From Pseudomonadota bacterium (GTDB lineage Bacteria; Pseudomonadota; Gammaproteobacteria; Acidiferrobacterales; Acidiferrobacteraceae), in NCBI GenBank assembly GCA_021819125.1, contig JAKARW010000014.1:1-40355 (forward strand): DNA of 40,355 nucleotides, given 5' to 3'. Made by a program: the position numbers and the translations under genes. Shown one piece after another: positions 1 to 40,355 of this stretch (position 1 is its first letter; every line of letters starts with the position of its first letter). The notes below the pieces were generated by a model. It was not told where the DNA came from and searched no databases. It saw only the letters and a list, made by a program, of their open reading frames with translations.

Positions 1-32
1 TTCAATCGGCCAGCAGACTTTTTATGGCTACC

Positions 33-38
33 TATAAT
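33..38 (+). promoter_or_regulatory. possible -10 element for the PPK2 gene
   Basis: A perfect TATAAT lies 31 bases before the PPK2 start codon. No good -35 hexamer is visible at the right distance, and the window edge limits the view, so this is only a candidate sigma-70 -10 box. A GGAGG at 52-56 precedes the start at a rather long spacing of about 13 bases. Confidence 0.35.
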
Positions 39-69
39 GTATTTCATGATTGGAGGCTAATCGATTTAT

Positions 70-939
70 ATGCAAATCAATTCCAAAGAGTTTCGTGTTC
101 GCGAGGGGAGATCTGTAAAGCTCAATAGCTGGCCTACCCTAGTAAAGCCGGTTTACAAAACAAAAATTCAATACGAGAAGCTGCTAAAGAAACACATAGC
201 GGAACTGAGCGCCTTGCAGCATTTGCTTTATGCATCCAACCGCTACGCCATACTGCTGATATTTCAAGCCATGGATGCCGCCGGAAAGGATGGCGCCATC
301 CAGCATGTGATGTCCGGCATAAATCCCCAGGGTTGCCAGGTTTACAGCTTTAAGCATCCAAGCGCCACGGAACTCGAGCATGATTTTCTGTGGCGCACAA
401 CACGTTTTTTACCTGAAAGAGGTCGCATCGGCATATTTAACCGCTCATACTACGAAGAGGTGTTGATTGTTCGCGTACATCCGGAGATCCTACACACCCA
501 GGGACTTCCGGATGCGCTGCTTGATGAAAACACTATTTGGCAAGGTCGGTATCGCTCGATAATAGATCTGGAAACTCATCTTAATAGTAACGGGACAAAA
601 ATTATAAAGTTTTTTCTTCATCTTTCTAAGGACGAACAGCGAAGACGTTTTCTCGAACGTATCATTGAGCCGGAAAAGAACTGGAAATTTAGCATTGCCG
701 ATATCGAGGAACGTCAATACTGGAAGGAATACATGCATGCTTATGAGAAGTGCTTGAGTGCAACCAGTAGCCGAGATGCACCTTGGTACATTGTTCCTGC
801 CGATGACCGCAAAAACGCCCGGTTAATAATTTCTCAGATCATACTTGACACGTTGCGCGCGCTTGATATGGCGTATCCGAAAACCAGCGCGGGGCGCCAA
901 CAAGAGTTGCAATTGATTCGTAAACAACTTACAGAATAA
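70..939 (+). CDS. polyphosphate kinase 2 (PPK2) family protein
   Basis: Predicted cytoplasmic PPK2-family phosphotransferase, 289 residues. The family moves phosphate between polyphosphate and nucleotides; the direction and the AMP/ADP/GDP preference cannot be read from sequence by eye. Visible: a P-loop-like MDAAGKDG at residues 68-75, a Walker-B-like [12 protein letters not shown] at 119-130, and the conserved region running to [15 protein letters not shown]. The length fits a single-domain PPK2. The gene is followed by about 1 kb without an intact gene, so it appears monocistronic. Its base composition is clearly more AT-rich than the rest of the window (codons such as AAA, ATA, TTT and AAT are common, whereas neighbours favour GGC/GCC/CTC), suggesting recent acquisition (inference). 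Family call is firm; subclass is not. Confidence 0.92.
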
Positions 940-1487
940 AATTGCAGGATAAGCGAGCGCAGCGATGGGCGCGTGGTTTCGCTAAGCCCCCGCAGACAAC
1001 CAACGGGCAGGCATGGCGGCACGGCGCCAATCCAAGAGGCATTTCATGTGGTGGGAGCGGATGGGTCAGGCGCGGCGCTTTCCTGGCGTCTTGGATTTCG
1101 CTTACGAGTGACAACGCCCATTTATCGTGACTTGAGGGTTATTTCTTCGGGTTTCTTGGCCACAGGCGGCGGGGGCGATGACTTCGCCCGCGCCCAATGC
1201 ATCCCTCGAAAACCCCCTGCCGCTTCTTGGCATCAGGAAGCGAGACGTCAACGTCAACACGCGAAAAGGCCTTGTCCACCAACAGCCTCTCCCAACATGA
1301 GATAAGGGGACAGCCGACCCTTCCCGGAATGCCGATCGAGGGATGCCGCGAACCGGCGGGAGGTCAATGCGCGATGCTTATTGTCGGACCACAGATCACG
1401 GTGGGTTGGATTTAAGGCACGCCTGAACTAACCCCTTATTTCAACAAGCGCGAGACGCTGAAGGGGAATCTGCCGGGACGGGAAGGC
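940..1487. other. 548 bases without a recognisable gene
   Basis: Short overlapping reading frames occur on both strands, but none has a ribosome binding site, a recognisable motif or plausible composition. Short inverted stretches are present, for example CCCCTT near 1431 facing AAGGGG near 1461. The segment separates the AT-rich PPK2 gene from a probable transposon relic, so it may be decayed mobile-element DNA, but I cannot identify an element here. Confidence 0.5.
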
Positions 1488-1527
1488 AAACCCCGTCGTT
1501 TTTGCGCCCCGACGGGGTTTTGTTTGT
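1488..1527 (+). terminator. terminator-like hairpin
   Basis: An 11-bp perfect stem (AAACCCCGTCG at 1488-1498 pairing with CGACGGGGTTT at 1510-1520) encloses an 11-base loop and is followed by a T-rich run (TTTTGTTTGT) on the plus strand. This fits a Rho-independent terminator for plus-strand transcription from the PPK2 side, although it lies about 550 bases past that gene. On the minus strand the T-tract is weaker. It directly abuts the transposon-end hairpin at 1537-1556. Confidence 0.45.
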
Positions 1528-1980
1528 CGACATCCTCCCCGACCTGAACGCCGGAGATTCCTACGGCGCCCGGAAACAGCCTGGAGCGGCCCCTGGATCG
1601 CTTCGGTGGGTTTCAGGGCCGGGCGCTAACCGCCGCTCGTATCTCCACAGGCATCACTTCCGGCATGCCCGGCCGTAGGTGGCCGTTAGAGGACGGATAC
1701 GCCGTCTGCGCTACGACCAGAGGAAGTCCCTAGGGGATCCTTCCCCGCCCTGATGGGCCGTTGCCCACCATGACGGCGGGGCCTGCCGCTCCGGGTCATT
1801 CGGACGGTCTTTTGTGGCTTTAAGGACCCTGTCTCCAGACGGACTATGCCCTTGCGGGCCGCAAGCACTGTCGCCGGGCCAGGATGGCAAACGCGTATAG
1901 ACGCCGCTCTCAAGGAGTGGCTTGAAGCGCACCATTAAAAAGGCCCATGTGCGGGCCAGTCGGGACATATTCGAATAAAA
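1521..1980 (-). mobile_element. decayed right end of an IS605-family (TnpB-type) element
   Basis: Read on the minus strand, the segment ends with a hairpin (1556-1549 pairing with 1544-1537, with two G-U pairs) followed by GGGGAGGATGTC. This resembles, from memory, the conserved right end of IS605/IS1341-type elements, where a GAATC-CCCGGCC-loop-GGCCGGGG-AGGATGTC pattern closes the element. Upstream, the DNA at 1626-1720 can be read as a TnpB-like C-terminal tail in either of two frames (DACGDTSGG then stop, or VMPVEIRAAVS), but each frame carries upstream stops and no RuvC or zinc-finger core is visible. So only the 3' portion seems to survive, which is the part that would encode the omega/re-RNA scaffold. 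No left end or TnpA was found. The identification rests on recalled family patterns. Confidence 0.42.
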
Positions 1981-2013
1981 AGAGAAAGTGGCGCTTGTAA
2001 GGCTTTGATTTTA

Positions 2014-2090
2014 TGGTGGCTATGGGTGGACTCGAACCACCGACCTCAGCATTATGAGTGCCGCGCTCTAACCAGCTGAGCTACATAGCC
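2014..2090 (-). tRNA. tRNA-Met (CAT), elongator type
   Basis: A complete 77-base cloverleaf on the minus strand with encoded CCA: acceptor stem GGCTATG/CATAGCC, D-arm TAGCTCAGCTGGTTAGAGC, anticodon loop CTCATAA with anticodon CAT, and T-arm GGTGG-TTCGAGT-CCACC. The acceptor stem and D-arm resemble elongator tRNA-Met. The initiator type is excluded by the paired first base, and the CAT-reading tRNA-Ile2 is less likely because of the GGCTATG acceptor. It lies 89 bases downstream of ychF on the same strand. Confidence 0.93.
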
Positions 2091-2179
2091 GTGTCTTGAA
2101 GGTTGGGCATTTTGGAGGCGGGCTTACATGATGTCAAGGAACCCCGCCGCGCCGGACGGTCCCCCCGAGCCGCACTCCA

Positions 2180-3277
2180 TTAACGGCTCACATTGAACCG
2201 GAAATGCACGACGTCCCCGTCCTGCATCACGTAATCGCGGCCCTCCAGTCTGAGCTTCCCGGCCTCACGCGCCCCGTGCTCACCACGCAGCCGCACATAA
2301 TCCTCGTAACCTATGACCTCCGCGCGGATGAAGCCCTGCTCGAAGTCGGTGTGGATGACGCCCGCGGCCTGCGGGGCGAGGCTCCCTTGGCGTATCGTCC
2401 AGGCGCGAACCTCCTGGGGGCCGGCGGTAAAGAAGGTCTCAAGACCCAAGAGCGCGAAGGCCGCCCGCACGAGACGGTTAAGGCCTGGCTCGTCTAGGCC
2501 GATCTCGGCCAGAAACGCCGGACGATCCTCGTCGGCGAGCGACACGAGTTCAGCCTCGAAGGCGGCACAGATGGCGAGCGCCTGGGCGCCCTCATCGCGG
2601 GCCCGGGAGGCGACCCGTTCCCACAACGGGTTCTTGGTAAAACCGCCTTCCTTTACGTTCCCGACGTAGAGCACGGGCTTGGCCGTCAACAACGAGAACC
2701 CGCGGATCGTCAGCCGCTCGTCGTCGGTCAAAGGCAGCGCCCGGACCATGCCGCCCTCGTTCAAATGTTCGCGGATTCGCGTGAGCAGCTCACGGCGCTT
2801 GATGTCCTCCTTATTGCCGGCGCGCGCGCCCTTGCTTTCGCGCGCGAGCGCACGGTCGACACTCTCGAGATCGGCGAGGGCAAGCTCGGTATGGATCACA
2901 TCGATATCATCCAGCGGGTCGATACGGCCGGCCACATGGATCACGTTCTCATCCTCGAAACAGCGCACGACCTCGATGATGGCGTCGGTCTCGCGGATAT
3001 GTGACAGGAACTTGTTGCCAAGCCCCTCACCCTGCGCGGCACCCGCCACCAGCCCGGCGATGTCCACGAACTCCATCACCGCAGGTACGATGCGTTCGGG
3101 CTTTGCGATTTCGGCCAGGGCCGCAAGCCGGGGGTCGGGAATCGCCACCACGCCCACGTTCGGTTCTATGGTACAAAAGGGATAGTTCTCGGCGGGGATG
3201 GCCGCCGCTGTCAGCGCGTTGAAGAGCGTCGACTTGCCGACATTGGGGAGCCCCACGATGCCGCACTTAAGCCCCAT
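2180..3277 (-). CDS. ychF: redox-regulated ATPase YchF (Obg-related P-loop NTPase)
   Basis: Universally conserved TRAFAC-class NTPase that associates with ribosomes and, in characterised bacteria, prefers ATP; it is implicated in stress responses. 365 residues, the usual length. Visible: the G1 loop GLPNVGKS at residues 9-16, a DIAGLVAGAAQGEGLGN switch II region (DxAGL) near 72-88, and the C-terminal TGS-type domain ending in DYVMQDGDVVHFRFNV. The start codon lies inside the end of pth (11-base overlap), behind a GGAGAG ribosome binding site, so the two are probably translationally coupled. pth-ychF adjacency is common in proteobacteria. tRNA-Met follows on the same strand. Confidence 0.96.
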   Translation of the reverse strand: MGLKCGIVGLPNVGKSTLFNALTAAAIPAENYPFCTIEPNVGVVAIPDPRLAALAEIAKPERIVPAVMEFVDIAGLVAGAAQGEGLGNKFLSHIRETDAIIEVVRCFEDENVIHVAGRIDPLDDIDVIHTELALADLESVDRALARESKGARAGNKEDIKRRELLTRIREHLNEGGMVRALPLTDDERLTIRGFSLLTAKPVLYVGNVKEGGFTKNPLWERVASRARDEGAQALAICAAFEAELVSLADEDRPAFLAEIGLDEPGLNRLVRAAFALLGLETFFTAGPQEVRAWTIRQGSLAPQAAGVIHTDFEQGFIRAEVIGYEDYVRLRGEHGAREAGKLRLEGRDYVMQDGDVVHFRFNVSR

Positions 3278-3866
3278 GGGCCGTCTCTCCGTCAGTCGTA
3301 TGCAAAAGATTCATGGCCCGTTGCGTGTCCCCCTGCGCGATCAAGGGCAGGACATCGAGCCCGCGTCCAAGGCCGCTCTCTATGGCCTCGGATTCCGCCC
3401 GGGATGGCCGGCCAAGCACATAAGGGATGAGGTCGCGTCGCGGAGGCGGACGACCGATACCGATCCGCAACCGCCAGAAATCCGCGCCAAGATGGGCGAT
3501 GAGGTCCGTCAACCCGTTATGCCCGCCCGCGCCCCCGCCCTTTTTAAGGCGCACGATGCCAGGCATGAGATCGAGTTCGTCATGCGCAACCAACACCTGC
3601 GCCGGCGTCAGGCGGTAATATCGACACAACGCGCCGACGGCGGTCCCGCTCGCGTTCATGAAGGTCATGGGCTTGATAAGCCACAACTCCACACCACCTA
3701 CCCGCGCGCGGCATGCAGACGCCGACAACTTGCCCTCATGTCGCCACGCGGCCCCCGCGTCCCGTGCGACCCGATCCACAAACCAGAACCCGGCATTATG
3801 CCGGGTGTCCTCGTACTCCGGTCCGGGATTTCCGAGCCCCACCAGGGCTGCCAGGGGCTCCCCCAA
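3267..3866 (-). CDS. pth: peptidyl-tRNA hydrolase
   Basis: Cytoplasmic hydrolase that releases peptides from peptidyl-tRNA dropped by ribosomes. 199 residues, typical for bacterial Pth. Visible: the N-terminal LVGLGNPGPEYEDTRHNAG signature with catalytic His23, MTFMN with Asn71, HDELDL with Asp96, and GGHNGL with Asn117, all four expected active-site residues. The start is a TTG one base after the rplY stop, with GGAAGGAAAG at the end of rplY serving as ribosome binding site. The 3' end overlaps ychF by 11 bases. The rplY-pth-ychF order is a classic proteobacterial translation cluster. Confidence 0.95.
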   Translation of the reverse strand: MGEPLAALVGLGNPGPEYEDTRHNAGFWFVDRVARDAGAAWRHEGKLSASACRARVGGVELWLIKPMTFMNASGTAVGALCRYYRLTPAQVLVAHDELDLMPGIVRLKKGGGAGGHNGLTDLIAHLGADFWRLRIGIGRPPPRRDLIPYVLGRPSRAESEAIESGLGRGLDVLPLIAQGDTQRAMNLLHTTDGETAHGA

Positions 3867-3867
3867 A

Positions 3868-4530
3868 CTACTTTCCTTCCGCCTTGGGGGCCTGGGTCTC
3901 CGGGGCCGGAGCCGCCGCCTCGACGACAGGCGCCGCCTCCACCTCCACGGTCTCGCGCACCACCGTGATGGTCACGACCGCCAGATCGTTGCCGTGCGCC
4001 AGATCCGTCAAGGTCACGCCCTCGGGCACCGCGAGGTTGCTCAGATGAATGGACTCGCCGACGTGCAGGTTACCGACATCGACGGCCAGAAATTCCGGCA
4101 GCTGACTTGGCAAGCACGACACATCCACCTCGGTCACGAGATGCGCGACAAGGCCGCCCTGGAGCTTCACCCCAGGGGCGCTCTCCTGGTTGATGAAGTG
4201 CAACGGCACCGGCAGATGCAAGCGCTCGGTGGCACTCACCCGCTGCAGATCCATATGCGCCACCCGCGGCTTGTAGGGATGCATGTGCAGATCGCGCAAG
4301 ACCGCCTGATCGATGATCTTGCCGTCGACTTTGATCGATAGGATCGACGTGAAAAACGCCTCGTGGCGGGTGTGATGCCACAGGGGGTCGTGCTCGAAGG
4401 ACAGCATGACCGGGTCCTTGCCAGCCCCGTACAGGATTCCCGGCACCTTGCCGGCACGGCGCAGGCGGCGGCTCGCACCCGTACCCTTTGCGCTGCGCAT
4501 CTCGGCGTTTAACTCGAATTTTCCACTCAT
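3868..4530 (-). CDS. rplY: 50S ribosomal protein L25, CTC/TL5-type long form
   Basis: Ribosomal protein of the large subunit that binds the 5S rRNA region. At 220 residues it is the long, two-domain CTC form. The N-terminal L25 domain carries the typical pattern of substrate-contact residues (KGTGASRRLRRAGKVPGILYG, residues about 15-36). The C-terminal TL5 domain includes SIHLSNLAVPEGVTL and ends in an Ala/Glu/Pro-rich tail. CTC homologues are often stress induced. It lies 62 bases downstream of prs and one base before the TTG start of pth, so it is probably cotranscribed with both. Confidence 0.95.
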   Translation of the reverse strand: MSGKFELNAEMRSAKGTGASRRLRRAGKVPGILYGAGKDPVMLSFEHDPLWHHTRHEAFFTSILSIKVDGKIIDQAVLRDLHMHPYKPRVAHMDLQRVSATERLHLPVPLHFINQESAPGVKLQGGLVAHLVTEVDVSCLPSQLPEFLAVDVGNLHVGESIHLSNLAVPEGVTLTDLAHGNDLAVVTITVVRETVEVEAAPVVEAAAPAPETQAPKAEGK

Positions 4531-4592
4531 GACACTTCCTCGATAAGGGGGCCCCGCGACCAGGGCCCGCCGACGTCCCGCGGCCGGACTGA

Positions 4593-5543
4593 TTAGTCCA
4601 TAAAGAGCGAGCTCACGGAGTCTTCGTCCGCGATACGCCTTATGGTCTCCGCGAGCAGCTCAGCTACGCTCAGCTGCCGGATCTTCACGCAGCAACGGGC
4701 CTGCGCGCCCAACGGAATGGTGTCCGTCACCACGATCTCATCTAGCACCGAGCCCTCGATGCGGCTCACGGCGCGGCCCGACAAGACCGCGTGGGTGCAA
4801 TATGCCACGACCCGCACCGCGCCATTGGCCTTGAGGGCGGTGGCGGCCTCGCACAAGGTATTGGCGGTATCCACGAGATCATCCACCAAAACGCAGGTCC
4901 GCCCCTCCACCTCGCCTATGATATGCATGACCTTGGCCTCGTTAGGCTTAGGTCTGCGCTTGTCGATGATCGCAAGTCCGGCATCGAGGTGTTTGGCAAG
5001 CGCCCGGGCGCGCACCACACCCCCGACGTCAGGCGATACGACGAGCAAATTGTCGTAGCTATGGCGCCATATGTCGCCCAGCAACACCGGACCGGCATAG
5101 ATATTGTCAGTCGGGATACTGAAAAAACCCTGAATCTGATCGGCGTGAAGGTCCATGGTCAAGACGCGGTCGGCGCCGGCCCCACTGACCATGTCGGCAA
5201 CCAGCTTCGCTGCGATCGCGACTCGCGCCGTGCGCGGCCTGCGATCCTGCCGGGCGTAGCCGTAGTACGGAATCACCGCCGTGATCCGACGCGCCGACGA
5301 CCTCTTGATCGCATCGGTCAGGATCAGAAGCTCCATGAGATTGTCGTTGCTTGGCGCGCACGTGGGCTGAAGGATGAAGACGTCCTTGCCACGGACGTTC
5401 TCCATGATCTCCACCTGGATCTCACCGTCACTAAACCGCCCGACATGCGCCTTGCCGATCGGGAGACCTAGATGCCGGACCACGGATTCGGCCAACGCCG
5501 GATTCGCATTGCCCGTGAAGACCGCCATATTGTCTGTTGACAC
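4593..5543 (-). CDS. prs: ribose-phosphate pyrophosphokinase (PRPP synthase)
   Basis: Makes 5-phosphoribosyl diphosphate from ribose 5-phosphate and ATP for purine, pyrimidine, histidine, tryptophan and NAD synthesis. From the GTG start chosen here it is 316 residues, matching class I enzymes. The open frame runs upstream through tRNA-Gln, which is spurious. The GTG is preceded by GAGG five bases away, whereas the next ATG (5528) has no close ribosome binding site. Visible: the N-terminal [11 protein letters not shown], the RQDRRPR loop, [11 protein letters not shown], and the PRPP-binding [13 protein letters not shown] near residue 225. It lies directly downstream of tRNA-Gln and ispE, the standard gammaproteobacterial order. 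Confidence 0.96.
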
Positions 5544-5589
5544 GGGTTCCTCACCGATCTTTCTGAAAACTGTTCCGTACCGATTGAAA

Positions 5590-5664
5590 TGGCTGGGGTG
5601 CCAGGATTCGAACCTGGGAATGCCGGAATCAAAATCCGGTGCCTTACCGCTTGGCGACACCCCA
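5590..5664 (-). tRNA. tRNA-Gln (TTG)
   Basis: A 75-base cloverleaf on the minus strand with encoded CCA: acceptor stem TGGGGTG/CACCCCA, anticodon stem CCGGA/TCCGG with loop TTTTGAT giving anticodon TTG (Gln UUG), and T-arm CCAGG-TTCGAAT-CCTGG. It sits between ispE and prs, the usual place in gammaproteobacteria. Its 5' 21 bases overlap the 3' end of the ispE reading frame. Confidence 0.95.
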
Positions 5665-6519
5665 ATGCATCATCGAGCGTAGCAGTGCGTGCACGGGGTG
5701 GGCGTTGCGCCCGCGCGCCACACACGCACGCCAACGCGACGGACAGGCCGCCACCACGTCTTGCCCGTAATGCGGATCCGGCACCTCAATGAAAAGCGAC
5801 GCGCCCGACCCGCTCATCCGTACGCGCCCGTAGGCCTCAAGCCAGCGCCATGCCTCGTCGACCGCCCCATAGCGGGCACGCACGACCGGCGCAAGGTCAT
5901 TATCTCCCGCCCCGGCACGAAAGTCGGGTATTGTGATGGGCCGCCGAAAGCCTGTCAAATGAAGCCCGGCAAAGACCGGCCCAGTCAGGACCGCGGCATC
6001 GGGGACGATCACCACATACCACGGCTCGGGCAGGTCTATGGCGGTGAGCCGCTCGCCCACGCCTTCCGCCCAGGCCGACACGCCGCGCACGAAAACCGGC
6101 ACATCGGCGCCTAACGAAAGCCCGATCTCGGCAAGACGATCCAGGGGCCAATGCAGTCCCCACAAGGCGTTTAGGGCCAGCAGGGTGGTGGCGGCGTCCG
6201 AGCTCCCTCCGCCGAGCCCGCCGCCGACTGGGAGGCGTTTGGTCATATGGATACGGACCCCAAGGGGACTTCCCGAGGCCTCCTGCAGGCGACGCGCGGC
6301 GCGCACCGTGAGGTCGCGATCGGCGTCGATGCCGGCCACATCATGGGCGCGGGCCACGACCCCGTCGTCTCCGACTGTAAACTGGAGATCGTCCTGCCAA
6401 TCGATGAACTGAAAGACGGTCTGAAGCTCGTGATAGCCGTCGGGTCGGCGGCCCACCACATGCAGGAACAGGTTGATCTTCGCCGGTGCCGGCCAAATCG
6501 TCGGCCATTCGTAGGTCAT
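5644..6519 (-). CDS. ispE: 4-diphosphocytidyl-2-C-methyl-D-erythritol kinase
   Basis: GHMP-superfamily kinase of the MEP isoprenoid pathway that phosphorylates CDP-methylerythritol. 291 residues from the start chosen here. Visible: [12 protein letters not shown] with catalytic Lys14, the glycine-rich ATP loop [14 protein letters not shown] at 97-110, Asp139 in LGADVPVFV, and the C-terminal [10 protein letters not shown] motif. The ATG at 6519 overlaps the lolB stop as ATGA and has AGGTGGG seven bases upstream; the ATG four codons earlier lies too close to that site. Oddity: the reading frame ends inside the tRNA-Gln gene, with the TAA stop supplied by the tRNA D-loop region. Confidence 0.94.
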
Positions 6520-7121
6520 ATCACATCCCACCTATCAATCCGGATCGTCACCACGACTGGGCCCCCGCCCGTGGTGACGGCATGCGTCAGCGTCAGAAGG
6601 CGCGGCAGCCGGCCGCTTGGCGTAGGGCGGTAGCGACGATAGCGGATCGTCCAGCCGTCCTGGCGCAGGGATGCCAAAAGACCGGTGCGATCGAGCGTGC
6701 GGCCGGTCACGGGTCCCGGCGCCGGAATCCCGCGTATCCAAAAACGCAGACCCGCGACCGGCAGGCGCCAGCCGGTCAGCCGCCACAGCAGGCGTGAGGC
6801 GCTCGCGCCCGCGAAATGGCCACGCCCGGTCCATAGGCGCGCGCCTTCGGCGTCGGCACGCAGACGAAAAATGAGGCGCCCAAACGGCCCGTACCCGGTC
6901 ATCTGATAGGCGGTCGGCGCCACCCTCCAATGCAGTGCCAATGTCCCGCCATGGTGGCCGGCATGCACCCCGCTCTGCGCGGATACGCGAAAACGCCGGA
7001 TGGCCATCATGCGCGCGCGATGCGTGCGCCATACCCGTTGCGGATAGCGAACCGCGGTCGGGGGGATAGTCGCGCAGCCAGCCAGCAGGACAACGAGGAG
7101 GCCCGCGATAAATCGCCGCAT
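6516..7121 (-). CDS. lolB: outer-membrane lipoprotein receptor LolB
   Basis: Predicted LolB, the outer-membrane lipoprotein that accepts lipoproteins from the periplasmic carrier LolA. 201 residues, the right size. The N-terminus is a lipoprotein signal (MRRFIAGLLVVLLAGCA, lipidated Cys16). Sequence similarity to textbook LolB is modest: MTGYGPFGRLIFRLRAD and the RTLDRTGLLASLRQDGWTIRY stretch fit the family. The main support is position, since lolB-ispE-prs is a conserved gammaproteobacterial order opposite hemA. The ATG at 7121 overlaps the preceding TPR gene stop as TGATG; a GTG one codon earlier is possible. The 3' end overlaps ispE as ATGA. Confidence 0.85.
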   Translation of the reverse strand: MRRFIAGLLVVLLAGCATIPPTAVRYPQRVWRTHRARMMAIRRFRVSAQSGVHAGHHGGTLALHWRVAPTAYQMTGYGPFGRLIFRLRADAEGARLWTGRGHFAGASASRLLWRLTGWRLPVAGLRFWIRGIPAPGPVTGRTLDRTGLLASLRQDGWTIRYRRYRPTPSGRLPRLLTLTHAVTTGGGPVVVTIRIDRWDVI

Positions 7122-8845
7122 CACAGCGCCTGGTGCTTGGCGAGTTCGGCCTTCAGGGCGCTATTGCCCGGCGCCTTTGCGAACGCCCCACGCCACAGAC
7201 GCAAGGCGCGCGCGTGTTGTCCGGAGCCCCAAAGCGCGGCGCCTAAGTGCGCGGCGATTGTGGGATCGTGCGACAGATCGAAGGCCTTCTGAAGATAACC
7301 TAGGGCGATCCGCGGATGCCCCAAGCGATAATAACCCCAGCCGACACTATCCAGGATGTCGGGATTTCCGGGGGCAAGCGCCAACGCCCGACGGACGAGG
7401 GCCAAGCCGCGCCGCTCATGTTGGCCGTTGTCGATATAGGTATAACCAAGGGCATTAAGCGCAATCGCGCTATGCGGATGGGCCGCCACTAGGCGCTTGA
7501 GATCCTGCTCGGCTTGCGTAACGGCGCCGAGCTTCTCCTCGTCTAGGGCGCGCGCGTAGAGCAGAACGCCAGGATGGGCGGTGCGTCCCATGACGGCGCT
7601 CAGCACGGCAACCCCCTTGGCATATTGGCCCAAGGCCATCAAGACCTCATTACGCGCAAGCGCGAGCACCACGGCCTGGGCCTTAGTATGGGCGGTGACC
7701 CGCGACAGGCGCGCCCAGGCGCGATGCGGGGCCGACTGTGCAAGCGGCATGAGCCCGTCGCGCAGCATGGCCGCGAACCGGTAGGGCTTGCCTACCCGCG
7801 CGTAATAATAGTGCGCGCGCGCGTAGCGCTTTTGGGTCTCGGCGATCTCGCCCAGATACAGATTGGCGTGGGCATCGTCCGGGGCCAACGCCAGGCTGTG
7901 CTTTAAGTAGGACCTCGCGAGACCTAACTCGTCGGAACGTAATGCAATCAGGCCCGCGGCATACAGTACCCGCGGGTCATTGGGCGCGGCGGCCACGATC
8001 ATGCGAAACTGCACCAGCGCCCGGTGCCAATACTGGAGCGAGACGAGGCGGCGCGCATAATCAAGGCGCAGCCGTGTCGCCGATGGGTTGCGTTGCAAAA
8101 ACCGCGCGGAAAACGCGAGCGCCTGACGGGGCGCGACGGTCCATAGGAGGCCTGCCTTCAAGATCGCGGCGTCCTCCCAGCGGGGCTTTAGGGCCAGTGC
8201 CGCATTGATGGCGCGCAGCGCCGTTGTCCGGTCGTGACCGTGGCGCGCAAGCTCGGCCAAAACATATTCGCCGATCGGGTCTTTCGGGTAACGCTTGGTC
8301 AATGCCTGCATGACCGTCACGCTGAGCGCCACGCGCTTATGGCGCAGGAGCAAAGTCGCGATGTGCTCGAAGGCAAAGGCGCGCGCCTGCGCCCCTCCAT
8401 GGACAGCGGCCTGGGTCAGGGCCTGCGCGAACTCCCGCTTCGCGGCGGATATCCGGGTCAGACCGAGATCGGCATCGGCCAACGCCGCGCGCGCACTCAC
8501 GCTTTGCGGGGTCCGGGCGAGCCATAACAGCGTCAGGTGACGGGCCTGGGCATAGCGGCGGGCATAGAGCGATAAGAGCGCCGAGTGCCGGATCAAGCCC
8601 GGATCACCGGTCTCTTGCGCGGCCTGCCCGAACGCCTTGGCGGCCTGCCCCAGATGCCCCTGCTGGCCGACGATGTCTCCGAGCAGGACGTGATAAAAGA
8701 GTCGGCCCGGGCGATGGGGGCTTTGTGTCGGCACAGGCACCGGTGGGGACGTCGGCACGGGCCGCCGCACAGGCGCGGTCGCGCAGCCCGCCAGAAGACC
8801 GAGCGCCAAGACCGGGATCATCACTCGCCACAGACCCTGCCTCAT
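7121..8845 (-). CDS. tetratricopeptide-repeat outer-membrane lipoprotein
   Basis: A 574-residue predicted lipoprotein built from TPR repeats. The start was placed at 8845, where GGGAG precedes the ATG and the protein begins with a lipoprotein signal (MRQGLWRVMIPVLALGLLAGCA, Cys21); a longer open frame upstream lacks these. Successive TPR-like units follow, clearest at HLGQAAKAFGQAAQETGDP, ELGLARSYLKHSLALAPDDAHANLYLGEIAETQKRY and, near the C-terminus, NPDILDSVGWGYYRLG followed by ALGYLQKAFDLSHDP. TPR lipoproteins of this kind often precede lolB in gammaproteobacteria. A role as a scaffold for envelope complexes is inference. First gene of the minus-strand block, with an 85-base divergent spacer to the CstA-like gene. 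Confidence 0.85.
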   Translation of the reverse strand: MRQGLWRVMIPVLALGLLAGCATAPVRRPVPTSPPVPVPTQSPHRPGRLFYHVLLGDIVGQQGHLGQAAKAFGQAAQETGDPGLIRHSALLSLYARRYAQARHLTLLWLARTPQSVSARAALADADLGLTRISAAKREFAQALTQAAVHGGAQARAFAFEHIATLLLRHKRVALSVTVMQALTKRYPKDPIGEYVLAELARHGHDRTTALRAINAALALKPRWEDAAILKAGLLWTVAPRQALAFSARFLQRNPSATRLRLDYARRLVSLQYWHRALVQFRMIVAAAPNDPRVLYAAGLIALRSDELGLARSYLKHSLALAPDDAHANLYLGEIAETQKRYARAHYYYARVGKPYRFAAMLRDGLMPLAQSAPHRAWARLSRVTAHTKAQAVVLALARNEVLMALGQYAKGVAVLSAVMGRTAHPGVLLYARALDEEKLGAVTQAEQDLKRLVAAHPHSAIALNALGYTYIDNGQHERRGLALVRRALALAPGNPDILDSVGWGYYRLGHPRIALGYLQKAFDLSHDPTIAAHLGAALWGSGQHARALRLWRGAFAKAPGNSALKAELAKHQAL

Positions 8846-8930
8846 AACGCTCCCGTTCACTGATAGGATAGGGACCCATCGGGGCCGTGAGCGTCTATGC
8901 TCTCCGAAAGCCCGCGGGAGACCTTGTGCC

Positions 8931-10460
8931 ATGAATTTGATTCTACTCCCCCTGATCGCCATTCCGGTCCTGATTTTGGCCTACCGCTTCCTGGGCCGGC
9001 TTGCGCTCACGCTCGGGGAAGGTTCTGCGCATTATAATATAGAGCCGACCGCCGGGGCAGGGCCGGGAATCGTCACCGGGCTGCATGACCTTGGCATCCT
9101 CGGGGCTCCGTTGCTCCTCGCGGGGGCGGCGTTTGGCCTGCGCTTTGGCTGGGGGCCCGCGTTCCTGGCGATCCTCCTGTCCGGCACCACCATGGGCGCG
9201 GCGTGCGCGCTGGCCCAAGGCCGGCTTGAGGCACTCCCGGCATGGCGCACCGCCAATAGCATCGCGCGCCTGCTTGTGAGCGCCATTCTGGCGCTCGTCT
9301 GGGCGGGCCTTGCCGCGCACGGTCGCCATGCGCTTTTGGCCTTTTTCGTGTTGTATCTCGCCGCTGACCGCCTGATCCCGCTGTTGCTCGCCCGGCGCGC
9401 CGATCTCGCGGGCGGCCTGTTGCTGGTGGCGGCCATCGGGGTGCTGTTTTCGGCGATCGGCGTCAGCTCGCCGCTTGCCCTGCAAGGCGCAGTCCATATC
9501 GTTATCGGGCCCTACCAGCGCCTCACGTCGGTGGCACCGATGTTCTTTTATGGCCTGCTGTTTCTTATGCTGATCCAGAAAAAGCGCGCGCGACGGCTGG
9601 CGTCGCGTCCGGCCTACGGGGCGGTAGGGGCACTGCTGCTTGGCGGCGTGACCGTATGCATCTTTGTGGCCGCTTTTGTGAGTCATCCCCCGCTTGTGAT
9701 CCCGCGACTACGCCAAGGACACCTGTTGATGGCACTCCCGCTCCTGGCCTGCGCGCTCCCCTTCGCCGCGGCACTGGCCCCATTCGGGGACAACCCCATC
9801 AGCCGCCGGCCGCTGTCTGCGATCTACCTCACCTTGCTCCTGGAGGCCGCCTGCGCGGTGGCGTTTCTCGTGGCCATGATCAGCGGCTTTCCCGACATCG
9901 CCTCGTGGACGCGTTTTTTCGATCACAGCCCCGACGCCCTCACGCTTCTGAGCGCCGGCGTCGAGGGGAGCCGCCGCCTCATGATGGCCATCGGCCTCGG
10001 TCCGTGGGTCAGCGAGACCTTGCGGGCAAGCCTGCTTTTGCTCACCGCCGCCGCCCTTGAAAGTCAGCAGGAGGCCCTCGGCCGGGAGCGCTGGCCGCTC
10101 GGCCGTATCCAGCCGCTCATGGCAACGGCCGTCCTCGGCGCGACCTTGTGGGCAGTCCACGGCCTGGGTACCGACAGCGAACTGTTCCTGGCGGCTTTGC
10201 TCGCCGCCGGGGCGGCATCCGCCTTGATCCTTACGCGCCGCGCCTTTCCGGGGTTTATGGTATCCTTAGGCTATGTACTGTTGGCGCTGGCCGACACCGC
10301 TGTGGTTGTGATCGGATGGACTGGCGCCGCCCATCATCCGATACGGGCCGTGTTGGCGGTCGCCGTTATGACACTCGAGGCCGTCGCAGCGGCCCGAATT
10401 TGGGGCTCTTTGTCGCGGTCCGAAGACCATGCACCTCGTAGCACTGGGCATAAACCATAA
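8931..10460 (+). CDS. divergent CstA-like (carbon starvation family) membrane protein
   Basis: A 509-residue polytopic inner-membrane protein with roughly twelve to fourteen hydrophobic segments. Near the N-terminus, AYRFLGR, then AGAGPGIV and WGPAFLAILLSGTTMGA, recall the CstA pattern (IAYRFYG, AGAGP, then a Gly/Trp-rich helix). Later, a short helix pattern near residues 350-400 (SETLRASLLLLTAAALESQQEALG) recalls the CstA TLDTATR region. CstA proteins take up peptides or pyruvate; this copy is shorter and divergent, so substrate is unknown. GGGAG lies about 10 bases before the ATG. The 3' end overlaps hemA by 32 bases in another frame, suggesting cotranscription. Membrane location is firm; family assignment is tentative. 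Confidence 0.5.
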   Translation: MNLILLPLIAIPVLILAYRFLGRLALTLGEGSAHYNIEPTAGAGPGIVTGLHDLGILGAPLLLAGAAFGLRFGWGPAFLAILLSGTTMGAACALAQGRLEALPAWRTANSIARLLVSAILALVWAGLAAHGRHALLAFFVLYLAADRLIPLLLARRADLAGGLLLVAAIGVLFSAIGVSSPLALQGAVHIVIGPYQRLTSVAPMFFYGLLFLMLIQKKRARRLASRPAYGAVGALLLGGVTVCIFVAAFVSHPPLVIPRLRQGHLLMALPLLACALPFAAALAPFGDNPISRRPLSAIYLTLLLEAACAVAFLVAMISGFPDIASWTRFFDHSPDALTLLSAGVEGSRRLMMAIGLGPWVSETLRASLLLLTAAALESQQEALGRERWPLGRIQPLMATAVLGATLWAVHGLGTDSELFLAALLAAGAASALILTRRAFPGFMVSLGYVLLALADTAVVVIGWTGAAHHPIRAVLAVAVMTLEAVAAARIWGSLSRSEDHAPRSTGHKP

Positions 10461-11688
10461 AACCGCACCCGTCGCGCTCCGCGAGCAGGCGGCATTCGAT
10501 CCGCAGGCCTTGCCTGATGCCCTGCGCGCCGTGACCGAGGCCGGGGCCGGCGAAGCGACCATCCTATCGACCTGCAACCGCACGGAACTCTATTGTGGTC
10601 TCGACGGCGCCTCCGATGAAACGCTAATCGACTGGTTTTGTCAGTATCACAAACTGACCCCCCGCGCGGTCCGTCCATATCTCTATGTTCATGACGGGCG
10701 CACGGCGGTGGCGCACGCCTTTCGCGTCGCCTCCGGCCTCGACTCCCTGGTCCTCGGGGAACCGCAAATCCTAGGTCAAATGAAGACCGCGTTCGCCGCG
10801 GCGCACAAGGCCGGGACCACGGGCAAGCTCCTCAACCATCTGTTCCAGCACACCTTCTCGGTCGCAAAGCAGGTACGCACGGACACCGCCATAGGCGCCA
10901 ACGCGGTATCGGTGGCATACGCCGCGGTGAGCCTTGCTCGGCGCATATTCGACAATCTGTCTCATCAGACGGTACTCCTCATAGGGGCGGGCGAGATGAT
11001 AGAGCTCGCCGCCCGTCATTTGAAAGAGCAGGGGATCCGGCGCATGATCGTCGCCAACCGCACAGTCGAACGCGCGAGCAGTCTTGGAAACATCTATGGG
11101 GCCGAGGCGGTCTCGCTCATCGAGCTCCCGGACTATTTGGCGGCCGCCGATATCGTGATCTCCTGCACCGCGAGCCTTCTTCCCCTGCTCGGCAAGGGCG
11201 CGGTGGAAAGCGCGCTAAAGACCCGCAAGCATCGGCCGATGTTTCTGGTCGATCTTGCCGTGCCGCGCGACATAGAACCAGAGGTCGGCGAACTGCCGGA
11301 CGTCTACTTGTACACCATAGACGACCTGAAAGGCGTCATAGAGGAAAACATGGAATCCCGTCAGGCTGCCGCTCGTCAGGCGGAGACCATCATTGAAGGC
11401 CAGGTGATCGAGTTCATGCGCTGGGTGCGCTCACTTGATTCAGTGCCCACCGTACGCGCGCTGCGGGCGGCGGCCGAGGCGTTGCGCGATGCCGAACTCG
11501 AACGCGCGCGGCGCGCACTGGAGCGGGGCGAGCCCGCCGAGCAGGTGCTGTTGCGCTTCGCCCACTCCCTTACGAACAAATTCATGCATGGCCCAAGCAC
11601 CACCTTGCGTGACCCCAAGACCGACGGCGATCTTGATCTGGTCGGCGCGACCCGCGCCCTGTTTCGGCTCGATGACAAGGCGTCCTGA
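10429..11688 (+). CDS. hemA: glutamyl-tRNA reductase
   Basis: First enzyme of the C5 tetrapyrrole pathway, reducing glutamyl-tRNA(Glu) with NADPH to glutamate-1-semialdehyde. 419 residues, usual length. Visible: the N-terminal [14 protein letters not shown], catalytic Cys49 in [24 protein letters not shown], the NADPH-binding [21 protein letters not shown], and the C-terminal dimerisation helices. The start overlaps the end of the CstA-like gene by 32 bases, and the stop overlaps the prfA start as TGATG. The hemA-prfA-prmC order is conserved in gammaproteobacteria. No separate promoter is evident between the CstA-like gene and hemA. Confidence 0.97.
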
Positions 11689-12770
11689 TGCAGTCCTCGT
11701 TGACCGCCAAGCTCGAGCGTCTGGCATCGCGGCTCGAGGAGACCACAGCCGAGCTTTCAGACCCGCTCGTAACCCAGGACCAGGAGCGCTTCCGGCGGCT
11801 GTCACGCGAACACGCCGAACTCACTCCGGTCGTCGAGCGCTTCACGGCGTGGCGCCGGACCGAGGAGCAGATGGCCGCCGCCCAACCCCTGCTACAAGAC
11901 ACCGACCCCGACGTGCGCGCCATGGCAAACGAGGAGATGGCGGCACTTTCCCGCGCGCGCGAGTCCTGCGAGGCGGACCTAAAGCGCCTCATGCTGCCGC
12001 GCGACCCAAACGACGAGCGCAACATCTTCCTTGAGGTGCGCGCCGGCACGGGTGGCGACGAGGCGGCGCTGTTTGCCGGTGATCTTTTTCGTATGTACGC
12101 AGGTTACGCGACGCGGCAGGGATGGCAGATGGAGATCGTCCATGCGAGCGACGGTGAACATGGGGGCTACAAGGAGATCATTGCGCGCCTGGCCGGCCCC
12201 TCGGTCTATTCGCGACTCAAGTTCGAATCGGGGGGGCACAGGGTCCAGCGCGTGCCGCTCACGGAGGCGCAGGGGCGGATTCACACCTCGGCATGCACGG
12301 TGGCGGTGATGGCCGAAGTGGAAGAGCGCGAGATCATGATCAACCCGGCGGATCTCAAGATCGACACCTTTCGCGCCTCGGGGGCTGGCGGCCAGCATGT
12401 CAACAAGACCGATTCGGCCATCCGCGTGACGCATCTCCCAACCGGCCTTGTCGTCGAATGCCAGGACGAGCGGTCGCAACATAAAAATCGCGCGCGGGCG
12501 CTGTCGATCCTCGCCTCGCGTCTGCGCGAACGGGAATTGCGCGCCAAACAGGAGCAGGAGGCGGCCACGCGCCGCAAACTCGTAGGCAGCGGCGACCGCT
12601 CCGAGCGCATCCGCACCTACAATTTTCCCCAGGGTCGGGTGACCGACCACCGCATCAACCTCACCCTCTACCGCCTCGAACGCGTGCTCGAAGGCGACCT
12701 AGACGAGCTGATCGATGCCTTGATCGCCGAGGACCAGACCGAGCAGCTCGCCGCGCTCGCCCTCGAATGA
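11688..12770 (+). CDS. prfA: peptide chain release factor 1
   Basis: Class I release factor reading UAA and UAG and triggering peptide hydrolysis on the ribosome. 360 residues, exactly the family length. The catalytic GGQ is at residues 234-236 within [16 protein letters not shown]; its Gln is the target of the PrmC methylase encoded next. The stop-codon-recognition PxT motif appears as PLT at 190-192 (PAT in E. coli). The ATG overlaps the hemA stop by one base, and the stop overlaps prmC as ATGA, indicating translational coupling through the operon. Confidence 0.97.
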
Positions 12771-13618
12771 TGACCGTGCGGGCCTTCCTGGCGCACGCGA
12801 CTTGCGCGGTCCCTAGAACCTCCGGGCAACCGCCACGCTGCGCCACTCCCGAGATATGGGCGCTCGGCTGCCATGTCTTGGAGCGCCCGCTTGCCCGGCT
12901 GCTGGCGGCCGATACGGCCGAGCGGCTGCACCCCGAGGACGAGGCGCGCTGGCGCGCGCTCATCGCACGCCGCGAGCAAGGTGAACCGCTTGCCTATCTC
13001 ATCGGCCATACGGAATTCTGGTCGCTCACACTTACCGTCACGCCAGATGTCCTGGTGCCACGCCCCGAGACCGAGATCCTGGTGGAGCGGGCGCTCGCTG
13101 TGCCGGCTGCAGACGGCGCGTGTTATCTCGATGTCGGTACCGGGTCGGGGGCGGTGGCGCTGGCCCTCAAAAAGGAGCGGCCGCGGGCGCACGTTGCGGC
13201 CTGCGACCAAAGCCGCGCGGCGCTTACGGTAGCGCGCGCCAATGCCAAGGCGCTTTGTCTCGACGTGGCCTTCTGGCTCGGCTCGTGGAGCGATGCGATT
13301 GTCGCCGGCTCTTGCGATCTCGTGGTGAGCAATCCCCCTTATGTCGAGAGCGCCGACCCCTGCCTTGACAGCGACGGGTTGCGATACGAGCCGCGCGGCG
13401 CCCTCGATGGCGGGACCGACGGCTTGCGGGCCATCACCGCATTGCTCCCGGCGGCCGTACGCGTCCTGCGGCCGCGCGGTCGGCTGCTCGTCGAGCATGG
13501 CGCCCGGCAAGACCGCCCGGTGCAATCGCTCTTTGAGCGCGCCGGCCTTACGGACATCGTCACCCATGCCGACTATGCGGGTCATCCGCGCGTGACCGAG
13601 GGGGTGCGACATGGATGA
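12767..13618 (+). CDS. prmC: release factor glutamine methyltransferase
   Basis: SAM-dependent N5-glutamine methyltransferase that modifies the GGQ motif of release factors. 283 residues. Visible: the N-terminal helical domain with [29 protein letters not shown], the SAM loop [14 protein letters not shown] at 121-134, and the NPPY catalytic motif at 189-192 that holds the glutamine. Compared with E. coli the first 25 residues are extended and Cys-containing. Two adjacent ATG codons overlap the prfA stop; the first is used here. The gene overlaps the following E1-like gene by 8 bases. Confidence 0.94.
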
Positions 13619-14357
13619 TGCCGCGCTTTTGCGCCATAGCGCCCACATCTTTTTGCCGGAGATGGGCGTGGAGGGGGTCTTGCGTCTCGCCCGCGCGCGG
13701 GTCCTGATCGTAGGTCTGGGCGGTCTCGGCTCGGTCGTGGCCTTGTATCTTACGCGCGCCGGCGTCGGCGAACTTGTATTGGCGGACCCCGACACTGTGG
13801 CCTTATCCAATCTCCCGCGCCAGATCCTTTACGCCGACCGCCATGTAGGACAAGCCAAGACCGATGCCGCGCGCGAGACCCTCACGGCCCTGGGGGCCGC
13901 CGATCTGCGCCTCGTTCCGGAACGTCTGCTCGGGGTGCGGCTCGCCGAGGAGGTGGCCCGAGTCGACTTAGTGTGCGACGCCTCCGACAATTTCACCACG
14001 CGCTTTGCAATCAATGACGCATGCGTGAAGGCGGGCATCCCCCTGGTATCGGCGGCGGTGATTCGCCTAGTGGGCCAGCTGCTGGTGGTGCATCCGAGTG
14101 AAGCGGCCGCCGGCTGCTATCGCTGTCTGTACCCGGAAGGCGGGGAGGATGCCGAGAGTTGCGCACAGCGCGGCGTCCTGGGGCCGGTGGCCGGGGCGCT
14201 CGCCACCTTGCAGGCCGCGGAGGCCCTGAAGGTGCTGGCCGGTATCCCCACACCCCTTACGCGCGATTTGTGGGTATTCGACGACAAAACCATGGAGAGT
14301 CGCCGCATTCGCCGCCACCGAGACCCCCATTGCCCGGTGTGCAAGGCCTCGCCGTAA
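13611..14357 (+). CDS. moeB: MoeB/ThiF/HesA-family ubiquitin-like protein activating enzyme
   Basis: Predicted E1-like adenylyltransferase that activates the C-terminal glycine of a sulfur-carrier protein (MoaD for molybdopterin or ThiS for thiamine). 248 residues. Visible: nucleotide-binding GLGGLG at 35-40, ADPDTVALSNLPRQILY, Asp126 in CDASDNFTTRFAIND, and two Cys pairs (Cys169/Cys172 and Cys241/Cys244) expected to bind structural zinc. In many gammaproteobacteria moeB follows prmC, which favours MoeB; ThiF or a shared role cannot be excluded because no carrier gene lies in the window. It overlaps prmC by 8 bases and is the last gene of the operon, converging on slmA. Confidence 0.85.
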   Translation: MDDAALLRHSAHIFLPEMGVEGVLRLARARVLIVGLGGLGSVVALYLTRAGVGELVLADPDTVALSNLPRQILYADRHVGQAKTDAARETLTALGAADLRLVPERLLGVRLAEEVARVDLVCDASDNFTTRFAINDACVKAGIPLVSAAVIRLVGQLLVVHPSEAAAGCYRCLYPEGGEDAESCAQRGVLGPVAGALATLQAAEALKVLAGIPTPLTRDLWVFDDKTMESRRIRRHRDPHCPVCKASP

Positions 14358-14484
14358 ACGCCCCGGATAGCGTTGTTGAGGCGTAAGCGCGCGACGCCCA
14401 CCGATCAGAGTCAGGCGTCATGCGGGCCTGGCGGCAAGGCCCATGAACATGACCGGCCCCAAGGAGTCCGGCCGACCCGTTCTC

Positions 14485-15081
14485 TTAAGGGGTTTGCTCA
14501 TGAGCAAACAGCGCCGCCCTCAGGATTGCCCATTGGGCCTCCCACTCGGCAAGCGGCGATATGCGAAATCGCGTGCGTACCGACTGCGCCACACGCCCAT
14601 CGGCTGTGGCCAGCAAAAGCTGAGCGCATACCGAAGGCGCGGGCAGGCCCGGGGGGAGGTTGGCGTCCCGCAAAAGGCCGCGCAGGTGCGTCTCCATACG
14701 TTCGTAGAGCTGCGCCAGCCGGTCGCGCAGGCGCTCGTGCTCCCCGGCCAGCACCGCCCCCTGAAGCAGATTGGCGAGCCCATGATTCTTGTCGGCAAAG
14801 GCGAGCCAGAGATGCAGCGCCTGGCCAACCTTGATAGAAGCCGCGGTCGGTTCTGCGCCGATACGATTGAGGCGCGTAAATAGGCTTTCCTCGATGAACT
14901 CGAAGAGCGCCTCGAACATTCGCGTCTTGCTCGGGAAATGCCGATAGAGCGCGGCCTCGGATACGCCGACGGCCGACGCCAGATGGGCGGTGGTGATAGG
15001 CGCCCCTGAGTTCTCCTCGAGAAGGCGCGCCAAGGTCTCCAGGATCTCCTGACGGCGCTCGCCACGGCGGGGTCGGGCCAT
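14485..15081 (-). CDS. slmA: nucleoid occlusion factor SlmA (TetR family)
   Basis: Predicted SlmA, a TetR-fold DNA-binding protein that blocks FtsZ assembly over the nucleoid. From the ATG at 15081 it is 198 residues, the E. coli SlmA length; the upstream extension of the frame is not used. Visible: an N-terminal helix-turn-helix ITTAHLASAVGVSEAALYRHFPSKTRMF, typical of SlmA, then the all-helical ligand domain. The ATG is two bases after the stop of the small upstream gene. The argB-hypothetical-slmA order resembles the slmA neighbourhood of other gammaproteobacteria. A perfect 18-bp palindrome overlaps its last codons. Confidence 0.88.
   Translation of the reverse strand: MARPRRGERRQEILETLARLLEENSGAPITTAHLASAVGVSEAALYRHFPSKTRMFEALFEFIEESLFTRLNRIGAEPTAASIKVGQALHLWLAFADKNHGLANLLQGAVLAGEHERLRDRLAQLYERMETHLRGLLRDANLPPGLPAPSVCAQLLLATADGRVAQSVRTRFRISPLAEWEAQWAILRAALFAHEQTP
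14492..14509. repeat. perfect 18-bp palindrome at the slmA 3' end
   Basis: GTTTGCTCATGAGCAAAC is a perfect palindrome covering codons five to ten from the slmA stop. It does not match the SlmA-binding consensus (GTGAGTACTCAC), and no T-run follows, so it is neither an obvious SlmA site nor a canonical terminator. A protein-binding site or an RNA stem at the 3' end of the message are both possible. Confidence 0.4.
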
Positions 15082-15083
15082 GG

Positions 15084-15347
15084 TCAGGTCACGCGCGCCG
15101 CTTGCGTGATGTGGCCGGCCGCATCCCATTGCACACGAAACCGCCCCCAACAGGGCACCCGCCCCGCCACGCACCCGGCCCCTTCGACGAGGATCTCCTC
15201 GAACGAGACCGCGCAGAGCGCGCTGTCTGGTCCCTGCTCCAGGATCTCGACCTTGAGGCTATCGTTATCCGGCCAACCGTTCTGCGAGCACAGCGCGGCG
15301 ATCGCGGGCGTCACGGCAAAATACCGGTCGATTGCCGCCTTATCCAT
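15084..15347 (-). CDS. small conserved-looking hypothetical protein between argB and slmA
   Basis: An 87-residue soluble protein without a recognised domain. The start at 15347 (MDKAAIDRYFAVTPAIAALC) is chosen because GAGGGGAGGGACG directly precedes it; a longer frame begins inside argB. Four cysteines (residues about 20, 44, 58 and 65) and predicted mixed beta/alpha character (SLKVEILEQG, ALCAVSFEEILVEGAG, WGRFRVQWDAAG) suggest a compact fold. It begins 20 bases after argB and stops two bases before the slmA ATG, so it is almost certainly in the same transcript. Function unknown. Confidence 0.75.
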   Translation of the reverse strand: MDKAAIDRYFAVTPAIAALCSQNGWPDNDSLKVEILEQGPDSALCAVSFEEILVEGAGCVAGRVPCWGRFRVQWDAAGHITQAARVT

Positions 15348-15366
15348 CGTCCCTCCCCTCCTTGTA

Positions 15367-16296
<930 letters not shown>

Positions 16297-16338
16297 TCAG
16301 CCGCGCGCGACAACCCCTGGTGTTGGCCCAAGAATCAA

Positions 16339-16373
16339 CACCACAAACAACAAGGGCCCCCTTCGGGGGCCCT
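16339..16373 (-). terminator. Rho-independent terminator after hsp20
   Basis: A perfect 9-bp GC-rich stem (AGGGCCCCC at 16353-16361 against GGGGGCCCT at 16365-16373) with a 3-base loop is followed on the minus strand by TTGTTGTTTGT (16352-16342). It lies 20 bases after the hsp20 stop and about 95 bases before the argB start, so it separates the two transcripts. Confidence 0.85.
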
Positions 16374-16392
16374 CATGGCGCGTCGCGCGGCT

Positions 16393-16842
16393 TTAGTTGA
16401 TGGCGATCTTCTTCGGCTTCATCTCCTCGGCCTTTGGTAGCGTGAGCTCCAACACGCCATCCTTATAGTTTGCCGACACCTTCTTTTCGTCGATATGCGA
16501 CCCGAGACGCACGCTGCGCGACAGCTTGCCATAGCAGCGCTCCTCGCGGATCAGACGGTCACCCACCTTATCCTCGTGCTGACGCTTGACCTCGCCTGTA
16601 ACCGTCAATACGCCCTCGGCGAGCGTAATGTCGATATCCTCACGCTTCACGCCCGGCATGTCCATGCGGATGACGTACTCATTCTCGCGCTCGGTGACAT
16701 CCATGGCCGGCACCACTCCGCTTGCCATGCCGCCCTCACCCCTACGCCGCAGGGGGCGGAAAAAGCCCTCCAACAGATTGTCCAACTCATCATTTACAAG
16801 GGTCCATCCCGAATTCGTCGGGCTCGGCATCAAAGCTGACAT
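16393..16842 (-). CDS. Hsp20/alpha-crystallin small heat shock protein
   Basis: ATP-independent holdase chaperone that captures unfolding proteins. 149 residues. An N-terminal arm (residues 1-45) precedes the alpha-crystallin domain (about 48-142) with VTERENEYVIRMDMPGVKREDIDITLAEGVLTVTGE and the C-terminal signature ANYKDGVLELTLPKAE, ending in the I-x-I-type tail KKIAIN. The ATG at 16842 has a full AGGAGG eight bases upstream; a GTG three codons earlier falls inside that site and is rejected. A sigma-32-type promoter lies 60 to 87 bases upstream and a strong terminator follows, so it is a monocistronic heat-shock gene. Confidence 0.95.
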   Translation of the reverse strand: MSALMPSPTNSGWTLVNDELDNLLEGFFRPLRRRGEGGMASGVVPAMDVTERENEYVIRMDMPGVKREDIDITLAEGVLTVTGEVKRQHEDKVGDRLIREERCYGKLSRSVRLGSHIDEKKVSANYKDGVLELTLPKAEEMKPKKIAIN

Positions 16843-16901
16843 AATAATCACCTCCTGATCATTGCGGTTTGCGGGGAAGCACTCCCCCGTGACGGCTACT
16901 A

Positions 16902-16929
16902 ATTTGGGGTCCGCGCCGGGGTTTTCAAG
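16902..16929 (-). promoter_or_regulatory. sigma-32 (RpoH) heat-shock promoter of hsp20
   Basis: On the minus strand, CTTGAAA (16929-16923) is followed after 13 bases by CCCCAAAT (16909-16902). The RpoH consensus is CTTGAAA, 11-16 bases, CCCCATNT, so the -35 is perfect and the -10 differs at one position. It sits 60 bases upstream of the hsp20 start. Confidence 0.78.
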
Positions 16930-17300
16930 GGCTTTCTCGCAAGGCGTAAAGGCGCGCCGCGCTCGAGCGCGGGCTCATGCCATGGTCTTTTAAAAACCAC
17001 GGCCTCTCGACCTTTTTCCCACCCACCCCAAGCAGCGCCGTCACCGCAAAACACTTAGGACTGCGGCGGCGCGCGAGCGGCCCAGGCGCTCCCGGCCGGC
17101 CCTTTTTTGCCGCGCCTATACGGCCGACGCTCGCCAAAAACCGTGTTTTGCCCCTTAAGGGACGCCCGCGCTACTCACGGGCTCTTTTGATTTTTTTACG
17201 CACGCATTGCCTCGCTTAATACAAGCGTTTCGTTATATATTTAATTCCTGTGAAAACACGAGCGGCGATACCGGCAACGCTTTCCAAGAATGTCCTTTTG
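16930..17300. other. intergenic DNA between hsp20 and the CBS/H+-ATPase genes, upstream part
   Basis: About 370 bases without a supported gene. Two opposed short frames exist (around 16925-17137 and 16977-17219), but neither has a ribosome binding site or recognisable motif. The DNA becomes notably AT-rich after about 17180. A near-palindrome around TTTTAAAA occurs near 16987-16997, and a small hairpin (CGCTT/AAGCG) near 17213-17228. No function can be assigned. Confidence 0.5.
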
Positions 17301-17305
17301 TTTCA

Positions 17306-17319
17306 TTGAGATAAATCAA
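17306..17319. promoter_or_regulatory. FNR/Anr-like binding site
   Basis: TTGAGATAAATCAA matches the FNR/Anr consensus TTGAT-N4-ATCAA at nine of ten specified bases. It lies about 300 bases before the CBS gene start and 460 bases before the divergent hsp20 gene, within an AT-rich regulatory stretch. It suggests oxygen-responsive control of the downstream pair, but no regulator gene is present in the window to support it. Confidence 0.5.
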
Positions 17320-17340
17320 GTCATAACGGAGCTTTATTTG

Positions 17341-17384
17341 TTTCTATAGGCTGCGGTTTTTTTGTCTCCCGCTACCTATAGAAA
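17341..17384. repeat. 10-bp perfect inverted repeat with 24-base spacer
   Basis: TTTCTATAGG (17341-17350) and CCTATAGAAA (17375-17384) are exact reverse complements. The heptamer CCTATAG recurs at 17471-17477. The left arm begins 21 bases after the FNR-like box and contains TATAGG, a possible -10. The arrangement could be a two-site operator for a dimeric regulator or form a long-loop hairpin in a transcript. Confidence 0.5.
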
Positions 17385-17448
17385 ATCCTTATCTATCCCG
17401 ACGGTCGTTTCCTCCCCGCTTTGCGCCACACCGGTACGATAAACGTTC

Positions 17449-17477
17449 TTGCGGCCCGTGCGGGCCCGTCCTATAGT
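17449..17477 (+). promoter_or_regulatory. possible sigma-70 promoter for the CBS/H+-ATPase genes
   Basis: TTGCGG (17449-17454) and TATAGT (17472-17477) are separated by 17 bases. The -10 is a 5/6 match but the -35 only 3/6. It would give a leader of about 140 bases before the CBS gene. The -10 coincides with the third copy of the CCTATAG heptamer. Confidence 0.3.
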
Positions 17478-17622
17478 CCTAGGCCTTGATGCCACGCTGT
17501 GTTCAGGTTTTTGAAGATTTTCGTTCATGACTTACGATTCGACAATAATTAGGGGCTTGAGTTGACCAATATCGGGATACCCGGCTTCGAACAGTGCGCC
17601 GTTCCACCTACGGAGGTCCGTT

Positions 17623-18114
17623 ATGCTTGTTAAAGATGTCATGACCACAAAAATGAAGACCGTACGGCCCGATAGCGCGCTACGCGATGTAGCGACAATG
17701 CTCGGTTTCTATCACATCAGCGGGTTGCCGGTGGTGACCGAGGACGGGACCCTGGTCGGCGTCATATCGGAAAAAGACGTATTGCGGGCCTTGTACCCGA
17801 AGATCAACGAGGCCATCGAGCTGTCGGCATCCGTGAAGTTTGCCGACCTCGATCACGAGTTCAATGACGTCATGGATGCGCGGGTCTCGGAATTCATGAC
17901 GCCTCATGTCTTTACCGTCGGGCCAGACGAACAGATCCTGCGTGCGGTGGCAGTCCTGATCGCCCACAAGATCCGGCGTATCCCGGTGACCGTGAACCAT
18001 AAGTTGGTCGGGATACTCAGTATCGGCGACGTCCATAAGGCGGTCCTAAAGGAAACCTTCGACCACAAGCTCGGTCAGAGCGGAAAAAAACCGTCATTGA
18101 AGCCGCGGGCATAA
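17623..18114 (+). CDS. protein with two CBS domains
   Basis: A 163-residue stand-alone CBS-pair (Bateman module) protein. CBS pairs bind adenine nucleotides or similar ligands and regulate partners. The first domain spans about residues 1-60 (MLVKDVMTTKMKTVRPDSAL, HISGLPVVTEDGTLVGVISEKDVLR), the second about 85-145 (VSEFMTPHVFTVGPDEQILRA, IRRIPVTVNHKLVGILSIGDVHKAVL). No enzyme or membrane part is attached. GGAGG lies 8 bases before the ATG. It is 48 bases upstream of a P-type H+-ATPase on the same strand; a role as energy sensor for that pump is inference. An FNR-like site lies upstream. Confidence 0.92.
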   Translation: MLVKDVMTTKMKTVRPDSALRDVATMLGFYHISGLPVVTEDGTLVGVISEKDVLRALYPKINEAIELSASVKFADLDHEFNDVMDARVSEFMTPHVFTVGPDEQILRAVAVLIAHKIRRIPVTVNHKLVGILSIGDVHKAVLKETFDHKLGQSGKKPSLKPRA

Positions 18115-18162
18115 AATGGGGGCAGTGATCCGGACGACATCAATGGACACGAGGAGAATGTG

Positions 18163-20526
18163 ATGGGCGACGCAGCAAGCGAGCGCAAGACCGAGTATGT
18201 AATCAACACAAAGGGCCTCACCAGCGAAGAGGTGACGCGGCTATTGGCCGAGTACGGGCCGAACGTCATCGCCGAGGACAAGCCCAATCCGTACCGGCTG
18301 TTTTTTAAGAAACTCTGGGGGCCGGTGCCTTGGATGCTCGAGGCCACACTGGTCCTTGAGCTCATCATGGGCAATGACATCGAAGGCATGATTATCGGCT
18401 TTCTGCTGGTGTTCAACGCTATCCTAGGCTTCATGCACCAGCAGAAGGCGCAAACCGCCCTCAACATGCTCAGAACGCGCCTGCAGATCATGGCGCGCGT
18501 GCTGCGCGACGGCGCATGGAAGCAGGTGGCATCCTCCGAACTCGTGCCAGGCGACTATGTGCACCTGCGCGTCGGCGACTTTGCGCCGGCCGATCTTGTG
18601 ATTGCCGAGGGCCAGGTGCTGGTCGATCAATCGGCGCTCACCGGGGAGTCGGTGCCGGTGGAGCGCGAGCCCGGGGAGCTTGTGTATTCGGGGTCGGTGC
18701 TGCGCCGCGGCGAGGCGAGCGGCACGGTGACCGCGACCGGCGCCAAGAGCTTCTTCGGAAAGACCGCGGAACTGATGCGCGGCGCCGGGAGCCGCAGCCA
18801 TGCCGAGGATCTTGTCATGTCCATCGTCCGCTATCTGCTGCTGATGGATGGCGCCTTGGTCATCGGCATCCTGATCTACGCGGCCTTCACCGGACTGCCG
18901 CTCTTGAAGGTGATGCCGTTTGCCCTCATTTTGCTCGTCGCCTCGGTACCGGTCGCACTTACCGCGACCTTCACGCTCACAAGCGCCGTGGCCTCGCTCG
19001 ATCTGTCCAGCAAGGGCGTGCTGCTCACGCGCCTTGCGGCGATCGAGGAATCAGCGGCCATGAACGAGCTTTGCAGCGACAAGACCGGGACGCTCACGCT
19101 AAACGAGCTCACGCTCTCGGGCATGCAGACGGCAGACGGCGTGGACGACAACGAGCTTCTGCTCATGGGCTCGCTTGCGAGCGATGAACGCACCCAAGAC
19201 CCCTTGGACAAGGCGATCCTGGCGCGGCTTGCCGAGACCGGTGTGCGGCCACCTGAAAAGACCGGCTTCATACCTTTCGACCCGGCCACCAAACGTTCCG
19301 AGGCGACCTTCCTGCGCGATGGCGAGACATGGCGCGCGGTCAAGGGCGCCCCGCATGTGGTGGCCAAGCTTGCCGGCGCCGACGGCCATTTCTGGGAAAC
19401 GGCGATCGCCGACCTTGCCGCAAGCGGCGCGCGCGTCCTGGGAGTGGCGGCCGGCCGGGATGGGGCGCTCACATTCAAGGGGCTGATTGCGCTGGCTGAT
19501 CCCCCGCGTCCCGAGGCCCGCGGGATCATATCGGAGCTCCGCCATCTGGGTGTTCGGGTGCGCATGGTGACCGGCGACAGCATGGCGACCGCGCGGGTCG
19601 TGGCTGCGGAACTTGGCATGGAGGGGGTGATCATCGGCGGCCGCGACGAAATCGCCAAGGGCGAGATCTGCGACATCTACGCCGGCGTCTATCCAGAGGA
19701 CAAGTTCCGCCTGGTGCAGACCTTCCAGAATATCGGACACACGGTGGGGATGACCGGCGACGGGGTCAACGATGCGCCGGCACTGAAACAGGCCGAGGTC
19801 GGGATCGCGGTATCGAGCGCTACGGACGTCGCCAAGGCGGCCGCGAGCATGGTGCTGACCGAATCGGGCCTCAAAGGGGTCGTGGAGGCGGTCAAGACCG
19901 GTCGTCGCGTCTATCAGCGGCTTTTGACATATACCCTAAACAAGATCGTGAAGACCATACAAGTGGCGATCTTCCTCGGTCTTGGACTTATCGTATTCCG
20001 GCACTTCGTGGTGACACCGCTGCTCGTGCTCTTGCTGCTGTTTGCAAACGACTTCGTGACGATGTCGATTGCCAACGACAACGTCCGGGTGTCACGCGAG
20101 CCTGACATCTGGAACGTGCGCGTACTCATCAAGACATCGCTTATCATCGCCGCTGCGTGGCTTGTCTACATCTTCGCGGTGTTTGGCGTGGGTAAGGACG
20201 TCATGGATCTGCCGATCCCCGAAGTGCGGACCTTGAGCTTCCTTGGTCTTGTGTATTCGGGCCTGTCGAACGTGCTCTTGGTGCGTGAGCGTTCGTATAT
20301 GTGGTCCTCGCGCCCCGGCACGTATTTGCTGATGGCGATCGTAGGCGATGTCATCATGGTCTCCCTGCTCGCGCACTTCGGGGTGTGGATGGCGCCTGTG
20401 ACGTGGTCGTCGATCGGCATACTGCTGCTGTTTACGATCCTCTTCGTGGCGCTGCTCGATCTCATAAAGGTGCCGTTACTGCGTTCCCCATCTTCCTCGC
20501 GCGCCGCCGAGACCAGCGCCGCTTGA
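18163..20526 (+). CDS. plasma-membrane type H+-translocating P-type ATPase (type IIIA)
   Basis: Inner-membrane P-type ATPase of 787 residues, predicted to export protons at the cost of ATP. Visible: actuator TGES at 160-163, phosphorylation site CSDKTGTLT with Asp306, KGAPH in the nucleotide domain, MVTGDSMATA, hinge MTGDGVNDAPAL near 530-541, and membrane segments on both sides. In the sixth transmembrane region FANDFVTMSIANDNV resembles the ILNDGTIMTI stretch of plant and yeast H+-ATPases, with Asp630 in the proton-acceptor position. The long C-terminal autoinhibitory tail of eukaryotic pumps is absent. The ATG at 18163 has GAGGAG six bases upstream. Such pumps are frequent in acidophiles. 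A terminator follows directly. Confidence 0.93.
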   Translation: MGDAASERKTEYVINTKGLTSEEVTRLLAEYGPNVIAEDKPNPYRLFFKKLWGPVPWMLEATLVLELIMGNDIEGMIIGFLLVFNAILGFMHQQKAQTALNMLRTRLQIMARVLRDGAWKQVASSELVPGDYVHLRVGDFAPADLVIAEGQVLVDQSALTGESVPVEREPGELVYSGSVLRRGEASGTVTATGAKSFFGKTAELMRGAGSRSHAEDLVMSIVRYLLLMDGALVIGILIYAAFTGLPLLKVMPFALILLVASVPVALTATFTLTSAVASLDLSSKGVLLTRLAAIEESAAMNELCSDKTGTLTLNELTLSGMQTADGVDDNELLLMGSLASDERTQDPLDKAILARLAETGVRPPEKTGFIPFDPATKRSEATFLRDGETWRAVKGAPHVVAKLAGADGHFWETAIADLAASGARVLGVAAGRDGALTFKGLIALADPPRPEARGIISELRHLGVRVRMVTGDSMATARVVAAELGMEGVIIGGRDEIAKGEICDIYAGVYPEDKFRLVQTFQNIGHTVGMTGDGVNDAPALKQAEVGIAVSSATDVAKAAASMVLTESGLKGVVEAVKTGRRVYQRLLTYTLNKIVKTIQVAIFLGLGLIVFRHFVVTPLLVLLLLFANDFVTMSIANDNVRVSREPDIWNVRVLIKTSLIIAAAWLVYIFAVFGVGKDVMDLPIPEVRTLSFLGLVYSGLSNVLLVRERSYMWSSRPGTYLLMAIVGDVIMVSLLAHFGVWMAPVTWSSIGILLLFTILFVALLDLIKVPLLRSPSSSRAAETSAA

Positions 20527-20550
20527 GGGAGCACACCTGATATATCCTTG

Positions 20551-20580
20551 AAGGCCCTCCTCGCGAGGGCCTTTTTCTTT
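20551..20580 (+). terminator. Rho-independent terminator after the H+-ATPase gene
   Basis: A perfect 9-bp stem (AAGGCCCTC at 20551-20559 against GAGGGCCTT at 20565-20573) with a 5-base loop is followed by TTTCTTT. It begins 25 bases after the ATPase stop and ends the CBS/H+-ATPase transcript. Confidence 0.88.
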
Positions 20581-20640
20581 AACGAGACATGCGCGAGACG
20601 CTCGAGACTTGCGTGCGGGGCTTTTGGGTGGGGACTGCGC

Positions 20641-21984
20641 CTAGAGGATATAGCGGGCCAGATCCTCGTTTGCGGCGAGCGCCGACAGGTGGTGATCGAC
20701 ATAGGCCGCATCGATCGCCACGGCCACACCACTCTTGTCGGGGGCTTCGTAGGAGACGGTCTCGAGCAGCCGCTCCATGAGCGTATGCAGGCGGCGCGCG
20801 CCGATATTCTCGGTGCGTTCGTTCACCTGAAAGGCGAGCTCCGCGATGCGGCGCACGCCGTCGGTCCGGAAATCGAGGGTGAGGCCCTCGGTCGCGAGCA
20901 AGGCGGCATACTGTTCGGTGAGCGAGGCGTGGGTATCCTTCAGGATGCGCTCGAAGTCATCGGCGGTCAGGGCGTCTAATTCCACGCGGATCGGGAGGCG
21001 GCCCTGGAGTTCCGGGATGAGGTCGGACGGACGGGCAACATGAAAGGCCCCGGAGGCGATGAACAGGATATGGTCGGTGCGCACCATGCCGTACTTGGTG
21101 GATACCGTCGACCCCTCGATGAGCGGCAATAGATCCCTCTGGACGCCTTCCCGCGACACCTGCGCCCCCTGGTTTTCCGAGCGCCCCACAATCTTGTCGA
21201 TCTCGTCTATGAAGACAATGCCGTGCTGCTCGACGAGGTCGACGGCGCGCGCCTTCATGTCGTCTTCGTTTACGAGCCGCGCCGCCTCCTCTTCCGTCAA
21301 GAGTTTCATGGCCTCGCTGACCTTGAGGCGTCGTAGCTTGGTCTGCTTATTGCCAAGATTCTGAAACATCCCCTGCAGCTGGCTTGTCATCTCTTCCATG
21401 CCCGGCGGCGCGAAGATCTCGATCCCCGAGGGCCCGGCGCGTAGCTCGACTTCGATCTCGGTGTCGTCGAGCTCGCCCATGCGCAAGCGTTGGCGAAACC
21501 GCTGGCGCGCGGCGCCGCCCTCGTGCTCGGTGCTTGAACGCGTAAGCGAGTAGCTACTCTCGCGGGTCGGCGGGATCAGGGCATCAAGCACCCGCTCCTC
21601 GGCGGCATCCTCGGCCTTGGCGCGTACCCGGTCCATTTCCTCCGAACGCATCATCTTGACTGCGATCTCCACGAGATCGCGCACGATGGAATCGACATCG
21701 CGCCCGACGTAACCGACTTCTGTGAATTTGGTCGCCTCCACCTTCAAAAACGGCGCGTGCGCGAGCCGCGCGAGCCTGCGGGCGATCTCGGTCTTGCCGC
21801 AGCCGGTCGGGCCGATCATGAGGATATTCTTCGGGGTAATCTCCATGCGCAGATCGGCATCCTGCACCTGCGCGCGCCGCCAACGATTACGCAGCGCAAT
21901 GGCCACCGCCCTCTTGGCCGCCCCCTGACCGACGATATGACGGTCGAGTTCCTGCACGATTTCCCGCGGCGTCATCTCCGACAT
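20641..21984 (-). CDS. hslU: HslU, ATPase subunit of the HslVU protease
   Basis: AAA+ unfoldase that feeds substrates into the HslV peptidase. 447 residues, usual length. Visible: [13 protein letters not shown], Walker A GPTGCGKT at 58-65, the GYVGRD pore loop at 91-96, the intermediate I-domain (about 110-240, including the [14 protein letters not shown] stretch), Walker B VFIDEID at 257-263, sensor regions, and the C-terminal ARYIL that docks into HslV. The ATG overlaps the hslV stop as TGATG. It is the last gene of its transcript and converges on the H+-ATPase terminator. Confidence 0.97.
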
Positions 21985-22526
21985 CAGGCGCGTCCCAGCT
22001 CTTCGATGGTAAGATTGTGATTCGTATAGAGGCAGATGTCGCCTGCTATGTGCAAGGCGCGCTCGACGATATCGCGCGCCCCGAGGTCGGTGTGGGCGAG
22101 CAGGGCGCGCGATGCCGCCTGCGCGTAGGGCCCACCCGATCCGATGGCAATCAGCCCATCCTCGGGCTCTATCACATCGCCGTTGCCGGTCAAGATGAGC
22201 GAGGCATGCTCGTCTGCCACCGCAAGGAGCGCCTCGAGACGGCGCAGCAGACGATCGGTGCGCCAGTCCTTGGCAAGCTCGACTGCGGCGCGGGTGAGAT
22301 GCCCCTGATGCTTCTCAAGCTTGGCCTCGAAGCGCTCAAACAGGGTAAATGCGTCCGCCGTGCCGCCCGCAAAACCCGCCAGTATCGTCTCCTTATAGAG
22401 CCGACGCACCTTACGCGCATTGGCCTTCATGATGGTTTGACCCATCGTGACCTGGCCATCGCCACCGATCGCAACGCGTCCGTTGCGGCGTACCGACAAA
22501 ATGGTTGTGCCGTGAAACTGCTCCAA
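21984..22526 (-). CDS. hslV: HslV, peptidase subunit of the HslVU protease
   Basis: Threonine peptidase forming the double hexameric core of HslVU. The start is taken as TTG at 22526, five bases after GGGAGG; this gives [14 protein letters not shown], matching HslV proteins with a short propeptide that is removed to expose catalytic Thr7. The upstream ATG codons in frame give an atypical 15-residue extension. 180 residues. Visible: [23 protein letters not shown] and the [22 protein letters not shown] block. It overlaps hslU by one base and follows the small Arg-rich gene by about 63 bases. Confidence 0.95.
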
Positions 22527-22589
22527 CGTCGCCTCCCGGGAAGGTGCCTTAAGCCTCATGTGGAGGCGCATCCCGCCAAAGGCAAGGGG

Positions 22590-22775
22590 TTACCGACAGA
22601 CGAAACGGTTGTCGGTGGCGCGCCGGCCCTCATTTTGGCGGCGGCCGCCTTGATCGGGTTCCCAGCGCACCATGGCACGCCGATCACCCCGTATACGCCG
22701 GACGCGATGCCGGCGCTCCGGACCGCAATAGGCCGCCGTGCGCACGCGGCCCTGAATCTCGCCACCCTTGACCAT
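22590..22775 (-). CDS. small Arg-rich protein with DRR-type repeats
   Basis: A 61-residue basic protein encoded between xerC and hslV. The ATG at 22775 is preceded by GGGGGAGGG at ideal spacing, and a sigma-70-like promoter lies 42 bases upstream, so the gene looks real. The C-terminal half carries a degenerate repeat: GPERRHRVRR, GDRRAMVRWEPDQGGRRQ, NEGRRATDN. The RAMVRWEPD core resembles short DRR-repeat hypothetical proteins that I recall from other gammaproteobacteria, but I cannot name a family. Function unknown; the basic repeats would suit RNA, DNA or phospholipid contact (inference). Confidence 0.65.
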   Translation of the reverse strand: MVKGGEIQGRVRTAAYCGPERRHRVRRIRGDRRAMVRWEPDQGGRRQNEGRRATDNRFVCR

Positions 22776-22816
22776 CTCTAACCCTCCCCCGTTCGGGCAT
22801 TGACCATTACGCGCGC

Positions 22817-22845
22817 ACGCTAGCACAGCGCCAAAGCCCCTTCAA
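22817..22845 (-). promoter_or_regulatory. sigma-70-like promoter for the DRR gene and hslVU
   Basis: TTGAAG (22845-22840) and TAGCGT (22822-22817) are separated by 17 bases on the minus strand, overlapping the xerC stop. The hexamers match consensus at 4/6 and 3/6. It would place the DRR gene and hslVU on a transcript separate from the xerC operon. No good sigma-32 match was found here, unlike hsp20 and lon. Confidence 0.4.
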
Positions 22846-23732
22846 CGCGTGCGCTTGCGCGCCCGGGGGTGGGCGGCGTCATAGACCCGCGCCAGCTGCT
22901 GGTAATCGAGGTGGGTATAGATCTGGGTGGTGGTCAAATGCGCATGCCCAAGCAACTCCTGGACGGCACGCAGGTCCTGGCTCGACTGGAGGATATGGCT
23001 TGCAAACGAATGACGCAGCATATGGGGGTGGAGCGGCACGTCAAGCCCCCGGCGGCGCCCAAGGAGCGCCAGGCGCTTTTGCACCGCACGCGCCCCAAGC
23101 GGCCGGCCGGTCGGCCCCGGGAACACCGGGCCTAAGGGATCGGCGCCCGGCCGCCGCGGCAGCCAGGCTTGAAGCGCGGTGTGCGCACTGTGCCCCATGG
23201 GCACAAGCCGCTCGCGCCGGCCCTTGCCGGTCACGCGCACCAGGCCTTGCGCGAAATCGAGATCGGTGAGGCGCAACTGAAGAAGCTCGGAGAGGCGCAG
23301 GCCCGCACCGTACAAAAGCTCGGCGATGGCCACATCGCGGAGCTCGAGATCGTCCGCCGGGGCCTTGCAGAGCAGGCCTTGAAGCGCGTCCACGGTAAGA
23401 TCGTGGGGTAAGGAACGCGGGGTGCGCGGCGCCTTGATCCCCCGAAAGGGGTTGGTGCGCAACGTCAATTCGCGATAGAGGGTGCGCGCCGCCGATAGGG
23501 CGCGGGCGACGGTCCGGCCGCCCCGTCCGGCCCGGCACAGGCTCGCGACATAACGCCGTGCCAACTCGACGGTCATGTCCGCCGGCGCGGCACAGCCCTG
23601 GCCGTCGGCAAAGCGCGCGAGATCCTCGAGATCGCGACGGTAGGCCGACAGGGTATGGGGCGAATAGCGTCGCTCATAGGCCAGCCGGTCGAGGCACGCG
23701 CTCACCGCCTTCACCCACGCGTCCTCCCTCAC
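22842..23732 (-). CDS. xerC: tyrosine recombinase XerC
   Basis: Site-specific recombinase that resolves chromosome dimers at dif together with XerD. 296 residues. The N-terminal SAM-like core-binding domain (about 1-90) includes YSPHTLSAYRRDL; the catalytic domain shows Arg146, Lys170, His237-Met-Leu-Arg240, His263 and nucleophile Tyr272, the complete set. The start is a GTG overlapping the DUF484 stop (GTGA). The dapF-DUF484-xerC order is conserved in gammaproteobacteria and favours XerC over XerD. Confidence 0.96.
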   Translation of the reverse strand: MREDAWVKAVSACLDRLAYERRYSPHTLSAYRRDLEDLARFADGQGCAAPADMTVELARRYVASLCRAGRGGRTVARALSAARTLYRELTLRTNPFRGIKAPRTPRSLPHDLTVDALQGLLCKAPADDLELRDVAIAELLYGAGLRLSELLQLRLTDLDFAQGLVRVTGKGRRERLVPMGHSAHTALQAWLPRRPGADPLGPVFPGPTGRPLGARAVQKRLALLGRRRGLDVPLHPHMLRHSFASHILQSSQDLRAVQELLGHAHLTTTQIYTHLDYQQLARVYDAAHPRARKRTR

Positions 23733-24418
23733 GACCGATCCAGCTGGCGGGCTATGGCCCGCATCACGAGATCGCCGAGGCGCCCGAGATAGAGGGTCCC
23801 GGCCCCGGGCGGGAATCGATCGCGGTCATGGCTCCCAAGGACGATCACGCCCGAACGCACGGGGTCCCGCAGGGCCACGAGCGCCACCGAGGCGATGCGC
23901 GCCTCGTCGGGCCCGAGCAGACTGCGGACCTCGGCGAGAACCGTCTTGGGGCCACATAACGGCCGCCCGCGCGACAACGCCAAAGCGCGCCGTAACCTGG
24001 CATCGTCGGGGGCCACGAACTCCACGCGGCCGGCCAAAGGACCGCCATCGACGCCAAGAAGAATGGTGATCGTATCAAGCTGCAACTGGTTGCGCCCGAG
24101 GTCATAGACGCTGCCCAACACATCGTCTAGCGACGCGGCGTCGATCAAGGCCACGGCCAGCCGGTGCAACCTCTCGCCAAGCGCCTCGTTTTCCCGGGCG
24201 GCGGCGAGGAAGCTCTGACGCTCGCGGTCCTTGGTGGCCAGACGCTCGCGCAATACGGCCATCTGGCGCTCCAAAAGCGAGACCGCGGCCCCGCGCCCGG
24301 CATGCGGAACCCGCAGGACATCCAGAAGGTCCTCGTGTCGCTCGAAATAATCCGGGTGATCGCGCAGGTAGCGCGCCACACCCTCTTCCCACGAGAGCTC
24401 TTCGCTTGACTGTTTCAC
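23729..24418 (-). CDS. DUF484 family protein (YigA-like)
   Basis: A 229-residue cytoplasmic protein of the DUF484 family, of unknown biochemical role. The N-terminal VARYLRDHPDYFERHEDLLDVLRVPH is the family hallmark, followed by a coiled coil (SLLERQMAVLRERLATKDRE) and a GAF-like C-terminal domain (about 85-225) ending DLVMRAIARQLDRS. The start is GTG at 24418, four bases after the dapF stop. It always lies between dapF and xerC in this arrangement, suggesting a link to recombination or cell-cycle functions (inference). Confidence 0.92.
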   Translation of the reverse strand: MKQSSEELSWEEGVARYLRDHPDYFERHEDLLDVLRVPHAGRGAAVSLLERQMAVLRERLATKDRERQSFLAAARENEALGERLHRLAVALIDAASLDDVLGSVYDLGRNQLQLDTITILLGVDGGPLAGRVEFVAPDDARLRRALALSRGRPLCGPKTVLAEVRSLLGPDEARIASVALVALRDPVRSGVIVLGSHDRDRFPPGAGTLYLGRLGDLVMRAIARQLDRS

Positions 24419-24422
24419 GGCC

Positions 24423-25271
24423 TTACCCCTGCTCGCTCAACCGCCCCTCAAACACCCTCTGCGCCGGACCGCGCATCCACACCGGGCCTGCGCCATCATA
24501 GCGCACACTAAGCCGCCCGCCACGCAAATGCACCCAGACCTCGTCATCCAGCAACCCCCGCTCGCGCCCCGCCACGACCGCGGCGCATGCCCCGGAACCA
24601 CATGCAAGCGTCTCGCCGGCACCGCGTTCATGAACGCGCAGGCGGATCGTGCGCCGGTCGATGATTTGCATAAAACCCGCGTTCACCCCCTCCGGGAACC
24701 TGGCATGGTGTTCGATCAGGGGGCCCTCCACCGCCACCGCGGCGCGCTCGACATCGGCCACGACCTGGACGGCGTGCGGATTGCCAAGCGACAGCACGCT
24801 CATATCCACGGGACGTCCGCCGACATCCAGAGTGTACAGCCGCAGCTCGCGTTCGGCGAGAAACGGGACCGCGCTCGGGTCCCAGCGCACGAAACCCATG
24901 TTCACGACCACGTCCCCGTCATCCTGCAAGGTGAGCGTGATGACCCCGCCCATGGTACGTACCGTGAGGGTCTCCTTGGCGCTCAGCCCCTCGTCGCGCA
25001 CATAGCGCGCAAAGCATCGCGCCCCGTTTCCACACTGCTGCACCTCGCCGCCATCGGCATTGAAGATGCGATACCCGAAATCGATGCCAGGCTCGGTGCT
25101 CGGCAAGACCACGAGGACCTGATCGCAGCCGACGCCGAAATGGCGATCGGCAATCCGGCGGATGCGTTCGGGCGTAAGATCGGGCTCCCCGCTCATGGCG
25201 TCAAGGACCACAAAATCATTGCCCAGGCCATGCATCTTGACGAAGCGCTGACCCTTGGCGCCACCGGTCAT
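24423..25271 (-). CDS. dapF: diaminopimelate epimerase
   Basis: PLP-independent racemase converting LL- to meso-diaminopimelate for lysine and peptidoglycan. 282 residues. Both catalytic cysteines are present: Cys80 in [13 protein letters not shown] and Cys224 in [27 protein letters not shown] opens the protein. The start overlaps the lysA stop as ATGA. With lysA upstream, the pair carries out the last two steps of lysine synthesis. Confidence 0.97.
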
Positions 25272-26536
25272 GACCGTGACCCCGCGCGTACCACGGTTTC
25301 CCCGCGCATCAGGTCCTCATAGGTCTCGCGCCGGCGCACCACATGAAAGCGCGCGCCGTCCACCAGCACCTCGGCGGGCCGCGGCCGGGCATTGTATTGG
25401 CTGCTCATGGCAAAACCATACGCCCCGGCCTCGCCGATCACGAGGATGTCACCTGGCTCCACGGCGAGTGGGCGGCCACGGCCGAAAACATCGGCGCTCT
25501 CGCACACCGGGCCCACAACATCGTATTCGCGCACCGGTCCCGCGCGACGGCGCGCGGCCGTCACGCTCTGCCAGGCCCCATAGAGCGCCGGGCGGATCAG
25601 ATCGTTCATACCGGCATCGACGATCGCGAAACGCCGGACATCGGTCTCCTTGATATATTCGATGCGCGTGACAAGCACGCCGGCCGCGGCCACCAGCGCC
25701 CGCCCGGGCTCGAGGATGAGCTCAAGCTCGTCTAGCCCGTGCGCGGCCAGGCGCTCCCGGACGAGCGCCACATAGGCGGCGATCGTGGGCGGACACTCGT
25801 CGCGATAACGCACGCCAAGCCCCCCACCGACATCGACATGGGTAAGGGCGACTCCCGCCTGGCGCAGACGCACGACCTCCGGGAGCACCCGGTCCAGGGC
25901 GTCGCTGAATGGCCGCAGATCGGTCAATTGGGAACCGATATGGCAGTCGATGCCGACAAACGACAGATGCGCATAGCGCGACCCTTCGCGGTAGCAGGCC
26001 AGGGCCTCGGCAAGCGGTATGCCGAATTTGTTTTCCTTGAGACCGGTGGCGATATAGTGGTGGGTGCCGGCATCGACGTCGGGGTTCACGCGCAAGGACA
26101 CCGGGGCTCGCACCCCAAGCGCGCCCGCGATCCCATTGAGGCGCGCGAGCTCGGCTGAGGATTCGACGTTGAAACAGCGGATGCCGACCTCAAGGGCGCG
26201 ACGCATCTCATTTTCGGTCTTGCCGACCCCGGAAAACACCACCCGCGCCGGATCCCCGCCAGCCGCCAAGACCCGCTCGAGCTCCCCTTGCGAGACGATA
26301 TCGAAACCCGCGCCGAGATCGGCCAAGGTGGCAAGCAGCGCAAGATTGCCATTGGCCTTCACCGCATAACATATGAGGCTAGGCTGCGTGTCCAAGGCCT
26401 CGCGAAACATCCGATAGGCATCGGTCAGGGCCCGGCGGCTATAGACATAGCACGGGGAACCGACCGCGGACACGATATCGGCAAGCGCCACATCCTCCAC
26501 ACACAACTGCTCGTCGCGATAACTAAAGGCACTCAT
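25268..26536 (-). CDS. lysA: diaminopimelate decarboxylase
   Basis: PLP-dependent fold-III decarboxylase that makes lysine from meso-diaminopimelate. 422 residues. Visible: [13 protein letters not shown] with the PLP-binding Lys near residue 59, [48 protein letters not shown], and the C-terminal [14 protein letters not shown] with the substrate-site Cys-Glu-Ser. The start overlaps the lptM stop as ATGA and the stop overlaps the dapF start as ATGA. Confidence 0.97.
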
Positions 26537-26661
26537 GATCGCGGCCCCTTGTGCGGCACGACATGCGCCGGGGCGGGCTTAAGGGGAGGCATGTACAGTG
26601 GGCCCTGCTTGCCGCACGCGCTCAATGCCAAGAGGCCCGCCAGGACCAATCGTCTCACCAT
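26533..26661 (-). CDS. lptM: LptM/YifL-type small lipoprotein
   Basis: A 42-residue lipoprotein in front of lysA. The signal MVRRLVLAGLLALSAC ends at Cys16 and is followed by GKQGPLYMP, the hallmark of LptM, which in E. coli assists maturation of the LptDE lipopolysaccharide translocon. The ATG overlaps the stop of the upstream oxidoreductase (TGATG), and its own stop overlaps lysA (ATGA), so it is translationally coupled at both ends. The longer upstream frame is a shadow of the preceding gene. Confidence 0.9.
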   Translation of the reverse strand: MVRRLVLAGLLALSACGKQGPLYMPPLKPAPAHVVPHKGPRS

Positions 26662-27740
26662 CACGAGAGGTGCAACATGACTTGCCGCATGCCCCATTCG
26701 TGCGTCATATCCGAAAGAGTCAGGACGCCGGAACAGGCGAAGGCACCAGGCTCCCCGGTCCCTGCCATCCACTTGCGCACGAGCGCGGTGGCCGGTGTGC
26801 ACAGGACCGACAGGCCATCGTCTCCGGCCACCAGTGCGGCGCTACGCACAAGCGGCTGCCCCCCGCGCTCGCCGCGCAATACCACCCGCAGGCCGAACGC
26901 CGTCTTCCCGAAACGCCGCAGGCCCTTTTGCATGATATGGAGCCCCTTTGCGAATCGCGCCGGGTCGGCGATCACGCCCAGGCGATTCAACGAGCCAAGC
27001 CAGGCATGGGCCCGATTCAAGACCGCAAGCTCAAACCCCGTCCGGTAGGTGACGCCGGCCCCATACCGCCGGCTTAAGATCTCGATCTCCGGGGCGTCGG
27101 TCACATACAGGCGGTGGCGCCCGAGGGGTCCGGGGAGATCCACGGTCCGGCCTTTTGTGTAACCTGGCACCTCACGCCATGCGCCATGCTCGTAGATTCG
27201 CGCCGGCCGGCCTTGCACCGCGAGCAGCGCGCGCACGCTCGCAAGCCCTCGTGGGTTACGGTTCCCCGACAACACCGCGACCTCGATGTCGGTGATGGTG
27301 TCGAACTGAGGGGCGATGACCGCCGCGAGCACCGAGGAAAAGGCCAGGGCCGATCCGGCCCCGGACACCAGCGACGCCCCGCCCTCGACGGCACGCGCCG
27401 CCAAGCCCTGCATACCCAGTATATAAGAGGTCTCGTCGGCCATGTCGACATAATGCACGCCGCGCCGCGCGCACCGCTCGGCGACCGCGTAATCGTGGGG
27501 ACGGAATGGCCCGCAGGTGTTCACCACGGCAAAGACCCCATCGAGCGCGGTATTCAATGAGGCCTGCCTTTGAATGTCGACCGCCACGAATGGGACGCCG
27601 AGACGTGCCGACGCCACCTGGCCGCGACTCGTGTCGCGTCCGCCGATGATGCACTCGACCTGCGGGTCTTGCATCAGGATTTCGGTAATCCGCTGCCCGC
27701 AGGTGCCGTAGCCGCCGAGGATCAGGACTTTTCTCATCAT
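26661..27740 (-). CDS. saccharopine-dehydrogenase-like NAD(P)-binding oxidoreductase
   Basis: A 359-residue cytoplasmic oxidoreductase-type protein. The N-terminal Rossmann fold shows VLILGGYGTCGQRITEIL (GxxGxxG) and IIGGRDTSRGQ, as in the saccharopine dehydrogenase NADP-binding family; FAVVNTCGPFRPHDYAVAERCARRGVHYVDMADE is also typical. Substrate unknown; the family includes many uncharacterised members and lysine degradation need not be involved. It heads the lptM-lysA-dapF-DUF484-xerC transcript. ATGATG gives two possible starts and no strong ribosome binding site is seen. The 216-base spacer to cyaY is divergent. Confidence 0.85.
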   Translation of the reverse strand: MMRKVLILGGYGTCGQRITEILMQDPQVECIIGGRDTSRGQVASARLGVPFVAVDIQRQASLNTALDGVFAVVNTCGPFRPHDYAVAERCARRGVHYVDMADETSYILGMQGLAARAVEGGASLVSGAGSALAFSSVLAAVIAPQFDTITDIEVAVLSGNRNPRGLASVRALLAVQGRPARIYEHGAWREVPGYTKGRTVDLPGPLGRHRLYVTDAPEIEILSRRYGAGVTYRTGFELAVLNRAHAWLGSLNRLGVIADPARFAKGLHIMQKGLRRFGKTAFGLRVVLRGERGGQPLVRSAALVAGDDGLSVLCTPATALVRKWMAGTGEPGAFACSGVLTLSDMTHEWGMRQVMLHLS

Positions 27741-27956
27741 GGCGCCAAGAATAGAGGGTAAGGCATGCCCGACTCAAGGGCGTAGCGCCGGTCGCCTCGG
27801 GAATATGCCGGTGGCGATTGGCCGGGCCCAGGACCTGGGCGCCCGCTGTTTGTTTCGTTCAAGGCCCGCTACCATGCCTCCTTGACGCCCCGCGCGCGCC
27901 AAGTGGCGGGGCGTGGCGGAGACGAACGGTACACGATAGACGACAAGGGGGTCATC

Positions 27957-28277
27957 ATGATAAGCAACGGCGACTATGAAAGGCAGGCCCACGCGATGCT
28001 CGAACGTATCGAGCAGGCCATCGAGACCCACGCCCCAGAGATCGAGTTCGAGACCGAAGACGAGATCTTGACATTGGAGTTTCCGGACGACTCGCGCATT
28101 ATCATCAACAAACAGCGCCCGTTAAAGCAGATCTGGCTTGCGGCCCGCGCCGGCGGCTTCCACTACGACTATGACAGCGCCGCTCAACAGTGGGTACGCG
28201 ACGGCGGTCACGAACTTCTCGCCGATCTCGAGACCTTCGCAAGCCGCCAGCTGCAAAAACCCGTGCGCCTACGCTAG
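27957..28277 (+). CDS. cyaY: frataxin-like iron-binding protein CyaY
   Basis: Bacterial frataxin that binds iron through an acidic ridge and modulates Fe-S cluster assembly by IscS. 106 residues from the ATG at 27957, which has AAGGGG six bases upstream; the longer frame adds an unrelated N-terminus. Visible: the N-terminal helix SNGDYERQAHAMLERIEQAIE, acidic stretch EIEFETEDEILTLEFPDD, and the sheet signature IIINKQRPLKQIWLAARAGGFHYDY. It ends immediately before the stop of the convergent zinc-ribbon gene. CyaY next to lysA/dapF is common in gammaproteobacteria. Confidence 0.94.
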   Translation: MISNGDYERQAHAMLERIEQAIETHAPEIEFETEDEILTLEFPDDSRIIINKQRPLKQIWLAARAGGFHYDYDSAAQQWVRDGGHELLADLETFASRQLQKPVRLR

Positions 28278-28559
28278 CTATTCCCACACCTCATCATGGT
28301 GGTGAACAAAGACCCCCGGCCCGCCGCATTTCGGACAATCGACAGCCGCCACATCGTCGCCAAGCGGCGCGATGGCGTCGTCATAGCAGAGGCTACACCG
28401 CGCAATCTTACCCGCGCCGACCCAGGTACTGCCGATCGAATGACAGTTGTCGCAATGAAACAACCGCAAACAAGGCTCGGGCCGACGCCCGCACCCGACA
28501 CCAAGATCGCGCTCTTCATAGCGGCAGGCACGGCACAGGAAATCGACCTTGTGTCCCAT
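28278..28559 (-). CDS. Cys-rich zinc-ribbon hypothetical protein
   Basis: A 93-residue protein with ten cysteines: CxxC pairs at 9/12, 36/39, 55/58 and 75/78 plus Cys23 and Cys30, and three consecutive His at 86-88. The last pair is a rubredoxin/zinc-ribbon knuckle (CPKCGG). This predicts two zinc ribbons, possibly three metal sites. The ATG lies three bases after the lon stop on the same strand, without a strong ribosome binding site, so it is probably coupled to lon. No specific family recognised. A lon-linked adaptor or redox/metal sensor role is speculation. Confidence 0.75.
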   Translation of the reverse strand: MGHKVDFLCRACRYEERDLGVGCGRRPEPCLRLFHCDNCHSIGSTWVGAGKIARCSLCYDDAIAPLGDDVAAVDCPKCGGPGVFVHHHDEVWE

Positions 28560-28562
28560 GAT

Positions 28563-30941
28563 CTATCCCGGAAAGATAAGGGCCGCGACATCGCGGTAAT
28601 GTTTGACGTAATGAACCACAAGACCGCTACGGACATTGTCCGGTAGCTCCTCGAAGTCGCTGCGATTGGCCTCGGGAATGATGATCTCGGGGATCTTGAC
28701 GCGGCGCGCAGCGACGATCTTCTCGCGGATCCCTCCGACCGGAAGGACATAGCCCGTGAGCGTGATCTCGCCTGTCATGGCCAGCGGACGGCTGATGCGC
28801 TTGCCGCGCGCAAGTGACAAAAGCGCGCTTGCGATCGTCACCCCGGCACTCGGCCCGTCCTTGGGGATCGCGCCTGCCGGCACATGCAGGTGCAAGGAGG
28901 CCTTGTCGAAAAAATCCTCGGGACCACCGTATTGCTTACAATGCGAGGAGATGTAACTGTAGGCGATCTCCGCCGACTCGCGCATCACCTCTCCCAATTG
29001 GCCGGTGATCTTGATCCCGCGCGTGGCGCGATGCACGCGCGTGACCTCGATATCGAGGATGGCACCACCCATGGGGGTCCAGGCGAGCCCGGTCACGACC
29101 CCCACGCCACGCAAAGGTTTGATGGGCTGGAAGACCGGCCGATCGAGGTACTTCTCCAGATTGCGCGCACTGACCTTGATGGGTGGCTTTTTGCCATTGA
29201 TCATGGCCACCACCGCCTTGCGCGCGATCGAGCCGAGCTTCTTTTCGAGGCTGCGGACCCCGGCCTCGCGCGCATAGCCCTCGATGATCTCGCGTATGGC
29301 CTGATCCTCGATGCGCAATTGTCCGCGCTTCAAGCCGACCTTATCCATCTGTTTGGGCAGGAGATGATGTTTGGCAATCGCCATCTTCTCGCTTGTGATG
29401 TAGCCGGCGAGCCGTATGACCTCCATGCGGTCCAAGAGCGGCCGGGGTATGGTGTCGAGCTGGTTCGCCGTGCAGATGAATAGCACCTTGGAGAGATCGA
29501 AACGCAGATCGAGATAATGGTCCAGAAAATCGACGTTCTGCTCGGGATCCAGGACCTCGAGCAGCGCCGAGGCCGGATTCCCCTGATACGAGGAACCGAT
29601 CTTGTCGATCTCATCGAGCATGATGACCGGATTGGCCACCGCGACCTCACGGATCGCCTGGATGAACTTGCCCGGCATCGCCCCTATGTAGGTGCGGCGG
29701 TGGCCCTTGATCTCGGCCTCGTCGCGCATGCCCCCGACCGAAAACCGGTAGAATGTGCGACCCAGCGAGGCCGCTATGGACCGGCCTATGGACGTCTTGC
29801 CGACCCCCGGAGGCCCCACGAGCAGAAGTATCGAACCCGCCACCTCGCCCTTCATGACACCGACCGCCAGGAACTCGATGATACGGTCCTTGACGTCGTC
29901 TAGACCATCATGGTCGCGGTCCAGGATCGTCCGCGCCTGTTTTAAATCGATCTTGTCGGGCGAATAGCGGCCCCAGGGCAAAAGCGTCAACCACTCGAGA
30001 TAGTTGCGCGTGACCGCGTATTCAGGCGACCCCATCTCGAGTACCGCCATCTTTTGCAGTTCTTCATCGACGCGCTTTTGCGCGGCCTTTGGCAAGGTGA
30101 GCCCGGTAAGCCGCTCGCGAAAGACCTCGATCTCGGCGGTGCGGTCATCCTTGGCAATGCCAAGCTCCTTCTGGATGGCCTTTAGCTGCTCGCGCAGAAA
30201 GAACTGGCGCTGCTGCTCGTTGATCTTCTCCTCGACCCGCTCGCTGATGCGCGCCTGGGTCTTGGCAAGATCGAGCTCTTTTTTGAGCAGCAGCAACACC
30301 TTTTCCAGACGCGGCTCGAGATCGACTGTGTACAGCACGTCTTGCAGCTCTTTCTTGCTCGCGGTGGTGAGACTTGCCGCAAAATCCGCGAGGCGCGAGG
30401 GCTGATCCGGACCAAAACGCGTCAGAAAAAACTTGAGCTCCTCGCCATACAAGGGATTGAGCGGCAAAAGCTCCTTAATGGTGTTGATGACCGCCACCGA
30501 ATAGGCCTTGGCATCATCGCCCTCCGGCGCCTCGGGCTCTGGAAAATAGTGCGCGCGCACCGCAAACGGGCGCTCGCGGGACAGCCACTGGTCGATGCGA
30601 AATCGCTGCAGGCCCTCCACGAAGACCTGCAGCTTATCCTCGTTCTGGATGACCTTATGGATGCGACAGACAGTCCCCATCTCATAAAAATCATCGCTCG
30701 TGACATCGACGGCCTCGTCTTTGCGTATCAGGACTAAGCCTATGACCTTGTGGGCGGTCTCGGTCGCGGCGATGATCGTGGAGCTCCACGGCTCGCGATC
30801 GAGCACAAGCGGGATGGCCTGGGCCGGAAAGAACGGCCGATTCGTAATGGGTACGATCGGGAGAGACGTCGGCAGGACGTCGCCGGCACGCGCCAATGTC
30901 CCGCCGGATACGGACGTCAATTCGGGTTCACTTATCGTCAT
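28563..30941 (-). CDS. lon: ATP-dependent Lon protease
   Basis: Cytoplasmic AAA+ serine protease degrading damaged and regulatory proteins. 792 residues. The N-terminal LonN domain begins near residue 28 with PIVPITNRPFFPAQAIPLVL, which differs from the LPLRD start of E. coli Lon. Then a coiled coil, Walker A GPPGVGKT at 376-383, Walker B IMLDEIDKI near 440-448, and the protease domain with catalytic Ser698 in PKDGPSAG and Lys741 in GGIREK. A sigma-32-like promoter lies 38-65 bases upstream. The small zinc-ribbon gene follows directly. The divergent N-terminus may reflect one of several Lon paralogues. Confidence 0.96.
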   Translation of the reverse strand: MTISEPELTSVSGGTLARAGDVLPTSLPIVPITNRPFFPAQAIPLVLDREPWSSTIIAATETAHKVIGLVLIRKDEAVDVTSDDFYEMGTVCRIHKVIQNEDKLQVFVEGLQRFRIDQWLSRERPFAVRAHYFPEPEAPEGDDAKAYSVAVINTIKELLPLNPLYGEELKFFLTRFGPDQPSRLADFAASLTTASKKELQDVLYTVDLEPRLEKVLLLLKKELDLAKTQARISERVEEKINEQQRQFFLREQLKAIQKELGIAKDDRTAEIEVFRERLTGLTLPKAAQKRVDEELQKMAVLEMGSPEYAVTRNYLEWLTLLPWGRYSPDKIDLKQARTILDRDHDGLDDVKDRIIEFLAVGVMKGEVAGSILLLVGPPGVGKTSIGRSIAASLGRTFYRFSVGGMRDEAEIKGHRRTYIGAMPGKFIQAIREVAVANPVIMLDEIDKIGSSYQGNPASALLEVLDPEQNVDFLDHYLDLRFDLSKVLFICTANQLDTIPRPLLDRMEVIRLAGYITSEKMAIAKHHLLPKQMDKVGLKRGQLRIEDQAIREIIEGYAREAGVRSLEKKLGSIARKAVVAMINGKKPPIKVSARNLEKYLDRPVFQPIKPLRGVGVVTGLAWTPMGGAILDIEVTRVHRATRGIKITGQLGEVMRESAEIAYSYISSHCKQYGGPEDFFDKASLHLHVPAGAIPKDGPSAGVTIASALLSLARGKRISRPLAMTGEITLTGYVLPVGGIREKIVAARRVKIPEIIIPEANRSDFEELPDNVRSGLVVHYVKHYRDVAALIFPG

Positions 30942-30978
30942 CGATTATCGTTCGCTTTATTTTAAGGAGCTCGGCTCT

Positions 30979-31006
30979 TAATGGGGCCACACGGACCCGG
31001 TTCAAG
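30979..31006 (-). promoter_or_regulatory. sigma-32 (RpoH) type promoter of lon
   Basis: On the minus strand CTTGAAC (31006-31000) is followed after 13 bases by CCCCATTA (30986-30979). Against CTTGAAA and CCCCATNT each box has a single mismatch, and the spacing equals that of the hsp20 promoter. It lies 38 bases before the lon ATG. Confidence 0.72.
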
Positions 31007-31140
31007 GGTTCGGGGTATTGTGACAGTTTGCGCCTGGGCGACGCCCGCGGCCATGGTCGCACGCCCCATACGGTCTCTGGCTAACGCCACGGGGGCGATT
31101 TATGATAGTTCGCAGTGTCGACGAGACAGGGAGGCGCGCT

Positions 31141-31671
31141 ATGAAAGCCTTGTGGATAGTGACAGGTATGTTCTTGCTCGCCGGATGCGCCACACCCCTC
31201 CCTCGTTCGTTGCGCGCGCCCCATATCACGCCGGTGAGCGTGGCCGCGGCACGCGCCCATATCGCCCCGGTGGGGGTGCGCGTGCGCTGGGGCGGCGTCA
31301 TCAGCAAGGTCACGAATGACCCCCACGCCACCTGGGTGCAGGTCATTAGCCGACCGCTGCGGCATGATGGCCGTCCACGCCGGGCGCGCTTTAGCGACGG
31401 ACGCTTCCTGGCCCGAGTCCCGGGTTTCCTCGACCCCGATATCTACGCGGTTGGTCGTAAGATCACCGTGGTCGGGGTCTTCTCCGGCTATAAGAAGAGC
31501 CTGATCGGGAGCTACCGGTACAACTTCCCGATGGTCCGTACGTTCGCCGTCCATCTTTGGCGTATCCGGCCTCACTATTACACCCGGTATTACTATGCCG
31601 ACCCCTGGTACTACCCCTACCCCTGGCCCTGGGGATGGGGTGTGGGCCTCGGTCCGGGCTTTGGGCCATGA
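31141..31671 (+). CDS. Slp-family outer-membrane lipoprotein, first copy
   Basis: A 176-residue predicted lipoprotein of the Slp family (starvation/stationary-phase outer-membrane lipoprotein). The ATG at 31141 follows AGGGAGG and starts a lipoprotein signal, MKALWIVTGMFLLAGCA, with Cys16. The conserved core includes VRVRWGGVISKV, GRFLARVPGFLDPDIYAVGRKITVVGVFSG, and MVRTFAVHLWRI. The C-terminal 35 residues are strongly Tyr/Trp/Pro/Gly-rich (YYTRYYYADPWYYPYPWPW). A TATGAT at 31101-31106 may be a -10 box. It is followed after 16 bases by a paralogue. Divergent from lon. Confidence 0.88.
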   Translation: MKALWIVTGMFLLAGCATPLPRSLRAPHITPVSVAAARAHIAPVGVRVRWGGVISKVTNDPHATWVQVISRPLRHDGRPRRARFSDGRFLARVPGFLDPDIYAVGRKITVVGVFSGYKKSLIGSYRYNFPMVRTFAVHLWRIRPHYYTRYYYADPWYYPYPWPWGWGVGLGPGFGP

Positions 31672-31687
31672 GCCCCGCCCCTGAAAG

Positions 31688-32206
31688 ATGCGGCCCATGA
31701 CCTGCCGGACGATCGCGGCGCGGGCGCGGCAAGCCGTGTTGGCGCTTTTTGTCGTGGGCCTTACCGGCTGCGCCGTGCGCCCGCGCCCCGCGGCTACACA
31801 CATCGACCGTCATGTGGACTTGCAGGCGGTCCTTGCGCATCCACGATTGACCCGCGGGGCGCGCGTACGGTGGGGTGGTCTCGTCGTGCGAGACCACGTG
31901 GGCCCCACCCACAGCACACTGACGATACTCGCCTATCCCTTGAATGACCGCGGCCGGCCACGCCTGCGCCGAATGCCTGAAGGACGCTTTCAGGCGGTGG
32001 CGCCCGGCTATCTCGATCCTGTGCTGTTTGCCCGCGGGCGGCAGGTCACGGTGGTAGGGACCGTCATCGGTACCCGCGCAGGTCTCATAGGCGAGGCCCG
32101 CTATGTCTACCCGCGCGTGCAAATCCTCGCCACCCACCTCTGGCGCCTCTATCGGCCGGGGCAGCGCCATTGGCATTTCGGCTTTGGGATCGGAATCGCC
32201 CTCTAG
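31688..32206 (+). CDS. Slp-family outer-membrane lipoprotein, second copy
   Basis: A 172-residue paralogue of the preceding gene. A longer N-terminal signal ends at lipobox VVGLTGCA (Cys28). The shared core is ARVRWGGLVVRD, EGRFQAVAPGYLDPVLFARGRQVTVVGTVIG and ATHLWRLYRP. It lacks the aromatic tail of the first copy and ends in a His/Gly/Phe stretch. The start may be 31688 or the ATG at 31697; neither has a strong ribosome binding site. The 16-base gap suggests cotranscription. In E. coli slp is linked to acid and stationary-phase response; here the role is inferred only. Confidence 0.84.
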   Translation: MRPMTCRTIAARARQAVLALFVVGLTGCAVRPRPAATHIDRHVDLQAVLAHPRLTRGARVRWGGLVVRDHVGPTHSTLTILAYPLNDRGRPRLRRMPEGRFQAVAPGYLDPVLFARGRQVTVVGTVIGTRAGLIGEARYVYPRVQILATHLWRLYRPGQRHWHFGFGIGIAL

Positions 32207-32407
32207 TCCGCTTGGGCTGCGTCACCCGGCCTCATCACCGTGGACTGACAGGCCGCTGATTCATCGGCCGGCGACTCTTGTGCCGGTCGGGCGCGGCGGA
32301 AAGGGCGTCCGGACTACGCCAAAACCCGCCGGGGTATGAGAGCGATGTGCCTTGCCTTTAAGCGTGCCGCCCCGTCATGGGAACGGCGCGCCTCCCCACG
32401 GGTAGGC

Positions 32408-33631
32408 TCAGGCGCTCTTGGGCGCAGGGATCTTTGCGGCGAGCACCTCCACCAGGCTTGCGCACTCATTGGCGCGGCGGCGCGCGGTATCGATGTCGGC
32501 GGCCATGGCAAGCGCCACGCCCATGCGCCGGCGCATGAAGCTTTCCGGCTTGCCGAAAAGCCGCAGCTTGGTCCCGGGCACGCGCAACGCCGCATCCAGG
32601 CGCCCATACCGCACACCCTTCGCGTCCCGATTCCCATAAATCACCGCACTCGCCCCGGGGCGCAACAGCTCCGTCGATACCGGCAGACCCAGGATTGCGC
32701 GGACATGCAGCTCGAACTCACTCTGGTACTGGCTTGCCAATGTCACAAGGCCGGTATCGTGCGGCCGCGGGCTCACCTCCGAGAACCAGACCTGGTCTTC
32801 GTTCACGAAGAATTCGCAGCCGAATATCCCGCGTCCGCCGAGCGCCGCGGTGACCTTCTCTGCCATCTCACGGGCCCGATACAAGGCCTTCTCGCTCATC
32901 GGCTGCGGCTGCCAGCTCTCCACGTAGTCCCCGCGCTCCTGGCGATGTCCGATCGGTTCGCAGAAATGGGTCTCGATCACCCCACCTAAGCCGCTTGCGC
33001 GCACCGTAAGCAAGGTGATCTCGTACTGGAACTCGATGAATGACTCGACGATGACGCGCGCCATCGCCACCCGGCTCTTCTTCTGGGCCTCGTGCCAGGC
33101 GGCCATGAGCTCGGTTTCGTTTGCGACCACCGACTGGCCCTTGCCCGATGACGACATGACAGGCTTCACCACACACGGGAAGCCCGTGATCGCCGCCGCC
33201 GCCTGCAGCTCCTCGAGACACCCGGCAAACGCATAGCGCGAGGTGGGGACCTTCAACTCTTCGGCGGCCAGCCGGCGAATCCCCTCCCGATTCATGGTGA
33301 GAAAGGCCCCGCGCGCGGTCGGTATGACCTCTGCCAGACCCTCGTTTTCGATCTCCATGAGGGTCTCGGTGGCGATCGCCTCGAGCTCCGGAACCACGAA
33401 ATCCGGGCGCTCGCGCGTGATGACATCGCGCACCGCCTGGGGATCGCGCATGTCGATCACATAGGAACGATGGGCCACCTGATGGGCCGGCGCATGGGCG
33501 TAGCGGTCGACCGCCACCACCTCGACCCCGAGCCGCTGGGCCTCGATGGCCACCTCTTTGCCCAATTCGCCGCTACCTAGCAAAAGCAGGCGCACGGCAT
33601 CGCGTGTCAGGGGGGTGCCCAAAACTGTCAT
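32408..33631 (-). CDS. purT: formate-dependent phosphoribosylglycinamide formyltransferase 2
   Basis: ATP-grasp enzyme that formylates GAR with formate and ATP in purine synthesis, independent of folate. From the ATG at 33631 it is 407 residues, slightly longer than E. coli PurT. Visible: [31 protein letters not shown], the ATP-grasp lysine segment [18 protein letters not shown], the metal-binding [27 protein letters not shown], and the C-terminal [18 protein letters not shown]. The longer upstream frame is excluded because a near-consensus promoter covers it. It converges on the second slp gene. Confidence 0.95.
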
Positions 33632-33670
33632 ATAGTGAGAACTCCAAAGCGCGGGTGGGGGTTGCCGCGC

Positions 33671-33698
33671 ATCATACCCTCGGTCCATGGTCTGTCAA
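33671..33698 (-). promoter_or_regulatory. near-consensus sigma-70 promoter of purT
   Basis: On the minus strand a perfect TTGACA (33698-33693) and TATGAT (33676-33671, 5/6) are separated by 16 bases. Transcription would start near 33664, giving a leader of about 33 bases and supporting the purT start at 33631. This is the best sigma-70 match in the window. Confidence 0.75.
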
Positions 33699-34043
33699 TT
33701 CTCGATCTTCCGGGATCAGGACACCGTGATCGCCGCACCGCCCCCTGTCCCTGGGTGCCCCTGCCGGGGAGGCCACGGCATCGATCGGCGCAGGATTCCC
33801 GGCCCACCCCGCTTAAAGGGAGCGATTTCGGCAGACACGATGCACGCGCCTTCAACGACAGAGGCGACGAGTCTGGGCGGCGGGTGACCGGGGCGTTCCC
33901 TGGGGCCGAGCACAACCAAGGGTGCGAGCCGTAAGCGCCACCGGCTTCACCGGCAACGGGCGGGAGCGGTTGGCGAACACGACAAAGCGTCCTGGGCCCA
34001 CGCGGGCGCATCAAAGGCCACACGGTGGGCGCGGTGTAGCGGC
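33699..34043. other. 345 bases without a recognisable gene
   Basis: The segment between the YecD-like gene end and the purT promoter holds only short frames on both strands with no ribosome binding site or motif. No clear hairpin terminator for the YecD-like gene is visible. GC content looks like the coding background, so a decayed gene is possible, but nothing is recognisable. Confidence 0.5.
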
Positions 34044-34607
34044 TCACGAGGCGCGCTGGGCAAGCCGCGCCACAATTTCCTCAGTGGTGGCGGTCTCGCC
34101 CAGGCGCGGGAAGATGCGTTGGACGCTATGGTCGTGAGCCTCGCGGCTGAAGTCGGTCATGGCGTCACAGGCCAGGGTGACATTGAACTGAAGCTCATGG
34201 GCCTGGCGGGCAGTCGATTCGACGCCGATGCTGGTGGCGATGCCCGCGATCACCACCTGGGTGACGTCTTGGGCACGCAAAAGACCCTCGAGACCGGTCC
34301 CGGTGAATGCCCCCCATGTGCGCTTGCCGACGCGATAGTCTCCGGTCTGCGGCTTGAGTTCCGGCACGAGTTCGGCCCAATCGGCCGGCCGGTCACTAAA
34401 ATTGCGCCGCTGTTCGCTACGGCCCGGGGCCCCGCCATGAACGGTAACGAGCACCACCGGCAGGGCGTGCGCCCGGAAGACGGCGGCAAGCCGCGCGGCG
34501 CGCGCCACCACCACATCCGTAGGGTGAGCCATCGCTTGCCCGACGATCCCCTTTTGCAAATCGACCACGATGAGTGCCGTCTCTGGATCCAATACCGTTA
34601 CCGCCAT
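34044..34607 (-). CDS. YecD-like isochorismatase-fold hydrolase lacking the nucleophilic Cys
   Basis: A 187-residue protein of the isochorismatase/cysteine hydrolase superfamily. Visible: ALIVVDLQKGIVG with the catalytic Asp, GKRTWGAFTGTGLEGLLR with the catalytic Lys, and AGIATSIGVESTARQAHELQFNV. In amidase members the last motif carries Cys (pattern ATxxCVxxTA); here it is Gly, as in E. coli YecD (STNIGVESTARNAWELGFN) and in true isochorismatases. So a thiol-dependent amidase is unlikely; the substrate is unknown. AGAGGGGGTG precedes the ATG. It overlaps the end of the GT2 gene by 10 bases. Confidence 0.88.
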   Translation of the reverse strand: MAVTVLDPETALIVVDLQKGIVGQAMAHPTDVVVARAARLAAVFRAHALPVVLVTVHGGAPGRSEQRRNFSDRPADWAELVPELKPQTGDYRVGKRTWGAFTGTGLEGLLRAQDVTQVVIAGIATSIGVESTARQAHELQFNVTLACDAMTDFSREAHDHSVQRIFPRLGETATTEEIVARLAQRAS

Positions 34608-35521
34608 CCATCACCCCCTCTGAAGCCTATTCCAACACCGGCGCACCGCGCGAGCGCGGCCACATTCTCCGCCACGCCATCGGCTGGCAAACGATGCGCC
34701 CGCATGCGCGTCTCGAACTCCTGAAAGTAACGCAGGCCGCTTGCCGGGAACGCGCGATTGAGGGCCCGGCGGCGCGCAAAGACCGCGATTGCCGCCGCCA
34801 CCGCCTCGGCCGGAAACGACAAGCGGTCGCCGGCGCGCAGCGCCGACAGGACGTAGCCGTAGGCCTCATCGGCGCGTCGCACCGTGTCGTCCGACCGCGA
34901 CAGCGACCCTGGACGCAGACGATACTCGTGCAAGGGTTGCGGATAAAGATAGGCGCCGCCGTGGCGGGCCATGACCGACAAGGCAAAGACGGCGTCCTCG
35001 GCAAATCTTAAGCGCTCGGGAAAGCGCGTGCGGGCGATGAGCGCGCGCCGGTACACGGGCCAAAGGCTCGCGCTCGCCTGCGCGAAGAACAACCAGTCGT
35101 AATATCCCTCGACGGGGTCAGGCCAACAGTTTGCGCCGTAGCCGGGGCCGGGCCCGGGATACGCGCGAAACCGCGTGTTGCCAAGCGCGATGCCGTGCGT
35201 GCGCGCCAAAGGGACGAGAATAGCAAGCTTGTCCGGATACCAGACGTCGTCACTGTCGAGAAACGTGATGAGCGGGTGACGGGCGGCATCGAGCCCGCGA
35301 TTGCGGGCCACCGACGGACCCGAGGCATAGGCCCCCGTACGCATCAGCACAAGCCTTCGGTCGGCGGGCACTAAGGGCCGGTAATCGACCTCATCGTCGG
35401 CGACCACGATCAATTCCCAGTGCCGATAGGTCTGCGCGAGGACCGAGCGCACGGCCGCGCCTATGCTCGCCTCGGCCCTGTAGGCCGGCATGATGATGCT
35501 TACGGATAACGGCCGCGCCAT
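34598..35521 (-). CDS. family 2 glycosyltransferase
   Basis: A 307-residue GT-A fold glycosyltransferase. The N-terminal SVSIIMPAYRAEASIGAAVRSVLAQTYRHWELIVV is the GT2 signature; ARNRGLDAARHPLITFLDSDDVWYPDKL contains the DxD-type metal/nucleotide-sugar motif. No transmembrane segment is obvious, so it may be cytoplasmic or peripheral. The ATG at 35521 has GGGAGGG seven bases upstream. Donor and acceptor cannot be predicted, and no other polysaccharide or LPS genes are nearby, so it looks like an isolated transferase. The downstream YecD-like gene overlaps it. Confidence 0.9.
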   Translation of the reverse strand: MARPLSVSIIMPAYRAEASIGAAVRSVLAQTYRHWELIVVADDEVDYRPLVPADRRLVLMRTGAYASGPSVARNRGLDAARHPLITFLDSDDVWYPDKLAILVPLARTHGIALGNTRFRAYPGPGPGYGANCWPDPVEGYYDWLFFAQASASLWPVYRRALIARTRFPERLRFAEDAVFALSVMARHGGAYLYPQPLHEYRLRPGSLSRSDDTVRRADEAYGYVLSALRAGDRLSFPAEAVAAAIAVFARRRALNRAFPASGLRYFQEFETRMRAHRLPADGVAENVAALARCAGVGIGFRGGDGWR

Positions 35522-35637
35522 GCAGCGTCCCTCCCATAATCCGTCGCACGCCAAGCGGCCTTGCCGCGATCACCCCCAGGCGTGCGTTCGGTCGAGTCTA
35601 GCAGGGCGCGCCGGGGCGTGGTGATCATCGCGGGATC

Positions 35638-35665
35638 TTTCGTTGGCGTTGGCGCTCACTATAAT
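35638..35665 (+). promoter_or_regulatory. possible promoter of the 35697 gene
   Basis: A perfect TATAAT (35660-35665) lies 31 bases before the GTG start. The -35 at 16-base spacing would be TTTCGT, a weak match. The surrounding TATAATAAAAAG is AT-rich in otherwise GC-rich DNA, which supports a promoter. Confidence 0.42.
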
Positions 35666-35696
35666 AAAAAGCAGAAGATCGTGTTAGGAGGTTATC

Positions 35697-36212
35697 GTGA
35701 CGCCGACTCTCTATCAGTTCTTTCACCGCCACATTCAATATGGCTTTCGGCGCGCGGGTCTCGGGGAACCGGAAACGGTGGCCTATGTAAGCGACCTGCT
35801 CACCCGCTTCGCCCACACCGACGCCCTCTACCCCCTGAGTGACCACGAACAACGACCCCTTACCACCGTCGTGCAGTTCCTTGCGGCGCAAAGAGCCGCG
35901 CAAGAGGAGGATCGCGCAGCTGAGATGATCGTCGTGCGCCATCTCGCCGAGTACACGCTCTTTATGAGCGGCTTCTTTCGGGAGCGCCTGCGCTCACGCG
36001 GGCAGTTGTCGTACTACGCCGACCATGGGCGCAGCGCCTTCGCCCAGACCGCCGATCTCGAGAGAAACAGTGGGCAGGCGCGGGTCTATTGGCGGCTACA
36101 ACAGGATTTCGCGCGCGTCGCAGAGACCGTCGACGACATTTGCCGCCACCAGTTGCCGCTTGGAGCCGAGGCCTATGGGGAGCGGCCGCTCGCCGCCCTG
36201 TGGCGCCTGTGA
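35697..36212 (+). CDS. hypothetical protein, family not recognised
   Basis: A 171-residue soluble, mostly helical protein. It opens with LYQFFHRHIQYGFRRAGLGEPETVAYVSDLLTRFAHTDALYPL, continues with VVRHLAEYTLFMSGFFRERLRSRGQLSYYADHGRSAFAQ, and ends with a helical VYWRLQQDFARVAETVDDICRHQLP. No membrane segment, signal or catalytic motif is evident. The start is GTG at 35697 with a perfect AGGAGG at ideal spacing and a TATAAT upstream, so it is well expressed in principle. It converges on algR with 4 bases between stops. Its pattern feels like a conserved unknown family of chemolithotrophic gammaproteobacteria, but I cannot name it. Confidence 0.8.
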   Translation: MTPTLYQFFHRHIQYGFRRAGLGEPETVAYVSDLLTRFAHTDALYPLSDHEQRPLTTVVQFLAAQRAAQEEDRAAEMIVVRHLAEYTLFMSGFFRERLRSRGQLSYYADHGRSAFAQTADLERNSGQARVYWRLQQDFARVAETVDDICRHQLPLGAEAYGERPLAALWRL

Positions 36213-36216
36213 GATA

Positions 36217-36948
36217 TTAGCGGCGCGCCCAGCGCCGCACCGCCGCGGCATGGCGGCGGCTTACCGCAAGCCGCTTGCCGAGGCCTTTTAGGGTGACGTG
36301 CCAGGTGCCGCTTGTATCCTTTTCGATGCCGCTGATATGCGGGGTGGCCACCAGGGCATTCCTGTGGATACGCAGAAAGCTTTCGCCAAACTCGCGCTCG
36401 AGGTTCACAAGCGAGTCCTCGATCAAATGCTCCTCGGTGGCCGTCCGCACCGTCACATATTTGTTGTCGGCCAGGAAATACAAGACATCCTGGACCGGCA
36501 CCAGACGGATATTGCCGCGAAGGTGCACGCTCAGGTGGGTGCGCACCACGGGGGTGTCTTGGGCCTGATTCAGGTCCTGAAGTTGCTGCAAGGTGAGCTT
36601 TCCGGCCTTGCTCAAGGCCTTTGCCAGCCGATCCTTACGGATCGGCTTTAAGAGGTAATCGACGGCGTTGACCTCAAAGGCATCCAGGGCATGCTGATCG
36701 TAGGCCGTCGTGAAGATCACGCCGGGCGGCGCGTCGAGACCCATGAGGTGCATGGCCGCTTCCAGACCGTCCATGCCGGGCATACGAATATCCATGAGCA
36801 GCACGTCGGGGTTTAGGAGCTCGGTCTGAGCGATCGCCTCGTTGCCATTCATGGCCTCGCCCACGACCGTATGTTCGCCGATCTCTCCCACCATCTCCCG
36901 CAACCTGTCGCGCGCCAATTTCTCGTCGTCAACGATCAGGACCTTCAT
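36217..36948 (-). CDS. algR: LytTR-family response regulator (AlgR-like)
   Basis: Two-component response regulator of 243 residues. The receiver domain (about 1-118) shows DDE at 7-9, phosphoacceptor Asp53 in LLMDIRMPGMDG, TTAYDQHALDAFEVNAVDYLLKPI with the conserved Lys. The C-terminal LytTR DNA-binding domain (about 140-240) includes IRLVPVQDVLYFLADNKYVTV and FLRIHRNALV. The ATG at 36948 follows GAGGAGGG; an ATG 14 codons upstream also has a weaker GGAG. Position next to an AlgZ-like kinase and argH matches the Pseudomonas algR-algZ-argH locus. In pseudomonads AlgR controls alginate and type IV pili; the targets here are unknown. Confidence 0.9.
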   Translation of the reverse strand: MKVLIVDDEKLARDRLREMVGEIGEHTVVGEAMNGNEAIAQTELLNPDVLLMDIRMPGMDGLEAAMHLMGLDAPPGVIFTTAYDQHALDAFEVNAVDYLLKPIRKDRLAKALSKAGKLTLQQLQDLNQAQDTPVVRTHLSVHLRGNIRLVPVQDVLYFLADNKYVTVRTATEEHLIEDSLVNLEREFGESFLRIHRNALVATPHISGIEKDTSGTWHVTLKGLGKRLAVSRRHAAAVRRWARR

Positions 36949-37003
36949 CGTATCCCTCCTCTGTTCAGCTGGTGCCTCCATTTCTTTCATCGTGAATTCT
37001 CCG

Positions 37004-38065
37004 CTAGGAATCGATCCCCTGATTTCTCACAATCGGCATTTTTATCTTGACGTGATATTGATCGTTTTCCTCGAAGGTTTGCAAGCTCGCGGCGTCCTGG
37101 AAATGCGAAGCGAGCCGCTGGCGAATATTGTCCATGGCGATCTTGTTGCCGCGCCCATGAGCGTGCTTGCGCACTTCGGGTATCGGGTTACTGATGAGCA
37201 CGTTCAAGGTGTCGGATTGGTCTGCCCACAATTCAACCTTCACCGTGCCCCCGCCAAAACGCGGCTCTATACCATGATATATGGCGTTTTCCAACAGCGG
37301 TTGCAAGGTCAGCGTGGGAATAAGCGCGTTGCGCGGCACATTACTGACCGTCCAATGGACATGAAGGCGATCCCCGAGCCGCAGCTTTTCGATTTCGAGG
37401 TATTGACGCGATATCTCCTGTTCGGCGCTGATCGGCACGAGTTTGCGGGCATCGGCGAGCAACACCCGAAACAGGTCCGCGAGATCCTGGAGCGCGGCCT
37501 CGGCGCGCGCGGGGTCGCTGCGCGTGAGGCTTGCGATGCTGTTCATGCTATTGAAAAGAAAATGCGGACGGATGCGCGACTGCAGGGCCTGTATGCGCGC
37601 CTCCTGTTCGAGCTTGGCATCGATCTGAGCCTTATGGGATACAAACAGATAACGCAGACCAAGCAGCATGACCACGGTACCGATCAGCACGCCATGGATT
37701 AACATGGTGAGCTGCCAAATGGGCGAACGCGTGGCGATCATGCCAAGCGCATAGAGGCTGTTTATGAGACCCTCGGTGACCGCCACCACCGCCACCAACA
37801 TGAGCGCGATCACGACCAGGGACCCTACGATCGCCGATAGCTTGCGCAGGCCGCGGTTTACGATCCGCAACAGGCCAAGGCTCACCAAGGCCACTATCAG
37901 GGTATAGGCCGAGAGGAACAGGAAGCGGTGGAGGATGGCGGGCCCCAGGCTGTCGCTCGAGGCAATGGTGAATATCACGGCGATGACCTCGGCCATGAAC
38001 AGCACCTTGGCGGCGATGGCAAGCGAACTAAAGTCTGGCAGGAAGTAGCTCGTCGAGTCCTTCAT
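37004..38065 (-). CDS. algZ: LytS/YehU-type sensor histidine kinase (AlgZ/FimS-like)
   Basis: Inner-membrane sensor kinase of 353 residues, partner of the adjacent regulator. About four transmembrane segments occupy residues 15-142, followed by a coiled linker, the His_kinase box RIRPHFLFNSMNSIASL with phospho-acceptor His168, and an ATPase domain with LQPLLENAIYHGIEP and GNKIAMDNIRQRL. No periplasmic sensor domain of size is present. The ATG at 38065 is preferred over a GTG two codons upstream. algR follows after a 55-base gap. A terminator-like hairpin sits in the leader, 70-100 bases before the start. Confidence 0.9.
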   Translation of the reverse strand: MKDSTSYFLPDFSSLAIAAKVLFMAEVIAVIFTIASSDSLGPAILHRFLFLSAYTLIVALVSLGLLRIVNRGLRKLSAIVGSLVVIALMLVAVVAVTEGLINSLYALGMIATRSPIWQLTMLIHGVLIGTVVMLLGLRYLFVSHKAQIDAKLEQEARIQALQSRIRPHFLFNSMNSIASLTRSDPARAEAALQDLADLFRVLLADARKLVPISAEQEISRQYLEIEKLRLGDRLHVHWTVSNVPRNALIPTLTLQPLLENAIYHGIEPRFGGGTVKVELWADQSDTLNVLISNPIPEVRKHAHGRGNKIAMDNIRQRLASHFQDAASLQTFEENDQYHVKIKMPIVRNQGIDS

Positions 38066-38131
38066 GACCACCTGGATAACGTGATAAGGGAAATCGCCGA
38101 TTCGCGGGCGTTGATGTCTTTAAGGCTACCA

Positions 38132-38161
38132 GGAAAAAGGCGCCCCGAGCAGGCTCGGGGC
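38132..38161 (-). terminator. terminator-like hairpin in the algZ leader
   Basis: An 8-bp perfect stem (38161-38154 against 38149-38142; GCCCCGAG/CTCGGGGC) with a 4-base loop is followed on the minus strand by GCCTTTTTCC. It lies upstream of algZ in the same orientation, with no minus-strand gene before it, so it either ends a short leader or small RNA or acts as an attenuator of algZ-algR. Confidence 0.6.
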
Positions 38162-38370
38162 ACGATAATTCCAGGCTGGCATTTCGGGGTGGGGGTGCAT
38201 AAGGAGAGTCCAGCCCGGACACTACGAGAGAAACCTTAGCCCACCCATGCCATACCCTCAACCCGGCACCGATGACCGGAAGCCGCCGACGGACAAGTGG
38301 CGGCACCCTTAACGACGCGCCCGCGCTTAAGGTACCATGGCGCCATATCACCATTCGTCGAGCATGCCCG
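38162..38370. other. divergent spacer between algZ and argH
   Basis: No gene is supported here. Weak sigma-70-like pairs can be found on the minus strand (TTGAGG, 17 bases, TAAGGT) but not convincingly on the plus strand for argH. A transcript of 60-200 bases running on the minus strand into the hairpin at 38132-38161 is possible; I recognise no known riboswitch or small RNA in it. Confidence 0.4.
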
Positions 38371-39777
38371 ATGCCCCCTTCCGACAAGGCCTGGAAAGGC
38401 CGTTTCACCCAACCCACGGACGCCTTCGTCGAGGCCTTCACGGCCTCGGTCGGGTTCGATCGGAGGCTCTATCGCCATGATATCCGCGGCTCCATCGCGC
38501 ATGCCCGCATGCTGGCCGCGGTCGGCATCATAGAGGAACGCGAGGCGGCGCTCATCACGCAAGGGCTTGGTGCCATCGAGCAAGACATCGACGACGGGCG
38601 CTTTACCTGGTCTGTGGGTCGTGAAGATGTGCACATGAACATCGAGGCTTCGCTCATCGAGCGCATCGGCGAAGTCGGCAAGAAGCTGCACACCGCGCGC
38701 TCGCGTAACGACCAGGTGGCCACTACCGTCCGGCTCTATCTGCGCGACGGGCTCGATGGGCTCACCGAACAGTTACAACACCTGGGCGATGTGTTTCTGA
38801 CGCTAGCCGAGCGCGAGGCCGAGACCGTCATGCCCGGCTTCACCCATCTCCAGGTGGCTCAGCCGGTGACCCTGGGCCACCATATCCTGGCGTGGTTCGA
38901 GATGATTTTGCGTGACGCCGAACGTCTGATCGATGCCCGCGGCCGTGTGAACGTCATGCCGCTCGGGGCCGGCGCACTGGCCGGCACGAGCTTTCCGATA
39001 GACCGGCAGATGACCGCCAAGGCTCTGGGCTTTGCGCGACCAGCCGAGAATTCCCTGGACGCGGTCTCCGATCGCGACTTCGTCATCGAGTTCACGGCGG
39101 CGGCGGCCTTGATCATGGTCCACCTGTCGCGCATCGCCGAGGAGCTCGTGTTATGGTCGACTCCGCAATTTGGTTTCATAGAACTGGCCGACGGTTTTTG
39201 CACGGGCTCGTCGATCATGCCCCAGAAGAAGAACCCGGACGTCCCGGAACTCCTACGCGGTAAGAGCGCGCGCGTCATAGGACATCTCACGGCCCTGCTC
39301 GTCCTCATGAAGGGTCAGCCGCTCGCCTATAACAAAGACAACCAGGAAGATAAGGAGCCGCTGTTCGACACCCTCGATACCGTGCGCGACTCGCTGCGCG
39401 CGCTCACCGAGCTCTTGCCGGCCACCACCTTCCACCGCGAACGCATGCATCGCGAGGCGCTACGCGGCTACCCGACCGCCACCGATCTCGCCGATTATCT
39501 GGTACGGCACGGCTTGGCGTTTCGCGACGCCCACGAGGCCGCGGGACGCGCCGTGCGACTGGCGATAGACCGGGGCGTGGACCTGGCGGATCTGCCGCTT
39601 GCAGAGCTCAAGACCTGCTCGCCCCTGATCGAGGCCGACATCTTTCCGGTACTGACCTTGGAGGGGTCGCTCGCCGCCCGCGACCATCTGGGGGGCACGG
39701 CCCCCCGCCAGGTGCGGGAAGCGATCGCGCGTGCCCGTCAGCGCCTCGCGGGCCTCACCGCCGAGGCCGCCGGCTAG
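38371..39777 (+). CDS. argH: argininosuccinate lyase
   Basis: Last enzyme of arginine synthesis, splitting argininosuccinate into arginine and fumarate. 468 residues from the ATG at 38371; the longer frame adds an unrelated 33-residue N-terminus. Visible: [74 protein letters not shown] with the catalytic His, and the fumarase-superfamily signature [12 protein letters not shown] at 279-290. It is divergent from algZ, the pseudomonad-like arrangement, and its last bases overlap the convergent Gln-rich gene. Confidence 0.97.
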
Positions 39778-40175
39778 AAGAGGTTGAAAAGGTCGCCTAC
39801 GACGTCGTCGGCCACGGCAAAGCCCGCGCCCATGCCAAGGCCGCTCATCAGGGACCCCATGAAGCCGCCGCCGCTTGCCTGCGACGATTGATTGGCCCAC
39901 CCGGTCGGCTGCATCGGGGCATTGGGGTGCGTGGCCAAAGTGCCTTCCAGCTGCTGGATGTATTGCGCCATCTGTTGGATGAGCGTCGTCGTATTCTGTG
40001 CCTGATTTTGCATCATCATTGCGATCTCGCGCAGATCCATCGTCCACTCACGCCCGGTAGTCGGGTCGGGGGCCGCTGCCGCGAACTTCTGCGCCAGGGC
40101 CTGGAGCTTTTGCAAAGTCGCCTGATTCTGCTGCTGGACGACGGTCAACTGATTTTCGGCTTGCTGATAGTCCAT
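39774..40175 (-). CDS. Gln-rich coiled-coil hypothetical protein with Gly-rich C-terminus
   Basis: A 133-residue protein. Residues 1-40 are a Gln-rich predicted coiled coil ([29 protein letters not shown]), residues 45-90 contain a second helix rich in Gln/Met/Thr, and the last 35 residues are Gly/Met/Ser-rich ([18 protein letters not shown]) ending VVGDLFNLF, reminiscent of Gly-zipper tails in DUF2076-type proteins. No signal peptide. The ATG at 40175 follows GGGGG at 8-base spacing. It overlaps the argH stop by 4 bases, tail to tail. Function unknown; membrane association through the Gly-rich tail is speculative. Confidence 0.75.
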
Positions 40176-40355
40176 TGTGTTTACCCCCAATAAGGAAATC
40201 CTCGGCCGGACACGGCGGGTCAGACCTATCAAGCCCGTCCAAGTTCCGGCTCGGCCCGGCAAACGGCAAGCTTAGCGCACGGCCCTCCTCGCGCCAACCG
40301 CAGACAGGCCCTATCGCACGGTTCCGTCAAAGTCGCGCCGCTAATGCAGCGCCTT

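Follow-up and report, generated by a model that had tools for sequence, protein, structure and literature searches.

An intergenic stretch of 172 nucleotides (positions 17306 to 17477) ahead of the genes for a CBS-domain protein and a P-type H+-ATPase holds an FNR-like box, an exact inverted repeat and three copies of the heptamer CCTATAG, and the question it raises is which of these control the pump and which are coincidences that catch the eye. An earlier note on this DNA considered such clustering unlikely to have arisen by chance and proposed that the pump is controlled by redox state together with a second, unknown regulator reading the repeat, naming conservation in close relatives and an FNR homologue in the genome as checks.

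The locus and its counterparts in related genomes

The window, by which we mean the whole stretch of 40,355 nt that was analysed, is contig C87 of a 2.15-Mb genome (99.7% complete; G000) that we infer to belong to the Acidiferrobacter group. Acidiferrobacter are described in the available part of PMC8889020 as facultatively anaerobic acidophiles. A small heat-shock protein, Hsp20, is encoded on the minus strand (16393 to 16851; PF00011, 84.2 bits against a cut-off of 20.8), divergent from a two-CBS-domain protein of 163 aa on the plus strand (17623 to 18114; PF00571 in 2 stretches, 99.6 bits against a cut-off of 24), and the latter is followed on the same strand by a P-type H+-ATPase of 788 aa (18160 to 20526). 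The pump scores 662.1 bits with TIGR01647, the model for plasma-membrane proton-efflux P-type ATPases, which is above that model's cut-off of 615.5. The hsp20-CBS intergenic region is 770 nt long, and the GC content of its stretch 17306-17477 is 48.8%, compared with 54 to 72% in the window's 500-nt pieces beyond base 1000. Convergent with the ATPase, at 20641-22571, lie HslU- and HslV-like genes (domains AAA_2 and Proteasome), which with hsp20 make up a small stress-gene island.

All three patterns are present as described, but how improbable they are depends on the stretch that is shuffled. When the 172-nt stretch was dinucleotide-shuffled 2000 times, three copies of CCTATAG arose in 0 shuffles, an FNR box with one mismatch or none in 3 and an exact inverted repeat of at least 10 bp, with a loop of at most 60, in 7; when the 770-nt region is shuffled instead, such a box appears in 23 and such a repeat in 107. 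Seven exact inverted repeats of this size occur within the 40-kb window. CCTATAG is found 3 times in the whole window, a count reached by 13 of 100 shuffles, and the shuffle figures flatter this motif because it was picked after seeing the sequence. Figures for patterns chosen by eye do not decide function, and we therefore turned to relatives.

In a search of 60 genomes for CBS orthologues, the window's own genome among them, 12 of the 13 same-genus relatives proved to have one, at 74-91% identity; G006 yielded only a paralogue at 59%. For footprinting, the upstream regions of 13 same-genus loci, own locus counted, were aligned; these 13 loci are not 13 independent trials, since the genomes are related. 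The CBS loci belong to genomes G000-G005 and G007-G013, the FNR genes discussed below to G000-G012, so that each set has one genome that the other lacks. Counts by alignment column, anchored on the box, use 10 of the 13 loci, L009, L010 and L012 being not alignable at the box. The ATPase follows the CBS gene in all 13 loci. In 12 of them hsp20 stands divergently on the other side, across a gap of 454-929 nt; in the remaining locus, L007, hsp20 was not found in the 1005 nt upstream that the contig contains, a longer stretch than any of those gaps.

The FNR-like box and its probable regulator

The box, TTGAGATAAATCAA (17306 to 17319, plus strand), has one mismatch to the FNR/Anr pattern TTGAT-N4-ATCAA, as the earlier note had stated. 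A match of this quality says little in this genome, in which TTGAY-N4-ATCAA with at most one mismatch is matched 97 times on the forward and 114 times on the reverse strand, against 10 and 9 for the same pattern read backwards, and most of 13 one-mismatch loci that were inspected lie inside an open reading frame. Since such matches are common, the weight of the argument rests on conservation rather than on the match itself.

Scored against TTGAY-N4-RTCAA, the site reaches 10/10 in 2 of the 13 same-genus loci, 9 in 7 (the window included), 8 in 2 and 7 in 2, which amounts to at least 9/10 in 9 loci and at least 8/10 in 11. When the 50-nt stretch of each locus is letter-shuffled 2000 times, at most 1 of the 13 loci shows a score of 9/10 or better, with a mean of 0.07. 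The degenerate copies (7-8 of 10) are those of L008, L011, L013 and L014. L003-L014 together contain 10 matches of at least 9/10 in 40,949 positions, 8 of them at the box site, and the boxes of L009 and L010 are perfect despite an identity to the window around the box that is near background (27% and 33%). The place of the box is nearly fixed as well, its end lying 147-152 nt before the -10 element of the proximal promoter (P3, below) in 12 of the 13 loci and 136 nt before it in the other. Judged by this footprinting, the FNR-like box is a real conserved site.

If the box is to be read by FNR, the genome should encode one. A PF13545 search returned two Crp/Fnr proteins over the cut-off in the window's own genome, and one of them (on contig C82) is an FNR homologue with the four expected cysteines, three in the motif CSNCSLREIC (CX2CX5C) and one distal, and with the recognition helix ETVSR, of the E..SR type. 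Helices of that type read TTGAT half-sites. The best NCBIfam model for this protein is Fnr (NF008365), at 222.8 bits and under the cut-off of 228, with the next best model at 96.6, and the cluster cysteines together with ETVSR are found in the own genome and in all 12 same-genus relatives searched. An exact box stands upstream of fnr in 12 of the 13 genomes, with none in the short thirteenth locus (L128), which suggests that fnr is autoregulated. In the window's genome this perfect box is 89 nt before the fnr start (G000:C82:43308, L140), and by eye a TATAGA follows soon after.

In the own genome as a whole the pattern TTGAYNNNNATCAA occurs without mismatch at 10 places, and at 8 of them a frame of at least 120 aa starts within 100 nt. 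Among the genes behind these exact boxes are hemN (547.9 bits against a cut-off of 325), a reductase of nrdD type (777.5 bits, cut-off 548) and a decarboxylase of the UbiD family (471 bits, cut-off 245), together with a ribonucleotide reductase alpha subunit whose gene runs off the end of its locus, which keeps its scores under the cut-offs. Both hemN and nrdD are classic FNR/Anr targets. The former also appears in the FnrL table of PMC2908626, in the part of that source available. Two identical exact boxes on another contig (G000:C24:11030 and 12606; L136, L137) lie near hemerythrin-like and glycine-cleavage-H-like proteins, named by eye, and near the second Crp/Fnr-family regulator; the hemerythrin-like protein has no NCBIfam match at 1e-20.

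Only two of four CBS loci scanned in sister genera, L015 and L019, have the CBS gene beside the ATPase in the divergent arrangement, and none of the four shows a box of at least 9/10 or a CCTATAG outward from the CBS start. Box-like matches before the ATPases of four sister-genus genomes were discarded, as they overlap the CBS start codon; that scan of ATPase upstream regions covered 12 of 17 loci, the five others (L175-L179) lacking the exact motif by which the start was located. Six paralogous H+-ATPases within the genus have no box. The own genome carries a second H+-ATPase, 62% identical (G000:C9:773-3037), likewise with no FNR box upstream. Given the lack of the box in sister genera and paralogues, the wiring seems confined, within the scope searched, to this one locus and to the genus.

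Promoter elements and the inverted repeat

The best conserved element of the whole region lies at its proximal end. The earlier note had placed a third CCTATAG at 17471 inside a candidate -10; the copy starts at 17470 (17470-17476), and it does lie within the -10 of what, by its conservation, is a likely promoter, P3 (TTGCGG-N17-TATAGT, 17449 to 17477, plus strand). Both CCTATAGTC and the TTG of the -35 are invariant in all 13 loci, as is the 17-bp distance between the hexamers, which is within the 16-18 bp of sigma-70-family promoters. Its -35 is weak, with 3 of 6 consensus letters by the E. coli standard, and a consensus promoter scan reported no promoter in 16800-17700, P3 included. From P3, transcription is predicted to begin at about 17484, which leaves roughly 139 nt to the CBS start codon. 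The own genome has a single TTG-N18-CCTATAGTC, and across 14 genomes the pattern gives one match each in 10, with 8 of the 9 same-genus matches at the CBS locus; the matches elsewhere are in G006, which has no CBS orthologue, and in G021, which is outside the genus.

Which sigma factor would use P3 is a separate matter. The stress sigma factor RpoS favours a C just before the -10, and this C (CTATAGT) is invariant in 13/13 loci; RpoS is encoded in the genome, beside RpoD and RpoH, and scores 494 bits against a cut-off of 394. Use of P3 by RpoS would make the locus a stationary-phase stress unit with FNR added to it, and would be compatible with the explanation we favour below. The TTG -35 and the 17-bp spacing suit RpoD equally, however, and we consider such use of P3 by RpoS rather unlikely.

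Between the box and P3, column conservation picks out a second -10-like block, TG-T-TTCTATAGG (17339 to 17350, plus strand; P1), which encloses the left arm of the inverted repeat. TGnTnnTATA stands 22-25 bp after the box without any change in length in the 10 alignable loci, where the columns hold T in 10, G in 10 and T in 10, followed by T-A-T-A in 10, 8, 10 and 10. Among all 13 loci, TG is present in 11 and TATA, letter for letter and 25 nt after the box, in 8; TATA is not recognisable in L009, L010 and L012. The hexamer may be taken either as TTCTAT, 22 nt after the box, or as TATAGG, 25 nt after it, and the former, which is at the exact -41.5 register and preceded by TGn, is without the important A at position 2 in 13/13 loci. 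The predicted P1 start, about 17354-17357, would by arithmetic put the box centre at -41.5 to -44.5. Of the 23 E. coli promoters that FNR activates directly and whose starts are known, 19 have FNR centred at -41.5 +/- 4 (PMC3688515), a range into which the box-to-start spacing falls here, with the start being predicted and the TATA exact in 8/13 loci only. The left arm of the repeat may accordingly be read as a -10-like block at class II FNR spacing. In 6 of the 13 genomes (L002-L007) the predicted P1 start coincides with seven T after GG (17355-17363), although in L006 the run is preceded by GC. The run is reminiscent of upp and codBA, whose starts show UTP-dependent slippage.

A genuine FNR site at this place could mainly serve the divergent hsp20 instead, or it could repress rather than activate. 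As noted, hsp20 is the divergent neighbour in all but one of the loci, and between it and the box lies an AT-rich block like TTATATATTTAA (17230-17250, its end 56 nt before the box), recognisable in 10/13 loci, that perhaps belongs to the hsp20 promoter region; repression by FNR is known for E. coli nrdAB, for example (available text of PMC3688515). The conserved features, however, are on the CBS side, where both the distance from box to P3 and TGnTnnTATA are kept, while no promoter could be identified for hsp20, whose start is about 455 nt from the box. L007, moreover, retains a 9/10 box with no hsp20 in its 1005 nt upstream, which favours the CBS side as the target. We therefore regard a site devoted chiefly to hsp20, or to repression, as improbable, and continue with activation on the CBS side.

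The arms of the inverted repeat, TTTCTATAGG at 17341-17350 and CCTATAGAAA at 17375-17384, match exactly as reverse complements with 24 nt between them, just as the earlier note described, and the whole genome has a single match to TTTCTATAGG-N18..30-CCTATAGAAA. If a second dimeric regulator bound TTTCTATAGG-N24-CCTATAGAAA as its operator, or if the repeat encoded an RNA hairpin or attenuator, then its exact 10-bp arms, its inner GCGG/CCGC stem and a single-strand fold of -18.8 kcal/mol (z -6.3) would be readily explained, and partial arm matches in relatives (9/10 in L005, 8/10 in L008) could be taken as traces of the same structure. In the six most similar loci the true register also pairs 76.2% of cells, against 40-63% in six slid registers.

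The dyad is not conserved in the orthologous promoters, however, which contradicts such an operator or hairpin as a genus-wide element. The arms match in 10/10 positions in the window only, that is in 1 of 13 loci, with 3-9 of 10 in the other 12. Folds are ordinary in the other nine alignable loci (z between -1.1 and +0.9), and the non-alignable loci give z = -1.95 (L009), +0.53 (L010) and -2.51 (L012, unrelated GC-rich DNA). Covariation, computed on 6 of the 13 loci because the other 7 have a spacing shifted by a base or DNA that is not alignable, is not significant: shuffles reach the score in 64/500 and the paired share in 124/500. Rfam returned two matches only, far below the family thresholds, which we take as chance. 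A transcript from P1 could not form the hairpin in any case, because the left arm would be upstream of its start. With an exact repeat and a stable hairpin in the own genome only, and with weak covariation, the second regulator of the earlier note is unsupported; we rejected this reading, and hold an operator or hairpin here to be very improbable.

A simpler account is at hand. Because TATA is its own reverse complement, conserved TATA blocks often resemble a repeat. The right arm (17375 to 17384, plus strand) contains TATAGA (17377-17382), and at the corresponding position, 57-58 nt after the box, 7 of the 13 loci have TATAGA and 2 have CATAGA, with neither there in the other 4, so that the right arm is possibly another -10. 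The inverted repeat is then probably two promoter-like TATA boxes that match by chance in this genome only.

A two-promoter model for the proton pump

Taken together, we favour as the probable explanation that the operon has a regulatory region with at least two promoters, in which P1, a class II FNR promoter, adds pump at low oxygen, while P3 is independent of FNR and the repeat is a by-product. At low oxygen, FNR carrying its [4Fe-4S] cluster would bind the box at 17306-17319 and, with the box centre some 41.5-44.5 bp ahead of a start near 17354-17357, would help RNA polymerase to use TGT-TTCTATAGG. P3, with its start near 17484, would be driven by a sigma-70-family factor, and would be independent of FNR because the box would sit at about -171 relative to it. 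P3 would thus supply a baseline of pump, the CBS and ATPase genes presumably being co-transcribed, and P1 would add more as oxygen and respiratory proton export fall. The repeat would arise merely from two TATA-type elements whose letters agree in the own genome and in no other of the 13 loci.

Such wiring could make sense for a cell in acid. If respiration slows, the electron transport chain would no longer carry out the protons that leak in, and a pump run on ATP may then hold the internal pH; it is probable that the pump comes on as oxygen is exhausted. That part of the earlier proposal which concerns redox control of the CBS/proton-pump pair through FNR is supported in so far as the box is conserved at a near-fixed place, FNR is encoded and the pump passes its family model.

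Several known systems offer partial parallels. The class II FNR promoters of E. coli narG, dmsA and frdA likewise have a 14-bp box of the TTGAT-N4-ATCAA type, and a spacing to the -10 that the predicted one here resembles, with FNR centred at -41.5 in narG and dmsA and at -45.5 in frdABCD (PMC3688515, in the portion available). They differ in that the target here is a CBS protein with a P-type H+-ATPase rather than a respiratory operon, that the start here is predicted, and that a second conserved promoter lies about 130 bp downstream. A further parallel is the FixK/FixK2 regulon of alphaproteobacteria, FixK being without the iron-sulfur cluster of FNR. In the accessible part of PMC2908626, Hsp20 and a CBS-domain protein belong, by their table position between the headings DNR and FNR, to the predicted FixK list, and in B. 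diazoefficiens Hsp20 and CBS proteins are induced by micro-oxia (available text of PMC6515984). The P-type ATPase of that regulon, as far as these sources extend, is of a copper or heavy-metal type and not a proton pump.

Two other systems are more distant. Acidithiobacillus ferrooxidans is also an extreme acidophile, and its FNR drives E. coli PnarG and is unusually insensitive to O2, but it belongs to another class of acidophile, and the available text of PMC6659574 contains no FNR box, TTGAT or ATPase. The low-oxygen-activated (lxa) locus of Burkholderia cenocepacia, tied to oxygen limitation, includes a heat-shock protein along with six universal stress proteins; it is, however, a large locus, and the portion of PMC6127331 available mentions no CBS, ATPase or FNR. 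Among the literature matches listed, with subscription journals mostly outside their coverage, there was no paper on FNR control of a P-type proton pump, nor, among those listed for FNR together with Acidiferrobacter or a proton-efflux ATPase, any on this pump. The regulation is of a known kind, then, and its target is less usual.

A broader claim would be that FNR directly controls the proton pump in the extreme acidophiles of this genus, pH homeostasis shifting from respiratory export to the P-type H+-ATPase as oxygen falls, and that the lineage with the run of seven T (6/13 genomes) may add UTP-dependent slippage that ties the pump to nucleotide supply. We put this forward tentatively, as something we would sooner doubt than assert in its full form. 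What the locus does provide is a clear example of how a comparison of species tells genuine regulatory sites apart from a repeat that is striking but due to chance. If the FNR control is confirmed, a P-type proton pump would join an FNR regulon, and oxygen sensing would be linked to acid homeostasis in an acidophile, an organism in which lost respiration threatens the pH gradient.
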